DNA of 64,000 bases from Alphaproteobacteria bacterium (lineage in GTDB: Bacteria; Pseudomonadota; Alphaproteobacteria; Elsterales; Elsteraceae): positions 62,001-126,000 of the forward strand of contig RDXE01000038.1 of NCBI GenBank assembly GCA_004292755.1. The letters run 5' to 3'. The notes below the pieces were generated by a model, which was not told the origin of the DNA, ran no database searches, and worked only from the letters and a program-made list of their open reading frames with translations. Position numbers and translations under genes: made by a program. Positions 1 to 64,000 of this stretch are shown piece by piece (within the stretch, counting starts at the first letter, position 1; each line of letters opens with the position of its first letter).

Positions 1-817
1 GTCAGCCGATGCGCGATCTTCTCGCGCAGGACGTTGTTGGCGGGCAGCCGGATGGCGTAGAAATAGCCCGTCTCTTCCAGCCGCTCATAAATCGCCGGGA
101 TCGCATAGGCGGCGTCGGCGCGGAAAAACCGCAGGATGTCCCGCGTTGCATACCGGGCGATCACCGGATCAAGGACGTCCCGCCAGCCATCTGCGCTGTG
201 GACGTTGCCATGGCGCAGGGCGCAGCGTTCCAGCATGCCGAACTGGTTGAACAGGAAGTTGGGGTGATAGCAGGTGCAGTCGAAGTGGCCATTCCAGGCC
301 GCACCTTCCTGATCGCCATGGGTGGGGCTGACCGAGCTGTCCATGTCCAGCACGATGAACTTCAGCCCGTTGCGGTCATGAAACCGGTCGATCCATTGGC
401 CGTTCAGGTCGGCCAGCGCTGTCCGGTTCTCGGGCTGTGCCAGTGTCTCGGTCTCGAACCGTCCCATCTGCGAGGCCGAAGCCGCTTGCGCATCGACGGC
501 ACGGTCGCCCACGATTTGCCGCATGACCGAATCAATGGCCAGTCGATCTGCATCGTTGACGTCCTCGTATCCGGCCAGTCCCCGAACACCGATTGCCTGA
601 ACAACCCGTCAAGCCGATGGACCGTGTTCTTGCCGCGCCGGGTGTCGCGTAGTGCTGTTGCCGCCCGATCGGACAGCCCGAGCGCGTCATCCAACTCGCG
701 CATCACCAGCAGGCCGCCATCGGAGCTGAGCTGCGTGCCGCGAAATTCCAGCCGTACACGAGGGTCGAACTCGACCCGATCTGCCCGCTGCAAGCCCGCA
801 CCCTCTGGGTGATCCAT
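1..817 (-). pseudogene. IS1380-family transposase, frameshifted and cut by the window edge
   Basis: The reading begins at an ATG at 817 and gives an N-terminus typical of IS1380 transposases (RLEFRGTQLSSDGGLLVMRE, then TVHRLDGLFRQSVFG). At about 575-582 the frame breaks. Restoring one base joins it to a second frame reading GYEDVNDADRLAIDSVMRQI, then LDMDSS (a DDE-type acidic site), then FFRADAAYAIPAIYERL, down to base 1, where the C-terminal part is lost off the window. The single-base deletion makes this copy a probable pseudogene. A sequencing error or programmed frameshifting cannot be excluded. The element's end probably lies in 818-860, but I could not fix the terminal repeat. Confidence 0.85.
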
Positions 818-1110
818 GAAACGCGCCCCTCACAGCAGTCAACACCATGATTTTTAACGGAAATAACACGTTCACGACAGCGAAATCAGCGAGTTACTTG
901 GGGAATGTGGGACTACGCAGATATGGCTGAACAGGTCAGTAGTAGGAAAGCAAGAAAGATCGGCAAGTAGTCGATACCAGAAGAGTATCCCTTACCATTC
1001 AAAATCAAGCCCAGTGGCCATGAGACCCCGACCGAATACCATCGACTGCATTTATTCTCGACCGGCAATGTCGACAAAGACTGTAAGGCTTGCAGGTCTG
1101 CAACTGCGCC
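818..1110. other. Stretch without a recognisable gene
   Basis: Lies between the transposase start and the terminator of the substrate-binding protein gene. It is more AT-rich than its surroundings and probably contains the end of the IS element. A 113-codon minus-strand ORF at 913-1254 overlaps the end of the transporter gene and looks spurious. I see no promoter or RNA gene that I can defend. Confidence 0.5.
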
Positions 1111-1148
1111 AAACAAAACACCTCCCCCCAGTTGCCTGAGGGGAGGTG
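1111..1148 (-). terminator. Rho-independent terminator of the substrate-binding protein gene
   Basis: Read on the minus strand: CACCTCCCC, a loop of about 12 nt, GGGGAGGTG, then TTTTGTTT. The 9-bp perfect stem with a U-rich tail lies about 28 bp after the stop codon at 1176, so transcription of the transporter gene is expected to end before the IS element. Confidence 0.85.
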
Positions 1149-1175
1149 CCATAGCAGCCCGACGGAGCGATGGGA

Positions 1176-2795
1176 TCAGTTCATCCGCACCAAGCGCAGC
1201 GGGAAGTAGTTGTTGGACAGCTGTTTCAAGTCGACAGTGCTGCGGCTGGCCCACAGGATCACCTGCTGGTGCAGCGGCAACACGGCGTGCTGGTCGCGCG
1301 CCATGGACAGCGCTTCCTTCATCATCTGCAGTCGCTTGGCGGCATCGGTCTCGATTGCAATCGCGTCCGTCAAACGGTCCATCGCCGGGTTGGAGTGGCC
1401 CTGGACGTTGAACACGCCCTTGTTCGGCACCGCGCCACGGGTATAGGCGAGGTTGACCAGCGCGTTGTGCGCGTCGATGGAGGCTGGCGACCAGCCCAGC
1501 AGGAAGAAGCTGGTCTCATAGGAGGGCGGATTGACCAGCCGGAAGAAGCGGCTGAACGGCTCCGTCACCACATTCACCTTCACGTTGATGCGAGCCAGCA
1601 TCGCCGCGATGGCGGTGCAGATCGCCTCGTCGTTCACATAGCGGTCGTTGGAGCAGTTGAGGGTGACGTCAAAGCCCTCGGCATAGCCCGCCTCGCGCAT
1701 CAACTCGCGCGCGCGGTCCACGTTGAACGGCAGACGCGTGTTGATCGAGGGATCGAAGCCCGCAATGCCGGGGCCAACCAACAGCCCCGTCGGGTTGGAG
1801 TAGCCGCGCATCACGCGCGTCTTGATGGCTTCGATGTCAATCGCGTGGTGGAAGGCCTGACGGACCCGGATGTCCTTGAACGGGTTGCGGCCCTTCAAGC
1901 TGGAGCCCAACAGCTCGTCGCGAATCTGATCGAGGCCCAGATACATCGTCCGGGTCTCGGGCGTCTGCCACACCTTGAACTGCGGGTTGCGCTCAAACGC
2001 AGCCACGTCCTGCGGCGGGATCGAGTAGACCATGTCCACTTCGCCCGAGCGCAGCGCTGCGGTGCGGGTGGCGTCGTTCTGAATCCGGCTGAACACAACT
2101 TCCGTCAGGTTGTGTTCCACCTTGTCCCACCAGTTGGGGTTCGGCACGAACACTGTGCGGTTGTCGATCACGCGTTCCCGGATCATGAACGGGCCGGTGC
2201 CGTTGGTGTTCCGGCTGGCGAAGTTTTCCTGCTGTTGCGTCATGTTCGCGACCACGGTCGCGTTGTTCCGCTCCGACCAGGTCTTCGACATCACCATCCA
2301 GGTCGCCATCTCGTCCGGCAGCGTCGGGCTCGGACCATTGGTGACGAACTCCACCGTGAAGTCGTCCACTTTGCGCGCCTCGCGCACAGCGGCGAACACG
2401 CCGTTCAGATTCGACGGCGGCGTGATGGTGCGCTGATAGCTGAAAATCACGTCGTCGGCCGTGAACGGCTCGCCACCGTGGAAGCGCACATTGCGGCGCA
2501 GTTCAAACCGCCAAGTGTCCGGCGCGGTCAAACGCCAGGAGGTGGCAAGCGATGGCTCCAGCTTCAAATCTGGGCCACGGCGCACCAAGCCTTCGTAGAC
2601 ATTCTCCAAAAACGTCAATTGAAACGTGACGTTGCGCGAATGCGGATCCAGCGAGTTGGCGTCCAGGTCATTCGCCCAGCGGAAGGTGCGGGCGTCCACT
2701 GGACCGGCCATCCCCGCCAGGAGTGCGGCCGCAGCAACAAATCCGAGCGCCGAGCGTCGCCAACCCCGCGTCGGCCGTGTGGTCGTGGTGAGCAT
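1176..2795 (-). CDS. ABC transporter substrate-binding protein, family 5 (peptide/nickel type)
   Basis: A periplasmic solute receptor of the SBP_bac_5 family, which delivers peptides or similar solutes to an ABC importer. The 539-residue protein starts at ATG 2795, chosen because GGAGGAGG sits just upstream and because this places a signal peptide (LGFVAAAALLAGMAGPVDA) at the N-terminus; a longer reading to 2984 has no such support. Family hallmarks are LDPHSRN near the mature N-terminus, YEGLVRRGPDLKLEPSLATS, and FELRRNVRFHGGEPFTADDV. No permease or ATPase gene lies alongside: a pirin is divergent upstream and an IS element lies downstream beyond a terminator. It therefore looks like an orphan receptor. 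The substrate is unknown. Confidence 0.9.
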   Translation of the reverse strand: MLTTTTRPTRGWRRSALGFVAAAALLAGMAGPVDARTFRWANDLDANSLDPHSRNVTFQLTFLENVYEGLVRRGPDLKLEPSLATSWRLTAPDTWRFELRRNVRFHGGEPFTADDVIFSYQRTITPPSNLNGVFAAVREARKVDDFTVEFVTNGPSPTLPDEMATWMVMSKTWSERNNATVVANMTQQQENFASRNTNGTGPFMIRERVIDNRTVFVPNPNWWDKVEHNLTEVVFSRIQNDATRTAALRSGEVDMVYSIPPQDVAAFERNPQFKVWQTPETRTMYLGLDQIRDELLGSSLKGRNPFKDIRVRQAFHHAIDIEAIKTRVMRGYSNPTGLLVGPGIAGFDPSINTRLPFNVDRARELMREAGYAEGFDVTLNCSNDRYVNDEAICTAIAAMLARINVKVNVVTEPFSRFFRLVNPPSYETSFFLLGWSPASIDAHNALVNLAYTRGAVPNKGVFNVQGHSNPAMDRLTDAIAIETDAAKRLQMMKEALSMARDQHAVLPLHQQVILWASRSTVDLKQLSNNYFPLRLVRMN

Positions 2796-3124
2796 TCTCA
2801 AGTCCTCCTCCCCGGCGGCCAGACTGGCCGCCGTCGCAACACACCGTTCCCAATCGGCCCTGCCGCCCTCACTGGGACCCCGTCTCGGCAGCACCGTTGG
2901 ACCGTTGGCGAGCATGCCACCCTTCGCCGCGTGACGAAACAGCCGATCTGGGTTGGCGACCCGCCGCCTCCGGCTCATCGCCATTCATGAGGCGCATGCA
3001 AAAGTCTGCTGCAGCGGGCAGGTCTGGCAAAGGCACGCCCGGCAACCGATCTTCCCCCCATGCACACGGTGATCGACCGTACGCCGCCATGCAGCGGATC
3101 GGCCCGCTGAGGGAGACTTTGACA
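2796..3124. other. Divergent intergenic region, no gene seen
   Basis: It separates the substrate-binding protein gene from the pirin gene and must hold both promoters. The only clear structure is the perfect palindrome at 2813-2833, listed separately. ORFs through this stretch are extensions of the two flanking frames without ribosome binding sites. Confidence 0.5.
2813..2833. promoter_or_regulatory. 21-bp perfect palindrome upstream of the substrate-binding protein gene
   Basis: CGGCGGCCAG, a single A, CTGGCCGCCG: ten matching bases on each side. It lies 18-38 bases before the start at 2795, immediately upstream of the GGAGGAGG ribosome binding site. It could be a repressor operator or a leader hairpin in the mRNA. 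The sequence alone does not say which. Confidence 0.45.
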
Positions 3125-3823
3125 ATGCTCGACCTTCGCCCCTTCGCCAGCCTTGGACAGTTTCAGAACGACTGGCTGACCGCCCGCTATCACTTCAGCT
3201 TCTCGAACTACTACGACCCGCAGCGGTCGGGCTGGGGGCCGTTGTTGGTGTGGAACGACGACACCATCCGCGCCGGAACCGGCTTCGCCCCCCACGGCCA
3301 CCGGGACATGGAGATCATCACCTATGTCCGCACCGGTGCCATCAGCCATGGCGATGACAAGGGCAACAACGGCATCACCCGTGCTGGCGAGGTGCAGGTG
3401 ATGTCTGCTGGCAGTGGCATCCGCCATTCGGAAGTGAACCGGGAGCGCGAGGACACCACCCTGTTCCAAATCTGGATCGAGCCACACACCGCCAACCTGA
3501 CGCCCCGGTGGGAGCAGCGCCAGTTCCCCGGTGCCGAGGGCGCCCACTCGCTGGTGCCCCTGGTCTCGGGCCGCGGCCTGCCAGACACCATGACCATCGC
3601 CCAGGATGCCACCTTGTGGGTGGGCCATCTGGAGGCGGGCCAGCGCCTGGACGCCGCCTTGCGCGATGGGGCGGGCTACTTGGTCGGCGTGACCGGCACG
3701 CTGCGCGTCAACGGCGTGGAGATGTCCGCCCGCGACGGCCTAGCCATTCTGGAAGAACCCGGCCTCGTCATCGAAGCCGCTGGCCCGGCCAGCTTCGTGC
3801 TGGCCGACCTGCCGCGGCAGTAA
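3125..3823 (+). CDS. Pirin family protein
   Basis: A cupin-fold protein of the pirin family (232 residues). Members bind iron, and some have quercetinase-like dioxygenase activity or act as redox-responsive regulators. The metal-site residues are present: PHGHRDMEI supplies two histidines and SGIRHSEVN supplies the third His and the Glu. The C-terminal cupin domain ends with LAILEEPGLVIEA. The start at 3125 (MLDLRPFASLG) follows AGGGAGA; the frame extends upstream to 2897 without homology or signals. It is transcribed away from the transporter gene. The physiological substrate cannot be told from sequence. Confidence 0.92.
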   Translation: MLDLRPFASLGQFQNDWLTARYHFSFSNYYDPQRSGWGPLLVWNDDTIRAGTGFAPHGHRDMEIITYVRTGAISHGDDKGNNGITRAGEVQVMSAGSGIRHSEVNREREDTTLFQIWIEPHTANLTPRWEQRQFPGAEGAHSLVPLVSGRGLPDTMTIAQDATLWVGHLEAGQRLDAALRDGAGYLVGVTGTLRVNGVEMSARDGLAILEEPGLVIEAAGPASFVLADLPRQ

Positions 3824-4198
3824 AGTGATGTACCATCGCGTGCGCCCGGCCCACCTCCGCTAACCCTTGCTCCAAGGCGGTCAACACGCAGACAGGGACC
3901 GGGCCTGTCTGCGATCTGGGCTGAGGGACTCCTCTAGAAACCTCTGGCGATCTGCGCTGAGGCATGATTCGATTTCCCATCGGCTTTGGCGGGATCGTAT
4001 CGGTCATGGCGGGGCAACAAGGCTGCTTCGACAGCGATAAGCGACCGGCGTGGCGGTCTGCGGCGGGGGACCCGCGGGAAAAGGCGAGCCAACTCTGTCG
4101 GCTTTGTCGTCTTTCGCGCTGGCCTGGATGTCGCGCTGACGCACTCCAACCGCGCGAAAGCCGATCGTCGGCATTTCATCGGGTTTTGAATTGACGGG
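3824..4198. other. Intergenic region with hairpin and short direct repeats, no gene
   Basis: 375 bases between pirin and the HEPN-MNT pair. Contents: a hairpin at 3887-3913 and a 16-bp direct repeat (both listed below). A 160-codon minus-strand ORF at 3934-4416 runs antisense into the nucleotidyltransferase gene and resembles nothing I recognise, so it was not called. Confidence 0.5.
3887..3962. repeat. 10-bp stem hairpin followed by a 16-bp direct repeat
   Basis: CGCAGACAGG and CCTGTCTGCG (3887-3896 and 3904-3913) form a perfect 10-bp stem with a 7-base loop. Overlapping its end, GCGATCTGGGCTGAGG (3911-3926) recurs as GCGATCTGCGCTGAGG at 3947-3962 with one mismatch. No T-tract follows the hairpin, so it is not a classical terminator, though it may protect or end the pirin transcript. 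Confidence 0.4.
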
Positions 4199-4495
4199 AT
4201 GCCGATGCGACCATCCCTTGCCCTTGACCTGCACCGGAGCGCAGTGCGCAAAGCAGTCGGCTGCTTTCGCACAACAAACCCGCGCGTCTTCGGCTCAGTG
4301 CTGCATGGCACCGACCGAGACGGCAGTGACCTCGATTTGCTCGTCGATGCGCTACCTGGAGCCACGTTGTTGGACTTGGGCGGGTTGCTGGATGAGCTTG
4401 AATCGCTCCTCGGCATTCACGTCAATTTGCTGACGCCCGATGATCTACCATTGAAGTTCCGGGCTAAGGTGCTTGCAGAGGCACGACCGGTATGA
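4199..4495 (+). CDS. mntA: MNT-type nucleotidyltransferase antitoxin
   Basis: A 98-residue minimal nucleotidyltransferase, the antitoxin of a HEPN-MNT toxin-antitoxin module. The catalytic signature GSX10DXD is intact (G32-S33, then D44-L45-D46, within FGSVLHGTDRDGSDLDLLVD). Characterised MntA enzymes neutralise their HEPN partner by adding AMP groups to a tyrosine near its RNase site. The stop overlaps the start of the HEPN gene (ATGA at 4492-4495), so the two are translationally coupled. An alternative ATG lies two codons in. Base composition is lower in GC than in neighbouring housekeeping genes, as is usual for mobile toxin-antitoxin loci. Confidence 0.88.
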   Translation: MPMRPSLALDLHRSAVRKAVGCFRTTNPRVFGSVLHGTDRDGSDLDLLVDALPGATLLDLGGLLDELESLLGIHVNLLTPDDLPLKFRAKVLAEARPV

Positions 4496-4878
4496 GCGAG
4501 AACCGCCTGCCAGACTACATCGACCACATCCACCAAGCAGCGACGGATGCATTTAGCTTTGTGGAGGGCCTAACCAAGGAGGATTTCTTCGCCGACAAAC
4601 GCACCCAGCAGGCCGTCATCATGAGCCTCATTATCATAGGCGAGGCCGCGACGAAGATCATGGACGGCTACGTCGAGTTCATTCAGGCGCACCCGGACGT
4701 GCCGTGGCGCAATATGCGCGGCATGCGTAATCGCATCGCCCACGGCTATTTCGACATCAACCTCGATTTGGTGTGGGACACGATGCAAACAGCGCTACCA
4801 GACTTGCTCAAACGCCTACCCGTTGTAAGCAAAAATGATAGCGATGAAGACCGTAATGACACCTTGATAAAACCATGA
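4492..4878 (+). CDS. hepT: HEPN domain RNase toxin (HepT / DUF86)
   Basis: A 128-residue all-helical HEPN protein, the toxin of the module. The RNase and modification motif RX4HXY is present as RNRIAHGY (R79, H84, Y86); Y86 is the residue expected to be AMPylated by the partner. Other DUF86 hallmarks are IIIGEAA (48-53) and DVPWRNMRGMRNRI. The C-terminal tail after about residue 108 is polar and charged. The gene overlaps mntA by four bases and its own stop overlaps the ATG of a tiny third ORF. In the family such toxins cleave tRNA or mRNA. Its target here is unknown. Confidence 0.88.
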   Translation: MSENRLPDYIDHIHQAATDAFSFVEGLTKEDFFADKRTQQAVIMSLIIIGEAATKIMDGYVEFIQAHPDVPWRNMRGMRNRIAHGYFDINLDLVWDTMQTALPDLLKRLPVVSKNDSDEDRNDTLIKP

Positions 4879-4979
4879 CGGAAGCCGACATCAAGTCAAT
4901 CATCCAACGTAATGGCGGCGGTTGCCATGCCGTTGACTATGCCACAGCATTGCTAGAAAAATCTAACGTCTCGAATTGA
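4875..4979 (+). CDS. Small ORF (34 aa) coupled to the HEPN-MNT pair
   Basis: An ATG at 4875 overlaps the toxin stop as ATGA and opens a 35-codon frame ending in TGA at 4979. The product begins MTEADIKSIIQRNGGGCHAV and is small and polar, with no signal peptide or membrane segment. It could be a real third component, the 5' remnant of a gene lost when the locus was rearranged, or chance. The coupling geometry is the only positive evidence. An AT-rich inverted repeat (ATTGAT / ATCAAT at 4975-4997) follows and could be a weak terminator. Confidence 0.3.
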   Translation: MTEADIKSIIQRNGGGCHAVDYATALLEKSNVSN

Positions 4980-5085
4980 TTAGAAGTTAAGCATCAATTT
5001 TCGCAGATATCGCCTGCCAACACTGCAGCGCCTCCCCCACCCAACCCCACTGATCCACCCCCCGCCCACCATCGTATCTCTTCCC

Positions 5086-5553
5086 ATGAGCATCAGTGCT
5101 ATTCCGTCGCGGGGGCGCGACGTGTTGGGGTTTCTTGGCTTCTTGGCTGCGGGGCGGGCGATCAATGCGGAGGCGATACCGGGGTGGTATGCCACCTTGG
5201 AGCGGCCGCCCATCACACCGCCGAACTGGGTGTTTGGGCCGGTCTGGACGGCGCTGTATCTGATGATGACAGTGGCGGCGTGGCAGGTGTGGCGGCGGGT
5301 CGGGCTTCATCATCCGGCGATCCGGCTTTATTGGGTGCAGTTGGCGCTCAACCTCGGGTGGACGGCGCTGTTCTTTGGCCTGCAGTCGCCCTTGCTCGCC
5401 AGTCTGGAGATTGTGCTGTTGGTGCTGGCGATTGGGCTGACCATCCGGCAGTTCCACGCGATCCACACGGCGGCCGCATGGTTGATGGTGCCCTATTTGG
5501 CCTGGACCAGCTTTGCCCTGGTGCTGAGTTGGTGGTTCTGGGTGCTGCAATAG
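5086..5553 (+). CDS. tspO: TspO/MBR family tryptophan-rich sensory protein
   Basis: A five-helix membrane protein of the TspO/peripheral benzodiazepine receptor family (155 residues, normal length), which binds porphyrins and related ligands and in alphaproteobacteria modulates tetrapyrrole and stress responses. Recognisable segments in order: WYATLERPPITPPNWVFGPV, WTALYLMMTVAAWQVW, the QLALNLGWTALFF helix, TIRQFHAIHTAAAWLMVPYL, and a Trp-rich C-terminus. Start at ATG 5086. The next gene follows after 72 bp on the same strand. Confidence 0.93.
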   Translation: MSISAIPSRGRDVLGFLGFLAAGRAINAEAIPGWYATLERPPITPPNWVFGPVWTALYLMMTVAAWQVWRRVGLHHPAIRLYWVQLALNLGWTALFFGLQSPLLASLEIVLLVLAIGLTIRQFHAIHTAAAWLMVPYLAWTSFALVLSWWFWVLQ

Positions 5554-5625
5554 CTGCACCCCGCCGCACTGGTTCCCACACCGCGCCTGTGCCTATGATC
5601 GCAGCCTCGGGATGAGGAGGCGGCG

Positions 5626-8600
5626 ATGCGGTTGGTGGCGGCGTTGGTGGCGCTGGTCCTGGTGGCGTGTTCGGGGCCTGCGACAGCTCGGCAGTGGATT
5701 CCGGGCCAATTGACAGCTGCGTCAGAGGGGTATTTGACCGCCCTCCTGCGCCAAGGCCCGGTGCAAACGTCGCTCGCCGCCCAAGTAGAGGCCGCAACCC
5801 AGGCGGAGCAGTCGGGCAATCACGCCCGCGCCGTTGCAGCACTGGAAGAAGCGATCCGCTTGCAGGTCACCGATGCCAGCCTGTGGCGCCGCCTGTCCGT
5901 GGCCCAAGCCCGGCTGGCAGCGCAACTGTCGGCCACGCCAGCCGACGCGCGCACGCAAACCTTCCAACGCGCTGCCCAAGCCCGCTGGATGGCTGCCCGC
6001 CTTGGCAGCGACCCCGCCGCCCAAGCCGATGACATGGTGGCGACGGCCGCAATCTTGCGGGACACTCTCGCCCGTCCCGATCTGGCTGTGGAGGCTCTGC
6101 GCGAAGCGCTCGCCCGCGTGCCGACGCTGGCGGGTGCGCGCGCGCAATTCGCCGAGCTAACCCGCACGCTGGCGCTGCAAGTGCTGGCGGTCACCGGGGC
6201 GGCCCAAGGCAGTGCCGGGGAGATTTGCCTAACCGCCGATCAGCCCCTCGGCGACCGACCCGATCTGCGCTGGGGCGACTTTGTTGACATCCAACCGGCG
6301 TCCGATGCGGCGTTTGTGATGGGCTCCGGCGGGCGCCAACTGTGTGCGATTGGGCTGCCCGCTGGTCGCAGCTATCGCGTGACCATCCGTGCTGGCTTGC
6401 CCGCAGTCGATGTGCAGCCGCTGGCGCGCGCTGTCACGCGCGATATCCGCCTGCCCGATCTGCCAACGCGGGTCAGCTTTCCTGGCAATGGCTGGATTCT
6501 GCCGCGCCTCGCCGCCGACCGGCTGCCGATCAGCACGATCAATGTCTCGGAGTTGGAGGTGTGGATTTACCGGGTGCCGCAGGCAAACCTGCAAAGCCCC
6601 AAGGTGATGATGCCGTTTGATGCCTGGGACCTTGACTGGAACGCGGTGCCAGAGGACAGCAGCGCAGAACCTTCAGCACCGGACAGCCGCTGGGTCGCCG
6701 TCGACGATGGCGAATTGGTGTGGACCGGCTCGATGGAGATCACGGCCCCGCGCAATCGCGCCACTGTCACCAACCTGCCCATCGGTCAAACCATCGGCGC
6801 CTTGAAACCCGGTATCTATGCCGTCGTCGCCCACCCCAAGGGCGAGGCGCAGCCGGTTGATCGCTTTTCGCGCTCTGCCACCCAGTGGCTGGTGGTGACC
6901 GACCTTGCCGCCAGTGTGGTGGAGGGGGCAGATGGCACGCTGGTGCAGGTGCGCTCCATCGCTACGGCCAAGCCGGTGGCGGGCGTCACCGTCAGCCTGA
7001 TCGCCCGCAATCGCGAGCTGCGCGAGACTGTCACCACCGACGCCGATGGCTTGGCACGCCTGCCGGCGGAGCGGCGTCGGGGTGGTCAGCGCGGCGACAT
7101 CCTGCTGCTGCGCGCCAGTGATGGCGACACCAGCTTCATGCGCATGGGCACCGATGCGCTGGACCTGTCGGAGCGCGGCATCTCAGGCCGCCGCAACCCC
7201 GGCCCGCTGGATGCCTTCGTTTACACCGACCGGGGCATCTATCGACCAGGGGAGACTGTCAATGTCACCGCCCTGGTCCGCGATGAGGCTGTGCGCGCCC
7301 GGCCCGGCCTGCCGGTGACGCTGCGCTTGAAGCGACCCGTCGGCACTGTCTTCCACGAGGCTGTGGTGCCCGATGGCGGGCTGGGCGGCTATGTCACGGC
7401 GCTGTCGCTGCCCGCCAACGCCGCACGCGGGGTATGGCGGATCGAGGTGCTGGTGGACCGCACCGCCGCCCCCATCGGCACAGCCAGCATCGAAGTTCAA
7501 GACTTCGTGCCCGAGCAAATCGCCGTGGAGGTCAGCAGCGCTGCCCAGCGGCTGGTTCCCGGTCAACCCGTGGCGGTGACGGCAGACGCACAGTTTCTCT
7601 ACGGTGCCCCTGGCAGCGGCTTGGGCGTGCGCGCGGCACTGATTGTCGAGGCCGATCCAGAGCCATTTGAGCGTTGGCGCGGCTGGCGCTTTGGTCTGGA
7701 CGGCACCCAGTTCCCAGCGGAACGCGTTGAGTTGACCGCGCCAGAAACCAACGCCCAGGGTCGCACCAGCTTCCAGGCTGATGTGCGCCAACTGCCCGAC
7801 GTCTCTGTGCCGCTGCGCGGTGTGGTGGAGGTGGACGTGCTGGACCCCGGTGGCCGCGCCGTGCGTGCGCGCCTGCCGCTCGCCATCGCCCATCAACCGG
7901 TGCAGATCGGCGTGAAGCCGCAGTTCCGCTATGGCAGCGTTGATGCCAATAGCACCGCGGCGGTGGACTTGGTGGCGGTCGATCTGACTGGAGCCCCTGT
8001 CACCCGGCCCCTAGTGGTGGAGTGGTTTGAAGAACGGATTGACTGGCTGTGGTTCAACAGTGGACGCAGTTGGCGCGATCAAGTCCGCTCGATCCGGGTT
8101 GCCAGCAGCATCGTGTCAGTCAGCGCTGACCAACCGCTCACCCTCCGCCAGCCGGTGCGCTGGGGTCGCTACCGGGTGGAGGTGCGCGACCAACTCTCCA
8201 CCGCTGCCACCTCGCTGCGCTTCCATGCTGGCTGGCGCTGGAACCCTGGCGAGGCGCCGACGCCCGATGTGGTGGAACTGTCCAGCGACCGCACGGATTA
8301 TCGCGCGGGCGAGGTTGCCAAGGTGCGCCTGTCACCCCCCTTTGCCGGTGAAGCACTGGTGACCGTGGCGACCGACCGCGTGCTCTCCACCCAAACCATC
8401 ACTGTGCCGCAGAGCGGGGCGGAGGTTGAGATCCCTGTCTCGGCCGACTGGGGGCCGGGCGCCTATGTCACGGCGACCCTGGTGCGCCCGCGGGACCTGA
8501 CCCCTGGCCCGCAGCCCACCCGCGGCGTCGGCGTGGTGTGGTTGGCCCGCAGCGTCGCCGAACGCCAGTTGGAGGTTACCCTCACCCTGCCGGAGCGGGT

Positions 8601-10839
8601 GGAACCCCAACGACGGGTTGAGATTCCAGTCCAGGTGGCAGGGGCCAGTGGGCCAACCTTCCTCACCCTCGCCGCGGTGGATGAGGGTATTCTGCGCCTG
8701 ACCTCGTTCCAAAGCCCGAACCCGCTGGCGCATTTCCTCGCCCGGCGCCAGTTGGGAGTCACCTTCCGCGATCAATATGCCAACTTGATCACCCTGGCGG
8801 AGGGGGACCAAGGACGCCTGCGCAGCGGTGGCGACTTTGGCGCTGGCCTGGACGTCGTGCCGTTCAAGGTGCTGTCGTTGTTCCAAGGCCCAATTGCGCT
8901 GGATGCTCAGGGGCGGGGCACAGTCTCGCTGGACCTGCCGGACTTTGTCGGCGCGATGCGGGTGATGGCGGTGGCGTGGGACGAGGCGCGCCTCGGCTCA
9001 GCCGCGGGTATGGTCACGGTGCGCAAGGCTGTGGTGGCGGACTTGAACTTCCCCCGCTTCCTCGCCCCCAACGACCGCGCCGAGATCGCTTTGAACCTGC
9101 ACAATGTCTCGGGCAGCCCTGGCGATCACAGCGTCCGCTTGACGGTGGAGGGGCCAGTGCGGCTGTCCACCGTCAATGCCGTCGGCGCCACCCTTGCCGC
9201 AGGGGAGCGGCGCACGATCCCGTTCGAGGTCATGGCAACCGGCCCTGGTATCGCGCGCATCGCCTTGCAGCTGGATGGTCCCGACGGCTTGCAAATCGCG
9301 CGGGATTGGCAGCTGCAAGTGCGCTCCGCCCAAGTGCCGGAGGCGCGTTTCTCTACCCGCACGCTGGCGGCGGGTGAGCGGGTTGCGGTTGGGCAAGAGC
9401 TGTTGCAACCGTTCCTGCCGGGCACCGGGCGGCTAAGCCTCTCGCTGTCGACGCGGGTTCGCTACGATGTTGCGGGGCTGCGCGCCGCCTTGGAAGCCTG
9501 GGCCTATGGCTGCTTGGAGCAGACCGTCGCCCGCGGCCTACCCCTGGTCGCTGCCTCTGCCCCCACGCCGGAGCAGCGCGAGCAGGCAGCGCTCTCGGTC
9601 CAGCGGGTGATGGAGTTGCAGCGCTTCGATGGCTGGTTCGGGCTGTGGTCTGCCGGTGGCGACCGGCAGCTGTGGCTGACCGCCTTCGCCGTTGACTTCC
9701 TGGCCCGCGCCAAGGCGGCCGGGGTGCCAGTGGTGGATGGCGCCTATGAGGCGGCCGTGCGTGCACTCGCTGACTATGTGCTGACCGAAGTACCGCGGGA
9801 GGGTGCTCAGCTGCCGGTGCGGGTCGCAGCACTGGCGGCGCTTACCCGTGCTGGTGCCGTGCGGTTGCCGATGCTGCGCTACATTGCCGATGGCTTCGGT
9901 GCCCGCATCGAAGGGCAATTCGCCAATGCGCAACTTGGTTGGGCCTTATGGAAGTTGGGCGATGGGGAGCGCGCCCGCGCTGCCTTCCTGCGCGCCCTTG
10001 CCGCCCCACCGCCGCCGCCGCCAGCGGACTGGTGGTGGCGGACGGATGACTACAGCACCCCCTTGCGGGAGCTTGCGGGCACCATTGCCTTGTTGGGTGA
10101 AACCGGCCTGATGCCCGAGCGCATGGGTGAGTTGGCGGATCGCCTGCCGCTGACTGGCATCGCAGCCCGTACCACCTCCACACAGGAGCAGACTTGGCTC
10201 ATCCTCGCGGCTGAAGCGCTGGGTCAACAGGCGCCGTCTGCGCTGCAGATTGATGGGGCGCCCCTCCCATCTCCGCTGCCGAGCGCACTGCCGCTCGCAC
10301 CGGAACGGGTTCAGCAAGGCGTTAGCGTCGCCAATATTGGGGCTACAGGGGCCTGGATTGGCATCAGTAGCGTGGGCATCCCCGCCGTTGGGCAACCCGC
10401 CCAGGCGAATGGCATGCGTATCCGGCGGTTCTTCTTCACCTTAACCGGTCAACCCGCCAATCTCGACACATTACGCCAAGGGGATCGGCTGGTGGTGGTG
10501 CTGGAGGCTGCCAGCACTGTCAACACCGACCATCAGGCGTTGATCGTCCACCCACTGCCTGCGGGATGGGAGATTGAGAACGCCCGTCTGTCCGGCGACC
10601 GGGTTGAGCCGTTCTCCTTCCTGCGCGAAGTGTCGTTCCCCGACAGTCAAGAAGCACGCGATGACCGCTATGCGGCAGCGATCACCGTGCCAAAAACCGG
10701 CCAGGTGCGCTTGGCATTTGTGGTGCGGGTGGTTACCCCCGGCACGTTCGAGCTACCGGGTGCTGTGGTGATGGATCAGTATCGGCCGCGCTGGTTCGCC
10801 CGCCAAGCCGATGGCCGGATCACCCAGCGCGGGCGATAA
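5626..10839 (+). CDS. Thioester-type alpha-2-macroglobulin lipoprotein
   Basis: A bacterial alpha-2-macroglobulin (1737 residues), a periplasmic protease trap. The N-terminus is a lipoprotein signal with lipobox LVAC (C15). Ser follows the cysteine, so outer-membrane sorting is expected. Residues about 45-150 form a TPR-like helical region. The MG2-type domain carries TDRGIYRPGETVNVTALVRD. The thioester motif is intact: YGCLEQT with Cys at residue 1296, followed by a helical thioester domain (ELQRFDGWFGLWSAGGDRQL region). This groups it with thioester-containing E. coli YfhM rather than thioester-less YfaS. YfhM genes usually sit beside pbpC, but no penicillin-binding protein gene is nearby here. 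The start follows GGAGG. A strong terminator follows at 10861. Confidence 0.93.
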   Translation: MRLVAALVALVLVACSGPATARQWIPGQLTAASEGYLTALLRQGPVQTSLAAQVEAATQAEQSGNHARAVAALEEAIRLQVTDASLWRRLSVAQARLAAQLSATPADARTQTFQRAAQARWMAARLGSDPAAQADDMVATAAILRDTLARPDLAVEALREALARVPTLAGARAQFAELTRTLALQVLAVTGAAQGSAGEICLTADQPLGDRPDLRWGDFVDIQPASDAAFVMGSGGRQLCAIGLPAGRSYRVTIRAGLPAVDVQPLARAVTRDIRLPDLPTRVSFPGNGWILPRLAADRLPISTINVSELEVWIYRVPQANLQSPKVMMPFDAWDLDWNAVPEDSSAEPSAPDSRWVAVDDGELVWTGSMEITAPRNRATVTNLPIGQTIGALKPGIYAVVAHPKGEAQPVDRFSRSATQWLVVTDLAASVVEGADGTLVQVRSIATAKPVAGVTVSLIARNRELRETVTTDADGLARLPAERRRGGQRGDILLLRASDGDTSFMRMGTDALDLSERGISGRRNPGPLDAFVYTDRGIYRPGETVNVTALVRDEAVRARPGLPVTLRLKRPVGTVFHEAVVPDGGLGGYVTALSLPANAARGVWRIEVLVDRTAAPIGTASIEVQDFVPEQIAVEVSSAAQRLVPGQPVAVTADAQFLYGAPGSGLGVRAALIVEADPEPFERWRGWRFGLDGTQFPAERVELTAPETNAQGRTSFQADVRQLPDVSVPLRGVVEVDVLDPGGRAVRARLPLAIAHQPVQIGVKPQFRYGSVDANSTAAVDLVAVDLTGAPVTRPLVVEWFEERIDWLWFNSGRSWRDQVRSIRVASSIVSVSADQPLTLRQPVRWGRYRVEVRDQLSTAATSLRFHAGWRWNPGEAPTPDVVELSSDRTDYRAGEVAKVRLSPPFAGEALVTVATDRVLSTQTITVPQSGAEVEIPVSADWGPGAYVTATLVRPRDLTPGPQPTRGVGVVWLARSVAERQLEVTLTLPERVEPQRRVEIPVQVAGASGPTFLTLAAVDEGILRLTSFQSPNPLAHFLARRQLGVTFRDQYANLITLAEGDQGRLRSGGDFGAGLDVVPFKVLSLFQGPIALDAQGRGTVSLDLPDFVGAMRVMAVAWDEARLGSAAGMVTVRKAVVADLNFPRFLAPNDRAEIALNLHNVSGSPGDHSVRLTVEGPVRLSTVNAVGATLAAGERRTIPFEVMATGPGIARIALQLDGPDGLQIARDWQLQVRSAQVPEARFSTRTLAAGERVAVGQELLQPFLPGTGRLSLSLSTRVRYDVAGLRAALEAWAYGCLEQTVARGLPLVAASAPTPEQREQAALSVQRVMELQRFDGWFGLWSAGGDRQLWLTAFAVDFLARAKAAGVPVVDGAYEAAVRALADYVLTEVPREGAQLPVRVAALAALTRAGAVRLPMLRYIADGFGARIEGQFANAQLGWALWKLGDGERARAAFLRALAAPPPPPPADWWWRTDDYSTPLRELAGTIALLGETGLMPERMGELADRLPLTGIAARTTSTQEQTWLILAAEALGQQAPSALQIDGAPLPSPLPSALPLAPERVQQGVSVANIGATGAWIGISSVGIPAVGQPAQANGMRIRRFFFTLTGQPANLDTLRQGDRLVVVLEAASTVNTDHQALIVHPLPAGWEIENARLSGDRVEPFSFLREVSFPDSQEARDDRYAAAITVPKTGQVRLAFVVRVVTPGTFELPGAVVMDQYRPRWFARQADGRITQRGR

Positions 10840-10860
10840 CGCACGGTGCAGACAGAGAAA

Positions 10861-10890
10861 CGGCCCGGCGCGAGAGGCGCCGGGCCGCTT
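10861..10890 (+). terminator. Bidirectional hairpin terminator between the macroglobulin gene and the tRNA gene
   Basis: CGGCCCGGCGC (10861-10871), loop GAGAG, GCGCCGGGCCG (10877-10887): a perfect 11-bp GC stem flanked by AAA on the left and CTTTAT on the right. It can terminate the macroglobulin mRNA on the plus strand. Read in the other direction, where the stem is followed by GTTTCTC, it can also end the tRNA transcript. Confidence 0.8.
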
Positions 10891-10897
10891 TATGTTC

Positions 10898-10973
10898 TGG
10901 TGGACCTGATCAGAGTCGAACTGACGACCTCTGCAGTGCGATTGCAGCGCTCTCCCAACTGAGCTACAGGCCC
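10898..10973 (-). tRNA. tRNA-Ala (anticodon CGC)
   Basis: A 76-nt cloverleaf on the minus strand. The acceptor stem GGGCCTG pairs with CAGGTCC and includes the G3-U70 wobble that marks alanine tRNAs. The D arm is GCTC-AGTTGGGA-GAGC. The anticodon stem CTGCA/TGCAG encloses loop ATCGCAC, giving anticodon CGC for codon GCG. The T arm is GTCAG-TTCGACT-CTGAT. ACCA is encoded at the 3' end. Confidence 0.95.
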
Positions 10974-11035
10974 GTGGGCGCGGACTATTATCGGCCCGCG
11001 GGCCTGTGTCAAGTCAGGATCGCCCGCGCAACCGG

Positions 11036-11416
11036 TCAGCGAGTGACCGTCGGCTGTGCCGCGGGGGCTGCAGCCGGGGCGGTCGCAGGCGCGCCGGTGG
11101 CCGGGGTGGTTGCGGCCTGACCCTGGCCCTGGCGCGGCTCCCCAACGGTACCGGCACCCGTGGCTTGACCCTTGGCGGCACCTTGGTTGGTGGCGGCAGG
11201 CGCCGTGACGGTCGGTGTGGTGGCAGCCGCCGGGCGGGCCGGAGTGGCCACGGGGGCGACCGTCTGCCCACGGGGCTGAGCTGCGGGGGCAGTCTGCGCC
11301 ACTGCCGGACGCTCAACGCGTTGCGGGGCCTGGCCGGTGGTAGCGGACTGACCAGCCAGCGCCGGTGCAGCAACAACAGTGGCAGCAGCGATCAGAGCGG
11401 CAAACGTGCGGTTCAT
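11036..11416 (-). CDS. Small secreted Ala/Pro/Thr-rich low-complexity protein
   Basis: A 126-residue protein with a clear Sec signal peptide (MNRTFAALIAAATVVAAPALAG). The mature part is almost entirely Ala, Pro, Thr, Gln and Gly (for example TPARPAAATTPTVTAPAATN) and is probably disordered. No family recognised. The start is supported by the signal peptide and by AAGGAAACC eight to sixteen bases upstream. That ribosome binding site lies inside an unusual interleaved inverted-repeat leader (11423-11483), which suggests translational control. Frames on the opposite strand here come from the same biased composition. Existence of the protein is likely; its function is unknown. Confidence 0.65.
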   Translation of the reverse strand: MNRTFAALIAAATVVAAPALAGQSATTGQAPQRVERPAVAQTAPAAQPRGQTVAPVATPARPAAATTPTVTAPAATNQGAAKGQATGAGTVGEPRQGQGQAATTPATGAPATAPAAAPAAQPTVTR

Positions 11417-11422
11417 CGGTGT

Positions 11423-11483
11423 GGTTTCCTTGGTTGGCGGGCGGCGACTGCGCCGCTCGCAAGGAAACCAGTAGCCGCCCGCC
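11423..11483 (-). promoter_or_regulatory. Leader with two interleaved 10-bp inverted repeats covering the ribosome binding site
   Basis: Read 5' to 3' on the minus strand: GGCGGGCGGC (11483-11474), TACT, GGTTTCCTTG (11469-11460), 14 nt, GCCGCCCGCC (11445-11436), AAC, CAAGGAAACC (11432-11423), ACACCG, then the ATG. Elements 1 and 3 pair perfectly, as do 2 and 4, giving an A-B-A'-B' order. The second stem contains the AAGGA ribosome binding site. A third 6-bp hairpin (GCGGCG-CAGT-CGCCGC, 11456-11441) overlaps element 3 and would sit inside the second stem. This is a plausible two-state translational switch or pseudoknot. No known riboswitch class is recognised. Confidence 0.6.
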
Positions 11484-11545
11484 CGCTAAACAGGGCGTTA
11501 CAAAGAGTTCGGCCGTAAAGTTGCCGTGATCGCCTGTCGCTCGCC

Positions 11546-12472
11546 TCAATCCTCCAACGGACCAGCCAATGGCTTGTCGCGCACCAGGGTGCCAGCCCCG
11601 CGGGCGGTGAACAGTTCCAGCAGGATGACGTGGGGGACGCGGCCATCCAGAATGACCGATGCTTCGACGCCGCCCTTCACTGCTTCCATGCAGGTTTCCA
11701 CCTTGGGAATCATGCCGCCGGAGATGGTGCCGTCATCGATCAGGCCCTGAATGTCATCGGGCGTGAGGTCGGTGACGAGGTTCTTGTCCTTGTCCAGCAC
11801 GCCTGCCACGTCGGTCAGCAGCAGCAGCCGCGATGCCTTCAGGGCGGCCGCAATGGCACCCGCTGCCGTGTCGGCGTTGATGTTGTAGGGCTGACCATCG
11901 GGGCCGGTACCCACAGGAGCGACCACCGGGATGATGTCCGACTGGGTCAGGACATGCAGCACATGGGGGTCAACACTCTCCGGCTCGCCAACATAGCCGA
12001 GGTCGAGCACCTGCTCGATGTTGCTGTCCGGGTCCACCTTGGTGCGGGTCACCTTGCGCGCCTTGATCAAGCCGCCATCGCGACCGGACAAACCGACGGC
12101 GACACCACCGGCCTCGGCAATGTCCGCAACAATGGCTTTGTTGATCGTGCCTGCCAGCACCATCTCCACCACCTCCACGGTGGTGGCATCGGTGACGCGC
12201 AGACCATCAACGAACTCGGAGCGGATCGACAGCCGCTCCAGCATCTTCTTGATCTGCGGCCCACCGCCATGGACCACCACGGGGTGGATGTCCAACTGCT
12301 TCAGCAGCACGATGTCGCGGGCGAAATCCTGCGCCAGCTCGTCGGAGCCCATGGCGTGACCACCGAACTTCACCACCACAATCTCGCCGTGGAAGCGGCG
12401 CATATAGGGCAGCGCTTCCGTCAGCACCGATGCTTTGGCGAGCCAGTCAGAGGCGTAGTCGTAGGCGGCCAT
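11546..12472 (-). CDS. argB: Acetylglutamate kinase
   Basis: ATP-dependent phosphorylation of N-acetylglutamate, the second step of arginine biosynthesis, in the cytoplasm. About 308 residues. Family motifs: [10 protein letters not shown] (ATP phosphate binding), [10 protein letters not shown] (glycine-rich loop), [32 protein letters not shown], and SGGMIPKVE near the C-terminus. Start 12472 was chosen because AAGGGAGA precedes it and family proteins begin near ASDWLAKA. An upstream ATG at 12505 overlaps the preceding gene's stop (ATGA) and would add 11 residues, so it remains possible. Co-transcribed with the zincin gene upstream. Confidence 0.95.
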
Positions 12473-12501
12473 GCCGTCTCCCTTCGTCAGCGGAACGATG
12501 A

Positions 12502-12918
12502 TCATTCGGCCTCCTGCTCCAACCGTTCCATATCCTCATCCGAGAAGCCGAAATGGTGGCCGATCTCGTGGATCAGGACATGGCGGACCAGGGTGGCAAG
12601 ATCCTCCCCCTCCTCACACCACAGATCGAGGATGGGGCGGCGGTACAAAAACACCATGTCGGGTTCGGTGGCGACCGAACTGACCGAGCGTTCGGTCAAC
12701 GGTCTACCGCGGTAAAGACCCAACAGCTCAAACGGCGAGTCCAGTTGCATCTCTTGCTCGGTGTCGCTGTCGGGGAAATCTTCCACCCGCAGCAGCACCG
12801 TGCCCGCGAGGCGCCGAAGCTCTTGTGGAAGGGTCCCCAACGCCGCCTCGGCCAGAGCCGCGATGTCGTCCAGAGTGGGAGGAGTGCCGAAGGCGGCGGC
12901 AGCCGGAAGCGATGGCAT
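12502..12918 (-). CDS. Zincin-like metallopeptidase family protein
   Basis: A short predicted zinc metallopeptidase of the Zincin_1 type (138 residues). The zinc motif [14 protein letters not shown] is intact (HEIGH at 117-121, then the conserved D/E residues). Preceding segments [23 protein letters not shown] are typical. The start at 12918 ([10 protein letters not shown]) has GGAG somewhat far upstream; the frame runs 22 codons further without support. The stop overlaps an ATG of the argB frame. This pairing suggests one transcript. Substrate unknown; such proteins are widespread but uncharacterised. Confidence 0.85.
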
Positions 12919-13164
12919 CGGGTCAGGTCCGCTCCAAAAAAACGCCGCGGACGATAGCCGGAAGCTGTGACAGAGCCAAGACATTGCCGAACCATCGCAG
13001 CCAGCCCGGCATCGTCACTGCGGTGTCCCATTGCGATCGTGACAACTTCTTGCCGCAGCACAGCAGGGGTTGTATCGATTGCCGCACTGCGGCATCTGGT
13101 TCGGCCGCGCATGTGCTGCGGCGCAGGCAGGCCATGGCAGCACCGCCCAAGCGGGAGTGTGGAG

Positions 13165-13473
13165 ATGGTGGAGCGATTGACCGCAACAGAACGCGCAGAC
13201 CTGTTGGCTCTGGCCGGATGGCAGATGGCAGCCGACCGCGACGCCATCACCAAGCGCTTCACCTTCGCCGATTTCAGCGCCGCCTTTGCCTTCATGACCC
13301 GCGTTGCCTTGCTGGCCGAACAGCAGGATCACCACCCGGAATGGTTCAACGTGTACAATCGCGTGGACATTCTGCTCACCACCCACGACGCGGGCGGACT
13401 CAGCCAGCGCGACCTGCGGATGGCCCGCGCGATTGAAGCGCTGATTGCCTCCACCCCCGGGACCAGCGCGTGA
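13165..13473 (+). CDS. phhB: 4a-hydroxytetrahydrobiopterin dehydratase
   Basis: A 102-residue pterin-4a-carbinolamine dehydratase (PCD/DCoH), which regenerates pterin cofactor after aromatic amino acid hydroxylation. The signature is present: [20 protein letters not shown] followed by [11 protein letters not shown], giving the paired histidines, the Tyr-x-x-Val strand and the distal His and Asp. The start at 13165 has GGGAG upstream; the longer frame from 12967 is unsupported. It is divergent from the zincin-argB pair. The stop overlaps the start of the next gene. No phenylalanine hydroxylase gene is in the window. Confidence 0.93.
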
Positions 13474-13901
13474 TGCTGAAGGACGTGCCGCGTACGGCGC
13501 TGGTGCTGGGGCTTGCGGGCCTCGTGCCGTTCTGGGGTCTACCCATTCTGGCGCTGGTGGACCCTGCCTGGGGCACCCAAGCCCTCACCGCCCAGCGGCT
13601 GTACGCCGCCTGCATCCTGTCCTTCCTGGGAGCAGTGCACTGGGGTTGGGCCTTGGCCGAGGGCCAAACCGGCTGGACCCAACTGGGCTGGTCGGTGGTG
13701 CCGTCCCTGGTCGGCTGGCTCGCCCTGCTCAGCCCCTCCGGCGGCTGGCTGCTGCTTCTGGCAGGCCTGGGCGTGGCGTGGTTCGTCGATGACCGCTCTG
13801 TCAAAGCCGGTCAGTTTCCCGCCTGGTACGGTCGCCTGCGCGTCATCCTAACCGCCGGTGCCGTCGCTGGCCTGGGCATTGGGATGGCGGGGGCGGCGTA
13901 A
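13470..13901 (+). CDS. DUF3429 membrane protein
   Basis: A 143-residue membrane protein with about four hydrophobic helices. The region [13 protein letters not shown], then [17 protein letters not shown], matches DUF3429 (related to eukaryotic TMEM69). It starts at GTG 13470 or the adjacent ATG 13473, overlapping phhB. Its end lies 11 bp from the stop of the convergent chemoreceptor gene, with no terminator between. Function unknown. Confidence 0.8.
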
Positions 13902-13912
13902 AGGGAGACTCT

Positions 13913-15910
13913 CTACGCCGCGCGACTGGCGACGACGTAGGTGTCAACTGTGGTGCGCAGCCGGTCAATATCCGCCACGAGAGAGCGGGCAGCCGCCAAC
14001 ATCCGCTCAGCGGCACTGCCAGTGGTTTTAACGGCTGTCGACACATCCGCGATCCCCTTCGCTGCGGCGCGGGTGCCTGCAGCGGCCTCCACAGTGTTGC
14101 GGGCGATGTCTGCCGTTACCATGCCTTGCTCTTCCACCGCGACAGCGACTGTGGCGGAGAGGTGCCGTGCTGTTGCAACGGCGTCCGCGATGCCGGAGAC
14201 CGCGGCTACAGCGCTGCGCGTGTCATCTAGGATGGCGTCAATCGAGGTTTGGATGTCATCGGTTGCTTGTGCCGTTTGGCTGGCGAGGGTTTTCACCTCC
14301 TGCGCCACAACCGCAAATCCGCGTCCAGCGGCACCGGCCCGGCTCGCCTCAATGGTGGCATTCAATGCCAATAGGTTGGTTTGAGCCGCGATACGGCGGA
14401 TCAAGTCTACCACTGCCCCAATCTGGTCCGCGCTGCTCGACAGATTGCGCACCACGCCATCGGTTTCGCTGGCAGCTTCGGCGGCGACGCGGGTTGCTTC
14501 GGCGGCGCGTCCAGTTTGTTCGCCAACATTGGCAATGGATTGCGCCAACTGATCACTGGCCACTGCGACCGTTTGGACATTGGTGGTCGCTTGTTCCGTG
14601 GTCGCTGCCACCGTGCTGGCCTGACGGGAGGCGCGTACAGCGATATCCGACAGGGTTTCGGCGGCACTGCGTACATCGTTCGATGCCGTACCGAGGCCCG
14701 CTACAATGGATTCCACCGAGGCGACGAACTGCCTGTTAAGGGCATCAATGGCATCCCGGCGTGCGCGCGCCTCTGCCTCTGCGGCTGCCTGCTCAGCCTC
14801 CAAGTCGGCAGCTCGGACCAGACCGTCGCGAAACACCCCCAGGGCTCTGGCCATCTGGCCGATCTCATCCTGGCGCTGGGCATCTGGAATGGTGACGGCA
14901 AGGTCACGGTCGGCGAGCTTGGTCATGGCGTCGGTCATTCGGGCGAGGGGACGGGTGATGCTGGTGCCCATGGTCCAGGCTGTTACGCCGCCAATGACAA
15001 CTGCCAGGATTACCACCAACAGCGCGAAGCTTTCGCGCTGGCTAACAGTCACCATCAACTCCGCGCGCTGAGTGGCGGACAGCGTTGTGAGGTCTTGGTT
15101 CAATTGGGTGAAGGCTGCCCCTAAGTCACTGCCAATGCGTTGCATGTCGGTTTCCGACAGCACGTGCAGCTCCCGTACCAAGGTGATGACTGTGGTAACG
15201 CCGTCTTCGAACAGGGTGAGGTAGCCTTGCAGGTGATCCAAGGAATCCGATGCCGCGCTGCCACTGGCCAGCCTGTCCAGTTCCGCCCGCGCCTCGCTCA
15301 AGGCCGCCAACGCGCCGGTGCCATCGCTCGCAACGGCCGTTTGGATGAAACGCTGTAGTCGTAGACGAGCGAGCAACAAGCTTTCCTGCACTGCCCCCAA
15401 CGCAATGGTGGCCCCAGTGTCGCCACGGGTGCGGGCGTCGCGGATGGCAGCAGTCACCTGACGACGCAAGTCGATGCCAAGGCCGTTGACGACTTGGTCT
15501 TCAACAGCCCGGCGCTGCACGACCAATTCCCCCAGGCGCGCCAGGGCAGTGGCAAAGCTGGCGGTGTGCGTACTGGCTGATTGGATCGCCTGAGACATGA
15601 CGGCGAGATGATCCCCAGCGGCCAAGGTTTCCAATCGCGCAGAGACAGCGGCGATACCGTCACTCGCGCCGCGAAACCGCGTGTCCTCACCAGTGACAAT
15701 GAAGCGCGACGCCTCGAACCGGATTTGAGCCACCAAGCCGTCCAGGTCCGACACTGTGCGCGCTAGGTCCAGCGCCTCTGCGCTGCGCTGGAATCCGAAC
15801 GCCATTGACTGCATCGCACGGATAAGAAAGCCCGATGTGATTCCGAACAGCGCAATAATAACGATGAAACCTGCACCGATGCGCACTGGTATTGACGAAT
15901 TCTGAAACAC
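13913..15910 (-). CDS. Methyl-accepting chemotaxis protein
   Basis: A transmembrane chemoreceptor (about 665 residues). Layout from the chosen GTG start: TM1 about 8-33 ([20 protein letters not shown]), a helical periplasmic sensor, TM2 about 295-317, HAMP with [20 protein letters not shown], then a signalling coiled coil. The CheA/CheW-binding hairpin tip lies about 513-540 ([20 protein letters not shown]) and reads IEASRAG where IEAARAG is usual. The start is uncertain: the frame is open to 16096, ATG 15952 lacks a ribosome binding site, and GTG 15910 has GGAG nine bases upstream. The ligand is unknown. No che genes are adjacent. Confidence 0.9.
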
Positions 15911-16282
15911 TAGGACACGCTCCAAGTCCACGAGACAACTGCTCCAGGACATGGAGGCTGTTGCGACAAGATCAACTGCACGGCGAATTCCCCAGCAATT
16001 GCATAAACCACGCGGGAATTTTCTTGGCTCAAAAGCAGATTGGTCTGAAAACGCTTCAGAATGGAAACATCTGATCCGTTGGGACAAACCAATCACAGCA
16101 GCCCTATGGCCGGTGGCGTGTCAGCTGTGATGTCGAGCGTGACAGCAGAGATCGAAACGCCACCGCGGGATCATCACTGGTGGGTGCAGAATCCTGATCG
16201 CTTTGCACCCAGCTTGACGGGGCCATACAGCGAACAGGGGGCAAAACATCGGCCCCGCTGTCCCGGCGATGCCCAGCAGCCC
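15911..16282. other. Region between ubiD and the chemoreceptor, no gene
   Basis: Holds the promoter region of the leftward chemoreceptor gene and the 3' flank of ubiD. A small inverted repeat (GGGTGCA / TGCACCC, about 16183-16211) is present without a T-tract. Continuations of the chemoreceptor frame and short plus-strand ORFs here show no protein-family features. Confidence 0.5.
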
Positions 16283-17788
16283 CTACTTCCAAATCGGCTT
16301 GCCGCCCCCCGGCAGGCCGAGGCGGGACCATTTGTTGGTGACGAGGTCGATGATCGCTTGGTCCATGCGAATCACCTCGCCCCATTCGCGCTTGGTTTCG
16401 GGGGGCCATTTGTTGGTGGCATCCAGGCCGATCTTGCCGCCGAGGCCAGACTCCGGCGAGGCGAAGTCGAGGTAATCGATGGGGGTGCCTTCGATCACGG
16501 TGATGTCGCGCGCCGGGTCCATGCGGGTGGACATGGCCCACATCACGTCCTTCCAATCACGCGCGTTGATGTCATCGTCCACGACGATGACAAACTTTGT
16601 GTACATGAACTGGCGCAGATAGCTCCACACCGCCAGCATCACGCGCTTGGCGTGGCCGGGATAGGCCTTTTTCATTGAGACCACAGCGATCCGATACGAA
16701 CACCCTTCGGGTGGCAGCCAGAAATCAACAATCTCCGGGAATTGCTGCTGCAACAGGGGGATGAACACCTCGTTCAGCGCCTCGCCCAGCACCGAGGGTT
16801 CATCGGGTGGGCGACCGGTGAAGGTGGACAAGTAGATCGGCTGGCGCCGCATGGTGATCGCCGTCACCTGAAACACCGGAAACGGCTCCACCTGATTGTA
16901 ATAGCCGGTGTGGTCGCCATAGGGGCCTTCGTCGCGGTAATCCTCCAGGCTGACCGTACCTTCCAGCACGATTTCCGCCCCGGCGGGAACTTTGAGCGGC
17001 TGGGTGACGCAATCCACCAACTCCACCCGCTTGCCGCGCAGCAAGCCTGCGAATTGATACTCCGACAGGGTGTCGGGCACCGGCGTGACTGCCGCCAGGA
17101 TGGTGCCGGGATCAGCACCCAGCACGGCAGCCGCGGGCAAGGGTTCCCGTTTGCTCAAGCCCCAGCGCCGATGATGTTGAGCGCCGCCGCGGTGCTTCAG
17201 CCAGCGCATCAGGGTTTGATCGCGGCCAATCACCTGCATGCGATAGATGCCCAGGTTGAACTTGTCCTCCCGCCCGGCGCCCGGCCCCTTGGTGACCACC
17301 AGTGGCCACGTGATCAGCGGCGCGGGCTCACCCGGCCAACAGGTTTGCACCGGCAAGCGGCCAAGATCGATGTCGCTGCCGCGCAGCACCACCTCCTGAC
17401 ACGGCGCGGAGCCAACTGTTTTGGGCTTCATCGCCAGCACGGTTTTCAGCAGCGGAAACAGCTCCAGCGCCTCCCGCCAACCACCCGGCGGCTCTGGCTG
17501 GCGCAGGAACGCCAGGGTCTCGCCAACCTCGCGCAGCTGGGCGGGGGTGCGCTCCATCCCCCAAGCCACCCGCTCGACAGTGCCGAACAGATTGACCAGC
17601 ACCGGCATGTCCCACCGCCGCCCCTCATGGCGGACATCCTCAAACAACACCGCCGGGCCACCGGTCGCGAGCAGGCGGGTTTGGATCTCCGTCATCTCCA
17701 GCACGGGGGAGACCGGCTCGCGCACGCGCACCAGATTAACATCGCGCTCCAACCGGTCGAGGAACCCGCGCAGGTCGCTATAGGGCAT
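16283..17788 (-). CDS. ubiD: UbiD family prenyl-FMN-dependent decarboxylase (4-hydroxy-3-polyprenylbenzoate decarboxylase)
   Basis: Decarboxylates polyprenyl-hydroxybenzoate in ubiquinone biosynthesis using prenylated FMN and a divalent metal. At 501 residues it has the normal UbiD length. Characteristic segments: [18 protein letters not shown] at the N-terminus, [42 protein letters not shown] (active-site Glu-rich strand), [20 protein letters not shown], and [20 protein letters not shown]. The ATG at 17788 abuts the stop of the upstream UPF0114 gene, so the two form one transcript. No ubiX (flavin prenyltransferase) is in the window. Confidence 0.95.
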
Positions 17789-18331
17789 CTACTTCTTGTC
17801 CTTCCCAGCGGTGACGATCCGGTCCAACCCAGCCAGCAGTATGGCGGAGACAACGAAGGTGGTGTGGATGCCCACCATCTGCCACACCCGTCCGCTGTCA
17901 TAGCTTTCGATATTCAAGAACACCTGCAACAGGTGGATCGAACTGATGGCAACGATGGCGGTCGCCATCTTGATCTTGATGGTGCCGGTGTCCAGTTTGC
18001 CCAGCCAATCCAGGTTTTCATGCATCAGGTGATGGCGCAGGGGTGCGACGAAATTCTCATAACCCGACAGCATCACCATCACGATCAGCGAGCCGACCAG
18101 CGTGGCATCCACCAGCGCCAACATGGCCAGCAGCATCTCATTGGCTGATGCCGTGGCAGCCACTGCCACTGTCTTCGCCAGTTTGACCAGGAAATGACCG
18201 GCATAGGCAACCAGCGCCACCGCCAGCCCGCCATAGAACACCACCAGCAGCCAGCGGGCGCGCAATAGAAACAGGGAAATCGCTCGCTCCACCCGGCGCG
18301 GCGGGGTGGTGTCATCCTTGGGCAGGGTCAT
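17789..18331 (-). CDS. UPF0114 (YqhA-like) membrane protein
   Basis: A 180-residue inner-membrane protein of the TIGR00645/UPF0114 family. It shows RWLLVVFYGGLAVALVAYAG, a second helix in MLLAMLALVDATLVGSLIVM, then the family's SGYENFV and KIKMATAIVAISSIHLLQVFL. The start at 18331 (MTLPKDDTTPP) follows GAGG; an upstream extension of 27 codons lacks support. It directly precedes ubiD with no spacing. Function unknown. Confidence 0.88.
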   Translation of the reverse strand: MTLPKDDTTPPRRVERAISLFLLRARWLLVVFYGGLAVALVAYAGHFLVKLAKTVAVAATASANEMLLAMLALVDATLVGSLIVMVMLSGYENFVAPLRHHLMHENLDWLGKLDTGTIKIKMATAIVAISSIHLLQVFLNIESYDSGRVWQMVGIHTTFVVSAILLAGLDRIVTAGKDKK

Positions 18332-18445
18332 GGCGGGCGCCTCATTTCGGTGTGATGCGGGCGGGATATACCGTTTGATGACGGCTGCGACCAGTCGCCT
18401 TGTCTGGAACACTGGACCTGACAGAGGTCAGCCTGTTAGACGTGC

Positions 18446-18524
18446 GGCGACGGGGCGCAACCTGATCGGGCCTGCGCCCGGCCAGTGCACCGTCGCCAAC
18501 GCGGCGACCGACCAGTACACCGTC
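18446..18524. promoter_or_regulatory. Nested inverted repeat and short direct repeat upstream of the DUF4170 gene
   Basis: GGCGACGG (18446-18453) pairs with CCGTCGCC (18490-18497). Nested within it, GGGCGC (18453-18458) pairs with GCGCCC (18474-18479). CCAGTGCACCGTC (18482-18494) recurs as CCAGTACACCGTC (18512-18524). The structure ends 16 bases before the gene start at 18541 and may be a leader hairpin or a protein-binding region. Confidence 0.35.
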
Positions 18525-18540
18525 TCGTGAGGAACGAACC

Positions 18541-18936
18541 ATGCCAAGCCGTTGGTGGGTGATCGGGGGGGATTACACCGATACTCGGTTCACTCAGGTG
18601 GTCCCGGGAACGGAGGAAGAGCATCTCGGCCCCTTCTACGACTACGAAGAAGCCAAGAAAGTTTGGCAGACGAAGGCGTGGTCGACAGTCGATAGCTGCA
18701 CGCGGCGCTACAAACTGCTCGAGGAAGCTGGTCCGAAAACCACCAAGCGCTTCTACGTTCTGGGTGGTGAGTATCAGGACACTGGCTTTCGCACGCTGGT
18801 TCCCGGCACGGCTGAGGAACGCCTTGGGCCGTTCGACACCTACCAGGAGGCCCACGCGGCCTGGCAGGCGAAGGCCTGGGCAACGGTTGACAGCTGCAAC
18901 AAACGCTATCGCATCGTCGAAGAAAGCGTCGTCTAA
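18541..18936 (+). CDS. Tandem DUF4170 protein
   Basis: A 131-residue protein made of two copies of a DUF4170 unit. Unit 1 (about 4-62) reads RWWVIGGDYTDTRFT... LGPFYDYEEAKKVW... STVDSCTRRYKLLEE. Unit 2 (about 69-128) reads RFYVLGGEYQDTGFR... LGPFDTYQEAHAAW... ATVDSCNKRYRIVEE. DUF4170 proteins are small, mostly alphaproteobacterial and usually single-unit, so this looks like an internal duplication. No signal peptide or membrane segment. The start has GAGGAACGAACC upstream. Function unknown. It lies 200 bp before the transglutaminase/ATP-grasp cluster on the same strand. Confidence 0.82.
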   Translation: MPSRWWVIGGDYTDTRFTQVVPGTEEEHLGPFYDYEEAKKVWQTKAWSTVDSCTRRYKLLEEAGPKTTKRFYVLGGEYQDTGFRTLVPGTAEERLGPFDTYQEAHAAWQAKAWATVDSCNKRYRIVEESVV

Positions 18937-19136
18937 CCGAACAGGTGTTGGTTGCCGGTACGGGGGTGCTGGCGACCGATCTAGCACGCGGGTTGCATGC
19001 CAACCCTTGTGTGACCGCGCGAGGGGACCGGGGGTACCGGGACGGTCCTATCGTTGGCGGGTGGCGTCGGCTGAGCCGATGCTCACCTGCCGAAACCGCT
19101 CCGGTGCCGATCTCATCGGACAGGGACCAAGCTCAC

Positions 19137-22100
19137 ATGTCGATCCACGTGGCCCTCCGCCATAAGACCAGCTACCGCTATGACCGGCTGGTCGGCTTGT
19201 CGCCGCACTTGGTGCGCCTGCGCCCTGCTCCGCATTGCCGGACGCCGATCCTCTCCTATTCCCTGACCGTCCAGCCCGCCAAGCACTTCATCAACTGGCA
19301 GCAGGATGTGTTCGCCAACTATCTGGCACGCTTCGTGTTTCCCGAGCGTACCGATCTGTTGACGGTCGAAGTGGATCTGGTTGCCGAGATGGCGGTTTAT
19401 AACCCATTCGACTTTTTCCTGGAGCCGACGGCTGAGCAATTCCCGTTCGTTTACGAGGAAGGGCTGGCCCATGACCTCGCCCCCTTCCGCAAGCCGCAGC
19501 CGGCCGGGCCGCTGCTGACGCAGTTCCTGGGCACCATCGACCGTCGCCGCCGCCGGACGATGGATTTCCTGGTGGAATTGAACCAGCGCCTGCAGAGCGA
19601 TATCGCCTACATCATCCGCATGGAGCCGGGGGTGCAAACCCCGGAAGAAACGCTGGCGTCCGGCAAGGGCTCGTGCCGCGATACTGGCTGGCTCATGGTG
19701 CAGGCCGCCCGCCACCTAGGCTTGGCAGCGCGCTTTGTCTCTGGCTACTTGATCCAGCTGACGCCAGACGTGAAGTCGCTGGACGGCCCGTCTGGCACGG
19801 CGGTGGACTTCACCGACCTGCACGCTTGGTGCGAGATCTATCTGCCGGGGGCAGGCTGGATTGGCTTTGACCCGACCTCGGGTCTGGTGGCGGGTGAAGG
19901 GCATATCCCGCTGGCCTGCACGCCGGAGCCGACCACAGCCGCCGCCATCACCGGCCTGTCCGACAAGGCCGAGGTGGAGTTCGGCTTTGAGATGTCGGTG
20001 ACCCGCCTGAAGGAGAGCCCGCGGGTTACCAAGCCCTACACGCCGGAGGTCTGGTCGGACATCCTAGCGTTTGGGCAAGCTGTGGACCGCCGCTTGGTCG
20101 CTGGCGACGTCCGTCTCACTCAGGGTGGCGAGCCCACCTTTGTCTCCATCGACGATATGGAAGGGGCGGAGTGGAACACCACCGCCCTTGGCCCGCACAA
20201 GCGGGAGCGCGCGGCTGATCTGGTGAAACGCCTGCGCAAGCGCTTTGCCGATGGTGCGCTGCTGCACTGGGGCCAGGGCAAGTGGTATCCAGGCGAAAGC
20301 CTGCCCCGCTGGGCCTACACGTGCTTCTGGCGCAAGGATGGTCAGCCGATCTGGTTTGATGACAGTCTGATCGCCGTGCCAGAGCAGCCGACTGGTGCCG
20401 ACGAGGGCCAAGCGATGCGCTTCGCCACGGCCCTGGTCGAGCGTCTGCAGGCTCTGGACCCGCATGTGTTGCCCGCCTGGGAAGACGCCTACTACTACAT
20501 GTGGAAGGAACGGCGGCTGCCGATCAACGTCACCGCCAATGACAGCCGTCTGGCCGACAAGGAAGAGCGCGAGCGGCTGATGCGGGTGTTCGACCGCAGC
20601 CTGGACAGCGTGATCGGCTATGTCGTGCCGCTCGACAAGCGCGACGGCTACTGGTGCTCCGGCCCGTGGTTCTTGCGCGGGGATGACATCCGTCTGGTGC
20701 CGGGCGATAGCCCGATTGGGTTCCGCCTGCCGCTCGACAGCCTGCCGTGGGTCTCGCCCAGCGACTATCCGCACTTGATTGAGGCTGACCCCTTTGCACC
20801 GCGCGGCCCGCTGCCGAATGCCCGCGATCTGCATGAGCCACCGCGTCAGGCCCAGCTGCGCGTTGGAACCAGGGATGGGCGCCCCGCGCGTGCCCAGCCG
20901 CTGCCGCCGCCGATTCCAACGCCGGAGATGTTCCAGTCAGCCTCCGACGTGCTGCGCACCGCGTTGTGTGTGGAGCCGCGCGATGGTCACTTGCATGTGT
21001 TCATGCCACCAACCCGCACGGTGGAAGACTATCTAGAACTGGTCGCCGCCATTGAAGATGTGGCAGCCGAACTGCAGCAACCCGTGTTCGTGGAAGGCTA
21101 TCAGCCACCGCGCGACCACCGCTTGAAGTCGCTGTCCGTCACACCGGACCCCGGCGTGATTGAGGTCAACATCTTCCCGTCTGAGAGCTGGGATGAGTTG
21201 GTGGAAACCACCGACGCCCTGTACGAAGAGGCTCGGCTGGCCCGGCTTGGCACTGAAAAGTTCATGCTGGATGGTCGCCATGTCGGGACGGGTGGCGGCA
21301 ACCACATCACCATGGGTGGTCCCAGCCCAGCCGACAGCCCCTTGCTGCGGCGCCCTGACCTGCTGCGCAGCTTGATTGGCTACTGGCAGGCGCATCCATC
21401 GCTGTCGTTTCTGTTCTCTGGGTTGTTCATCGGGCCAACCAGTCAGGCGCCGCGCATCGATGAGGCGCGGACCGATGCGATCTACGAGTTGGAAATCGCC
21501 TTCCAGCAACTTGCCAAGTCCGGCCCCAATCCACCGCCCTGGCTGGTGGATCGGGTGTTCCGCAACATCCTGGTTGACGTGACGGGCAACACCCACCGCA
21601 CAGAATTCTGTATCGACAAGCTGTACTCGCCAGACACCAGTGCGGGTCGACAGGGGCTGGTCGAGTTGCGGGCGTTCGAGATGCCACCGCATAAGGAGAT
21701 GGCGCTGGCCCAGTCGGTGCTGCTGCGCGCCTTGATTGCCCGCTTCTGGGAGCAACCCTGGCCGCACGCTCCCGTGCGCTGGGGCACCACGCTGCATGAC
21801 CGCTTCCTGTTGCCTTACTTCGTCCAGGCTGACTTTGCCGACGTCCTGGACGACATGACACGGGCGGGCTTTGCGATGAGTCCGGCGTGGTTCGCGCCGC
21901 ACCACGAGTTCCGCTTCCCGCGGCTGGGCGAAGTTGCACATTCCGGCCTGCGCATGGAGGTGCGACACGCGCTGGAGCCCTGGCACGTGCTGGGTGAGGA
22001 GCCAGGACCGGCAGGGACTGTCCGCTTTGTCGACAGCTCGGTGGAGCGGGTACAGGTGCTGGCGCAAGGCCTCACCCCTGGCCGCCACAAGGTCGCCTGC

Positions 22101-22454
22101 AATGGCCGTCTGGTGCCGCTGCAACCAACGGGAATTCCCGGGGAGGGGGTGGCAGGGGTGCGCTTCAAGGCCTGGGCACCCCACTCCGCCCTGCACCCCA
22201 CCGTGCCCATCGCAGCACCTCTGGTGTTCGACGTGATCGACACCTGGTCAGAACGCTCGATCATGGGCTGCCGCTACCACGTCGCCCACCCCGGCGGGCG
22301 CAACCATGTGACGTTCCCGGTCAATGCGTACGAGGCAGAAAGTCGGCGCCTCGCGCGGTTCGAGGCGACTGGCCACACTGCAGGCCGCTTGCAGCCAGCC
22401 GCCGAGGCGGTCAATCCTGCGTTTCCGTCGACTCTCGATCTGCGCTGGGGGTAA
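19137..22454 (+). CDS. Large transglutaminase-like protein with DUF2126 domain
   Basis: A 1105-residue protein. The N-terminal part is a bacterial transglutaminase N domain (HVALRHKTSYRYDRLVGLSP) plus a transglutaminase core with the complete triad: C180 (GKGSCRDTGWLMV), H229 (DLHAWCEIY) and D245 (GFDPTSG). The remaining roughly 750 residues are a DUF2126 domain (TQGGEPTFVSIDDMEGAEWN, then HVGTGGGNHITMGG). Such genes occur with circularly permuted ATP-grasp and alpha-E genes; comparative genomics of amidoligases predicts a role in making or modifying a peptide-like compound. Start 19137 follows AGGGACC; the frame extends to 18945 without support. The next gene begins at the base after its stop. 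Confidence 0.9.
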   Translation: MSIHVALRHKTSYRYDRLVGLSPHLVRLRPAPHCRTPILSYSLTVQPAKHFINWQQDVFANYLARFVFPERTDLLTVEVDLVAEMAVYNPFDFFLEPTAEQFPFVYEEGLAHDLAPFRKPQPAGPLLTQFLGTIDRRRRRTMDFLVELNQRLQSDIAYIIRMEPGVQTPEETLASGKGSCRDTGWLMVQAARHLGLAARFVSGYLIQLTPDVKSLDGPSGTAVDFTDLHAWCEIYLPGAGWIGFDPTSGLVAGEGHIPLACTPEPTTAAAITGLSDKAEVEFGFEMSVTRLKESPRVTKPYTPEVWSDILAFGQAVDRRLVAGDVRLTQGGEPTFVSIDDMEGAEWNTTALGPHKRERAADLVKRLRKRFADGALLHWGQGKWYPGESLPRWAYTCFWRKDGQPIWFDDSLIAVPEQPTGADEGQAMRFATALVERLQALDPHVLPAWEDAYYYMWKERRLPINVTANDSRLADKEERERLMRVFDRSLDSVIGYVVPLDKRDGYWCSGPWFLRGDDIRLVPGDSPIGFRLPLDSLPWVSPSDYPHLIEADPFAPRGPLPNARDLHEPPRQAQLRVGTRDGRPARAQPLPPPIPTPEMFQSASDVLRTALCVEPRDGHLHVFMPPTRTVEDYLELVAAIEDVAAELQQPVFVEGYQPPRDHRLKSLSVTPDPGVIEVNIFPSESWDELVETTDALYEEARLARLGTEKFMLDGRHVGTGGGNHITMGGPSPADSPLLRRPDLLRSLIGYWQAHPSLSFLFSGLFIGPTSQAPRIDEARTDAIYELEIAFQQLAKSGPNPPPWLVDRVFRNILVDVTGNTHRTEFCIDKLYSPDTSAGRQGLVELRAFEMPPHKEMALAQSVLLRALIARFWEQPWPHAPVRWGTTLHDRFLLPYFVQADFADVLDDMTRAGFAMSPAWFAPHHEFRFPRLGEVAHSGLRMEVRHALEPWHVLGEEPGPAGTVRFVDSSVERVQVLAQGLTPGRHKVACNGRLVPLQPTGIPGEGVAGVRFKAWAPHSALHPTVPIAAPLVFDVIDTWSERSIMGCRYHVAHPGGRNHVTFPVNAYEAESRRLARFEATGHTAGRLQPAAEAVNPAFPSTLDLRWG

Positions 22455-24887
22455 ATGCCGTTTCGTCTCGCCCAGACCGCAGCGGCACCTGTTGTTCCCT
22501 GGCAACCCTTGTGGCGGCCAGGGACAACTGGTTGGGACGAGGTCGGCTCGCCGGAGCCTCGCGCCCCGTGGCGTCAACTTGATGGCGCGCAGGAGTTGGG
22601 CGACCTTGCATCGCTGGAGCATTGCCACGATGAAGCGCGGCGCCTGATCCGCGATCTGGGGGTCAGCTACACGGTCTACGGCAAGGGCGAGGATCAACGC
22701 CCCTGGGCGTTCGACCCCCTGCCCTTGATGCTGGATGCAGAGGAATGGGCCGACCTGGAAGCTGGTCTGGTCCAGCGCGCCCGGCTGATGGAAGCCATCC
22801 TAGGCGACCTCTACGGCGACCAGCGCTTGCTGCGTGAGCGGGTGGTACCGCCCGGTTTGTTGTTCGCCAATCCCTGGTTTCAGCGCACGGCAACGGGCAT
22901 TCATCCGCCGGGCGGTCGGTGGCTGCACCTCTATGCCGTGGATTTGGTGCGCGGTCCGGATGGCCAGTGGTTGGCGTTGGCGGACCGCACCCAGGCCCCC
23001 TCCGGCATGGGCTATGCCTTGGCCAATCGCTTCGTCTCAGTGCGCGCCGCGCCGCAAACAGTTGCCCAGGTGCGCCCGGCGGCGATCCTCGGCTGGTTTG
23101 AACGGCTGGGTCGTCTGGCAGCTGACCTGACCCAGGTGGACGAACCAACTGTCGCCGTGTTGTCGCCCGGCCCCTACAACGAAACCTATTTCGAACACGC
23201 ATTCCTGGCCCGCCAGTTGGGGTTTGTTCTTGCCCGCGGGCAGGATTTGCTGGTGCGCGACGAAACCCTATTCTTGGACACGCTTGGCGGGCTGCGGCGC
23301 ATCCATGTGCTGCTGCGGCGCGTCGATGATGATTTCTGCGACCCGCTGGAATTGCGCGGCGACAGCCAGTTGGGGGTGGCTGGCTTGGCCCAGGCTGCCC
23401 GCGCGGGACGCGTTGTCCTGGCCAACCCGATCGGCTCGGGCGTGGTGGAGGCGCTGGCACTCCACCCCTATCTGCCGCGGCTTGCCCGCATGCTGCTGGG
23501 GGAAGACCTCAGCCTGCCGACCGTGGATACCGTCTGGGGACCCGACGCGCTGTGCGCACGCTTGACCGACGCACCGGAAAGCGTGCTGTTCAAGCCCGCC
23601 TTCGCCAATCCCGGCATTGGCGCCATGCTGCCGGAACGCCTATCGGATGAGGCGCGCGAGCGCTTGGCGGAGGAGTTGCGCTTGAAGCCGCACTCCCTGG
23701 TGGCTCAGTCCCGCGTGCCGCACTCGGTTGTGCCGGTGCTCACCCCATCGGGCATTGAGGCACGGCCCATTCAGCTGCGCTGCTTCCTGCTGCGAGATGG
23801 GGAGGGGTGGTGGACCATGCCCGGTGGCTTGGTCCGCTTTGGTGTGCGGGGCGACGACCTGCCAATCTCCATGCAGGCAGGCGGCGGGGCCAAGGATGCC
23901 TGGCTGGTGGGGTCTGGTGCACCGCCCGCCGTTGCGCGACCACCGGCACCCGTGGTGATCCGCCGCTCCACCGAGGACCTGCCCAGCCGTGTGGCCGACA
24001 ATCTGTTCTGGACTGGTCGGTATGTGGAGCGGGCGGACAATGCCCTGCGCATTGCACGCGCAGCCCTGGCTCGGTTGAGTGAAGCGGACCGCCAACGGGA
24101 GCGCGCGCCATTGCTGACGGCGCTGGCACGCTCGGGCATGCCGCTGTCCTCGGCCACGCCGCTGGCGTCGTTGGCGCAGGTGATGACGACGCGTCACCCC
24201 GGCACCTTCGGCGCCTCGCTGTCTGCCCTTGGGCGCGTCACCTTTGATTTGAGCGACCGGCTCTCCCCTGATCTCGGTCGCCTGCTGTCCACCCTTGGTC
24301 AAGACGCCGACGAGCCGGTGCGGGGAACGGCAGCGCTGGGCGACCGGATTGATCGCTGGCTGGAATCCATGGCCGCCATTCAAGGGTTGATGGGCGAGAA
24401 CCTGGTCCGCGGCATCGGCTGGCGCTTTTTGGAAGTTGGCCGCCGGCTGGAGCGTGCGATGGTCGCCTCCGACAGTGTTGCCACGCTGGTGGCACCGGGC
24501 CAGCCCCTGGATGCCGGGCTGACCGCCACTCTGGAGGTGTGCGACAGCCAGTTGACCTATCGCTGGCGCTACCCTGCAGGACTGACCTTGCCCGCCGTGA
24601 TCGACCTTGTGGTGCTGGATGACAGCAACCCCCGCTCGATCCTGTATCAACTTGAAGCCATTGAGCGGCAACTGGCGGCCTTGCCGGGGGCGGAGCGCGA
24701 TGGCCGCCCCTCGCCTGCCCGCCGTCTGCTTGCCTCCCGCACCGCAGCCCTGATGGCGTTGGCGGTGGAAACATCAACGCAGCAGACAGCCGTGGAGACA
24801 TTGAGCGCCGTGTGGCGCGATCTCAGCCAGATCTCGGATCGATTGACGGAACGCTACTTCCGCCCCGGCGCCGGGGCTGCCGCATGA
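22455..24887 (+). CDS. Fusion of circularly permuted ATP-grasp and alpha-E domains
   Basis: An 810-residue fusion. Residues about 60-490 are a circularly permuted ATP-grasp domain (SYTVYGKGEDQRPWAFDPLP, VDLVRGPDGQWLALADRTQA, PSGMGYALANR, VLSPGPYNETYFEHAFLARQ), predicted to form amide bonds with ATP. The C-terminal part, from about 510, is an alpha-helical alpha-E (DUF403) domain (RVADNLFWTGRYVERADNAL). The same two activities are encoded again as separate genes at 25776 and 27209. It starts directly after the upstream stop, and its own stop overlaps the next start (ATGA). The substrates are unknown; the amidoligase prediction is family-based. Confidence 0.9.
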   Translation: MPFRLAQTAAAPVVPWQPLWRPGTTGWDEVGSPEPRAPWRQLDGAQELGDLASLEHCHDEARRLIRDLGVSYTVYGKGEDQRPWAFDPLPLMLDAEEWADLEAGLVQRARLMEAILGDLYGDQRLLRERVVPPGLLFANPWFQRTATGIHPPGGRWLHLYAVDLVRGPDGQWLALADRTQAPSGMGYALANRFVSVRAAPQTVAQVRPAAILGWFERLGRLAADLTQVDEPTVAVLSPGPYNETYFEHAFLARQLGFVLARGQDLLVRDETLFLDTLGGLRRIHVLLRRVDDDFCDPLELRGDSQLGVAGLAQAARAGRVVLANPIGSGVVEALALHPYLPRLARMLLGEDLSLPTVDTVWGPDALCARLTDAPESVLFKPAFANPGIGAMLPERLSDEARERLAEELRLKPHSLVAQSRVPHSVVPVLTPSGIEARPIQLRCFLLRDGEGWWTMPGGLVRFGVRGDDLPISMQAGGGAKDAWLVGSGAPPAVARPPAPVVIRRSTEDLPSRVADNLFWTGRYVERADNALRIARAALARLSEADRQRERAPLLTALARSGMPLSSATPLASLAQVMTTRHPGTFGASLSALGRVTFDLSDRLSPDLGRLLSTLGQDADEPVRGTAALGDRIDRWLESMAAIQGLMGENLVRGIGWRFLEVGRRLERAMVASDSVATLVAPGQPLDAGLTATLEVCDSQLTYRWRYPAGLTLPAVIDLVVLDDSNPRSILYQLEAIERQLAALPGAERDGRPSPARRLLASRTAALMALAVETSTQQTAVETLSAVWRDLSQISDRLTERYFRPGAGAAA

Positions 24888-25750
24888 TCCACTCCATCCG
24901 TCACCGCACGATCTATTCCTACGGGTCCACCGTGCTGCTGTCGCACCATCTGGCGCACCTGACGCCACGGTTGGCGCCGGGACAACAAGTGCTGCAAAGC
25001 CGGATCGACATCACGCCCCGCCCGCGGCGGCTGGTGCCCGGCACGGACCACTTCGGGAACCACACGCTCTATTTCCAGATCGACGAGCCGCACACCCGTT
25101 TGGTGGTCGAAGCACAAGCCCGCGTCCGGCTGGAGCCGGAGGATGGTGGCGGCTTGTTCCCCTCGCCCGACTGGTGGCTGGTGGCGGAGACCGCGGCGGC
25201 TGAACCCGATCTCGCCGAGATGCTGATGCCCTCGCCCCACGTACCGTTGGAGCGGGTGGCCCGAGACTACGCCCGCCCGAGTTTCACGCCGGGCAAGCCC
25301 TTACTGGACGGGGTGCGCGATCTGTCTCGGCGCATCCACACCGATTTCACCTTTGATCCGACGGCAACCTCGATCGCGACGCCGTTGGATCAAGTGATGA
25401 AGCACCGACGCGGTGTGTGTCAGGACTTTGCCCATCTGATGCTGGCTTGCCTGCGCAGCCTGGGGCTGCCCGCGCGCTATGTCTCTGGCTATCTGGAAAC
25501 CTTGCCGCCACCGGGCAAACCGAAGCTGCAAGGGGCGGATGCCAGCCACGCCTGGGTTGGTGTCTATTCACCCGGCCTCGGCTGGCTGGATGTCGACCCA
25601 ACCAACGATCTGTTCCCAGCTGAGCGCCACGTAACGCTCGCCTGGGGTCGTGATTTCTCAGACGTAAGCCCATTGAAGGGCGTGATCCATGGCGGTGGCA
25701 GTCAGACTGTCGAAGTCGGGGTCGATGTAGCAACCAACAACGACGGCTAG
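24884..25750 (+). CDS. Transglutaminase-like cysteine protease family protein
   Basis: A 288-residue protein with the bacterial transglutaminase N domain (SIRHRTIYSYGSTVLLSHHL) and a transglutaminase core. Triad: C179 (RRGVCQDFAHLML), H222 (SHAWVGVY) and D238 (LDVDPTND). No signal peptide, so a cytoplasmic peptidase or amide-transfer enzyme is likely. The start ATG overlaps the stop of the fusion gene (ATGA), which fixes it. A longer reading from 24812 is unlikely. Its N-terminal architecture parallels the large protein at 19137, without DUF2126. Confidence 0.92.
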   Translation: MIHSIRHRTIYSYGSTVLLSHHLAHLTPRLAPGQQVLQSRIDITPRPRRLVPGTDHFGNHTLYFQIDEPHTRLVVEAQARVRLEPEDGGGLFPSPDWWLVAETAAAEPDLAEMLMPSPHVPLERVARDYARPSFTPGKPLLDGVRDLSRRIHTDFTFDPTATSIATPLDQVMKHRRGVCQDFAHLMLACLRSLGLPARYVSGYLETLPPPGKPKLQGADASHAWVGVYSPGLGWLDVDPTNDLFPAERHVTLAWGRDFSDVSPLKGVIHGGGSQTVEVGVDVATNNDG

Positions 25751-25775
25751 GGGGAAGGGCCGGGAGGAGGCACAC

Positions 25776-27206
25776 ATGTCAGCACTGGCCGGCTATGATC
25801 CGGGGCATTTGTGGTGCGAGCTGCTGGGGGGACAGACGGGGCGCTCACGCGGGCCGATCTCCAACCGCTTGGACGCGTTTTCGTTGGAGGAGCTGCGACG
25901 GCGCGCCGAGGCAGCGGAGCGCGAGCTCTACAATCTGGGCATCACCTTCACGGTCTATTCCGACAAGGATGCGATTGATCGCATCCTGCCGTTCGATTTG
26001 ATCCCGCGGGTGCTGACGGCAGCCGAATGGCAGCATCTGGAGCGCGGCGTGATTCAGCGGGTTACGGCGCTGAACGCCTTTATTCACGACATCTATCACG
26101 ACCGCAGAATCATCGCGGACGGCGTGATCCCAGCGGATCTGGTGTTGGGCAATTCCAACTACCGCCCGGAGATGGTGGGGGTGGACATCCCGCACAACAC
26201 CTACGTCCATGTCTGCGGCATTGACCTGGTGCGCGACGAAGCCGGGCGCTTCCTGGTGTTGGAGGACAATGCGCGCACGCCCTCGGGCGTGTCCTACGTC
26301 ATTGAAAACCGCCACATGATGCAGCGCGCCTTCCCGGAATTGCTGAAAGGGATCGGCGTGCGGCCGGTGGACAGCTATGGGCCAAAGCTGTTAGCCGCGA
26401 TGCTGGACATCGCACCCAAGCACATCGCCGACCCGCGCGTGGTGTTGTTGTCGCCCGGCGTGTTCAACTCCGCCTATTTCGAGCACATCTTCCTGGCCCG
26501 CGAGATGGGTGTGCCGCTGGTGGAGGGGCGCGACCTGGTGGTGATCGACGACCGGGTGTTCATGAAAACCACGGCCGGGTTGGCGCCGGTGCATTCGATC
26601 TATCGCCGGATCGATGACAGCTTCCTGGATCCGCGCGCGTTCAATCCCGCCAGCATGCTCGGGGTTCCGGGCCTGTTCCAAGCCTACAAGAAGGGCAATG
26701 TGGTGCTGGCGAATGCCGTCGGCACGGGCGCTGCCGATGACAAGGCCGTGTACGCCTACATGCCGCGCATCATCCGCTACTATCTCGACCAGGAGGCCAT
26801 CCTGCCCAATGTCGAGACCCACATCTGCCGGGAACCGGAGGGGCTGGCCTACACCCTGGCCAATCTGGAGCACCTGGTGGTTAAGCCGGTTGGTGAATCC
26901 GGTGGCTATGGCATCGTGATCGGCCCAAAGGCCAGCCGCCAGGAACTGGACGACCTGCGCGTGAAGCTGAAGGCTGACCCGGCCAATTTCATCAGCCAGC
27001 CGGTGGTTGGGCTCTCGGTCAGCCCAACCCTGACGGAGGAGGGGGTGCGGCCACGCCATGTCGATCTGCGCCCATTCGCCATCACCGGCAAGGAAACCTG
27101 GGTGCTGCCGGGTGGCTTGACCCGTGTGGCGCTGAAGAAAGGGTCGTTGGTGGTCAATTCATCCCAGGGCGGTGGCTCGAAGGATACGTGGGTGTTGGAG
27201 GCCTAA
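25776..27206 (+). CDS. Circularly permuted type 2 ATP-grasp protein
   Basis: A 476-residue stand-alone ATP-grasp amidoligase of the DUF404/DUF407 type. Motifs: LYNLGITFTVYSDKDAIDRI, HNTYVHVCGIDLVRDEAGRF, LVLEDNARTPSGVSYVIENR (metal and ATP site), LLSPGVFNSAYFEHIFLARE, and VVKPVGESGGYGIVIGPKA. The start has GGAGG upstream (GGAGGAGGCACAC). It precedes the alpha-E gene by two bases. It is the split counterpart of the N-terminal half of the 22455 fusion and has the more canonical motif (EDNARTPSG versus ADRTQAPSG in the fusion), suggesting the two copies differ in specificity. Confidence 0.93.
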   Translation: MSALAGYDPGHLWCELLGGQTGRSRGPISNRLDAFSLEELRRRAEAAERELYNLGITFTVYSDKDAIDRILPFDLIPRVLTAAEWQHLERGVIQRVTALNAFIHDIYHDRRIIADGVIPADLVLGNSNYRPEMVGVDIPHNTYVHVCGIDLVRDEAGRFLVLEDNARTPSGVSYVIENRHMMQRAFPELLKGIGVRPVDSYGPKLLAAMLDIAPKHIADPRVVLLSPGVFNSAYFEHIFLAREMGVPLVEGRDLVVIDDRVFMKTTAGLAPVHSIYRRIDDSFLDPRAFNPASMLGVPGLFQAYKKGNVVLANAVGTGAADDKAVYAYMPRIIRYYLDQEAILPNVETHICREPEGLAYTLANLEHLVVKPVGESGGYGIVIGPKASRQELDDLRVKLKADPANFISQPVVGLSVSPTLTEEGVRPRHVDLRPFAITGKETWVLPGGLTRVALKKGSLVVNSSQGGGSKDTWVLEA

Positions 27207-27208
27207 CC

Positions 27209-28189
27209 ATGTCGATGATCCTGCTCGCCCGCTATGCCGAGTGCATTTTCTGGTTCGCCCGCTATGTGGAGCGTGCCGAAAATCTAGCCCGTATCCTTGA
27301 TGTGCAAGAAACCTTCAGCCGCGACAACCGTGGTCAGCAGAACTGGCTGTCGGTTATTCAAATCAACGCCGATGAAGAGCGGTTCAAGGAGGCCTATGGC
27401 GAAGAGATATCGGCAGAGACCGTGATCCGGTTCTATTTGACCGATATGAAAAACCCAAGTTCCATTCAATCCTCAATCCGGGCTGCGCGCGAAAACGCGC
27501 GCACCTTGCGGCCACTGATCTCCACCGAAATGTGGAGCCAGCTGAACATCTTCTACAATCGCTTACGCGAATTGACAGAAGCGGATGCCACCCCGCACCG
27601 GCTGCCGCAATTGTGCGTGTGGATCAAAGAAGCCTGTCAGGCCCACACCGGCATCACCGAGGGGACCTTCTACCGTGACCAGGGGTGGTACTTCTATCAG
27701 CTGGGCCGGTTAATTGAACGCGCAGACCAAACCACCCGCATCGTCGATATCAAGTATCACCACTTGTTGCCGTCGGTTGCTGATGTTGGCTCGCCGGTCG
27801 ATGTGGCGCAGTGGAATGCCTTGTTGCGCTCAGCTGCGGGCTATCATGCCTATCGGCGCAAGCACCCCTCCGGCATGAAGGCGGAGACTGTGGCGGGTTT
27901 CCTGCTGCTGGATGATTTCTTCCCGCGCTCAGTCCGGTCCTGCGTGCAGGAGGCTGACCGGCTGCTGCTGGAGATGCGCACCCGCTTCAACCTGCGCGGC
28001 GGTGGCGCCGCCCTGGAAACCTTGGATGAGTTGCGCGCCGTGCTGGGGGGCAAGTCGATCCGCGATATTGTTCGCGCCGGACTGCACGAGTTCAATGACA
28101 TGATCCAGATGCAATTGGGCGGCGTGACCAATGACTTGGCCCATGACTTCTTCGGCGGTGCCTTGCAGGATTTGGCCGGGGCTGCGTAA
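27209..28189 (+). CDS. Alpha-E domain protein
   Basis: A 326-residue all-helical DUF403 (alpha-E) protein, starting LLARYAECIFWFARYVERAE, the family signature. Further hallmarks: LTDMKNPSSIQSSIRAAREN, SAAGYHAYRRKHPSG, and FLLLDDFFPRSVRSC. Alpha-E proteins nearly always accompany circularly permuted ATP-grasp and transglutaminase genes. Their biochemical role is not established. The start at 27209 follows the previous stop by two bases. The stop codon lies inside a 30-bp tandem repeat and at a GTAA-looped hairpin (28178-28197). Confidence 0.92.
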   Translation: MSMILLARYAECIFWFARYVERAENLARILDVQETFSRDNRGQQNWLSVIQINADEERFKEAYGEEISAETVIRFYLTDMKNPSSIQSSIRAARENARTLRPLISTEMWSQLNIFYNRLRELTEADATPHRLPQLCVWIKEACQAHTGITEGTFYRDQGWYFYQLGRLIERADQTTRIVDIKYHHLLPSVADVGSPVDVAQWNALLRSAAGYHAYRRKHPSGMKAETVAGFLLLDDFFPRSVRSCVQEADRLLLEMRTRFNLRGGGAALETLDELRAVLGGKSIRDIVRAGLHEFNDMIQMQLGGVTNDLAHDFFGGALQDLAGAA

Positions 28190-28240
28190 GCAGCCCCTCT
28201 CGAAGGGTACGCTGCGTAAGCAGCCCTTCAGGAAGGGCAC
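28178..28240. repeat. Two 30-bp tandem repeats with a GTAA-loop hairpin at the alpha-E stop codon
   Basis: Unit 1 is 28181-28210 and unit 2 is 28211-28240, identical at 26 of 30 positions, each beginning GCTGCGTAAGCAGCCC. A third start (GCTGC) follows at 28241. GGGGCTGC-GTAA-GCAGCCCC (28178-28197) is an 8-bp stem with a GNRA-type loop whose TAA is the stop codon. Unit 2 keeps a 5-bp version. No T-tract follows. It lies in the gap before the TPR gene and may affect mRNA stability or coupling. Confidence 0.6.
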
Positions 28241-28258
28241 GCTGCAAGGACCCGCTGC

Positions 28259-29899
28259 ATGAGCCGTTTGGGTTCCAAACACCGCGCATTGCTGGCGGCG
28301 GCTGAGGCAGCGCTTGATCGGGGCGAGCCGGGGGCGGCCGTCGCGCCGCTGCGTCAGGCTCTGCGCGCAGCACCGGCGGACCAGATGCTGCTGGCTGCCC
28401 TTGGTCAGGCGCTGATTGCAAGCGGGCAAGCCGCCGCTGCGGTTGAGCCGCTGGCGCGCTGGGCGGCAGCGGCACCGCGCAATCCCGATGCCGCCTTTGG
28501 TCTGGCGGTTGCCTATCAGCAGGCGGGTGCCAGCGAAACCGAAGCTGCCTATCGGGCCGTGCTTGCGCTTGACCGCACCTATGTCCCGGCCCTGACCAAT
28601 CTGGGGGTGTGGCTGAGCGACCGCCGCCCCGCCGAGGCGTTGGAGCCGTTGCGTTTGGCGCTTCGCCTGCGACCGGGCGAGGCAGAGATCGCCTATAATC
28701 TTGGCCGGGCAGAGCGTCTGGCAGGCGATCCCGCGGCCGCTGTGGTGAGTTTGGAGCGGGCGCTGTCCCGCGCCCCGCGGCTGGCCGCAGCCCGCCACCA
28801 ACTGGCGTTGGCCCGACTGGATATGGGCGAGCCTGCAGCCGCCCTCGCCGCGGCTGAGGCTGCCCGCGCTGATGGCCACCCTGCCGCCGCGGCATGGATC
28901 ACCATTGGCGTCTGTCGGCGCGCACTGGGCGACCCGGCAGGGGCCGAGGCTGCATTTCGCGCCGCGCTGGCTGTGGAGCCTGACGCCATCGACGCTGCGA
29001 TCGGCCTTGCTGGCTGCCGCCTCACCCAAGGGGATCGCGAGGGGGCGGCCCCCTTCTATGCCCGCCGCTGGCAACGGCCAGACTTCGCCCGCTTGCGTGC
29101 CCGCGTGGCGGCCCCGACCTGGGATGGCAGCCCGCTCGACGGCATGCTGGTGGTGCTGGCGGAGCAAGGTTTGGGCGATTTGTTCCACATGACCCGTCTG
29201 CTGGCGGCGGCCCGCGCGCGGGTGGGGCAGCTGGTGCTGGCCGTGCCAAACCGGCTGGTCGCCCTGATGCGTGGCGTGGCTGGCGCCGACGCTGTGGTCA
29301 GTGAGGCCGAGGCCACCACCCTGTCGCCCGCGGCAGCCTGTGGCGTGATGGACCTGCCCTTCTGCCTCGCCCTCAACTTGGCTGAGATTCCTGCCGTCCC
29401 CCCCTGGCTGCAGCCGGAGCCTGCGCGGCAGGAGGCGTGGCGCCAACGTCTGGCGCCGGAGGGCCAACCACTGATCGGCATCGCCTTCGCCACTGCGCTA
29501 AAGGGCGGCAAGGATGTCCCCGTGGCTGCCTTTGCCGCGCTGGCGCGCGTTGGGCGGTTGATCTTGCTGGGGCCGGAGCGGATTGACCCCGCCCTGCCCA
29601 TCCTGACCCCCAGCCTGGATGCCGATGGCGCCTTCTTGGATACGGCTGCGATCATCCCGCTCTGCCGGGCCGTGGTGAGTGTGGATACAGCCGTTGCCCA
29701 CCTGGCCGGTGCCCTGGGTCACCCAACCGCCCTGCTGCTGCCGCCCGTGCCGGAGTGGCGCTGGTTCGGTGGCGACACCCCCACCACGCCGTGGTATCCC
29801 GCCCATCGCGTGTTCCGCCGCGCCAGCACCGCTGGACAGGCTGAGCCGTGGGAGGCTGTGATAGAGCGCGTTGCAGCCTGGTTGGGGGACACTGGATGA
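28259..29899 (+). CDS. TPR protein with glycosyltransferase-9-like C-terminus
   Basis: A 546-residue protein. The N-terminal part (about 8-290) is a series of TPR units (for example AYNLGRAERLAGDPAAAVVS). The C-terminal part resembles ADP-heptose-type glycosyltransferase family 9 proteins seen fused to TPRs: VVLAEQGLGDLFHMTRLLAA, then IGIAFATALKGGKDVP, then VVSVDTAVAHLAGALGHPTA and a terminal WRWFGGDTPTTPWYP. No signal peptide. The start is preceded by AAGGA. The ATGA overlap with the DUF6165 gene suggests they work together, perhaps in glycan or protein glycosylation. The donor and acceptor are unknown. Confidence 0.8.
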   Translation: MSRLGSKHRALLAAAEAALDRGEPGAAVAPLRQALRAAPADQMLLAALGQALIASGQAAAAVEPLARWAAAAPRNPDAAFGLAVAYQQAGASETEAAYRAVLALDRTYVPALTNLGVWLSDRRPAEALEPLRLALRLRPGEAEIAYNLGRAERLAGDPAAAVVSLERALSRAPRLAAARHQLALARLDMGEPAAALAAAEAARADGHPAAAAWITIGVCRRALGDPAGAEAAFRAALAVEPDAIDAAIGLAGCRLTQGDREGAAPFYARRWQRPDFARLRARVAAPTWDGSPLDGMLVVLAEQGLGDLFHMTRLLAAARARVGQLVLAVPNRLVALMRGVAGADAVVSEAEATTLSPAAACGVMDLPFCLALNLAEIPAVPPWLQPEPARQEAWRQRLAPEGQPLIGIAFATALKGGKDVPVAAFAALARVGRLILLGPERIDPALPILTPSLDADGAFLDTAAIIPLCRAVVSVDTAVAHLAGALGHPTALLLPPVPEWRWFGGDTPTTPWYPAHRVFRRASTAGQAEPWEAVIERVAAWLGDTG

Positions 29900-30279
29900 C
29901 CATCTCAATACCCGTGCCCTGGGGCGAGGTGCACGACAAGATCACCATTCTGGAGATCAAGCGCGACCACTTGAGCGACCCTGCCAAGCGCGCCAATGTG
30001 GAGCGCGAATTGGCCGTGCTGACGGCCGCGCGCGATCAATACGCCCGCCCCGATGGTCTGGCACCGCTGGTCGTGCGGCTCGCCACCATCAACGCCAAGC
30101 TGTGGCAGATTGAGGATGATATCCGCGCCTGCGAGCGTCGGGGTGACTTTGGCCCAGCCTTTATCGACTTGGCCCGCGCCGTCTATCGCACCAATGACCA
30201 GCGCGCAGCCGTAAAGCGCCAGATCACCGATCTGTATGGCGGTGGGTTGGTCGAAGAGAAAAGCTATGCCGCCTATTAG
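29896..30279 (+). CDS. DUF6165 family protein
   Basis: A 127-residue cytoplasmic, charged, helical protein: ISIPVPWGEVHDKITILEIK, then TINAKLWQIEDDIRACERRG, then RAVYRTNDQRAAVKRQI. These features match DUF6165, often found next to TPR/GT9-like genes. The start overlaps the preceding stop (ATGA). Function unknown; perhaps an accessory subunit of the neighbouring glycosyltransferase-like protein. Confidence 0.78.
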   Translation: MTISIPVPWGEVHDKITILEIKRDHLSDPAKRANVERELAVLTAARDQYARPDGLAPLVVRLATINAKLWQIEDDIRACERRGDFGPAFIDLARAVYRTNDQRAAVKRQITDLYGGGLVEEKSYAAY

Positions 30280-30301
30280 GCTGGGCTTTTAGGGTGTGGC
30301 G

Positions 30302-31285
30302 ATGGCGCGCGTGCAGCTGTTCTTCGGCCCCGACCAAGGCTTGGTGCGCGAGCGCGCCAAGGCTGCCGTCACCGCGGTGACTGGCGACCCCAAGGACCCG
30401 TTCCGCGTGGTGGAGCTGGCAGCATCCTCCCTCAAGGACGACCCGGCGCGGCTGAGTGACGAGGCCGCACAGATCAGCTTCACCGGTGGCAAGCGCGTGG
30501 TGTGGCTGCGCGAGGCCAGCGACAGCTTGGCCCCGATCCTGAAATCCTTCCTGGCCGACCCCGCAGGCGATGCCGCGATTGTGATCGAGGCGGGTGACCT
30601 CGGCAAATCTGGCGCCCTGCGCAAGCTGGCCGAAAGCTCCCCGCTGGTGACTGCTACGGGGTGTTACCATGACAGCAGCCGGGACATGGTGCAGGTGATC
30701 TCTGAAACCTTGCGCGGCCACGGCCTGACCGCCAGCCCCGACGCCGTCCACTATCTGGCCGAGCATCTGGGTGGCGACCGGTTGGTAAGCCGGGCGGAGT
30801 TGGACAAGCTTGCCCTCTACGTCCACCCCGTCCGCCATGTCGAGTTGGCCGACGCCCAGGCCACTGTCGGCGACAGTGCAGCCGTGTCGATGGAGGATGT
30901 GGTGCAGGCAACCTCCGACGGTGACTTGGCCGGTCTTGACCGCGCGCTCGCCCGTGCCTTTCTGGACGGCGAAAGCCCCGTCGGCCTGGTGCGCGCCGCC
31001 TTGCGCCACTTCCACCGCCTGCATCAAGCCGCAATCCAGGTGAGCAAAGGCCGCAGCCCCGCCCAAGCCATCGCCGGCCTGCGCCCACCCCCCTTCAAAC
31101 GCGATGCCGACCGCCTCGCCCGCCAACTGCAACGCTGGGACGTGGCCGCCACCACCCAGGCCCTGGCCCGGCTGTCCGAAGCCGAAATCCTCACCAAATC
31201 CACCGGCATCCCAGATCGCCCCGCCCTCGCCCGCAGCCTGACGGTGATCGCCACCCTGCCGAAACGGCTGGCGCGGGCGCGGTAG
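30302..31285 (+). CDS. holA: DNA polymerase III subunit delta
   Basis: The clamp-loader delta subunit (327 residues, normal length), which opens the beta sliding clamp. Features: VQLFFGPDQGLVRERAKAAV at the N-terminus, FTGGKRVVWLREA, HYLAEHLGGDRLVSRAELDK, then SMEDVVQATSDGDLAGLDRA and a C-terminal helical domain ending ARSLTVIATLPKRL. The start was set at ATG 30302 with AGGG eight bases upstream; a GTG at 30296 is also open. In many alphaproteobacteria holA follows lptE and leuS, but neither is present here. Confidence 0.93.
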   Translation: MARVQLFFGPDQGLVRERAKAAVTAVTGDPKDPFRVVELAASSLKDDPARLSDEAAQISFTGGKRVVWLREASDSLAPILKSFLADPAGDAAIVIEAGDLGKSGALRKLAESSPLVTATGCYHDSSRDMVQVISETLRGHGLTASPDAVHYLAEHLGGDRLVSRAELDKLALYVHPVRHVELADAQATVGDSAAVSMEDVVQATSDGDLAGLDRALARAFLDGESPVGLVRAALRHFHRLHQAAIQVSKGRSPAQAIAGLRPPPFKRDADRLARQLQRWDVAATTQALARLSEAEILTKSTGIPDRPALARSLTVIATLPKRLARAR

Positions 31286-31290
31286 GGGGG

Positions 31291-31338
31291 GTCCAGGCCT
31301 GACGGAAGCGACCTGATCCCGTCCGTCGCCCGCTGGAC
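31291..31338 (+). terminator. Nested inverted repeat after holA, possible terminator
   Basis: GTCCAG (31291-31296) pairs with CTGGAC (31333-31338), and inside it GACGGA (31301-31306) pairs with TCCGTC (31322-31327). It begins six bases after the holA stop. There is no T-tract, so if it terminates transcription it is not a canonical intrinsic terminator. Confidence 0.3.
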
Positions 31339-31479
31339 ACCCTAGGCGAGCCCGCAGCCAACAAGGGGTGCGGCACACACCGAAGGAGGGTGCGGGCACC
31401 AGTGCGGGTATATCTTTTCTAAGTTTGCAGAGTGTGATGGTGTTCACGCGCTGAAAGCGCTCCAGACGGGTTCTTCCTC

Positions 31480-34203
31480 ATGCCTGTGACACCCTCGGCT
31501 AGCTTCGACATTTTCCTCAGCTATCGCACCGATGCTGCAGAGCCGGTGAAACGCCTGAAAGCTGCCCTTGAGGCGCAAGGGCTGCAGGTGTTCCTGGACA
31601 GCGAAGATATCCAGGATTTCGACCACATCACGGAGCGGTTGAAACGAGGCGTGCTCGCCGCCAAGGCGATGGTGGTCTGGTACACGCCCGACTACCCGGA
31701 CTCCCGCCCCTGTCAGTGGGAATTGACCCTGGCGCTGCGGGCGCAGCGGGTGTTGAGCGGGGACCGGCTGCTGGTTATCGCTGACCAGGACATGATCAAG
31801 GACCTGCAACCAGCGTCCCTGAAGGACCGGCGGGCGGCTGACCTTGCCGAGGCCACGAAGGACCCGACAGCCGTTGCCGCAAAGATCGCGGCCAAGGTGC
31901 GCGGATTGGATCAGGTGTTTGGGCAAGCGGTGCGGATCGCGCCCAAACAATGGTTCCGCACCCCCCTCACCCCCCGCCCCGGCTTCGTCGGCCGGGTGCG
32001 GGACCTGTGGGCGGTCGATGCGTTGTTGCAGAAGAACCAAACCGTCGGCGTGGTCAGCGATGCCGGGGCGGCGCGGGCCCATGTGCAGGGCTTGGGCGGC
32101 ATGGGCAAATCCGCCCTCGCCCACGAATATGCCTGCCGCTTCGCCGCAGACTTCCCCGGCGGCATCTTCTGGTTGAGCGGTGGTGGCGACACCGCCGCAG
32201 GGCCAGTGACCGACCCCGCAGTGGGCGAGCAGCGCCGCTTCGCCGAGTTGCAAGCCATCGCGTCCCATCTGGGGGTTGGCGACGAGATCACATCCGAGGA
32301 TGAGGCGATTGGGCGGTTGAAGCGGGTGCTCTCCCGCTCAGAGGATGCCTATCTCTGGGTGATTGATGACCTGCCGGGCACGACGACAGCGCCCGCCTTG
32401 AAGCACTGGGTGGCCCCAACGCCGAATGGCCGCACGCTCATTCTGTCGCGCAACCGCACGCTGCTTGACCGCAAGACCACCCACACCCTCGACAAACTAC
32501 CGCGGCCCGACTCGATTGCCCTGTTGCGCACCGGTGCCTTGCCCACCACCAGCGACGAGGCGTTGAACACTTTGGCCGAGGCCGTGGGCGACTTCCCGCT
32601 GGCCCTCAGCCTGCTGGCCAAGAGACTTGCTGATGGATTCTCCCCCGCCGGCTTGGCCGCGACCATCACCGCCACCACGCCGATGGCGGAACTCGAAAAA
32701 ATCGCGGCCGCCATTGGCGAGCACCTGCCCGACGAACACATCTCCAGCATCGCCCGCACCTTCGCCAGCAGCTTCGACCAGTTGGGCGCCGGGCCGAGCG
32801 ATGCAAAAGCGTTGCTGGCCGTCACTGGGATGCTAGGCGCCGCCCCCATCCCCTTCGACCTTGCACGAGCCGCCCTGCCCGACGCCGACATCGACAGCGC
32901 GGTTCAAGTGCTGATCCGCCACGGCTTGATCGACCCGACCGGCACAATCGAAGAATTCCGCGTTCACCCCCTGCTCGCCGCAGCCGCAGCCGCCATGGGT
33001 TGGCTCCCTCAGGAAGAGAGTGAGAATAGTGGCGGTCGGGTGATGGCGTGGTTCCAGGAGGCGATCAAGGCTTTAGAACTCACTCCTGCGGACAAGATCA
33101 AGTTAGAGCCGTATCTGCCGCACCTTGAGGCGATGACGCGCGACCCTAAGTTTGTTTCTGACACACTGGAACGCATTGCGTTGTTCCATTACTATGCTGG
33201 TCACATTGCATCAGCAGCGATAGCTTGGCGGGCAGTTGTTAGCAACGCAAAAGATACCCTTGGACCAGAGCACCCAAATACTCAGACCTTCACGAACAAT
33301 CTCGCCAGTACCCTCCGCGGTCAGGGCGATCTAAACGGTGCCCGAACGCTTCACGACCAAGTGCTCGCCATCCTGCGCCGCATTCTCGGACCAGAGCACC
33401 CAGAGACTCTAAAATCCATGGGCAACCTCGCCACCACCCTCTTCGAACAGGGCGATCTAAACGGTGCGGGAACGCTTTTGGAGGAAGTGCTCGACATCCA
33501 GCGCCGCACTCTTGGGCCAGAGCACCCAGATACTCTGATATCCATGAACAACCTCGCCAGCATCCTCGCCAAACAGGGCGATCTAAACAATGCGCGAACG
33601 CTTCTGGAGGAAGTGCTCGCCATCCAACGGCGCATTCTTGGGCCAGAGCACCCAGAGACTCTGACATCGATGAACAGTCTCGCCACCACTCTCACCAAGC
33701 AGGACGATCTGGACGGTGCGCGCACGCTTCAGGAACAAGTGCTCGCGATCCGGCGCCGCATTCTCGGATCAGATCACCCAAATACTCTGGTCTCCATGAA
33801 CAATCTCGCCGCGACCCTCTCCAAGCAGGGCGATCTGGACAGCGCGCACATGCGCCAGGAACAAGTGCTCGATATCCAGCGCCGTATTCTTGGGCCAGAA
33901 CATATAAATACTCTGAGCTCCATGAACAATCTCGCTGCCACCCGATATGCTCAGCGCAATCTAAACGGTGCACGCACGCTTCTGGATCAAGCGCTCCCCA
34001 TCCGCCGCCGTAATCTCGGGCCGGACCATCCAGATACTCTCATCACTGCCGTCAACCTCCTCCGCACTATAATCGCCCTTAACGACCACGATACCGCCCG
34101 AGCGCTTGTCGACACCTACCTCGCCGAGGGCCTCGCTTGCCCGCAGGCTGATGTCCGGGCGGCTTGGGAATCCATGGCTAAAGCCTTGGGCTTAACCCCC
34201 TAG
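31480..34203 (+). CDS. TIR-STAND (NB-ARC-like) ATPase with TPR sensor, candidate antiphage or signalling protein
   Basis: A 907-residue, three-part protein. Residues 8-145 form a TIR domain (FDIFLSYRTDAAEPVKRLKA, GLQVFLDSEDI) with the putative NADase glutamate E81 in the CQWEL motif. Residues about 165-500 form a STAND NTPase: Walker A GLGGMGKS (204-211), Walker B YLWVIDDLPG (D296-D297), a sensor-like TLILSRNR, a GLPL-like GDFPLALSLL, and a winged-helix with HPLL. From about 594 to 885 there are seven 42-residue kinesin-light-chain-type TPRs (LGPEHPDTLISMNNLA...). This architecture matches NLR-like defence proteins, where ligand binding to the repeats would trigger NAD-consuming TIR activity. 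Defence is inferred, not shown. Confidence 0.88.
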   Translation: MPVTPSASFDIFLSYRTDAAEPVKRLKAALEAQGLQVFLDSEDIQDFDHITERLKRGVLAAKAMVVWYTPDYPDSRPCQWELTLALRAQRVLSGDRLLVIADQDMIKDLQPASLKDRRAADLAEATKDPTAVAAKIAAKVRGLDQVFGQAVRIAPKQWFRTPLTPRPGFVGRVRDLWAVDALLQKNQTVGVVSDAGAARAHVQGLGGMGKSALAHEYACRFAADFPGGIFWLSGGGDTAAGPVTDPAVGEQRRFAELQAIASHLGVGDEITSEDEAIGRLKRVLSRSEDAYLWVIDDLPGTTTAPALKHWVAPTPNGRTLILSRNRTLLDRKTTHTLDKLPRPDSIALLRTGALPTTSDEALNTLAEAVGDFPLALSLLAKRLADGFSPAGLAATITATTPMAELEKIAAAIGEHLPDEHISSIARTFASSFDQLGAGPSDAKALLAVTGMLGAAPIPFDLARAALPDADIDSAVQVLIRHGLIDPTGTIEEFRVHPLLAAAAAAMGWLPQEESENSGGRVMAWFQEAIKALELTPADKIKLEPYLPHLEAMTRDPKFVSDTLERIALFHYYAGHIASAAIAWRAVVSNAKDTLGPEHPNTQTFTNNLASTLRGQGDLNGARTLHDQVLAILRRILGPEHPETLKSMGNLATTLFEQGDLNGAGTLLEEVLDIQRRTLGPEHPDTLISMNNLASILAKQGDLNNARTLLEEVLAIQRRILGPEHPETLTSMNSLATTLTKQDDLDGARTLQEQVLAIRRRILGSDHPNTLVSMNNLAATLSKQGDLDSAHMRQEQVLDIQRRILGPEHINTLSSMNNLAATRYAQRNLNGARTLLDQALPIRRRNLGPDHPDTLITAVNLLRTIIALNDHDTARALVDTYLAEGLACPQADVRAAWESMAKALGLTP
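33259..34140 (+). repeat. Seven 126-bp tandem repeats encoding TPRs
   Basis: Units begin at 33259, 33385, 33511, 33637, 33763, 33889 and 34015. Each encodes 42 residues starting LG(P/S)(E/D)H and centred on NNLA.T...QGDLNGARTL. Units 2-5 are close at the DNA level, while unit 7 is diverged. The repeat is in frame, so unit number can change by recombination without disrupting the gene. Confidence 0.9.
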
Positions 34204-34268
34204 CCCCTTGCGGAATCCCTCTGGGTCCCCACCTGCGGATTGGGTAGGCTGGGGATGAGGGGGATGTG

Positions 34269-35300
34269 ATGGGTGGAGTGCTGATCGCGCTGCTGGCGGC
34301 GGGGTTGTATCTGGCGTGGAAGAAGGGGCTGTTGGATCAGCCGCTGCGCGATCTGGCGACGATGGCGCAGCAGGTGGGGTTCAGCCTGCCGGGGGTGGCG
34401 CCGCCGGTTGACGGCGTGGCGTTGCAGCAGCAATGGGCCGAGCATGGGCGGCTGTTTCAGCACGGCAGCAAGGCGCAGCGCCGCCGCGCGCGGGAGGCGC
34501 TGGTGGAGGTGGTGGACCAGGTGATCGCGCGGGTGGGCGACCTGTCCAATGTCGCCATCGCCGGACGGCGCGCCCTGGCGACCGAGCTGAAGGCCAGTGC
34601 CGTGCAACGGCGGGATTTTGATTTGGGTGGTGCGTCAGCGCACATCGCGGTTGCCCTGTGGCTGGAGGCGACCACGCTGCCCACCGATCCCGCTGCAGCC
34701 GAGGTGGCAGCCGCCTGCTGGCAGGAGATTGACGCCGCCCTCGCCCGCACCGACCGGGCGGATGAGCTGCGCGCCGCCCTCGACCTGCCCGATCCCGCCA
34801 CCGATCCCACCACCGGGGCCACCCCCGCCCTGCTGCCCGCCCCCGCGCCCGACGCGCTGCCAGGGTTGGCGCCAGGGTTGGCAGAGGAGACCGCAGCGGT
34901 GCTCGCCGTGGTGGAGGCAGAGGTGGCGGCCTTGCCGGAGCCCCTGGTGCTGGATCAGGTGCCGGTGCTGGCAGGCTATGTCATCGCCCTGGCCCGCCTG
35001 ATCGCCGAGACGACCGAGCGGCCGGCCCTCACCGAGCCAGTCGCCCGTGCCACCATGGCGGCACTGGCACCGTCCCTGATCAACCCGCTGCTGCGCGCCG
35101 CGCGCTTCACCCCCGCACCGGAGCATCTGGAGCATGCTCTGGCGCTGGGCGATCAGGTGCTGACCGGTGCAGCAGCAGAGGCGCTGGCAGCCCAGCGCGC
35201 CACACTGCTGACGGCGCTCAGCACGGCCGAGCCTGCCTGCCCCGGCGTGTTGCCGCACTTGCTGGCACTTGTCCCGCCACCAGCAGCAGCCGCGGAGTAG
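34269..35300 (+). CDS. Membrane-anchored hypothetical protein, Ala/Leu-rich
   Basis: A 343-residue protein with one N-terminal hydrophobic segment (GVLIALLAAGLYLAWKKG), then a soluble helical region rich in Ala and Leu and a proline-rich linker around residues 190-205. It has a charged stretch, HGSKAQRRRAREALVEVVDQ. No family recognised. The start was placed at the ATG 34269, three bases after an in-frame GTG. It precedes the DUF1194 gene by five bases, so the two are probably co-transcribed. Confidence 0.65.
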   Translation: MGGVLIALLAAGLYLAWKKGLLDQPLRDLATMAQQVGFSLPGVAPPVDGVALQQQWAEHGRLFQHGSKAQRRRAREALVEVVDQVIARVGDLSNVAIAGRRALATELKASAVQRRDFDLGGASAHIAVALWLEATTLPTDPAAAEVAAACWQEIDAALARTDRADELRAALDLPDPATDPTTGATPALLPAPAPDALPGLAPGLAEETAAVLAVVEAEVAALPEPLVLDQVPVLAGYVIALARLIAETTERPALTEPVARATMAALAPSLINPLLRAARFTPAPEHLEHALALGDQVLTGAAAEALAAQRATLLTALSTAEPACPGVLPHLLALVPPPAAAAE

Positions 35301-35305
35301 CGTGG

Positions 35306-36001
35306 ATGTTGAGCCGCCGCACCCTGTTGGCCAGTGCGGCGGCAACCTCCAGCCTCGTCGTGCGGCCAGCCGCAGCGGCCACTGCCGTGGATTTGGAACT
35401 GGTGCTGGCCGTTGATGTCTCCGGCTCCGTGGATTGGGAAGAATACGCCCTGCAACGCCAGGGCTATGCCGATGCCTTCCGCAATCCGCGCCTGCATCAG
35501 GCCATCCGCGGCGGGCCGATTGGCCGGATCGCTGTCATCATGACCCAATGGGCCGGGTTCACCCTGCAGTCAGTCGCCGTGCCCTGGACGCTGGTGGACA
35601 GCGCCGCCAGTGCCGTGAGCTTTGCCGATGCCATTCTGGAAGCACCCCGGTACCGGCTGCGCGGCACCAGCCTCAGCGGCGCGCTGCTGCACGCCACCCG
35701 GCTGTTTGGCGACGGCTTTGAGGGCAGCCGCCAGGTGATTGATGTCAGCGGCGACGGCCCGAACAACAGCGGGCCAGAGCCCGATACCGTGCGCGACCTT
35801 GCTGTCGCCGCCGGGATCACCATCAATGGCCTGCCGATTCTGACCGACCTGCCCTGGCTGGGCGACTATTACCGCAGCCATGTGATCGGCGGCCCCGGTG
35901 CCTTCATTGAAGAGGCTGTGTCGTTCGAGGCGTTTGGCGCCGCCGTGTTGCGCAAGCTGCTGGCAGAAGTCTCTGGCCTTACACCGCACCGCTTTGCATG
36001 A
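35306..36001 (+). CDS. DUF1194 von Willebrand factor A domain protein, exported
   Basis: A 231-residue protein with a twin-arginine-like signal (MLSRRTLLASAAA) ending near RPAAAA, and one vWA-like domain. The MIDAS metal site begins LVLAVDVSGSVDWEEY, and a second loop reads VIDVSGDGPNNSGPEPD. This is the alphaproteobacterial DUF1194 family, found in the periplasm; the function is unknown. GGAG precedes the start. It is probably in one transcript with the membrane-anchored gene upstream. Confidence 0.88.
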   Translation: MLSRRTLLASAAATSSLVVRPAAAATAVDLELVLAVDVSGSVDWEEYALQRQGYADAFRNPRLHQAIRGGPIGRIAVIMTQWAGFTLQSVAVPWTLVDSAASAVSFADAILEAPRYRLRGTSLSGALLHATRLFGDGFEGSRQVIDVSGDGPNNSGPEPDTVRDLAVAAGITINGLPILTDLPWLGDYYRSHVIGGPGAFIEEAVSFEAFGAAVLRKLLAEVSGLTPHRFA

Positions 36002-36088
36002 CCGGCGCTTGTGCGAACCCGGCGATGCCGCTATCTGCCCGGTTCGAACCTCCACGGGCATGACCGCGGGCACGAGGGATAGCGTCGC

Positions 36089-37024
36089 ATGGCTCAGGCA
36101 GTGTTGTTCCATTCCGGCAAGGTGCCGCCCGCGGGCTGGCTGGCGGCCATCGCGCGGCTGGCGCCTGAGATCGAGGTGCGCACCTTGGACACGCTGGGCG
36201 ACCCAGCTGAGATTGACGTCGCGATCTCCTGGCGGTTGCCCAGCGGCACCTTCAAGCACCTGACGGGGCTGAAGCTGATGCAATGCTCCGGTGCCGGGGT
36301 GGACCAATTGCTGGCCGATCCCGAACTGCCGCCTGACCTGCCGCTCGCCCGCATGGTGGACCCGCTGCAGGCCGATGAGATGGTCGCCTTCGCGCTGTGG
36401 GCAGTGGTGGAGCAACACCGCGACCTAGCCCGCTATCGCGCGGCAATCCAGCAGCAGGAATGGTTGTTTCAGCCCCAGACCTCCATGCGCAGCCGCCGGG
36501 TTGGGGTGCTGGGCCTGGGGGCGATGGGTGGCAAGCTGGCAGCACGGCTGGCGGCTCTTGGTTTTGCCACGGCAGGCTGGGCGCGCACGGCGCGCACCAT
36601 CCCCGGCGTTACGGTGCATCACGGGGCAGAGGGGTTGGCGGCGTTGCTGGCTGACAGCCACATCCTGGTCAATCTGCTGCCGCTGACGCGGGAGACGCGC
36701 GGGCTGCTGAACCTGTCCCTGTTCCGCCAACTGCCCAAGGGCGCGCGGGTGATCAATCTGGGCCGCGGCCCGCATCTGGTGGAAGAGGACCTGTTGACCG
36801 CCCTGGCCGAGGGGCACCTCGCCAGCGCCCTGCTCGACGTGTTCACCACCGAGCCGCTGCCCGAGGGTCACCCGTTCTGGAGCCACCCGCAGATCACCAT
36901 CACCCCCCACATTGCGAGCCTCGCCGACCCCAACCACGCCGCCGAGCAAGTGGTGGAGAACATCCGCCGGGTCCGCGCGGGCTTACCCGCGCTGAACCTC
37001 GTCGACCGCCAACTGGGGTATTGA
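36089..37024 (+). CDS. ghrA: Glyoxylate/hydroxypyruvate reductase A-like 2-hydroxyacid dehydrogenase
   Basis: An NAD(P)H-dependent D-2-hydroxyacid dehydrogenase (311 residues, same length class as E. coli GhrA), expected to reduce glyoxylate and hydroxypyruvate. Signatures: MQCSGAGVDQLL, the Rossmann motif GVLGLGAMGG, catalytic Arg in VINLGRGPHL, Glu in FTTEPLPEGHPFW and His in TPHIAS. Start ATG 36089 with GAGGGA upstream. It converges with the hydrolase gene at 37035, leaving about 10 bp. The exact substrate is inferred from the subfamily. Confidence 0.88.
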   Translation: MAQAVLFHSGKVPPAGWLAAIARLAPEIEVRTLDTLGDPAEIDVAISWRLPSGTFKHLTGLKLMQCSGAGVDQLLADPELPPDLPLARMVDPLQADEMVAFALWAVVEQHRDLARYRAAIQQQEWLFQPQTSMRSRRVGVLGLGAMGGKLAARLAALGFATAGWARTARTIPGVTVHHGAEGLAALLADSHILVNLLPLTRETRGLLNLSLFRQLPKGARVINLGRGPHLVEEDLLTALAEGHLASALLDVFTTEPLPEGHPFWSHPQITITPHIASLADPNHAAEQVVENIRRVRAGLPALNLVDRQLGY

Positions 37025-37034
37025 GGGCACCCGG

Positions 37035-38360
37035 TTACGAGGCGCCGCGCGGGTTGACGCGCTCGTACCACGGGCGCGGTGCGAACTCCGGCAAGAACAG
37101 GCAGGTGCCGCCATGGCGCTGGCGCGCGGCCTCGCAGTTGGCTTGCACCTCCGCCATGCTGGGGCGGGCGCCGGTCTCAATCCAGCGCTGCAACGCCTTC
37201 AAGATCGCCGGATAGTGGGGCGGGCTGGTCTTCGAGTGTTGATCATCATCGACGAAGGTTTGCATCAAGCGGTGGCCGTTGCCCGCAGCCTCCACTACGC
37301 GCCGATACTCATGCTGCTGTTCCACGAACACCGTGGTGTCGCGCACTTGGTGCATGGTGATAACGGGAAGGTCGATCCGACCAGTTGGGTCGCTGTCGGC
37401 GGCGAGGGCGGCGACAGCCTCAGGATCAGGCGTCACCCGCATCACCCGCTGATTGAACGCCTCATCGTCGGACGTGCCGCGATAGCGCACCCCCAGATTG
37501 CCAAAGGGCGACTTGCCAGCCGTGACGTGATCGGCCAGATCCCGGAACACGAAGGTTGCCCATTGCAGGTGCGCCAGCAGCGCCCGCTCTGGAATCCGGC
37601 TGGCGGCAGCGATGTCACCCAGCGCGCGGGTTTGCGCGGCGCTGCGCGCCTCTGGCCGCAGGGAGGCGCCGGTGCACTCATTGAACCAGCCGCTCACCTG
37701 CTCACGCGTCAGCCGCTCACCGGCGGCCAACCCGGTGCCAAGGGATTGCGGTGAGCCACCGGAGGCCGGATGCACACCGCACACCGCCTGGAAGGCTGCC
37801 CGCACGTCCAGCCGCATGTCATAGCCCCGCGTGCCCCCGGCCAGCACACCAGAGGTGAGCATCGCGCCATCATAGGGCCGCCGCCCGGTCGCATCGGGCT
37901 GGTTGAACTTCTCGATCAGGATCGCCGCGATGTTGCCACCCCAGGATTGCCCATGGGCGATGGTGTGGGTGGGCCGCCCAAAGGCCGCGATGTAGAGCTT
38001 GCGCGCAGTGTCCGCATCTTCGGCACCCTGGGTTACGCCATAGCCACCCCGGCGTCGGCTGGTGGCCACCCAGGCATACCCCTCGCGCACGGTTTCGACA
38101 AAGCGTTCCAAATCCTCATCGGTCATGCTGGCGGTGGGCTGCTGCATGCGCGGGCCGCCGTAGGTGTGGACGATCAACGCGCCGTTCCACACCTCGGGCC
38201 GGGCGATCAGAATATGGGCGCCGTTGGCATCCTGTGTGGTGAAGCACTGAATGCCGCTACCCACCTTGGGCGGACAGGGCCGCGGGCTTGGGGTCTCCGC
38301 TGCAGCCGATGCGCAGCCCATAACCAAAGCCAATCCCGGTGCTAGCAATCGCCTCATCAT
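37035..38360 (-). CDS. Exported alpha/beta-hydrolase family protein
   Basis: A 441-residue secreted protein with an N-terminal signal (LLAPGLALVMGCASAAA; a cysteine at 16 in a poor lipobox leaves lipidation open). The fold cues are VWNGALIVHTYGG, then the nucleophile elbow HGQSWGGN (Ser 139), and a candidate catalytic His in VDDDQHSK. The C-terminus carries CEAARQRHGGTCLFLPEFAP. It resembles secreted hydrolases that act on esters or polymers, but I cannot name a substrate. GGAAACCAGG precedes the tandem ATGs. Confidence 0.75.
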   Translation of the reverse strand: MMRRLLAPGLALVMGCASAAAETPSPRPCPPKVGSGIQCFTTQDANGAHILIARPEVWNGALIVHTYGGPRMQQPTASMTDEDLERFVETVREGYAWVATSRRRGGYGVTQGAEDADTARKLYIAAFGRPTHTIAHGQSWGGNIAAILIEKFNQPDATGRRPYDGAMLTSGVLAGGTRGYDMRLDVRAAFQAVCGVHPASGGSPQSLGTGLAAGERLTREQVSGWFNECTGASLRPEARSAAQTRALGDIAAASRIPERALLAHLQWATFVFRDLADHVTAGKSPFGNLGVRYRGTSDDEAFNQRVMRVTPDPEAVAALAADSDPTGRIDLPVITMHQVRDTTVFVEQQHEYRRVVEAAGNGHRLMQTFVDDDQHSKTSPPHYPAILKALQRWIETGARPSMAEVQANCEAARQRHGGTCLFLPEFAPRPWYERVNPRGAS

Positions 38361-38470
38361 CCTGGTTTCCCCCTCGCCGCGCTTGTTTTCGCGCTTGTGC
38401 GGGCTGCTTCAGGGCTGCCCCTGCGCGGCGCTGGCCGATGCGGCACGCCTGCCCAACGGCAGGCAGCCTA

Positions 38471-38779
38471 TCACTGATCAGCGGAGTCGGGCACTGCCCC
38501 CGCACCCCCACCGGCCACGATGGCAGTGGCGACGATCTGGGCGACATCGTCGGCGCTGACCGCGCGGAACAGCACGGGGCCGGGCAGCACACGGACAGCG
38601 GGGCCTTGTTCGCAGGCGTTCTGGCACACCGACCGGGTAACCGGCACCGGGCTGCCCGCCGCGCGCAAGGCCGCTTCGATCGCCGAGGCGAGCGCGAGGG
38701 AGCCGCGCTCAGCACAGCTGGGCTTGGTACCGCCAAACCGGCGGTTGACGCAGACCATCACCTCCGGCTTGGCGGGCAT
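38471..38779 (-). CDS. Thioredoxin-like [2Fe-2S] ferredoxin
   Basis: A 102-residue protein with the cysteine pattern of thioredoxin-fold 2Fe-2S ferredoxins: C10, C22 (CVNRRFGGTKPSC), then CQNAC with three-residue spacing and EQGP. Such proteins often act in electron transfer or as subunits of larger redox enzymes. It begins three bases after the stop of the upstream lipoprotein gene, so they share a transcript. No oxidoreductase partner is adjacent. Confidence 0.85.
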   Translation of the reverse strand: MPAKPEVMVCVNRRFGGTKPSCAERGSLALASAIEAALRAAGSPVPVTRSVCQNACEQGPAVRVLPGPVLFRAVSADDVAQIVATAIVAGGGAGAVPDSADQ

Positions 38780-38782
38780 GGA

Positions 38783-39349
38783 TCAGCGCCGTTGCAGGTT
38801 GCGCTGCGCCTCATCCCGGCTGACGGCAAGGCCAGCCAGAATGCGATAGGAGGAGGCAGGACGGTCGGCCGCCAGCGGGATCACATGGCTTAACTCGTCT
38901 GCGATCACAATGCGGGTCTGATTGGTGGCAAAGGTCACATCGCCTGCGAATTGCTCGCGCGCGATCACTTGATCGGCGGAATCGACAATCGCAACCAGAT
39001 AGGTGAACTGCGCCTGTCGATCTGGGTTGGCGGGTCCGCGCGTCACTTCGAAGGAGACCCGAACATCCACGGTCACCGCGCGACCGCGCCGGTCGAATCG
39101 GCATTCGCCGGTGTAGCCCTGCATCTCCACCCGCAGGATCAAGTCCGCGGGGTCGCCCGTGTTGTTGCGAAAGCTTTCTTGACGCTGGCCTTCGCGCAGA
39201 ATGCCGACCTCCGGGCAGGCGGGCGCATTGGCGTCGGTGGTGGAGCCACCGAACAAGCCACCGATCCCACTGCCGCCGCAGCCAGACAGGGCGATGATCA
39301 GACCCGTGGCTGCAAGAGCCCGTCGTGCGCTGTTGATCCAACCCATCAT
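38783..39349 (-). CDS. Predicted lipoprotein of unknown function
   Basis: A 188-residue protein with a lipoprotein signal ending LSGC (C24), followed by a Gly/Ser-rich linker (GGSGIGGLFGG) and a conserved-looking soluble domain: ILRVEMQGYTGECRFDRRG, VTVDVRVSFEVTRGP, QAQFTYLVAIVDSADQVIAR, ending ASSYRILAGLAVSRDEA. The start at 39349 has AGGGCGG upstream; nine further codons to 39376 are open. No family name can be given. It is divergent from ispH. Confidence 0.75.
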   Translation of the reverse strand: MMGWINSARRALAATGLIIALSGCGGSGIGGLFGGSTTDANAPACPEVGILREGQRQESFRNNTGDPADLILRVEMQGYTGECRFDRRGRAVTVDVRVSFEVTRGPANPDRQAQFTYLVAIVDSADQVIAREQFAGDVTFATNQTRIVIADELSHVIPLAADRPASSYRILAGLAVSRDEAQRNLQRR

Positions 39350-39380
39350 CGCTGTCCGCCCTGCCTCGTGGACCAATCCA

Positions 39381-39396
39381 CAAACACTTGTGTTTG
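39381..39396. promoter_or_regulatory. Near-perfect 16-bp palindrome in the divergent lipoprotein/ispH region
   Basis: CAAACAC, TT, GTGTTTG: seven matched bases on each side. It lies 32 bases upstream of the lipoprotein start and about 180 bases before ispH. Its size and AT content in a GC-rich intergenic region suggest a repressor-type operator, but no regulator is identified. Confidence 0.35.
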
Positions 39397-39578
39397 CGGG
39401 CTGATTCCCAAAGCGCCTGGGCTCCAGACGCCTCGATCACCCCGCGGGTGCGCCAAGTCCCCACCCGGCGCTCTCTTGTTATCGGGCTTCGCCCGCTCTA
39501 GCTTCGCCCGGACCTTAAGAGACCGGCGCCATGCTCACAAGCATTGCCGACCCACCCTTGCCTTTGGACTGACGGCCA

Positions 39579-40565
39579 ATGGACCGCGCCCCCGCCGAAC
39601 ACCCTCTCCCCTCCCCCGGCGCGCTGCCCTCCTTGACAGTGCTGCTGGCTGGCCCGCGCGGATTCTGCGCTGGTGTTGACCGCGCCATTCAAATCGTTGA
39701 CCGCGCGCTGGAGAAGTACGGCGCCCCGGTCTATGTCCGCCATGAGATTGTCCACAACCGGTTTGTTGTCGAATCGCTGGAGGCCAAAGGGGCGGTGTTC
39801 GTTGCGGAACTGGACCAGGTGCCAGCCGATGCGCCGGTTGTGTTCTCCGCCCATGGTGTGCCGAAATCGGTGCCCGCCGAAGCAGAGCGTCGCAACTTGT
39901 TCTACGTGGATGCCACCTGTCCCCTGGTGTCGAAAGTCCACCGCGAGGCGGAGCAGCAGCATGCAGCCGGGCGACTGGTCATTCTGATCGGTCACGCCGG
40001 GCATCCAGAAGTGGTTGGTACCCTCGGCCAACTGCCCGAGGGGGCGGTGGTGCTGGTCGAAGATGTGGAGGATGCCGAGACGCTTACCCTCACGGTGCCA
40101 GCGGAGGCGGTTGCCTTCGTGACTCAGACCACGTTATCGGTCGACGACACGGCAGAGATTGTCGCAACGCTGCAGCGGCGCTTTCCCGGCATCCATGCAC
40201 CGCGCAAGGAAGACATCTGCTACGCCACCACCAATCGCCAATTGGCCGTGAAGACGATCGCGGAGCGCTGCGATGCCGTGGTGGTGATTGGGGCGCCGAA
40301 CTCCTCCAACTCCCGTCGCTTGGTTGAAGTGGCGGCACGGGCTGGCTGTGCCCGGGCCAGTCTGGTCCAGCGCGGTCGTGATCTGGACGTCGCCTCCCTC
40401 GCCGGGGTGCGGGTGCTGGGCTTGACCGCTGGTGCCTCGGCTCCCGAAGTGCTGGTCGATGAAGTGCTGGAGGTGCTGGGCCGTCACTTCACTGTCACCA
40501 TCGAGGAAGTGATCGTCACCACGGAAGACGTGATCTTCAAACTCCCCAAGGTTCTGGTGAGCTAG
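39579..40565 (+). CDS. ispH: 4-hydroxy-3-methylbut-2-enyl diphosphate reductase
   Basis: The last enzyme of the MEP isoprenoid pathway, a [4Fe-4S] protein that reduces HMBPP to IPP and DMAPP (328 residues). The three cluster cysteines are in [25 protein letters not shown] and [10 protein letters not shown] (this last region precedes the expected [10 protein letters not shown]). [21 protein letters not shown] and SAHGVPKSV are also conserved. The start codon of thrB overlaps its stop by one base. Confidence 0.95.
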
Positions 40566-41521
40566 TGGCTGTCTACACACCTGTCTCTGACGCAGCAGCG
40601 GCAGCCTTTCTGGCTGACTATGACCTTGGCAGCTTGGTGCGTCTGGTGCCCATCGCTGAGGGCGTGGAAAACAGCAATTTTCTGGCCGAAACCACCACCG
40701 GCCCTTTGATCCTGACGCTGTACGAGAAGCGGGTGGACCCCGCTGACCTGCCGTTCTTTCTAGGGCTGATGGAACATCTGGCGGCGCGGGGTGTGCGCTG
40801 CCCGCTGCCGGTGCGGGCGCGCGATGGCACTGCCTTGCGCGAACTGGCAGGGCGGCCCGCGGCCATTGTCTCGTTCCTGGATGGCAAGGCGTTGACCACT
40901 GGCACCGTGGATGCCTGTCGGCAGGTGGGGGGTGCGCTTGCCCGCCTGCATCGCGCCGGGACAGAGTTCGCGCTGACCCGTGCCAATGCCCTGTCGGTGG
41001 CGGGATGGCAGGACTTGGTCGCGCGCACCAGTGCAGGCGCCGACGGTGTCGCCCCAGGCTTGGGCGCCGAAGTGGCCTCTGCGCTGGCCGTGGTGGCGGA
41101 GCGCTGGCCCACCACGCTGCCCATGGGCGTTATCCACGCCGACTTGTTTCCGGACAATGTGTTCTTCGATGCAGGGCAATTGACCGGCTTGATCGACTTC
41201 TACTTCGCCTGCACCGATGCGCTGGCCTATGACGTGGCCGTCTGCCTGAATGCATGGTGTTTCGAGGCGCCGGACTGGCGCTGGAACCCGGACAAGGCTG
41301 CGGCCTTGCTGCAAGGCTACGAAGCCGCGCGCCCCTTGAGCGAGGGGGAACGGCAGGCCCTGCCGATCCTGGCCACTGGGGCTGCGCTGCGCTTCCTGCT
41401 CACCCGCCTGTATGACTGGATCAACCACCCTCCGGGAGCCCTGGTGACACCGAAGGATCCCCTGGAGTATCGCGCCAAGCTGCGCTTCTTCCGGGAGACC
41501 CCGGCGGCTCTACCCCGGTAG
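40565..41521 (+). CDS. thrB: Homoserine kinase (ThrB type II, APH-like fold)
   Basis: Phosphorylates homoserine in threonine biosynthesis (318 residues). It is the aminoglycoside-phosphotransferase-like form common in alphaproteobacteria: AEGVENSNFLAET, ILTLYEKRVDPADLPFFLGL, the catalytic VIHADLFPDNVFF and the metal-binding LIDFYFACTD. It starts with GTG at 40565, sharing a base with the ispH stop. The ispH-thrB order is frequent in this class; the rnhA gene that often follows is absent here. Confidence 0.94.
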   Translation: MAVYTPVSDAAAAAFLADYDLGSLVRLVPIAEGVENSNFLAETTTGPLILTLYEKRVDPADLPFFLGLMEHLAARGVRCPLPVRARDGTALRELAGRPAAIVSFLDGKALTTGTVDACRQVGGALARLHRAGTEFALTRANALSVAGWQDLVARTSAGADGVAPGLGAEVASALAVVAERWPTTLPMGVIHADLFPDNVFFDAGQLTGLIDFYFACTDALAYDVAVCLNAWCFEAPDWRWNPDKAAALLQGYEAARPLSEGERQALPILATGAALRFLLTRLYDWINHPPGALVTPKDPLEYRAKLRFFRETPAALPR

Positions 41522-41537
41522 CTGCAAACGGCCCGCC

Positions 41538-41906
41538 ATGAGCGACTCAGCGACGGTTGTCCCAATCCTGAAGGTCCGCGATCTGGATCGCGCCCTGGCC
41601 TTCTATCAGACCATCCTGGATGCCGCTGTGGCGTGGCGCTACGCGGTCGAGCCCGGTCAGCCCAACCCCGCCTACGCCGAGATCAGGCTGATGGGTGCGC
41701 GCTTGCACCTATCATCCTTTGCCGGGGATGGGGCGTTTGGGACGGCAGTGTACCTCTATTGCGCCGACGTGGATGATCTGGCAGCGCGCCTCGACACGAT
41801 GGGCGATGCTTGGGAGCATGGACCCGTCGACCAGCCCTGGGGCATGCGCGAACTGTATCTGCGCGATCCTGACAACAACCAGTTGCGCCTCGGCAGCCAA
41901 CGGTAA
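41538..41906 (+). CDS. VOC family (glyoxalase/bleomycin-resistance fold) protein
   Basis: A 122-residue vicinal-oxygen-chelate protein: VVPILKVRDLDRALAFYQTI at the N-terminus, a central ADVDDLAARLDTMG, and the C-terminal MRELYLRDPDNNQLRLGS with the Glu-containing metal strand. The substrate cannot be inferred; single-domain VOC proteins range from resistance proteins to dioxygenases. It follows thrB by 16 bases. Confidence 0.85.
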   Translation: MSDSATVVPILKVRDLDRALAFYQTILDAAVAWRYAVEPGQPNPAYAEIRLMGARLHLSSFAGDGAFGTAVYLYCADVDDLAARLDTMGDAWEHGPVDQPWGMRELYLRDPDNNQLRLGSQR

Positions 41907-42036
41907 CCGCTCAATTCCTGGCGCATCGCCGGTGGTAGGTTGCGGCGGCTCACCTTCCCTCAGCGGATCGCTAAGGGGATGGTCAGCCAGCCCTGCCGCT
42001 CGCCCTCCCGCCTCACCCCGCTGAAAGGCACAATAG

Positions 42037-43074
42037 ATGTCCGGTCTTCCAACCACCATGCGCGCCTGGACCACTGATCGGTACGGCGGGCCAGAGGTGG
42101 TCCGCCTGTCCTCCCACCCCGTTCCAGGTCTGCAGCCGGGATCGGTGCTGGTGCGGGTGGCTGCAGCCTCTGTCGCCCGCGGGGACCTGCATTTGCTGAC
42201 CGGGCGGCCATGGCCTGTGCGGCTTGCAGGCTATGGTCTGCTGCGCCCGCGCCAGCCCGTGGTTGGCCGCAGCCTGGCGGGGGAGGTGGTGGCCGTAGCC
42301 GCCGATGTGACCGATGTCGCCTCGGGTGATCTTGTTTTTGCCGAGATTGAGGGCGGCGCCTTTGCGGACTATGCGCTTGTCCCCGCCAACCGGGTTGCCC
42401 CCGCGCCCAAGGGTTTGTCCCTTGCCGAGGCGGCAGCATTGCCGGAGGCAGGCAGCACATCCCTCCACGCCTTCAGCGAACCGATCGCCCTGACCCCAGG
42501 TGAGCGAGTGATCATTCTTGGCGCCTCTGGCGGCGTTGGCACCGTGGCCGTGCAGATCGCCAAGGCGATGGGTGCCGAAGTGACAGCCGTGGCGCGCGTG
42601 CGGCATCACCCGCTGCTGCAGCGCCTAGGCGCTGATCGCGTGATTGAACCGACCGATGCCGCTCTGCACACGGCACCAGCGGCCGGCGAGGGTAACGCCG
42701 ACTGCCTGCTGGATTTGGTCGGGGACCGGTCCTTGGCCAGCCTGCGCGCGCTGGTTCGACCGACAGGGACTGTGGTGGTTGCCACGGGTGGTGCCTTAGG
42801 CGCCCGCCTGTCCCCGTTGGTCCGCTTAGGCGCGGCTGCGCTGAGCGGTCGACACACCAAGCCGCCGATGCGGGTGCTGGTATCCAATGTCACGCGGGCG
42901 GACTTGATCCAGATCGCGGCTCTGGTGGCTGATGGGCGTTTGGCGCCGGTGATTGAACGCCGCTGGTCGTTGAGCGAGGGGCAGGCGGCGCTGGCCCATG
43001 TCTATTCCGGACACGCCCAGGGCAAAAGTGTGATCGTGATTGATCCCGACTTGGCGGAGCGCCGACCAGGATAA
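42037..43074 (+). CDS. NADP-dependent quinone-oxidoreductase-like MDR protein
   Basis: A 345-residue medium-chain dehydrogenase/reductase of the zinc-free quinone reductase group: MRAWTTDRYGGPEVVRLSSH, RGDLHLLTG, VVGRSLAGEVVAV, then the nucleotide fold ILGASGGVGTVAVQIAKAMG and a terminal SEGQAALAHVYSGHAQGKSV. No structural-zinc cysteines are seen. It probably uses NADPH to reduce a quinone or an enone, but the substrate is unknown. It converges with hbd about 30 bp away. Confidence 0.88.
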   Translation: MSGLPTTMRAWTTDRYGGPEVVRLSSHPVPGLQPGSVLVRVAAASVARGDLHLLTGRPWPVRLAGYGLLRPRQPVVGRSLAGEVVAVAADVTDVASGDLVFAEIEGGAFADYALVPANRVAPAPKGLSLAEAAALPEAGSTSLHAFSEPIALTPGERVIILGASGGVGTVAVQIAKAMGAEVTAVARVRHHPLLQRLGADRVIEPTDAALHTAPAAGEGNADCLLDLVGDRSLASLRALVRPTGTVVVATGGALGARLSPLVRLGAAALSGRHTKPPMRVLVSNVTRADLIQIAALVADGRLAPVIERRWSLSEGQAALAHVYSGHAQGKSVIVIDPDLAERRPG

Positions 43075-43103
43075 CCCAGCCGACGATCCACCAATCGAGA
43101 GAT

Positions 43104-43982
43104 TTACCGGGTTGGGACCGGCTTTTCGCCGCGATAGTCGTAGAAACCACGGCCCGACTTACGTCCAAGCCAGCCCGCTTCCACATACTTCACCAGCAGC
43201 GGGCAGGGGCGATACTTGCTGTCCGCCAGACCATCATGCAGCACCTGCATGATCGCCAAGCAGGTGTCGAGGCCAATGAAGTCTGCCAGTTCCAACGGTC
43301 CCATCGGGTGGTTGGCGCCCAGCTTCAGCGCGGTGTCGATGGCTTCCACATTGCCCACCCCCTCATAGAGGGTATAGACGGCCTCGTTGATCATCGGCAC
43401 CAGGATGCGGTTGACGATAAAGGCCGGGAAGTCTTCCGACACGGCCGTGGTCTTGCCCAGACGCACAGCCAATTGGCGCACGGACTGGAAGGTGTCTTCT
43501 TCCGTGGCGATGCCGCGGATCAACTCCACCAGTTGCATCACCGGCACGGGGTTCATGAAGTGCATGCCGATGAACCGACCGGGACGGTCAGTCGAGGCAG
43601 CCAGACGCGTGATCGAGATCGACGAGGTGTTGGACGCAACCATCGCCGTGGGGTTCAAGAACGGCACCAGCTTCTTGAAGATCTCCAGCTTGATCTTCTC
43701 GTTCTCAGTCGCGGCTTCAACCACAAAGTCACACGCATTGAACGGCGCATACTCGGTGCTGATGTGGATGCGGGCAACGGCCGCCTTAGCATCAGCCTCG
43801 GCAACTTTCCCGCGGGAGACTTGGCGCGCTAAGTTCTTTTCGATGGTGGCGACGGCAGCTTTCAGCCGGTCTTCCGACACGTCGCACATATGAACGGTGA
43901 TTCCGGACAGCGCGCACACATGCGCGATGCCGCTTCCCATCTGGCCGGCGCCAATGACACCGACGGTTTCGATTGCGGACAT
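43104..43982 (-). CDS. hbd: 3-hydroxybutyryl-CoA dehydrogenase
   Basis: Oxidises or reduces 3-hydroxyacyl-CoA with NAD(P) in butyrate/PHB or fatty-acid metabolism (292 residues). Motifs: VIGAGQMGSGIAHVCA (Rossmann), FVVEAATENEKIKLEIFKKL, FIGMHFMNPVPVMQLVELI with the catalytic His, FIVNRILVPMINEAV, and GANHPMGPLELADFIGLDT. It is downstream of etfA by about 45 bp on the same strand, forming the etfB-etfA-hbd set common in this group, so its electrons probably feed the same beta-oxidation-type pathway. Confidence 0.95.
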   Translation of the reverse strand: MSAIETVGVIGAGQMGSGIAHVCALSGITVHMCDVSEDRLKAAVATIEKNLARQVSRGKVAEADAKAAVARIHISTEYAPFNACDFVVEAATENEKIKLEIFKKLVPFLNPTAMVASNTSSISITRLAASTDRPGRFIGMHFMNPVPVMQLVELIRGIATEEDTFQSVRQLAVRLGKTTAVSEDFPAFIVNRILVPMINEAVYTLYEGVGNVEAIDTALKLGANHPMGPLELADFIGLDTCLAIMQVLHDGLADSKYRPCPLLVKYVEAGWLGRKSGRGFYDYRGEKPVPTR

Positions 43983-44026
43983 CGCGTCTCCTGTAGGCTG
44001 TGGGGAGGGTGGGGAGGATGGGTGAC

Positions 44027-44962
44027 TCAGGCGTCAAGCTCCGCCTGCAACTCCGGCACCGCCTTGAACAGGTCTGCGACCAGTCCATAGTCGGCAACGG
44101 AGAAAATCGGCGCCTCTTCGTCCTTGTTGATGGCGACGATCACTTTGCTGTCCTTCATGCCCGCCAGATGCTGAATGGCGCCGGAAATCCCAACTGCGAT
44201 ATACAGGTCAGGGGCCACCACTTTGCCGGTCTGGCCGACTTGATAGTCGTTGGGGACAAAGCCCGCATCGACGGCTGCCCGCGAAGCACCGACAGCGCCG
44301 CCCAGACGGTCTGCCAGTTTTTCGAGCATGGCGAAATTTTCGCCATTCTGCATGCCGCGTCCACCAGACACGACGACGCGGGCGGCGGTCAACTCCGGGC
44401 GTTCGGAGACTTGCAGCTCCGCCTTCACGAACTGGGCGCCAACAGGACCACCCGTTGCCGCCACCTCCTTGATCGCAGCGCTGCCACCCGTGGCAGCCGC
44501 AGCGTCGAAGTTGGTGATGCGGATGGTGACGAACTTCACCGCGTCAGCGCTTTTCACTGTCGCCAGCGCGTTGCCTGCGTAGATCGGGCGCACAAAGGTC
44601 TCCGCATCCACGATCTCGATCGCTTCGGAGATTTGCTGGCTGTCGGCTAGGGCAGCTGCGCGCGGCAAGAGATTCTTGCCCACTGTGGTCGCCGCCGCCA
44701 CCACATGGGTGTAGCCCGACGCCAAGCTGGCAATCAGCGGGGCGACAGCCTCTGGCAGGCGAGCGGCGTAATCTGCTGCGTCAGCGTGCAGAACAGTCGC
44801 CACGCCGGGAATTCCAGCGGCGGCACTGGCAATCGCACTGCTGCCCTGGCCTGCGACCAGCACCTCAATCGGGCCGGGCAAGCGCGCAGCAGCACCCACG
44901 GCGTGCAGAGTTGCGGGCTTCAGGGCCGAGCCGTCGTGCTCGGCAATCACGAGAACGGCCAT
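44027..44962 (-). CDS. etfA: Electron transfer flavoprotein subunit alpha
   Basis: The FAD-binding alpha subunit of ETF (311 residues), which carries electrons from acyl-CoA and related dehydrogenases to ETF-ubiquinone oxidoreductase. The C-terminal FAD domain is complete: ARVVVSGGRGMQ, GASRAAVDAGFVPNDYQVGQ, TGKVVAPDLYIAVGISGAIQ, HLAGMKDSKVIVAINKDEEA and PIFSVADYGLVADLF. It starts two bases after the etfB stop. Confidence 0.97.
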   Translation of the reverse strand: MAVLVIAEHDGSALKPATLHAVGAAARLPGPIEVLVAGQGSSAIASAAAGIPGVATVLHADAADYAARLPEAVAPLIASLASGYTHVVAAATTVGKNLLPRAAALADSQQISEAIEIVDAETFVRPIYAGNALATVKSADAVKFVTIRITNFDAAAATGGSAAIKEVAATGGPVGAQFVKAELQVSERPELTAARVVVSGGRGMQNGENFAMLEKLADRLGGAVGASRAAVDAGFVPNDYQVGQTGKVVAPDLYIAVGISGAIQHLAGMKDSKVIVAINKDEEAPIFSVADYGLVADLFKAVPELQAELDA

Positions 44963-44964
44963 CG

Positions 44965-45714
44965 CTAGATCACCTTCGCTTCTGTCTTCAGCTTCGACAC
45001 CAAATCCTGCACCGAGGCGACTTTGACGCCGCCCTGGCGCTTGGCTGGCTCCGTCACTTTGAGGGTGCTGAGCCGTGGCGTGATATCCACGCCGAGAGCG
45101 TCCGGCGTCAGCGCATCAATCGGCTTTTTCTTGGCCTTCATGATGTTCGGCAGCGAGGCGTAGCGCGGCTCATTCAAGCGCAGATCAGCCGTAACCACCG
45201 CCGGAAGCGTGAGGGCGACGGTTTCCAGCCCGCCATCCACCTCGCGCACCACCTCCACCTGACCATCGCTGACAGCGATGCGGTAGGCGAAGGTGCCCTG
45301 CGGCCAGCCAGTCAGAGCGGCCAGCATCTGGCCGGTTTGGTTGCTGTCGTCATCAATGGCTTGCTTGCCCAGAATCACCAGACCCGGTGCTTCCTTCACC
45401 GCCACCGCCTTCAACAGTTTGGCAACCGCCAGGGGCTGCACTTCGGCATCGGTTGCGATGTGAATGGCACGGTCAGCGCCCATGGCAAGCGCCGTGCGCA
45501 AGGTTTCCATGGCACCGGCAGGACCGATCGAGACCGCGACCACTTCCGTGGCCTTGCCCGCTTCCTTCAGGCGCACCGCCTCTTCGACAGCGATTTCGTC
45601 GAAGGGGTTCATCGACATCTTGACGTTGGCAAGCTCAACGCCGCTCTGGTCCGGTTTCACCCGGATCTTCACGTTGTAATCCACCACCCGTTTGACGGCG
45701 ACCAGGACCTTCAT
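44965..45714 (-). CDS. etfB: Electron transfer flavoprotein subunit beta
   Basis: The AMP-binding beta subunit of ETF (249 residues). It begins [20 protein letters not shown], continues with [16 protein letters not shown], has the signature [36 protein letters not shown], and ends with a C-terminal arm. The start at 45714 follows GGGGGAGGAACC; the frame to 45759 is unsupported. First gene of the etfB-etfA-hbd unit. Confidence 0.97.
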
Positions 45715-45813
45715 GGTTCCTCCCCCGCTGCGGAACCGGCGCAGCGTTTGTCCGGGCACCTTGCTTAAGCATCATGGTGCACTGCGTCAATGCGGCTTGC
45801 AGCCAACAACCCG

Positions 45814-46581
45814 CTACCCCATACGCGCCGCTGGCATGGGTAGGGCGCGCGGCGTTGGAAATGTGATCTTCAACTGTTGAAATGCAGGGCTGGCCGCCAG
45901 CGGCGGGGGCTCAGCCGTGGCAGGCCGCTGCCAGAGGGGGCTGCGTTGGCTGGCATCGGCGGCACTGGCAACCAGGCAGGTGCTGGCCTCCGGCTCCACC
46001 CGCGCCAACACCTCAAACAGACCAGCGGCCCGGCGGGGACTGCGCCCTGCCTGCACCAGCAGCGCGCGGGCGCGCTGATCGGCAGCAGCCTCCAAGGTGG
46101 GGCCATGGCCGCGTTGCACCAGCTGGATCAAACCCTCAACGCTGGCGGCCTGCTCCAGCCGGGCGGCATGCGCCTCCTCCAAATGGGCAAGAGCATGGGC
46201 AAGAGCGGCAACCAGCCCATCCTCGCTGGCGGCAAGGCGCACCAGACCGCGCGCAACCAAGATGGTGCCACCGGGCACCGCCATGAGGCGCGGGGGCGGA
46301 TCGTCCAGCACCAGCGCCCGCCAGGGAAGCGACCGCGTGGCAAGGGCTGCCAGCGGGCGCAGCACCTCCCCCATCGCCTGTTGCACCGAGGCCGATGGAT
46401 AGGCGCCGCCACCGGCATCGATCAGGGATGGGAGGGCGCGGGTACCCAGCTCCTGCTCCTGATCGGCACTGAGGCGCAGTGGCGGCAGTCCCGGCAGGGC
46501 TGCCTGGCAGCCAGCCACCAATCCCGTGACCAGCAGCGCCCGGCGCGACAGCGCGCACGAAGGGGGTGCGACCGATCTCAT
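45814..46581 (-). CDS. M48-like lipoprotein with disrupted zinc motif (predicted inactive)
   Basis: A 255-residue protein with a lipoprotein signal (LVTGLVAGC, C25) and the layout of M48 (BepA/YfgC-like) peptidases: LMAVPGGTILVARGLVRLAA matches the strand and helix before the active site, and EAAADQRA (E164, D168) matches the third zinc ligand. The HExxH motif, however, reads HALAH (129-133): the catalytic Glu is Ala. If the alignment is right, it cannot be a normal peptidase and may act as a chaperone or scaffold. The start is chosen for the lipobox. It overlaps the preceding gene's end closely; both run with regBA. Confidence 0.75.
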   Translation of the reverse strand: MRSVAPPSCALSRRALLVTGLVAGCQAALPGLPPLRLSADQEQELGTRALPSLIDAGGGAYPSASVQQAMGEVLRPLAALATRSLPWRALVLDDPPPRLMAVPGGTILVARGLVRLAASEDGLVAALAHALAHLEEAHAARLEQAASVEGLIQLVQRGHGPTLEAAADQRARALLVQAGRSPRRAAGLFEVLARVEPEASTCLVASAADASQRSPLWQRPATAEPPPLAASPAFQQLKITFPTPRALPMPAARMG

Positions 46582-46591
46582 TCCAGCCCGA

Positions 46592-47323
46592 TCATGGCGC
46601 GAGGGCCTGGGTGGCGGCAACAACGGTTGCGAGACGAAGTCGTGAGTCAGTCACCGGCACCAGACGCGCCGCCAGCACCGGCAGGCGATCCTGGTCGGGA
46701 TCGATCAGAAACAGGGCGCCGGTGACACGGCCATCGGTCGTGGTCGCCTCCACCAGATAGCGGGCACCCCGGATCAACGGGGGTCCCGCATAGGCGAGCC
46801 AGCCAGCAACCCCACGCGCCTGCCACACCACCTGGGGTGGCATGACATCCACGGCCGTGACACTCACGCTCGCCCCGGCGCCAGCCCAACTGAACACCGG
46901 CACCGGCCCGCGCACCACGCGATCCCGCCACACAGCCCCTGGAAACGCCGCGTCCCCGTGCGCCTGCGGGCGGATCGGCTGGCAGTTCGGTTGCTCGTCA
47001 ACCCTCAACCGCCCACCAGACACCTCAACCCGATCCGGTCCAACTGTCGCGCGGCCACCATCCAGCGTGTAGCGCCGACAGCCGTCCACGCTGGACAGCA
47101 CCAGATGACCCCGGCCCAGCACCACCTCCGTCCCCGGTGGCAGATGCTGCACAGCCTGAACCTCGGGGACACCACTCGCCAGATCAACCAGCACGCCGAC
47201 CGTTGGCAGATCAAGGACGGGTGACGCACGGACCCCACGCCCCTGAGCCTCAACGGCAGCGCTGCTCACAAGCGTCATCAGCGCGGCCACGGCACTGGCG
47301 CGCCACCCTGTTGACCCCGTCAC
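46592..47323 (-). CDS. Secreted hypothetical protein
   Basis: About 243 residues from a GTG at 47323, chosen because it gives a signal peptide (WRASAVAALMTLVSSAAVEA); the open frame reaches 47479. The mature part has a beta-rich look: GTEVVLGRGHLVLSSVDGCR, DRVEVSGGRLRVDEQPNC, and VPVFSWAGAGASVSVTAVDV. The glycine-rich ordered strands resemble FecR-like or LysM-adjacent periplasmic domains only loosely, so no family is claimed. It lies between regA (32 bp upstream) and the M48-like gene. Confidence 0.6.
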   Translation of the reverse strand: MTGSTGWRASAVAALMTLVSSAAVEAQGRGVRASPVLDLPTVGVLVDLASGVPEVQAVQHLPPGTEVVLGRGHLVLSSVDGCRRYTLDGGRATVGPDRVEVSGGRLRVDEQPNCQPIRPQAHGDAAFPGAVWRDRVVRGPVPVFSWAGAGASVSVTAVDVMPPQVVWQARGVAGWLAYAGPPLIRGARYLVEATTTDGRVTGALFLIDPDQDRLPVLAARLVPVTDSRLRLATVVAATQALAP

Positions 47324-47355
47324 CCGGATCAGCCCCGCGTCTCCACCACCTGCGC

Positions 47356-47922
47356 CTAGGGCCGGGGTGCGTGCTTGGCGAGGATGCGCTGCAAGGTGCG
47401 CCGATGCATGCGCAGCCGACGAGCCGTTTCCGAGACATTGCGGTCGCACTGCTCGAACACCCGCTGGATGTGCTCCCACCGCACCCGCTCGGCCGACATC
47501 GGCAGATCTGGTGGCGGCGGCATTTCGCCGTCGCGGGCGATCAGGGCGGCCTCAATCTGGTCAGCATCGGCGGGCTTTGGCAGATAGTCGATCGCCCCGG
47601 CCTTCACCGCCGCCACAGCCGTGGCGATGGCGCCATAGCCCGTCAGCATGATGATGCGGATGTCGACGTCGATCTTGTGCAGAGCCGCCACAACATCGAG
47701 ACCAGAGCCATCGGCCAGCCGCAGATCGACCACCGCATAGTCCGGCGGGTCGCTTTCCGCCAGCGCGATGCCAGCCGCGACACTGTCTGCAGTTTTGACG
47801 GCAAAGCCGCGCTTTTCCATGGCGCGTGCCAGCCGATTGAGGAACGGCTGATCGTCATCCACCAGCAACAAACGACGGCTGATTGCCGCCGGCTGATGGG
47901 TCACCGTTTCGGTTGCCATCAT
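47356..47922 (-). CDS. regA: Redox response regulator RegA/ActR/PrrA family
   Basis: The DNA-binding regulator of the RegB-RegA global redox system (188 residues). The receiver domain has LLVDDDQPF and the phosphoacceptor D66 (YAVVDLRLADGSG). A proline-rich linker (GEMPPPPDLP) leads to the conserved C-terminal helix-turn-helix (RNVSETARRLRMHRRTLQRI). It controls respiration, nitrogen and carbon-fixation genes in related bacteria. It starts 11 bases after regB. The usual senC/hvrA neighbours are absent. Confidence 0.95.
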   Translation of the reverse strand: MMATETVTHQPAAISRRLLLVDDDQPFLNRLARAMEKRGFAVKTADSVAAGIALAESDPPDYAVVDLRLADGSGLDVVAALHKIDVDIRIIMLTGYGAIATAVAAVKAGAIDYLPKPADADQIEAALIARDGEMPPPPDLPMSAERVRWEHIQRVFEQCDRNVSETARRLRMHRRTLQRILAKHAPRP

Positions 47923-47933
47923 GAACCACCCCC

Positions 47934-49253
47934 TTACGACGCGTTGGCGACCTCCAGGTCACCGCGCCGCCACCGGATCACGACGCGTGCGCCGCCACTG
48001 GCCGACTGACCAAAGCTGACGCGTCCCCCGGTGCGTCCGAGTAGTGTGGTCGCAATAAACACGCCTAAGCCCATGTGACCTTCTGTCCCACCTGGGCGTG
48101 TAGAGATGTATGGTTCCCCCAAACGCTCTCTGAGGCCGGGTGGGAACCCGGGACCATCGTCTTCGACCGCCACGGTGATTTGCCGTGCGTCCCAGCCCAC
48201 AGTGACCGACACTTTCTGACGCGCAAAGCCAGCGGCATTGTGAATGAAATTCCACAAGCCGTGGATGGTTTCGGGTCGACGCTCCACCAGCGGTTCGCCC
48301 GCGCCACCATCACCACCGCGCACCAAGTCTATCGGTCGAACACTGGAGACTTGCTCGATCACTTCCGCCACCAAAGACAACAGCGGCGGATGGTGCCAGG
48401 GCGCACCACCCTCGGTCTCAGGGGCAGCGGCAAGCTTGGCGAGGATATCGCGGCAGCGACGGCTTTCGGAGGATAGCAACTGGATGTCTTCCCGGATCGG
48501 GTCGTCCTCCTCCACCTCGCGCTCCAACTCCCGCGCGACCAAGTGGATGGTGCCGAGCGGCGTGCCCAGCTCGTGGGCGACAGCAGCAGCGAGAGCACCC
48601 AGCGATGACAAGCGCTGCTCGCGCGCCAGGGCAAACTGGGTGGCCGCCAGCGCCGTCGACATCGCGCGGTTTTCCTGCGCCACCCGGCCGACATAGATGC
48701 CGAGGAACGCGATCCCCAGCACAATCGCGGCAAACACCCCGAAGATGTACAGTTCCGGCAGCTGCAAGCCGGGGGCGGGCCACGGCAACGGGCGGTGGAA
48801 TAACCCCAGCAGCGTGGTTGCAGCCACCGCGAACAGTGACAGGCTCATGGTGTAGGTTGAGCCCAGAATGGTGGCCGACACCACAATCGGCGCCACGATC
48901 AGGATCGAGAAGGGGTTCTGCAATCCGCCGGTCAAGTATAACAGCGCGGAGAGTTGCAGAATATCAAACCCTAAGTTGAGCGCCGCCAGCGGCTCCGGCA
49001 GCCAGTCCCCAGTCCGCCGGGTGGTCATCAGCAGAACATTGACCAGGAGAGAGGCAACCAGCAGTGCCAGACAGTCTGCCACTGGTAGTTCAACCCCCAT
49101 ACCATAGGCGACAAACCCAAGCGTAACCGACTGTCCAGCAAGACCCAGCCAGCGGATCAGCAACAGGGTGCGAACCTTCACCCCCCGGCGCGGTTCACTT
49201 TCCACCAGCGCCTCGCTCGACCCGCCAAGCGGACGCTTCAACGCACGAATCAT
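47934..49253 (-). CDS. regB: Redox sensor histidine kinase RegB/ActS/PrrB family
   Basis: A membrane sensor kinase (439 residues) with six N-terminal helices, the ubiquinone-binding heptapeptide GGLQNPF (109-115), the H-box AAAVAHELGTPLGTIH with H227, and a redox cysteine C267 (SRRCRDIL). The H-to-C spacing of 40 equals that between H225 and C265 of Rhodobacter capsulatus RegB. A HATPase domain follows (NFIHNAAGFA, VEDDGPGFP, GHMGLGVFIA). It should phosphorylate RegA when the quinone pool is reduced. It is divergent from the ABC transporter genes with only 36 bp between the start codons. Confidence 0.95.
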   Translation of the reverse strand: MIRALKRPLGGSSEALVESEPRRGVKVRTLLLIRWLGLAGQSVTLGFVAYGMGVELPVADCLALLVASLLVNVLLMTTRRTGDWLPEPLAALNLGFDILQLSALLYLTGGLQNPFSILIVAPIVVSATILGSTYTMSLSLFAVAATTLLGLFHRPLPWPAPGLQLPELYIFGVFAAIVLGIAFLGIYVGRVAQENRAMSTALAATQFALAREQRLSSLGALAAAVAHELGTPLGTIHLVARELEREVEEDDPIREDIQLLSSESRRCRDILAKLAAAPETEGGAPWHHPPLLSLVAEVIEQVSSVRPIDLVRGGDGGAGEPLVERRPETIHGLWNFIHNAAGFARQKVSVTVGWDARQITVAVEDDGPGFPPGLRERLGEPYISTRPGGTEGHMGLGVFIATTLLGRTGGRVSFGQSASGGARVVIRWRRGDLEVANAS

Positions 49254-49289
49254 TTGCTTCCTCCCGCCGATGTCCTATCTCGTAGACCG

Positions 49290-50054
49290 ATGAGTGCCGA
49301 CCAAGCCAGTTCCGCGTTATCCGTGGTGAACCTGACCAAAGTGTATGGCACCGACATCGCTGTGGATCGCCTGACGTTTGACGTGCGTCGCGGCCAGACC
49401 CTCGCCCTCCTCGGCGGCAATGGTGCAGGCAAGACCACAACCCTGTCGATGCTGCTGGGTTTGCTGACTCCCACCTCGGGCAGCATTGAGGTGCTGGGCG
49501 AAGACATGATCCGGCATCGATTTCGCGTGCTGGGACGGATGAATTTCTCATCCCCCTATGTCGATGTGCCGCACCGGCTGACCGTGCGACAAAACCTGCT
49601 GGTCTATGCCCGGCTCTACAGCGTCCCCCATCCCCATCGGCGGGTGGCGGAGTTGGCAGAGGACCTTGACTTGGTTGCCTTTCTGGATCGGGCCACCGGC
49701 AGCTTGTCAGCTGGGCAGCGCACCCGCGTGGCGCTTGCCAAGGCGCTGGTCAATCGCCCTGACCTGTTGTTGCTGGATGAGCCGACAGCCTCCCTCGACC
49801 CTGACACCGGCGACTGGGTCCGAAGCTACCTTGAAACCTACCGGGCTGCGACGGGGGCGACCATCCTGCTCGCCTCCCATAATATGGGTGAGGTGGAGCG
49901 TCTGGCCGACGACGTCGTGATGCTCCGCCGGGGGCGGCTGGTGGACCGCGGCACGCCAGCCGATCTGATCGCCCGCTATGGCCGCACCTCTTTGGAGGAG
50001 GTGTTTTTGGATATCGCCCGCGCGAAAGATGCATCCACGGACCCTGCCCCATGA
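49290..50054 (+). CDS. ABC transporter ATP-binding protein (NodI/CcmA type)
   Basis: A 254-residue ABC ATPase. Walker A GGNGAGKTT, a Q-loop region near MNFSSPYVDVPHRLTVRQNL, signature LSAGQRTRVAL, Walker B LLLLDEPTASLD, and H-loop LLASHNMGEVE. The C-terminal GRTSLEEVFLDIAR is typical of the DrrA/NodI export branch. The start at 49290 leaves 36 bp to regB; an upstream extension to 49254 would overlap its start. The permease start overlaps its stop (ATGA). The exported substrate is unknown. Confidence 0.93.
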   Translation: MSADQASSALSVVNLTKVYGTDIAVDRLTFDVRRGQTLALLGGNGAGKTTTLSMLLGLLTPTSGSIEVLGEDMIRHRFRVLGRMNFSSPYVDVPHRLTVRQNLLVYARLYSVPHPHRRVAELAEDLDLVAFLDRATGSLSAGQRTRVALAKALVNRPDLLLLDEPTASLDPDTGDWVRSYLETYRAATGATILLASHNMGEVERLADDVVMLRRGRLVDRGTPADLIARYGRTSLEEVFLDIARAKDASTDPAP

Positions 50055-50842
50055 GCCTGTCGCGCGTTTGGGCCTTGATGACCCGTCACCTCTATCTGCT
50101 GCGTGGCTCCTGGCCGCGACTGTTGGAGTTGGCCTATTGGCCGATGGTGCAGATGATTCTGTGGGGCTTCATCACGCAGTTCTTCATGACCCACTCCAAC
50201 TGGGTTGCCCAGGCGGCGGGGGTCTTGATCGCGGCCGTGCTGCTGTGGGATGTGCTGTTCCGCGCTCAGCTGGGTGTCTCCGTCTCCTTTCTGGAGGAGA
50301 TGTGGAGCCGCAATCTGGGCCATCTGTTCGTCGCCCCCCTACGGCCCGTGGAGTTTCTGGCAGCCTTGATGGGGATGAGCTTGGTGCGCACCACCATCGG
50401 CCTGTTGCCAGCGGTGCTGGTGGCGATCCCGCTGTATCACTTCAATCTGTTCAGCCTTGGCCTGCCGCTGATTGCGTTCTTCGCCAACTTGCTGGTGATG
50501 GGTTGGGTGATTGGCATCGCCGTCTCTGCCTTGATCCTGCGCTATGGGTTGGGCGCGGAGAGTTTTGCCTGGGTGGCGGTGTTCGCCCTCGCCCCGATCT
50601 CTGGCATCTACTACCCCGTCGCCACTCTGCCCGCGTGGCTACAACCCCTCGCCCTCAGCCTGCCCAGCACCCATGTGTTCGAAGGAATGCGGGCGGTGCT
50701 GTTCCAGGACGCGTTCCCAGTCGTCCACTTTGTTGCCGCAATCGCCCTGAATGCTATACTGTTTGTCGTCGCCGCGACAGCCTTCCTGATCGCCTTCCAG
50801 CGCGCCCGCACCCTGGGGAAGTTGCTGCAAATGGGGGAGTAG
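50051..50842 (+). CDS. ABC-2 type transporter permease
   Basis: A 263-residue membrane protein with six helices, ABC-2/NodJ type: LLRGSWPRLLELAYWPMVQM, GVLIAAVLLWDVLFRAQLGV, EEMWSRNLGHLFVAPLRPVE, and SLPSTHVFEGMRAVLFQDAF near the end. It pairs with the ATPase through the ATGA overlap. Its last 63 bp (50780-50842) are duplicated about 2 kb downstream at 52855-52917 with 56 of 63 identities, showing past rearrangement of this flank. Confidence 0.93.
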   Translation: MSLSRVWALMTRHLYLLRGSWPRLLELAYWPMVQMILWGFITQFFMTHSNWVAQAAGVLIAAVLLWDVLFRAQLGVSVSFLEEMWSRNLGHLFVAPLRPVEFLAALMGMSLVRTTIGLLPAVLVAIPLYHFNLFSLGLPLIAFFANLLVMGWVIGIAVSALILRYGLGAESFAWVAVFALAPISGIYYPVATLPAWLQPLALSLPSTHVFEGMRAVLFQDAFPVVHFVAAIALNAILFVVAATAFLIAFQRARTLGKLLQMGE

Positions 50843-50868
50843 GCGCCGGATTCAAGACACCTCCGGTC

Positions 50869-50977
50869 TAGTGGTCTGATCGAAACGCTTGGTTCCCAAT
50901 TTTTCGTGAATCACTCCACAAAAACAATGTCTTGTCGATCAAACCGAACGGTTCGAACCGTTTGGTTTGATCCACTA
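50869..50977. mobile_element. MITE-like element with CTAG ends (IS630/Tc1 type target)
   Basis: An approximately 109-bp element bounded by CTAG on both sides (50868-50871 and 50975-50978), with ends TAGTGGTCTGATC... and, from the other side, TAGTGGATCAAAC.... Insertion at CTAG with TA duplication is typical of IS630. Inside lies a 36-bp palindrome at 50937-50972 (GATCAAACC ... GGTTTGATC, with AACGGTTCGAACCGTT in the centre and one G-T pair). No transposase is encoded. It is much more AT-rich than its surroundings. Confidence 0.55.
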
Positions 50978-51012
50978 GTGTCGGCCTAAAACCACCAAGT
51001 CAGGGGTATGAG

Positions 51013-51897
51013 ATGGTGTCGTTTCAAAGGTTGATTGCAGGCTGCGGCGTGGCGGTGGTGTTGCTGGCGGCACCCAGTGCGCGCGCACAAGAGTTTACCA
51101 ATCATCTGGGCATTGTCACCATCCCCGCGGGCACTTTCTTCATGGGAAGCTGCAACCTCAACTCCGCCCAGGTAGAGGAAAACCGCCGCCGGGCGTTCCT
51201 GGGTCAAGCGCTTTTGGCGCCTGCCTGCCCATCGGGGGCGGCGCTGGATGCCGATGCAGGTGATGCCGAAACACCCGAGACGCGGGTTACGATTGCGCAG
51301 GCGTTTCAATTGGCGAAAACCGAAGTGACTTTGGGGCAGTTCAAACGCTTCCTGGTGGTGCGTGGTGATTTGGTGACAAATGACTTCATGCAGCGCAATT
51401 CACGCGGTGATCAGGCACCGGTGGTGAATGTTTCATGGCAGGATGCCCAGGCATTCATTGCGTGGTTAAACCAAACCAAAGGGCCAAATGATCGTGGGCG
51501 ATATCGCCTTCCGAGTGAGGCTGAATGGGAATACGCCGCGCGGGCCGGGACTACGACACGCTATTCCTGGGGCAACCAGGTCAGCCCAAGCAATGCGCGC
51601 TATCACCCAAGTGATGGTCCGGCGCCGGTCGCCTCATATCAAGCGAACGCCTGGGGCTTGTTTGACATGCATGGGAACGTCTGGGAATGGGTGGAAGATT
51701 GCTGGCATGGCAGCTACGCAGGGCATCCAGGAACGGGCGGAGTGCGCCCCAGTGGTAACTGTAGACTGCGCGTCGTACGCGGCGGTTCGTGGTTCAACTT
51801 CCCCGTCATCCTCCGTTCAGCCAGTCGCTTCGACTTCCCGCCCGGCGTCCGCGGAGACGTGATCGGGTTCCGGGTGGCCAGGACGCCTGCCCCTTGA
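51013..51897 (+). CDS. Secreted SUMF1/formylglycine-generating-enzyme-fold protein lacking the catalytic cysteines
   Basis: A 294-residue protein with a signal peptide (LIAGCGVAVVLLAAPSARA) and a complete FGE-sulfatase fold: IPAGTFFMGSC, LAKTEVTLGQFKRFLV, VVNVSWQDAQAFIAWLN, YRLPSEAEWEYAARAG, FDMHGNVWEWVEDCW, RVVRGGSWFNFP and DVIGFRVAR. In true formylglycine-generating enzymes the GGSYMCHKSYC region carries the two copper-binding cysteines; here it reads GGSWFNFPVIL. It is thus unlikely to generate formylglycine and may bind ligands or modify peptides otherwise. Its lower GC content and MITE and toxin-antitoxin neighbours point to acquired DNA. Confidence 0.82.
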   Translation: MVSFQRLIAGCGVAVVLLAAPSARAQEFTNHLGIVTIPAGTFFMGSCNLNSAQVEENRRRAFLGQALLAPACPSGAALDADAGDAETPETRVTIAQAFQLAKTEVTLGQFKRFLVVRGDLVTNDFMQRNSRGDQAPVVNVSWQDAQAFIAWLNQTKGPNDRGRYRLPSEAEWEYAARAGTTTRYSWGNQVSPSNARYHPSDGPAPVASYQANAWGLFDMHGNVWEWVEDCWHGSYAGHPGTGGVRPSGNCRLRVVRGGSWFNFPVILRSASRFDFPPGVRGDVIGFRVARTPAP

Positions 51898-52098
51898 TCC
51901 TTTCCATCTTTACCCCCTGTTTCTCGGGTTGCAGCATTACATAGACCCTGCCTGTATCGCCCACACTGCCAGCGGCTGCGCGCGCGTGTCTGTGGATGGC
52001 AGTTTCACCGATCACCGCACCACGGCCACGGCACCGGGGCGATTCATCGTCTACCTGACACGGTCTTTGACGATCGGTGAGGGATGCTTCGCGGCAAG

Positions 52099-52401
52099 CT
52101 ATTGGAACGCCGTTTCCCAGTTCTGGCCGCCGTAAAAGACGCGCAGAATCAGAACTTCTGCCGACTCGACCGTGAAGATGATCGTAGCGCGGCGTTCGAA
52201 ACCCATTGTTCGCAGACCTTGTCTCAGGTCATTGCGCTGAGTGCCGCGCTCTGCAGTGATTGCAAGCGACAGACACGCGGCGATAATGCGATCAAGATAC
52301 CGCTCTGCTGCGGTCTCGCCCGCTTTGTCCGCAATCCAGTCGGCGAGTGCGACAAGATCTGCTTGCGCCTCGGGCGCGAAGCCAACGATCCGGCGTCGCA
52401 T
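52099..52401 (-). CDS. parE: ParE/RelE-family toxin
   Basis: A 100-residue ParE-type toxin: VGFAPEAQADLVALADWIAD, a middle helix AERYLDRIIAACLSLAI, then RTMGFERRATIIFTVESAEV and LILRVFYGGQNWE at the C-terminus, the typical ParE ending. It starts six bases after the stop of the antitoxin-like gene. ParE toxins target DNA gyrase. Activity here is not shown. Confidence 0.85.
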   Translation of the reverse strand: MRRRIVGFAPEAQADLVALADWIADKAGETAAERYLDRIIAACLSLAITAERGTQRNDLRQGLRTMGFERRATIIFTVESAEVLILRVFYGGQNWETAFQ

Positions 52402-52407
52402 GCCGAC

Positions 52408-52686
52408 TCAGCAGGCCTCTGGTTGTTGTTTCAGCGTCCGTCGGCTATCGAGATGTGTGAGAAGGGCTGCCCGGACCTGCTCGACGCTGCGGACGCGGCT
52501 GGGGTCTGCCTTCATGGCGTCGTAGGTCGCAACCGCGTCTGTGCGCAGCCAATGCTCAAAGGCATCATCTGTTGTCGTCGGTTCAGGCAGTCCGGCGATG
52601 ATCGATGGGTCGATCGCGAGAGCGTTAGCTGACGCCGGATCGTCCGCAGCCTCGGTCGGATCAGCGGCGATGCTAACAGTGCTCAT
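52408..52686 (-). CDS. parD: ParD-like antitoxin
   Basis: A 92-residue protein immediately upstream of the toxin. The C-terminal half (FEHWLRTDAVATYDAMKADP, then RVRSVEQVRAALLTHLDSRR) matches alphaproteobacterial ParD-type antitoxins, which neutralise ParE through this region. The N-terminal 45 residues (MSTVSIAADPTEAADDPASA...) are acidic and low in complexity instead of a clear ribbon-helix-helix. It may be an extended or decayed DNA-binding part. The start at 52686 is chosen over 52725. Confidence 0.7.
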   Translation of the reverse strand: MSTVSIAADPTEAADDPASANALAIDPSIIAGLPEPTTTDDAFEHWLRTDAVATYDAMKADPSRVRSVEQVRAALLTHLDSRRTLKQQPEAC

Positions 52687-53172
52687 GCAGGCCAACTCCA
52701 AACTGGATTGACACAGGTGTACCACACCCCCACCACTCCTCCAACACCTCGGCGCGCTGGCGGTCTACCGAGACGAGCTGCGATACCCCACGCTCCATGC
52801 CCCAACCCCCTGGGGCGGAGAAATTTGCCTGAGGGGTGGTGATCGTCCTCGGCGGCCTTCCTGATCGCGGCGCAGCGCGCCCGCACCCTGGGGAAGGTGC
52901 TGCAAATCGGGGAGTAACCCCACGCACCGCAGGGTTCGTGACGGTCCTGCGAATTCTCCAAGTCGGCTTGGTTTCCGCCCGGCGTCGTCTATATGAAGTT
53001 TGTAGTTGGGGACACAAAGGGCACTCGACAGCGCTGAGCGTCTCTGTCATCAGAGCCGCGCCGAGCCGGGGGGCCTAGATTCTCCATTGGACTCGGGGGC
53101 ATTCTCCGATGCCAACGACTAAGGTTTGATAGGATTGGAGCGGTTCCAGTCCCCTATGGCGGAGGTCTGAAC
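52687..53172. other. Non-coding stretch with a gene remnant
   Basis: 486 bases between parD and the metallophosphoesterase gene. It holds the duplicated 3' end of an ABC permease gene (52846-52917, listed separately) and the promoter region of the next gene. A few ORFs cross it (for example 52836-53078) but they overlay the remnant in the wrong frame. Nothing else is recognisable. Confidence 0.55.
52846..52917 (+). pseudogene. Remnant of an ABC permease gene 3' end
   Basis: 52855-52917 matches the last 63 bp of the permease gene (50780-50842) at 56 of 63 positions, in the same frame and ending at a stop codon: AFLIAAQRARTLGKVLQIGE versus AFLIAFQRARTLGKLLQMGE. Bases upstream to about 52846 give a frame-shifted VVIVLGG that may continue the match. 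Only a tail survives, so this is either a duplication scar or the remains of a paralogous gene. Confidence 0.8.
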
Positions 53173-53979
53173 ATGGACATGGAGGTCCCCGCCCTGCGGT
53201 TCCGCACGATTTGGATTTCTGATGTCCATCTTGGCACCCGCGGCTGCTCTGCCGATGCCCTGCTTGATTTCTTGAAATTCACTGAATGTGAGACGCTGTA
53301 TCTAGTCGGTGACATTATCGACGGGTGGCGTTTAAAGAAATCCTGGTACTGGCCGCAAACCCACAACGATATTGTGCAGAAGGTGCTTCGCAAAGCCCGC
53401 AAGGGCACGCGCGTGATCTATGTCTGCGGCAATCATGACGAGGCCCTGCGCCAATTCGTGGGCCTGCAATTCGGCCCAATCCCGATTGTCGACGAAGTGA
53501 TCCACGAAACCGCGGATGGCCGCCGCTTGCTGATCCTGCATGGCGACCAATTCGACGGCATTGTCCGCTATGCCCGCTGGCTCGCGGTGCTGGGCGACAT
53601 GGCCTATGACCTCTCGATTGTCGTCAATCGCTGGTTTAACGCCATTCGTCGGCGGCTGGGCTTAAGCTATTGGTCCTTGTCTGCTTGGCTGAAAACCCGC
53701 GTGAAGAACGCTGTCTCCTACGTCTCCTCGTTCGAGGAGGCCGTGGCTGCTGCGGCGATGGAGCGCGGGGTTGAAGGCGTGGTTTGCGGCCATATCCACA
53801 AGGCCGAGTTGCGTCAGATCGGCTCCATCCTATATGCAAATGATGGCGATTGGGTTGAGAGCTGCACCGCGCTGGTGGAGCACGCCGATGGCCGGTTGGA
53901 GGTACTGGATTGGGCGGATCGTCGGCAGTTGAACGCCTGGACGCTAACGGCACCGGAACCGGTGACCATCCCGTCATGA
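53173..53979 (+). CDS. Metallophosphoesterase, UDP-2,3-diacylglucosamine diphosphatase (LpxH)-like
   Basis: A 268-residue calcineurin-like phosphoesterase: ISDVHLGTRG, YLVGDIIDGWRLKK, VIYVCGNHDEALR, LILHGDQFD and VCGHIHKAEL give the dinuclear metal site. It resembles the LpxH-like branch, where lipid A synthesis needs hydrolysis of UDP-diacylglucosamine, but this branch may have a different role since it is paired with a glycosyltransferase. The start is preceded by GGAGG. The glycosyltransferase start overlaps its stop (ATGA). Confidence 0.85.
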   Translation: MDMEVPALRFRTIWISDVHLGTRGCSADALLDFLKFTECETLYLVGDIIDGWRLKKSWYWPQTHNDIVQKVLRKARKGTRVIYVCGNHDEALRQFVGLQFGPIPIVDEVIHETADGRRLLILHGDQFDGIVRYARWLAVLGDMAYDLSIVVNRWFNAIRRRLGLSYWSLSAWLKTRVKNAVSYVSSFEEAVAAAAMERGVEGVVCGHIHKAELRQIGSILYANDGDWVESCTALVEHADGRLEVLDWADRRQLNAWTLTAPEPVTIPS

Positions 53980-55007
53980 CTCGGATCGCGATCGTCACCG
54001 ACGCGTGGCACCCGCAGGTGAACGGCGTGGTGCGAACGATGGAACGGACGCGCGATGTCTTGATCAGTCGCGGGCATGAGGTGGAGGTGATTGGTCCAGA
54101 CCGATTTCGCTCCCTGCCCTGCCCGTCTTACCCGGAAATCCGGCTCGCGGTGTTCCCTGGTCGGAAGCTCGCCCGGCTGCTGGACGAGTTTGCCCCGCAC
54201 TCCATCCACATCACCACCGAGGGGCCGCTCGGCTATGCCGCCCGGCGCTATTGCCTGAAGCGCGGACTGGCATTCACAACCTGCTACCATACGCGCTTTC
54301 CAGAGTATGTGCGCGCCCGCGCCCGCGTACCCCTGGCGCTGTCCTACGCGTTGCTGCGCCGGTTCCACGGCAAGGCCGCCAAGGTGATGGTCGCCACGCC
54401 CTCGATTGAGCGGGAGTTGCAGGCGCGCGGCTTCCAGAATCTGGCCCGTTGGTCCCGTGGTGTGGACACCAGCCTGTTCCGTCCGCGCAACGACCGGCCC
54501 GATGAGTTCGTCACCCTGCCCGGCCCGATCTGGCTGTATGTTGGTCGGGTGGCAGTGGAGAAGAACATCGAGGCGTTCCTGGCGCTTGACCTGCCGGGTA
54601 GCAAGGTGGTGGTGGGCGACGGCCCGCAGCGCCAGCAACTGGCCGCCCAGTGGCCAGATGTCCGCTTCCTTGGCGCGCGCGAGGGCGATGACTTGGCCCG
54701 CTGCTTTGCCGCTGGCGATGTGTTCGTCTTTCCCTCTCGCACGGACACCTTCGGCTTGGTGATTCTGGAGGCGCTGGCCTCCGGTGTGCCAGTCGCGGCC
54801 TACCCGGTGCCAGGGCCGATGGATGTGCTGGCCGACGCGCCGCAAAATCCCCCGGTTGGTGTGCTGTTGGAGGATTTGGGCGAGGCCTGTCGTCAGGCTC
54901 TGGGGCTGGCGGGGGAAAGTTGCCGCGCGTTTGCGGAGCGCTTCTCCTGGGATGCCTCCACCCGGCAATTCTACGAGAACTTGGCGCCCATCCCGCGTCC
55001 GGCATAG
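53976..55007 (+). CDS. Glycosyltransferase family 4 (GT-B) protein
   Basis: A 343-residue retaining glycosyltransferase: MTRIAIVTDAWHPQVNGVVR at the N-terminus, YVGRVAVEKNIEAFL (donor-site loop), VVGDGPQRQQL, FLGAREGDDLARCFAAGDVF, and the EX7E region FPSRTDTFGLVILEALASGV. It resembles sulfoquinovosyl- and mannosyl-diacylglycerol synthases. Acceptor lipid and sugar are unknown. The start overlaps the phosphoesterase stop (ATGA), so the longer reading from 53910 is wrong. Confidence 0.88.
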   Translation: MTRIAIVTDAWHPQVNGVVRTMERTRDVLISRGHEVEVIGPDRFRSLPCPSYPEIRLAVFPGRKLARLLDEFAPHSIHITTEGPLGYAARRYCLKRGLAFTTCYHTRFPEYVRARARVPLALSYALLRRFHGKAAKVMVATPSIERELQARGFQNLARWSRGVDTSLFRPRNDRPDEFVTLPGPIWLYVGRVAVEKNIEAFLALDLPGSKVVVGDGPQRQQLAAQWPDVRFLGAREGDDLARCFAAGDVFVFPSRTDTFGLVILEALASGVPVAAYPVPGPMDVLADAPQNPPVGVLLEDLGEACRQALGLAGESCRAFAERFSWDASTRQFYENLAPIPRPA

Positions 55008-55042
55008 CCAGACGCGGGGTCACAGTGTAAACCGCCGCCATC

Positions 55043-55729
55043 ATGCGGCTGACCAAGCGTCTATTGCGGAACGACAGCGTCCAGGCGGCTCTCTGCTGGC
55101 TGATCGCCAGTGCCTTACGCCTGATCAACCTGACCCTGCGCTGGGATCGCCACCACGCCCAGGGGTTCGACCAGTTGATCGCCACGCGCGAGCCTTTCAT
55201 CCTGGCCTTTTGGCACGGACGCTTGACGCTGATGCCGTTTGTCTGGCCTCGCGGCTATGCCATGGACGTGCTCATCTCGGAGCATCGCGACGGTCGGATG
55301 ATCGCCCGCACCATCACCCATTTCGGCATCGGCAATGTTGCTGGCTCCACCTCCAACGGCGGGGCGCAGGGTTTGAAGGGTTTGGTGCGGCTGCTGAAGG
55401 CGGGTCGCTGCGTCGCCATCACCCCCGATGGACCGCGGGGCCCGCGCATGCGCGCCGCCAATGGCGTTGGCGCACTGGCGTTGCTGGCAAAGGCCAAGGT
55501 GGTTCCCGTCGCCTTCGGCATCACCCGCCGCCGCATAGCGCGCAGCTGGGACAGCTTGGTGATCCCGCTGCCATTCGGGCGGGCATGCTTTGTGTTTGGC
55601 GAGCCGATCCTACCCTCGGGCGATGCGGAGTCCCTGACCCGCACGATTGAGGCCGCCCTGGTCGCCGTCACCCACGAGGCCGATCGACGCTGCAACACCC
55701 CCCTAATCCACCCGGCGGAGGTGGCATGA
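55043..55729 (+). CDS. DUF374 lysophospholipid acyltransferase family protein
   Basis: A 228-residue acyltransferase-like membrane protein: PFILAFWHGRLTLMPF, VLISEHRDGRMIARTITHFG, GGAQGLKGLVRLLKAGRCVA and TPDGPRGPRM. DUF374 genes often flank waaA/kdtA in lipid A clusters, and here the next gene is lpxK. It starts with ATG 55043; its stop overlaps the lpxK start (ATGA). The substrate is not established. Confidence 0.88.
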   Translation: MRLTKRLLRNDSVQAALCWLIASALRLINLTLRWDRHHAQGFDQLIATREPFILAFWHGRLTLMPFVWPRGYAMDVLISEHRDGRMIARTITHFGIGNVAGSTSNGGAQGLKGLVRLLKAGRCVAITPDGPRGPRMRAANGVGALALLAKAKVVPVAFGITRRRIARSWDSLVIPLPFGRACFVFGEPILPSGDAESLTRTIEAALVAVTHEADRRCNTPLIHPAEVA

Positions 55730-56694
55730 AGGCGCCGCGTTTCTGGGCCGAGGATGGCGTGCCCGCCCGTCTGCTGGCCCCCCTCGGTTTCGCGATTGCT
55801 GGGGCCGGTGCCCTACAGCGCCGCCTCACTCGCCCGATCCACGCCAGCGTGCCGGTGATTTGCGTCGGCAACTTGACCGCTGGTGGCACGGGCAAGACCC
55901 CAACGGCGTTGGCTCTGGCCGAGATTGCGCGCACCGCCGGGCACAGCCCCGCCTTCCTCAGCCGCGGCTATGGTGGGCGCTTGGCGGGTCCTGTGCTGGT
56001 TGATCCCGCCACCCATGACGCAGGCGAGGTTGGCGACGAGCCGCTGCTGTTGGCGCGGGCCGCCCCCACCATCGTGTGCCGCGATCGCGTGGTCGGCGCT
56101 GCTGCTGCCATCGACATTGGCGCCAGCCTGTTGATCCTGGATGACGGGTTCCAAACACCGCGGCTGGTCTATGACCGAGCGCTGGTGGTGATCGACGGCG
56201 GCGTTGGCTGGGGCAATGGCCGCCTGTTGCCGGCAGGGCCGCTGCGCGAACCCGTCGCGGAGGGGCTGGCCCGCGCCGATGCCGTGATCCTGGTCGGGCC
56301 AGACCGGGCAGGCATCCTGCCGCTGCCAGCGTCCTGCCCCGTGGTGACCGCCCGGCTGGTCCCAGTCCCTATGGACCTGGGCGATCAGCCGCTGATTGCC
56401 TTTGCGGGCATCGGGCGCCCCTCCAAAGTGTTTGAGACCCTGCAGGAGATGGGCGCCAATCTGGTTGGCACCCATAGTTTTGCCGATCATCATCGCTATT
56501 CCGGTGCCGATCTGGATCGGCTGCTGGCGGAGGCGCGACAGGTGCAGGCTCGGCTGATCACCACGCAGAAAGATCGCGTTCGGCTGCCGCCTGCCGTGGC
56601 GGCCGAGGTTTTGGAGGTAGCCGTGCGCTTGGTGTTTGACGATCCAGCCGCTGCAGCACAGCTGATCCCCGGGAGGGCGCCATGCACTGGTTGA
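55726..56694 (+). CDS. lpxK: Tetraacyldisaccharide 4'-kinase
   Basis: Phosphorylates the 4' position of tetraacyldisaccharide 1-phosphate to make lipid IV-A (322 residues). The P-loop NLTAGGTGKTPTALALAEIA is intact; AFLSRGYGGR, EVGDEPLLLARAAPTIVCRD, ILDDGFQT and the C-terminal FADHHRYSGADLDRLL are LpxK hallmarks. It overlaps the DUF374 gene by four bases and lpxL by 13 bases. Confidence 0.96.
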   Translation: MKAPRFWAEDGVPARLLAPLGFAIAGAGALQRRLTRPIHASVPVICVGNLTAGGTGKTPTALALAEIARTAGHSPAFLSRGYGGRLAGPVLVDPATHDAGEVGDEPLLLARAAPTIVCRDRVVGAAAAIDIGASLLILDDGFQTPRLVYDRALVVIDGGVGWGNGRLLPAGPLREPVAEGLARADAVILVGPDRAGILPLPASCPVVTARLVPVPMDLGDQPLIAFAGIGRPSKVFETLQEMGANLVGTHSFADHHRYSGADLDRLLAEARQVQARLITTQKDRVRLPPAVAAEVLEVAVRLVFDDPAAAAQLIPGRAPCTG

Positions 56695-57554
56695 AGCAGG
56701 CGCTCTGGCTGGCCGAGGCCGCCATCATCTTCCCCCTCTATGCGCTGTTTCGGTTGTTGCCGATGGACATCGCCTCGATGGTGGGGGGAGCGGTGTTTCG
56801 CACCTTCGGCCCTTATCTGCCAGTCGCCCGCGTTGGACGCACCAACCTGCGCCTCGCCTTCCCCGATCTGCCGGAGATCGAGCGGGATGTGATCCTGGAA
56901 GGCGTGTTTGAAAATCTGGGCCGGGTGTTTGCGGAATTCCCTCATCTGTCGCGCATCACGCGCGAGCGGGTGGAGATTGTTGGCGTGGAGTTTGTGCACG
57001 CGATCCGCGATGACAATTGGACCGGCATGCTGTTCACCGCCCATCTCGGCAATTGGGAGGTGCTGCCCCCGATCTGTGAACAGCAGAACCTGCCGCTGGC
57101 CGTCGTTTATCGCGCGGTCAACAACCCCTACCTCGACAAGCTGCTCAAGCATTGCCGGAACACGCCGCGCGGTCGCCTGCTGCCCAAGGGCCGGGAGGGT
57201 GCGCGCCAAGCCATGGTTGCCATGGCGAAGGGCGAACATGTTGGCATGCTGGTGGATCAGAAGATGAATGACGGCATCGCCGTCCCCTTCTTTGGTCGTC
57301 CCGCGATGACCGCTCCGGCACTCACGCAACTGGCGCTGCGCTTTGACTGCCCGGTGCTGCCCATGCGGGTGGAGCGGCTGAAGGGCGTGCAGTTCCGCGT
57401 CACAGTCGGCCCCATCCTGGTGCTGCCACGCACGGGCGAACGCGACGCCGATATCCGCGAGGGCACGGCGGTGATCAATCGGATCATGGAGGGCTGGATT
57501 CGCGACCGGCCAGAGCAATGGCTGTGGCTGCACCGGCGCTGGCCGGAGAGCTGA
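56682..57554 (+). CDS. lpxL: Lauroyl/myristoyl lipid A acyltransferase
   Basis: Adds a secondary acyl chain to lipid A precursor at the inner membrane (290 residues, LpxL/HtrB family). An N-terminal membrane segment (LWLAEAAIIFPLYALFRLLP) is followed by the HX4-E catalytic motif in TAHLGNWEVLPP, VVYRAVNNPYLDKLL, LLPKGREGARQAM and LVDQKMNDGIAVPFFG. The end reads EQWLWLHRRWPES. It starts inside lpxK and ends four bases before the next gene, indicating one operon. Confidence 0.94.
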   Translation: MHWLKQALWLAEAAIIFPLYALFRLLPMDIASMVGGAVFRTFGPYLPVARVGRTNLRLAFPDLPEIERDVILEGVFENLGRVFAEFPHLSRITRERVEIVGVEFVHAIRDDNWTGMLFTAHLGNWEVLPPICEQQNLPLAVVYRAVNNPYLDKLLKHCRNTPRGRLLPKGREGARQAMVAMAKGEHVGMLVDQKMNDGIAVPFFGRPAMTAPALTQLALRFDCPVLPMRVERLKGVQFRVTVGPILVLPRTGERDADIREGTAVINRIMEGWIRDRPEQWLWLHRRWPES

Positions 57555-57558
57555 CCCC

Positions 57559-59226
57559 ATGACCACGCCGACCGAGGATCCGCTGCACAAGGCCTTGGCC
57601 GACGCGCGCGACTTCACTGGGTTGCTGGCGGGCTGCCGCCGCCGCGAAGCCGCTGACATGGTGGCGTTGGTCCGCCAGCACCGACCCGACCTTGTGTCCG
57701 ATCCGCGGCTGGAGGAAGCGCCGGATCGCTGGCCCGATCTGATCGCAGCCGCGATCAGCGCCTGGGTCGCAGATGTTGCTGGCAGCGGCACTCCGCTGGA
57801 CCTTGCCCGCCATGCGGTCACCCGGCTGGGGGGACGACCGGACGCCAAAACAGACTTGCACCAACTGGACAAGGCGCTGCTGGCCCTGCCCGATGCCAGT
57901 GACGAGGCGCTGGTCACTCTCGCCCGCACCATCGCCCGGCTGCGCCACCGCAAAACCTGGCCCTGGCGGCTCTGGCAACGCTGGACCACCAGCGCACGTC
58001 CGGCGGCCTCGCTAAGCCCGGCGGCTCCCGTGGTGGTGCCGCCTGTGGTGGCAGCTGCGCTCCCCACGACCACGGCTCCGCTGCCGCTCAGCCCCGACCC
58101 AGGGGCTACACCATTGCCGGAGGGGGACAGTGGAGGCTGGATGCAGAAGGTGGGTGGCTGGTTGAAGGGGGCTGTCGACGCCGTCCCGCTCTCCCCCTGG
58201 ACGGGGGCAATCACGTCGGAGCGCGCCAGCCTGGGGCGGATCAATCTGTTGGTCCTGGGCGGCACCGCCGCTGAGCGGCACGACCTGCTCGCCGCGTGCC
58301 TCGTCGCAGAGTGCGTGCCTGCAGCGGATCGTGGGGGCGTGCTGCAATTGCGCCCCGAGCCGCCGGGGGAGGCGGACTTGATGCGCGTGCTGGCAGGCGA
58401 TGCCAGCCAATGGCATCCCGATCCCGAGGCGATGCCCGCGCTGGCTTGGCTGCTGCTGCCCACCTCGGCAACGCCTGACATCACCCGCGTGATTAGCGAC
58501 CTCGATCAGCGACAGGTGCCGTGGATCGGCCTGACAGCCGAGGATCGGGTGGTCTGGCATCCACCCTCGGCCCGCAGGGTGCTGCGGGTCCAGACGACGG
58601 AGCGGCTGGTCGAAGGCATCCGGTTTGCCCCCGTCGGGCTGGAGGCGCTGATCGATGCCAGCGACAAAGTGCTGCCGGAGGATCGCCGTGCAGCCTTCGA
58701 TGCCGTGCAGCGCGTGGACATCGCCCGCCGCACCGAGCGCGCCCTGGCCGTGGTGAAGAAACTCGCCCTATCGGCTGGTGGCTCCGGCGCTTTGCCGATT
58801 CCGGTCGCCGATGTTGCCACCGTCTTCGCCGTGCAGGTGAAGATGGTGATCGCCACCAGCCTGCGCATGGGCGTGCGGATGGAGAGCAACAGCCTGAAGC
58901 CGATCGCCATCTCCATGGTGGGGGCCCTGGCCTCTACAGCCGCCGGGCGCTTCGCCGCCAGTCAGGTGTTAAAGCTGATCCCTGGCGTCGGCTCCTTGGT
59001 CGGGGGCGCAGTCAGCGGCACCGTCGCTGCTGCCACCACCTACGCGCTGGGCCGCGCCTATGTGGAGTATCTGCGCCGTTTCCACGCCGACACCGGTCGC
59101 ATGCCCGGTGTGCAGGAGATCGCCGACGGGTTCCAAAGCTTCTGGGCCCGCTGGGGGAACAAGGAGGAGGTGCCGGACGGGGTGCCGCCACCTACCCCTT
59201 CACCTGGTTCCGCCCCGCGGCCTTAG
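57559..59226 (+). CDS. DUF697 (YcjF-like) protein with an eroded GTPase-like domain
   Basis: A 555-residue protein. Residues 1-145 form a helical, charged region; 150-192 are a Pro/Ala-rich linker; 225-345 resemble a small GTPase core (LGRINLLVLGGTAAERHDLL, then ALAWLLLPTSATPDITRVIS and PWIGLTAEDR), but the P-loop reads GGTAAERHDLL, without GxxxxGKS, and no NKxD is present. Residues about 388-510 are a DUF697 domain (KMVIATSLRMGVRMESNSLK, then LIPGVGSLVGGAVSGTVAAA). DUF697 proteins are membrane-associated partners of dynamin- or Era-like GTPases. Here nucleotide binding seems lost. It is in the lipid A operon, four bases after lpxL, and its 3' end overlaps the convergent cyclase gene by 35 bp. 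Confidence 0.7.
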   Translation: MTTPTEDPLHKALADARDFTGLLAGCRRREAADMVALVRQHRPDLVSDPRLEEAPDRWPDLIAAAISAWVADVAGSGTPLDLARHAVTRLGGRPDAKTDLHQLDKALLALPDASDEALVTLARTIARLRHRKTWPWRLWQRWTTSARPAASLSPAAPVVVPPVVAAALPTTTAPLPLSPDPGATPLPEGDSGGWMQKVGGWLKGAVDAVPLSPWTGAITSERASLGRINLLVLGGTAAERHDLLAACLVAECVPAADRGGVLQLRPEPPGEADLMRVLAGDASQWHPDPEAMPALAWLLLPTSATPDITRVISDLDQRQVPWIGLTAEDRVVWHPPSARRVLRVQTTERLVEGIRFAPVGLEALIDASDKVLPEDRRAAFDAVQRVDIARRTERALAVVKKLALSAGGSGALPIPVADVATVFAVQVKMVIATSLRMGVRMESNSLKPIAISMVGALASTAAGRFAASQVLKLIPGVGSLVGGAVSGTVAAATTYALGRAYVEYLRRFHADTGRMPGVQEIADGFQSFWARWGNKEEVPDGVPPPTPSPGSAPRP

Positions 59227-60382
59227 CCGCGTAGAGATGGGTGTCCGCGCGGGCCAGCAGATGCTCGCCCACCTCTACCCCATCCCAGCGGACCACCCCG
59301 GCCGAGAAAGTCACCTGGGCCGGTTCGTCTGGTAGCCGCGTTTCGGGGGGAAGGCTGGCAAAGCTGGCGCGCAGACCGTCAATCACCCGGATCGCCGCCT
59401 CGCCAGGGGTGTTGGACAGCAACACGGCAAACTCCTCCCCACCCAAGCGGCCCACCAAATCCACATGCCTGAGACCGGCGACCAGATGGCGGGCGAGGCG
59501 CCGCAGCACGCGGTCGCCGACGGGGTGGCCGCACTGGTCATTGATCGCCTTGAAGTGATCGACATCGATCAGCGCCAGCGACAGGGGCGTGCAGGCCCGC
59601 TGGGCCAGCGCGATGCTTTGCTGCAAATCCCGGCGAAAGGCGACGGGATTCAACAACCCCGTCATCGGATCGCGCGACAGCAACCCGGACAGTTGGGTCT
59701 GGCGCGTCAGCGCCGCCCCAACATGCCCCAGCAGTGTGTCTGCCGTGGCGGGTTTGACGATAAAGCTGTCCCCACCCTGGCTGAGCGCCATCCCCTGACG
59801 GACCGGTCGCCGCTCGGCCGAGAGGTACAGGATTGGCAGAGCCGCAAAATGTGGCTGCTGTCGCACGAGGCGGGCCAGTTCATCGCCGGAGCAATCGGGC
59901 AGTGTGAGATCGACCACCAAGGCTTCGGGGGCGAAGCGCTCCAACGCATCAAGCGCCTCGGCCCCGCAGGTGGCATGGAACACATGGTAGCCTGCGCGCT
60001 CCAACCAATTGCCATACAGCAACAGGACGGATGGATCATCATCCACCAACAGGATGCGCCGATCCGCGGTTTCGGGCCGCGGGTGCAGCACAGGATCAAG
60101 AATGGCGATAATCTCCCCATCACTAGCAGGCAGCGGAATCACCCCGGCCACGCCAGCGCGTAGCGCCGCGAGCCGTTGGTCAAAGCTGACCTGACGGCCG
60201 GTCGCAAACACGGGCACCGCCAAGTCGGCAGCATTCGCAATCCGCTCCACTGGCACCATGGCAGCGCGCACGGGTTGGTGCTGATCGGCTGGGGTTAGGG
60301 TCCAGCCGAGGCGGCCCAGCGCGCGGGCAAGCTCAGGTTCGATACCGAAGTCCGCAATGGCGGGCGGGGATAGAGCAGTCAT
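59192..60382 (-). CDS. Response-regulator diguanylate cyclase
   Basis: A 396-residue cytoplasmic protein: a degenerate receiver-like N-terminal domain (1-107), a true receiver domain (109-225) with LLVDDDPSV and phosphoacceptor D158 (LVVDLTLPDCSG), and a GGDEF domain (235-396) with DPMTGLLN, IDVDHFKAIND and the active GRLGGEEFAVLL (314-318). The inhibitory I-site RxxD is present (RHVD, 305-308). It makes c-di-GMP under control of an unknown histidine kinase. The start at 60382 follows GGAGACC. It is the last gene of the exopolysaccharide operon, suggesting local control of polymer production. Confidence 0.93.
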   Translation of the reverse strand: MTALSPPAIADFGIEPELARALGRLGWTLTPADQHQPVRAAMVPVERIANAADLAVPVFATGRQVSFDQRLAALRAGVAGVIPLPASDGEIIAILDPVLHPRPETADRRILLVDDDPSVLLLYGNWLERAGYHVFHATCGAEALDALERFAPEALVVDLTLPDCSGDELARLVRQQPHFAALPILYLSAERRPVRQGMALSQGGDSFIVKPATADTLLGHVGAALTRQTQLSGLLSRDPMTGLLNPVAFRRDLQQSIALAQRACTPLSLALIDVDHFKAINDQCGHPVGDRVLRRLARHLVAGLRHVDLVGRLGGEEFAVLLSNTPGEAAIRVIDGLRASFASLPPETRLPDEPAQVTFSAGVVRWDGVEVGEHLLARADTHLYAAKAAGRNQVKG

Positions 60383-60393
60383 CGTGAGGTCTC

Positions 60394-61746
60394 CTACGAG
60401 CCGGAGGGCGACGAGAGTCGCGTGGTGGTCATGGCGCGCGCCAACGCCAATGTTGCTGCCAGCAGCATTGGAAAGCCCCAGGCGTAGGCCATGGTGAGGA
60501 AGGTGCCCGCGACGGCGAAGCCGATGATGCCAGCGGCCATGGCTTCGGCTGTCGCGGCGTACCAGGCCCCATCGCGACCGGGTACAGCGGTTTGGCCTGC
60601 CAGCCGCCACGCGGTGCGCAGGGTGAGGGTCAACAGGGTCCCGTAGACGATCAGGCCCGGAAAGCCAGTCTCCGCCAGCACTTGAAACCAGGTGGAATGG
60701 ACTGCGTGGTTCTTGCCGTCCCAGTGACGAGAGAAGAAGAAGTAGTTGTCGTGGAAGTTATCGGCGCCGACACCGGTCAAGGGTCGGGCCAAAGCCATGC
60801 GCCACGCAGCACCCCAGGCATAGAGTCGACCCATCGCCGACTCATCAATTCCATCCTCATGGGCGCCACCAGAGGCACGGCTGGAGATGCCCGCCACGGC
60901 CATCAAGCCAACGAGGGCAAGGCCACCTGCTGTCAACAAGAGTGCCTTGCTGCGCACGCGCCGCCACGCGGCAAGGCCCGTTACAGCGACGATCCCCAAC
61001 AGGCCGCCGCGGCTTTGCGTTGCCAGCACCCCCAGCACGCAGGTGATAAACCCGGCAGCGCCCACCAGCCGATCAGCCGCACCCAGGCCGCGGCGCAGCG
61101 TCAGTGCCAGGGCGAAGGAAATTGGAAACAGCAGCACCAGCGCCAAATCGTTGGGATCCCCCAATTGGGAACCAATGTCCCGCCCGATGGTGACGCGGGT
61201 GCCTTCCACCAAGCCTATCCCATTCGCCTTGTTGTAGAGGGCAAGGCTGGCGATCCCGACACCGGTGACCACAGCGGCGCGGCAGAACAGCCGAAAGTGC
61301 CAGGGTCGATCGGCGATCCAGGCGAGGGCTGGCACCATCAACGCGATCTTCAGCCAAGTGCCGGTCACCAGCCCCAGAGCGTGGCTGCGGTCGGTGGCAA
61401 CCAATGCCCCGAGGGTGATCAGGACGGTGAACCCCAAAAACCAACTTAACTCCACCGACCAGAAGGCGCGGACGCGACCGGACAACAGGCCCCACACCAA
61501 GCCCGCCAAGGTGCCCAAGGCCAGCAACTGCGGCAGCTTCAGCGGCATCAACGCTGGCACCGCCTCATGGATGCGAAACATTGAGGCGATGCCAAAGCCA
61601 ACCGCCAGCGGCAGCGGTGCTGCCAAGGGCACCAGCACAGCCAAGGGCGCCAGCGCCACGCCGATCAGCACCAGTGGATGGGCAATCACCAGGGCGGCGG
61701 CGGCAACCGTTCCACTTGCCCCAGCCGCGGCCAGCAGCGCGCGCAT
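60394..61746 (-). CDS. O-antigen ligase family (Wzy_C) membrane protein
   Basis: A 450-residue polytopic protein with about 10-12 helices. The Wzy_C/WaaL signature lies near the C-terminus: RPLTGVGADNFHDNYFFFSR, then HAVHSTWFQVLAETGFPGLI. The large loop ends with WGFPMLLAATLALARA. Such proteins ligate or polymerise polysaccharides in the outer leaflet or periplasm, and this branch resembles those in exosortase-associated exopolysaccharide loci. The start at 61746 is two bases from the upstream gene's stop. Confidence 0.88.
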   Translation of the reverse strand: MRALLAAAGASGTVAAAALVIAHPLVLIGVALAPLAVLVPLAAPLPLAVGFGIASMFRIHEAVPALMPLKLPQLLALGTLAGLVWGLLSGRVRAFWSVELSWFLGFTVLITLGALVATDRSHALGLVTGTWLKIALMVPALAWIADRPWHFRLFCRAAVVTGVGIASLALYNKANGIGLVEGTRVTIGRDIGSQLGDPNDLALVLLFPISFALALTLRRGLGAADRLVGAAGFITCVLGVLATQSRGGLLGIVAVTGLAAWRRVRSKALLLTAGGLALVGLMAVAGISSRASGGAHEDGIDESAMGRLYAWGAAWRMALARPLTGVGADNFHDNYFFFSRHWDGKNHAVHSTWFQVLAETGFPGLIVYGTLLTLTLRTAWRLAGQTAVPGRDGAWYAATAEAMAAGIIGFAVAGTFLTMAYAWGFPMLLAATLALARAMTTTRLSSPSGS

Positions 61747-61748
61747 CG

Positions 61749-62459
61749 CTAAACCTCCTGCCGCAACAGAGTGGAGGCACGGATCGCGCGGCGCAGCCAC
61801 GCCATGGGATGCGGCAGCACACGATCCAGCCGCCGTGTCTCACGCTCCAGTTCGGCCGCCAGCAGGGGACACTCGCGGTCGTCATAGACAATGCCGAGCA
61901 AGCTGGCGCCGCGATCCGTCAAGCGCGCAACCGCCTGTTCCAGCGCCACCGTGCGGGTGGTGCCCGCCTTGACCACCAGGATCGTGCCCGCAGCGGCAGC
62001 GGCCACGGCTTCAGCTGGCATATTGGCCGCGTTGCGTGTCAGCACCGGCGAGCAATCGATCACCACCCGCTCCGCCACCTGCTGCCAGGCCGCGAGCGCG
62101 CGCCGCAGCATGGCCGGATCGCGCAATCCCAAAGCAGCTGGGTCGGTTGAGTGCGCCAGGACGCCGAAGTCATGGTTGGACCACCAGACAGCTGGCACCG
62201 TGCTGGCATCAGCCACAGCGTCCGCCCCCCAGGCAGAGGGGACGAGGCCGGTGCGCGCCGCCACGGCGGGGGCATGCCAGGCAAGGTCCACCAGCAGCGT
62301 CCGCCGCCCGGTCGCAGCCGAACGCCGGGCAAGAGCAAGGGCAAGGGAGGTCACGCCATCGCCGCGGCTGGCCGCAGTCACCGCCAAAGTCGGTGCTGGA
62401 CCAGCCAGAGTTTGGGCATGGATGCGATCGATCTCGCTCCATCCAGGGGGGATCAGCAT
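61749..62459 (-). CDS. CpsD/BY-kinase-like ATPase homologue without Walker A lysine
   Basis: A 236-residue MinD-fold protein of the type that accompanies polysaccharide co-polymerases: TLAVTAASRGDGVTSLALAL, TLLVDLAWHAP (Walker A', D58) and RVVIDCSPVL. The Walker A lysine is replaced: GDGVTS (G35-V36-T37-S38) where GxGKS/T is expected. The C-terminus has no Tyr cluster, so it should not autophosphorylate. It may be a non-catalytic regulator or use ATP unusually. It sits between the SLBB export protein (three bases upstream) and the ligase. Confidence 0.8.
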   Translation of the reverse strand: MLIPPGWSEIDRIHAQTLAGPAPTLAVTAASRGDGVTSLALALARRSAATGRRTLLVDLAWHAPAVAARTGLVPSAWGADAVADASTVPAVWWSNHDFGVLAHSTDPAALGLRDPAMLRRALAAWQQVAERVVIDCSPVLTRNAANMPAEAVAAAAAGTILVVKAGTTRTVALEQAVARLTDRGASLLGIVYDDRECPLLAAELERETRRLDRVLPHPMAWLRRAIRASTLLRQEV

Positions 62460-62462
62460 AGC

Positions 62463-64000
62463 TCAGATCTTTCCGACCAAGGCGAAGATCGACAGGATCG
62501 ACACGATGTCCCGCACCGTTGCCATGGCTTGATTCCAGCCGGACTGCGATTGGTCAGGGATGTAGACGGTGTCCCCGGCGCGCACGACTGGCAGGCTGGC
62601 AAAGTCACCCGTGCGGGCAAAGCCCAGCAGGTCAAAACTGCGCGCTTGATCCCGGCAGCAGGACAGGTTGACCACCACAATCCGGTCCGCCAGCGCATTC
62701 GGCGTTGGGCCACCAGCTTCTGCCAGCAGGTCCAACAGGGTCATGGTGTCATCGAAGCGATAGCGACCGGGCCGGGCAATCGCCCCCAGCACCCGCACTG
62801 TCTGCTCCTTGGAGCGGTCGAGCCATTCGGCATTGGTGCGGTTGGGCAGGAAGATCACGTCCCCCGGCAGCACCCGCGGCAACAGCCGCTCATCGCCCGT
62901 GGAAAAGAAGCGCGAGAGATCAGTGGTGGAGACCCGGTTGGCCGGGCCTTGACCGCGCGCTGGGTCGCGATGGGTGATCTTGATCTGACGCAGGTCAGCA
63001 TCGGGAGTCGGGCCGTCAGCTGCGGCGAGGATGTCGAGGAACGACAAGGCGGGATCGAAGGCATAACGGCCAGGCGCATGCACCGCCCCCATCACATAGA
63101 TGGACCGGTCGGCGGGCTGGCGCACCCACTGGCTTTTGTTGTCGCGCGGATCGTCGGGCAGTTCCGGGACAAACACCGTGGTGCCTGCGCGCACGAGCGG
63201 CAGGGCCAGGCGCCCTCCCCCCTCCCGCGCATAGGCGCCGAGGTCGAACACCACGGGCGCCCCACCCATCGGGGTAACCCGGATCGCGCCCAAGTCGCTG
63301 CGCGGCGTCGGTCCACCGGCCTGGGCCAACAGGTCCAGGATCGACATTTCATTGGACCACTCATAGCGACCGGGCCGCTGCATCGCGCCCATCACATAGA
63401 CGGCCCGCCCAGGCTCCACCTTCAACCAGGAGGGTTCGGTCTGGTCGGCTTTCTCGGGCACCAGAATCGCGTCGCCAGGGCGGATGATGGGGCCGCGCCC
63501 GCCACTGCCGGTCAGCTCCGCCATGTCGACGACTTCGACGGAGCCATCCTGGCGTAGCACCCGAATTTGGCGGCTGTCGGCATAGCGGGTCGGACCACCG
63601 GCATTTGCCAGCACATCGACAAAGGCCAAGGGATCCTTGGTTTCAAAGGGACCGGGCTTGAACACCTCACCCATCACATAGACGATCTGGGCACCGGCAC
63701 GGATGCCATCGGTCTCCCGCGGTACGAACACCGTCGCACCAGGGGTCAGCACAATGGCCGGGCGGGCAGCCCCCAGGTCCAGATGGTCCTTCAGATTGAA
63801 CAATTGCGGCTGCCCGGCAGCCCCAATGATGCGCACTTGTTCCACACTGGCAAACTGGGTCACGCCACCAGCGCGCATGATCGCGTCGACCACGGTCATA
63901 CCCGGGCGATGGGCAAAGCTGCCGGGTTGGCGCACCTCGCCGAACACCTTGATCGCTTGTCCCCCCTCGCCAGCGTCACCGGTCGCTTGCAAGGCGCGGG
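62463..64000 (-). CDS. Polysaccharide export protein with multiple SLBB domains (partial)
   Basis: The C-terminal about 510 residues of a Wza-like exporter; the 5' end lies beyond the window. At least five SLBB units are visible, for example VFGEVRQPGSFAHRPGMTVV, VYVMGAMQRPGRYEWSNEMS and VRVLGAIARPGRYRFDDTMT, each followed by LDLLA.AGGPT. A C-terminal hydrophobic segment (DIVSILSIFALVGKI) could anchor it. The number of SLBB units is high for Wza (usually two to three). First visible gene of the leftward exopolysaccharide operon. Confidence 0.88.
   Translation of the reverse strand, partial: RALQATGDAGEGGQAIKVFGEVRQPGSFAHRPGMTVVDAIMRAGGVTQFASVEQVRIIGAAGQPQLFNLKDHLDLGAARPAIVLTPGATVFVPRETDGIRAGAQIVYVMGEVFKPGPFETKDPLAFVDVLANAGGPTRYADSRQIRVLRQDGSVEVVDMAELTGSGGRGPIIRPGDAILVPEKADQTEPSWLKVEPGRAVYVMGAMQRPGRYEWSNEMSILDLLAQAGGPTPRSDLGAIRVTPMGGAPVVFDLGAYAREGGGRLALPLVRAGTTVFVPELPDDPRDNKSQWVRQPADRSIYVMGAVHAPGRYAFDPALSFLDILAAADGPTPDADLRQIKITHRDPARGQGPANRVSTTDLSRFFSTGDERLLPRVLPGDVIFLPNRTNAEWLDRSKEQTVRVLGAIARPGRYRFDDTMTLLDLLAEAGGPTPNALADRIVVVNLSCCRDQARSFDLLGFARTGDFASLPVVRAGDTVYIPDQSQSGWNQAMATVRDIVSILSIFALVGKI

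Follow-up and report, generated by a model that had tools for sequence, protein, structure and literature searches.

A predicted hairpin over the ribosome binding site of a small exported-protein gene in an alphaproteobacterium

Two interleaved inverted repeats lie within 61 bases directly before the start codon of a small gene in the 64-kb stretch of alphaproteobacterial DNA analysed here (henceforth the window). Their position raises the question of which pairing the mRNA leader adopts, and whether that pairing closes the ribosome binding site for good or alternates with one that leaves it free. Our best reading is a hairpin restricted to the genus, standing before an orphan secreted-protein gene. 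The leader probably acts in cis to damp translation by hiding the Shine-Dalgarno (SD) sequence, and this hidden ribosome site is its best-supported element.

Arms, gene context and rarity of the arrangement

The first-pass annotation had described two perfect 10-bp inverted repeats, interleaved as A-B-A'-B', upstream of a secreted-protein gene, with a third hairpin nested in the closed form. We recovered all four arms and the third hairpin as described (Table 1). In the RNA, which is read from the minus strand, the arms follow one another as A, B, A' and B' from 11483 to 11423, directly before the ATG, with AAGGA 10 nt ahead of that codon.

Table 1. Features of the leader and its surroundings (window coordinates; arm letters as in the RNA and on the plus strand).
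Feature	Coordinates	Strand	Letters in RNA	Letters on plus strand	Remark
tRNA-Ala(CGC)	10898..10973	-			downstream of small gene
Small gene, 126-aa protein	11036..11416	-			start hidden by hairpin in the predicted fold
ATG start codon of small gene	11414..11416	-	ATG		also present in congener
Arm B'	11423..11432	-	CAAGGAAACC	GGTTTCCTTG	holds Shine-Dalgarno AAGGA (11431-11427)
Arm A'	11436..11445	-	GCCGCCCGCC	GGCGGGCGGC	contributes the greater part of the nested hairpin's 3' strand
Nested hairpin	11441..11456	-	GCGGCG-CAGT-CGCCGC		3 further bp past an A.C mismatch; kept in congener
Arm B	11460..11469	-	GGTTTCCTTG	CAAGGAAACC	anti-Shine-Dalgarno arm
Arm A	11474..11483	-	GGCGGGCGGC	GCCGCCCGCC	all-G/C competing arm
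argB (acetylglutamate kinase)	11546..12505	-			upstream of small gene; TIGR00761, E 4e-77

The product of the small gene is rich in Ala, Pro and Thr and carries an N-terminal signal peptide (MNRTFAALIAAATVVAAPALA). It had no match in Pfam or NCBIfam, and a protein search of 60 relatives returned only the protein itself. No equivalent signal-peptide gene was found by a crude filter among the neighbours downstream of argB in genomes of the family or in about 30 further alphaproteobacteria. The gene is thus an orphan, with a homologous start seen only in the congener described below. The distance from the argB stop to the ATG is 129 nt, and neither a terminator-like site for argB (i.e., a GC hairpin followed by a U run) nor a sigma-70-like promoter site was found in the region.

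We then asked how unusual the arrangement is by surveying 304 kb in total, namely the window together with a 240-kb portion of contig C2. Taken singly, perfect 10-bp inverted repeats spanning no more than 61 bases occurred 9 times in the window and 29 times in the 240 kb, with 4-8 per 64 kb expected from Markov sequences. The interleaved pair occurred once in the window, and was found neither in the 240 kb nor in five 64-kb Markov sequences. The interleaved pair, which the first-pass annotation had called improbable by chance, is unique in the 304 kb, whereas single 10-bp arms are fairly common. The leader is single-copy in its own genome and, since the hairpin occupies a single genomic locus, it is not a repeat element. 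A search for a repeat element or a wider RNA family returned only this locus and the congener, and when 289 genomes across the class were searched, the two weak matches obtained were unconvincing on inspection.

Predicted closed fold

The minimum free energy (MFE) fold of the minus-strand leader pairs B with B' around the nested hairpin at -42.7 kcal/mol, and only 1 of 200 dinucleotide shuffles folded with a lower energy (z -3.12). In this predicted stable fold the SD is paired: at 37 C the pairing of AAGGA amounts to about 99% (unpaired probability about 0.01), which bears out the earlier proposal that B-B' pairing buries it. Of 95 gene starts called crudely in the same genome, 3% had leaders as stable and 4% had an SD as hidden, while none had both.

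Competing fold and folding during transcription

When A-A' pairing was enforced, the best energy was -35.6 kcal/mol, so that the closed fold is ahead by about 6-7 kcal/mol; the ensemble difference between the two forms was 6.3 kcal/mol at 37 C and 3.0 kcal/mol at 60 C. In this fold the SD is not part of the A-A' stem and takes part only in weak local pairs. An alternative structure with a free SD, incompatible with the closed one, is thus predicted, and the enforced-fold computation agrees with the first-pass annotation that A-A' pairing also excludes the nested hairpin.

In the growing transcript, the A-A' form was the MFE structure until B' was nearly complete, at which point the closed form took over; with the ribosome footprint held open, the A-A' form stayed at -35.0. 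Predicted equilibrium SD accessibility fell from 0.67 to 0.01 over 6 nt of further transcript. The refolding barrier was about 23 kcal/mol along nested paths, an estimate that ignores strand displacement via a transient pseudoknot; such a barrier would be a deep trap, if reached. In a simplified co-transcriptional model (a custom master-equation script with few, pseudoknot-free states and 25 ms per nt), the SD was accessible in anything from 0% (k0 2e5) to 35% (k0 1e7) of cases. Given that the trapped-open fraction hinges on the rate constant, these computations permit a kinetic open state but do not establish it, and the A-A' fold is a possible kinetic intermediate.

Comparison with the congener

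The comparison of leaders was made with one congener, the family and order comprising nine genomes including the window's own. The congener (L018/L007) is a MAG in which the contig breaks off within the small gene, and the remaining part of that gene was not located in G001 via the tRNA region. Its argB is 93% identical to that of the window, and it has a homologous gene start (MNRSVALLFAAATIAASPALA) with a conserved protein N-terminus, as well as a homologous leader.

In that leader both B and B' are altered, and the predicted stem still encloses GCGGCG/CGCCGC and covers part of the SD, which is only about two-thirds paired in the prediction. When the differing columns were randomised, about 3% of trials reached this number of outer pairs, and 0.2-0.9% reached both the number of pairs and the low energy; these nulls (P about 0.002-0.03) are post hoc and refer to one sequence pair. 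The B/B' pairing predicted there is shifted in register and bulged, not a case of clean base-for-base covariation, the isolated B x B' duplex was marginal (P 0.09), and a one-sequence covariance model scored the congener at 21.9 bits vs 22.5 for the antisense strand of the window. The A-A' duplex of the congener was at the level of shuffled sequences (-13.0 vs a shuffled mean of -12.9, P 0.46), i.e., the two folds are not both conserved in this one relative. In this one homologous leader, a stem over part of the SD is predicted again in a shifted register, while A-A' is not kept.

As the A-A' stem is absent in the one relative, a two-state switch has no evolutionary support. The two-state translational switch put forward by the first-pass annotation also requires an open form that is about 6 kcal/mol less stable, and it is not our preferred reading. 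With A-A' not kept, an ordinary translation damper is the likelier reading and the switch is unproven.

Alternative explanations

A kinetic version of the switch would use A-A' pairing in the nascent RNA to leave the SD free until B-B' closes, limiting translation to new or refolding-delayed transcripts, and some factor could shift the balance between open and closed forms. The order in which the two folds become optimal, the sharp loss of SD accessibility, the high nested-path barrier and the upper end of the modelled open fraction all speak for it. Against it stand the dependence of that fraction on the rate constant, the omission of strand displacement from the barrier, the shuffle-level A-A' energy in the congener and the ease with which repetitive G/C arms pair in a 65% GC genome, and we regard it as improbable. 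Bolder still, and correspondingly more doubtful, would be a bistable leader under ligand or protein control, in which A-A' opens a translation window for a genus-specific secreted protein before B-B' shuts it. The evidence supports only what these readings have in common with the damping hairpin, namely the hidden ribosome site. Alternatively, the hairpin may be fortuitous, drifting without a regulatory role in the GC-rich intergenic DNA of both genomes. This would fit the frequency of single 10-bp repeats, the single relative and the marginal isolated-helix statistics, but the hairpin is placed exactly on the SD, lies at the top end of stability among the 95 gene starts and has a similar predicted fold in the congener despite the altered sequence; we therefore consider a chance origin unlikely, if slightly less so than the kinetic switch.

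Two established classes of regulatory RNA are less probable than any of these. FourU-type thermometers pair the SD with a U-rich arm, and the UUUCCUU that pairs with the SD here resembles them in outline, suggesting that heat might melt B-B' and free the SD. However, AAGGA sits in a perfect 10-bp helix and is predicted to be largely paired up to 65 C, so that no release occurred in silico within the physiological range, and no ROSE or fourU match was found at the gathering threshold or with the cut-off relaxed to E 10; a thermometer is thus very unlikely. The most remote candidate in our view is a pseudoknot or ligand riboswitch in which A-A' and B-B' form together. Its appeal is that H-type pseudoknots have their arms in the order A-B-A'-B', as in the one that SAM-II riboswitches of alphaproteobacteria place over the SD (PMC9373788). 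Such a fold, however, leaves connecting loops of 4 nt and 3 nt to bridge two 10-bp helices, and on this inferred geometry we judged the long-range pseudoknot of the first-pass annotation to be strained. In addition, A-A' is not conserved, the downstream gene is not recognisably metabolic, and an Rfam search of the leader found nothing at the gathering score, SAM-II included, with low-scoring matches that were incoherent. This agrees with the earlier view that no known riboswitch or thermometer class is recognised.

Proposed role and known leaders

For the damping hairpin, we infer from the folding models that the stem would form in cells and lower translation; the arms, folds and energies, and the similar predicted fold in one relative, are computed directly. 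Arm B would pair with the SD region in B', enclosing the small GC-rich hairpin, and most mature transcripts would then lack a free ribosome site. The small exported protein would be translated at a low level, or only upon opening of the stem, for which candidate openers are unfolding by the ribosome or S1, an RNA-binding protein, an sRNA, or ribosome loading on nascent RNA. A-A' pairing would be a lineage-specific alternative that at most keeps part of the nascent transcripts open briefly. If real, the leader would be a further case of a bacterial mRNA leader controlling its own ribosome access, here for a gene encoding a lineage-specific exported protein, and its perfect, readily mutated arms would offer a clean test case for co-transcriptional vs equilibrium folds.

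By analogy, SD-sequestering hairpins and the time-limited MS2 leader are functionally the closest known cases. In the Helicobacter pylori aapA3 mRNA, metastable hairpins sequester the SD (PMC6733600). Here, too, ribosome entry is predicted to be blocked by an anti-SD arm bound to the SD, whereas the closed hairpin is the stable end state of folding, the leader has no known antisense RNA and the gene encodes an orphan exported protein. The MS2 maturation-gene leader, as far as it is described in PMC6733600 (citing van Meerten et al. 2001), allows time-limited translation before its closed fold forms; on that account a transient fold could likewise free the ribosome site here before stable closure, although the transient A-A' fold is unconserved and its population model-dependent. 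The SAM-II riboswitches share with this leader the arm order over the ribosome site and an alphaproteobacterial host, but differ in that the present leader has very short loops, no family match and no metabolic gene. The likeness to ROSE and fourU thermometers lies in the U-rich arm paired with the SD, and the difference in the long perfect stem, its predicted stability and the missing family match.

Further observations

Upstream of the hairpin on the minus strand (11483-11518), a block containing TTACGGCC, TTGTAAC and GTTTA.CGG is common to both congeners and could be a promoter or regulatory sequence, although no sigma-70-like site was found. Elsewhere in the window, a predicted ORF at 38782-39349 (minus strand) has an SD-like GAGG with an unpaired probability of 0.01 and a leader fold of -35.8 kcal/mol.
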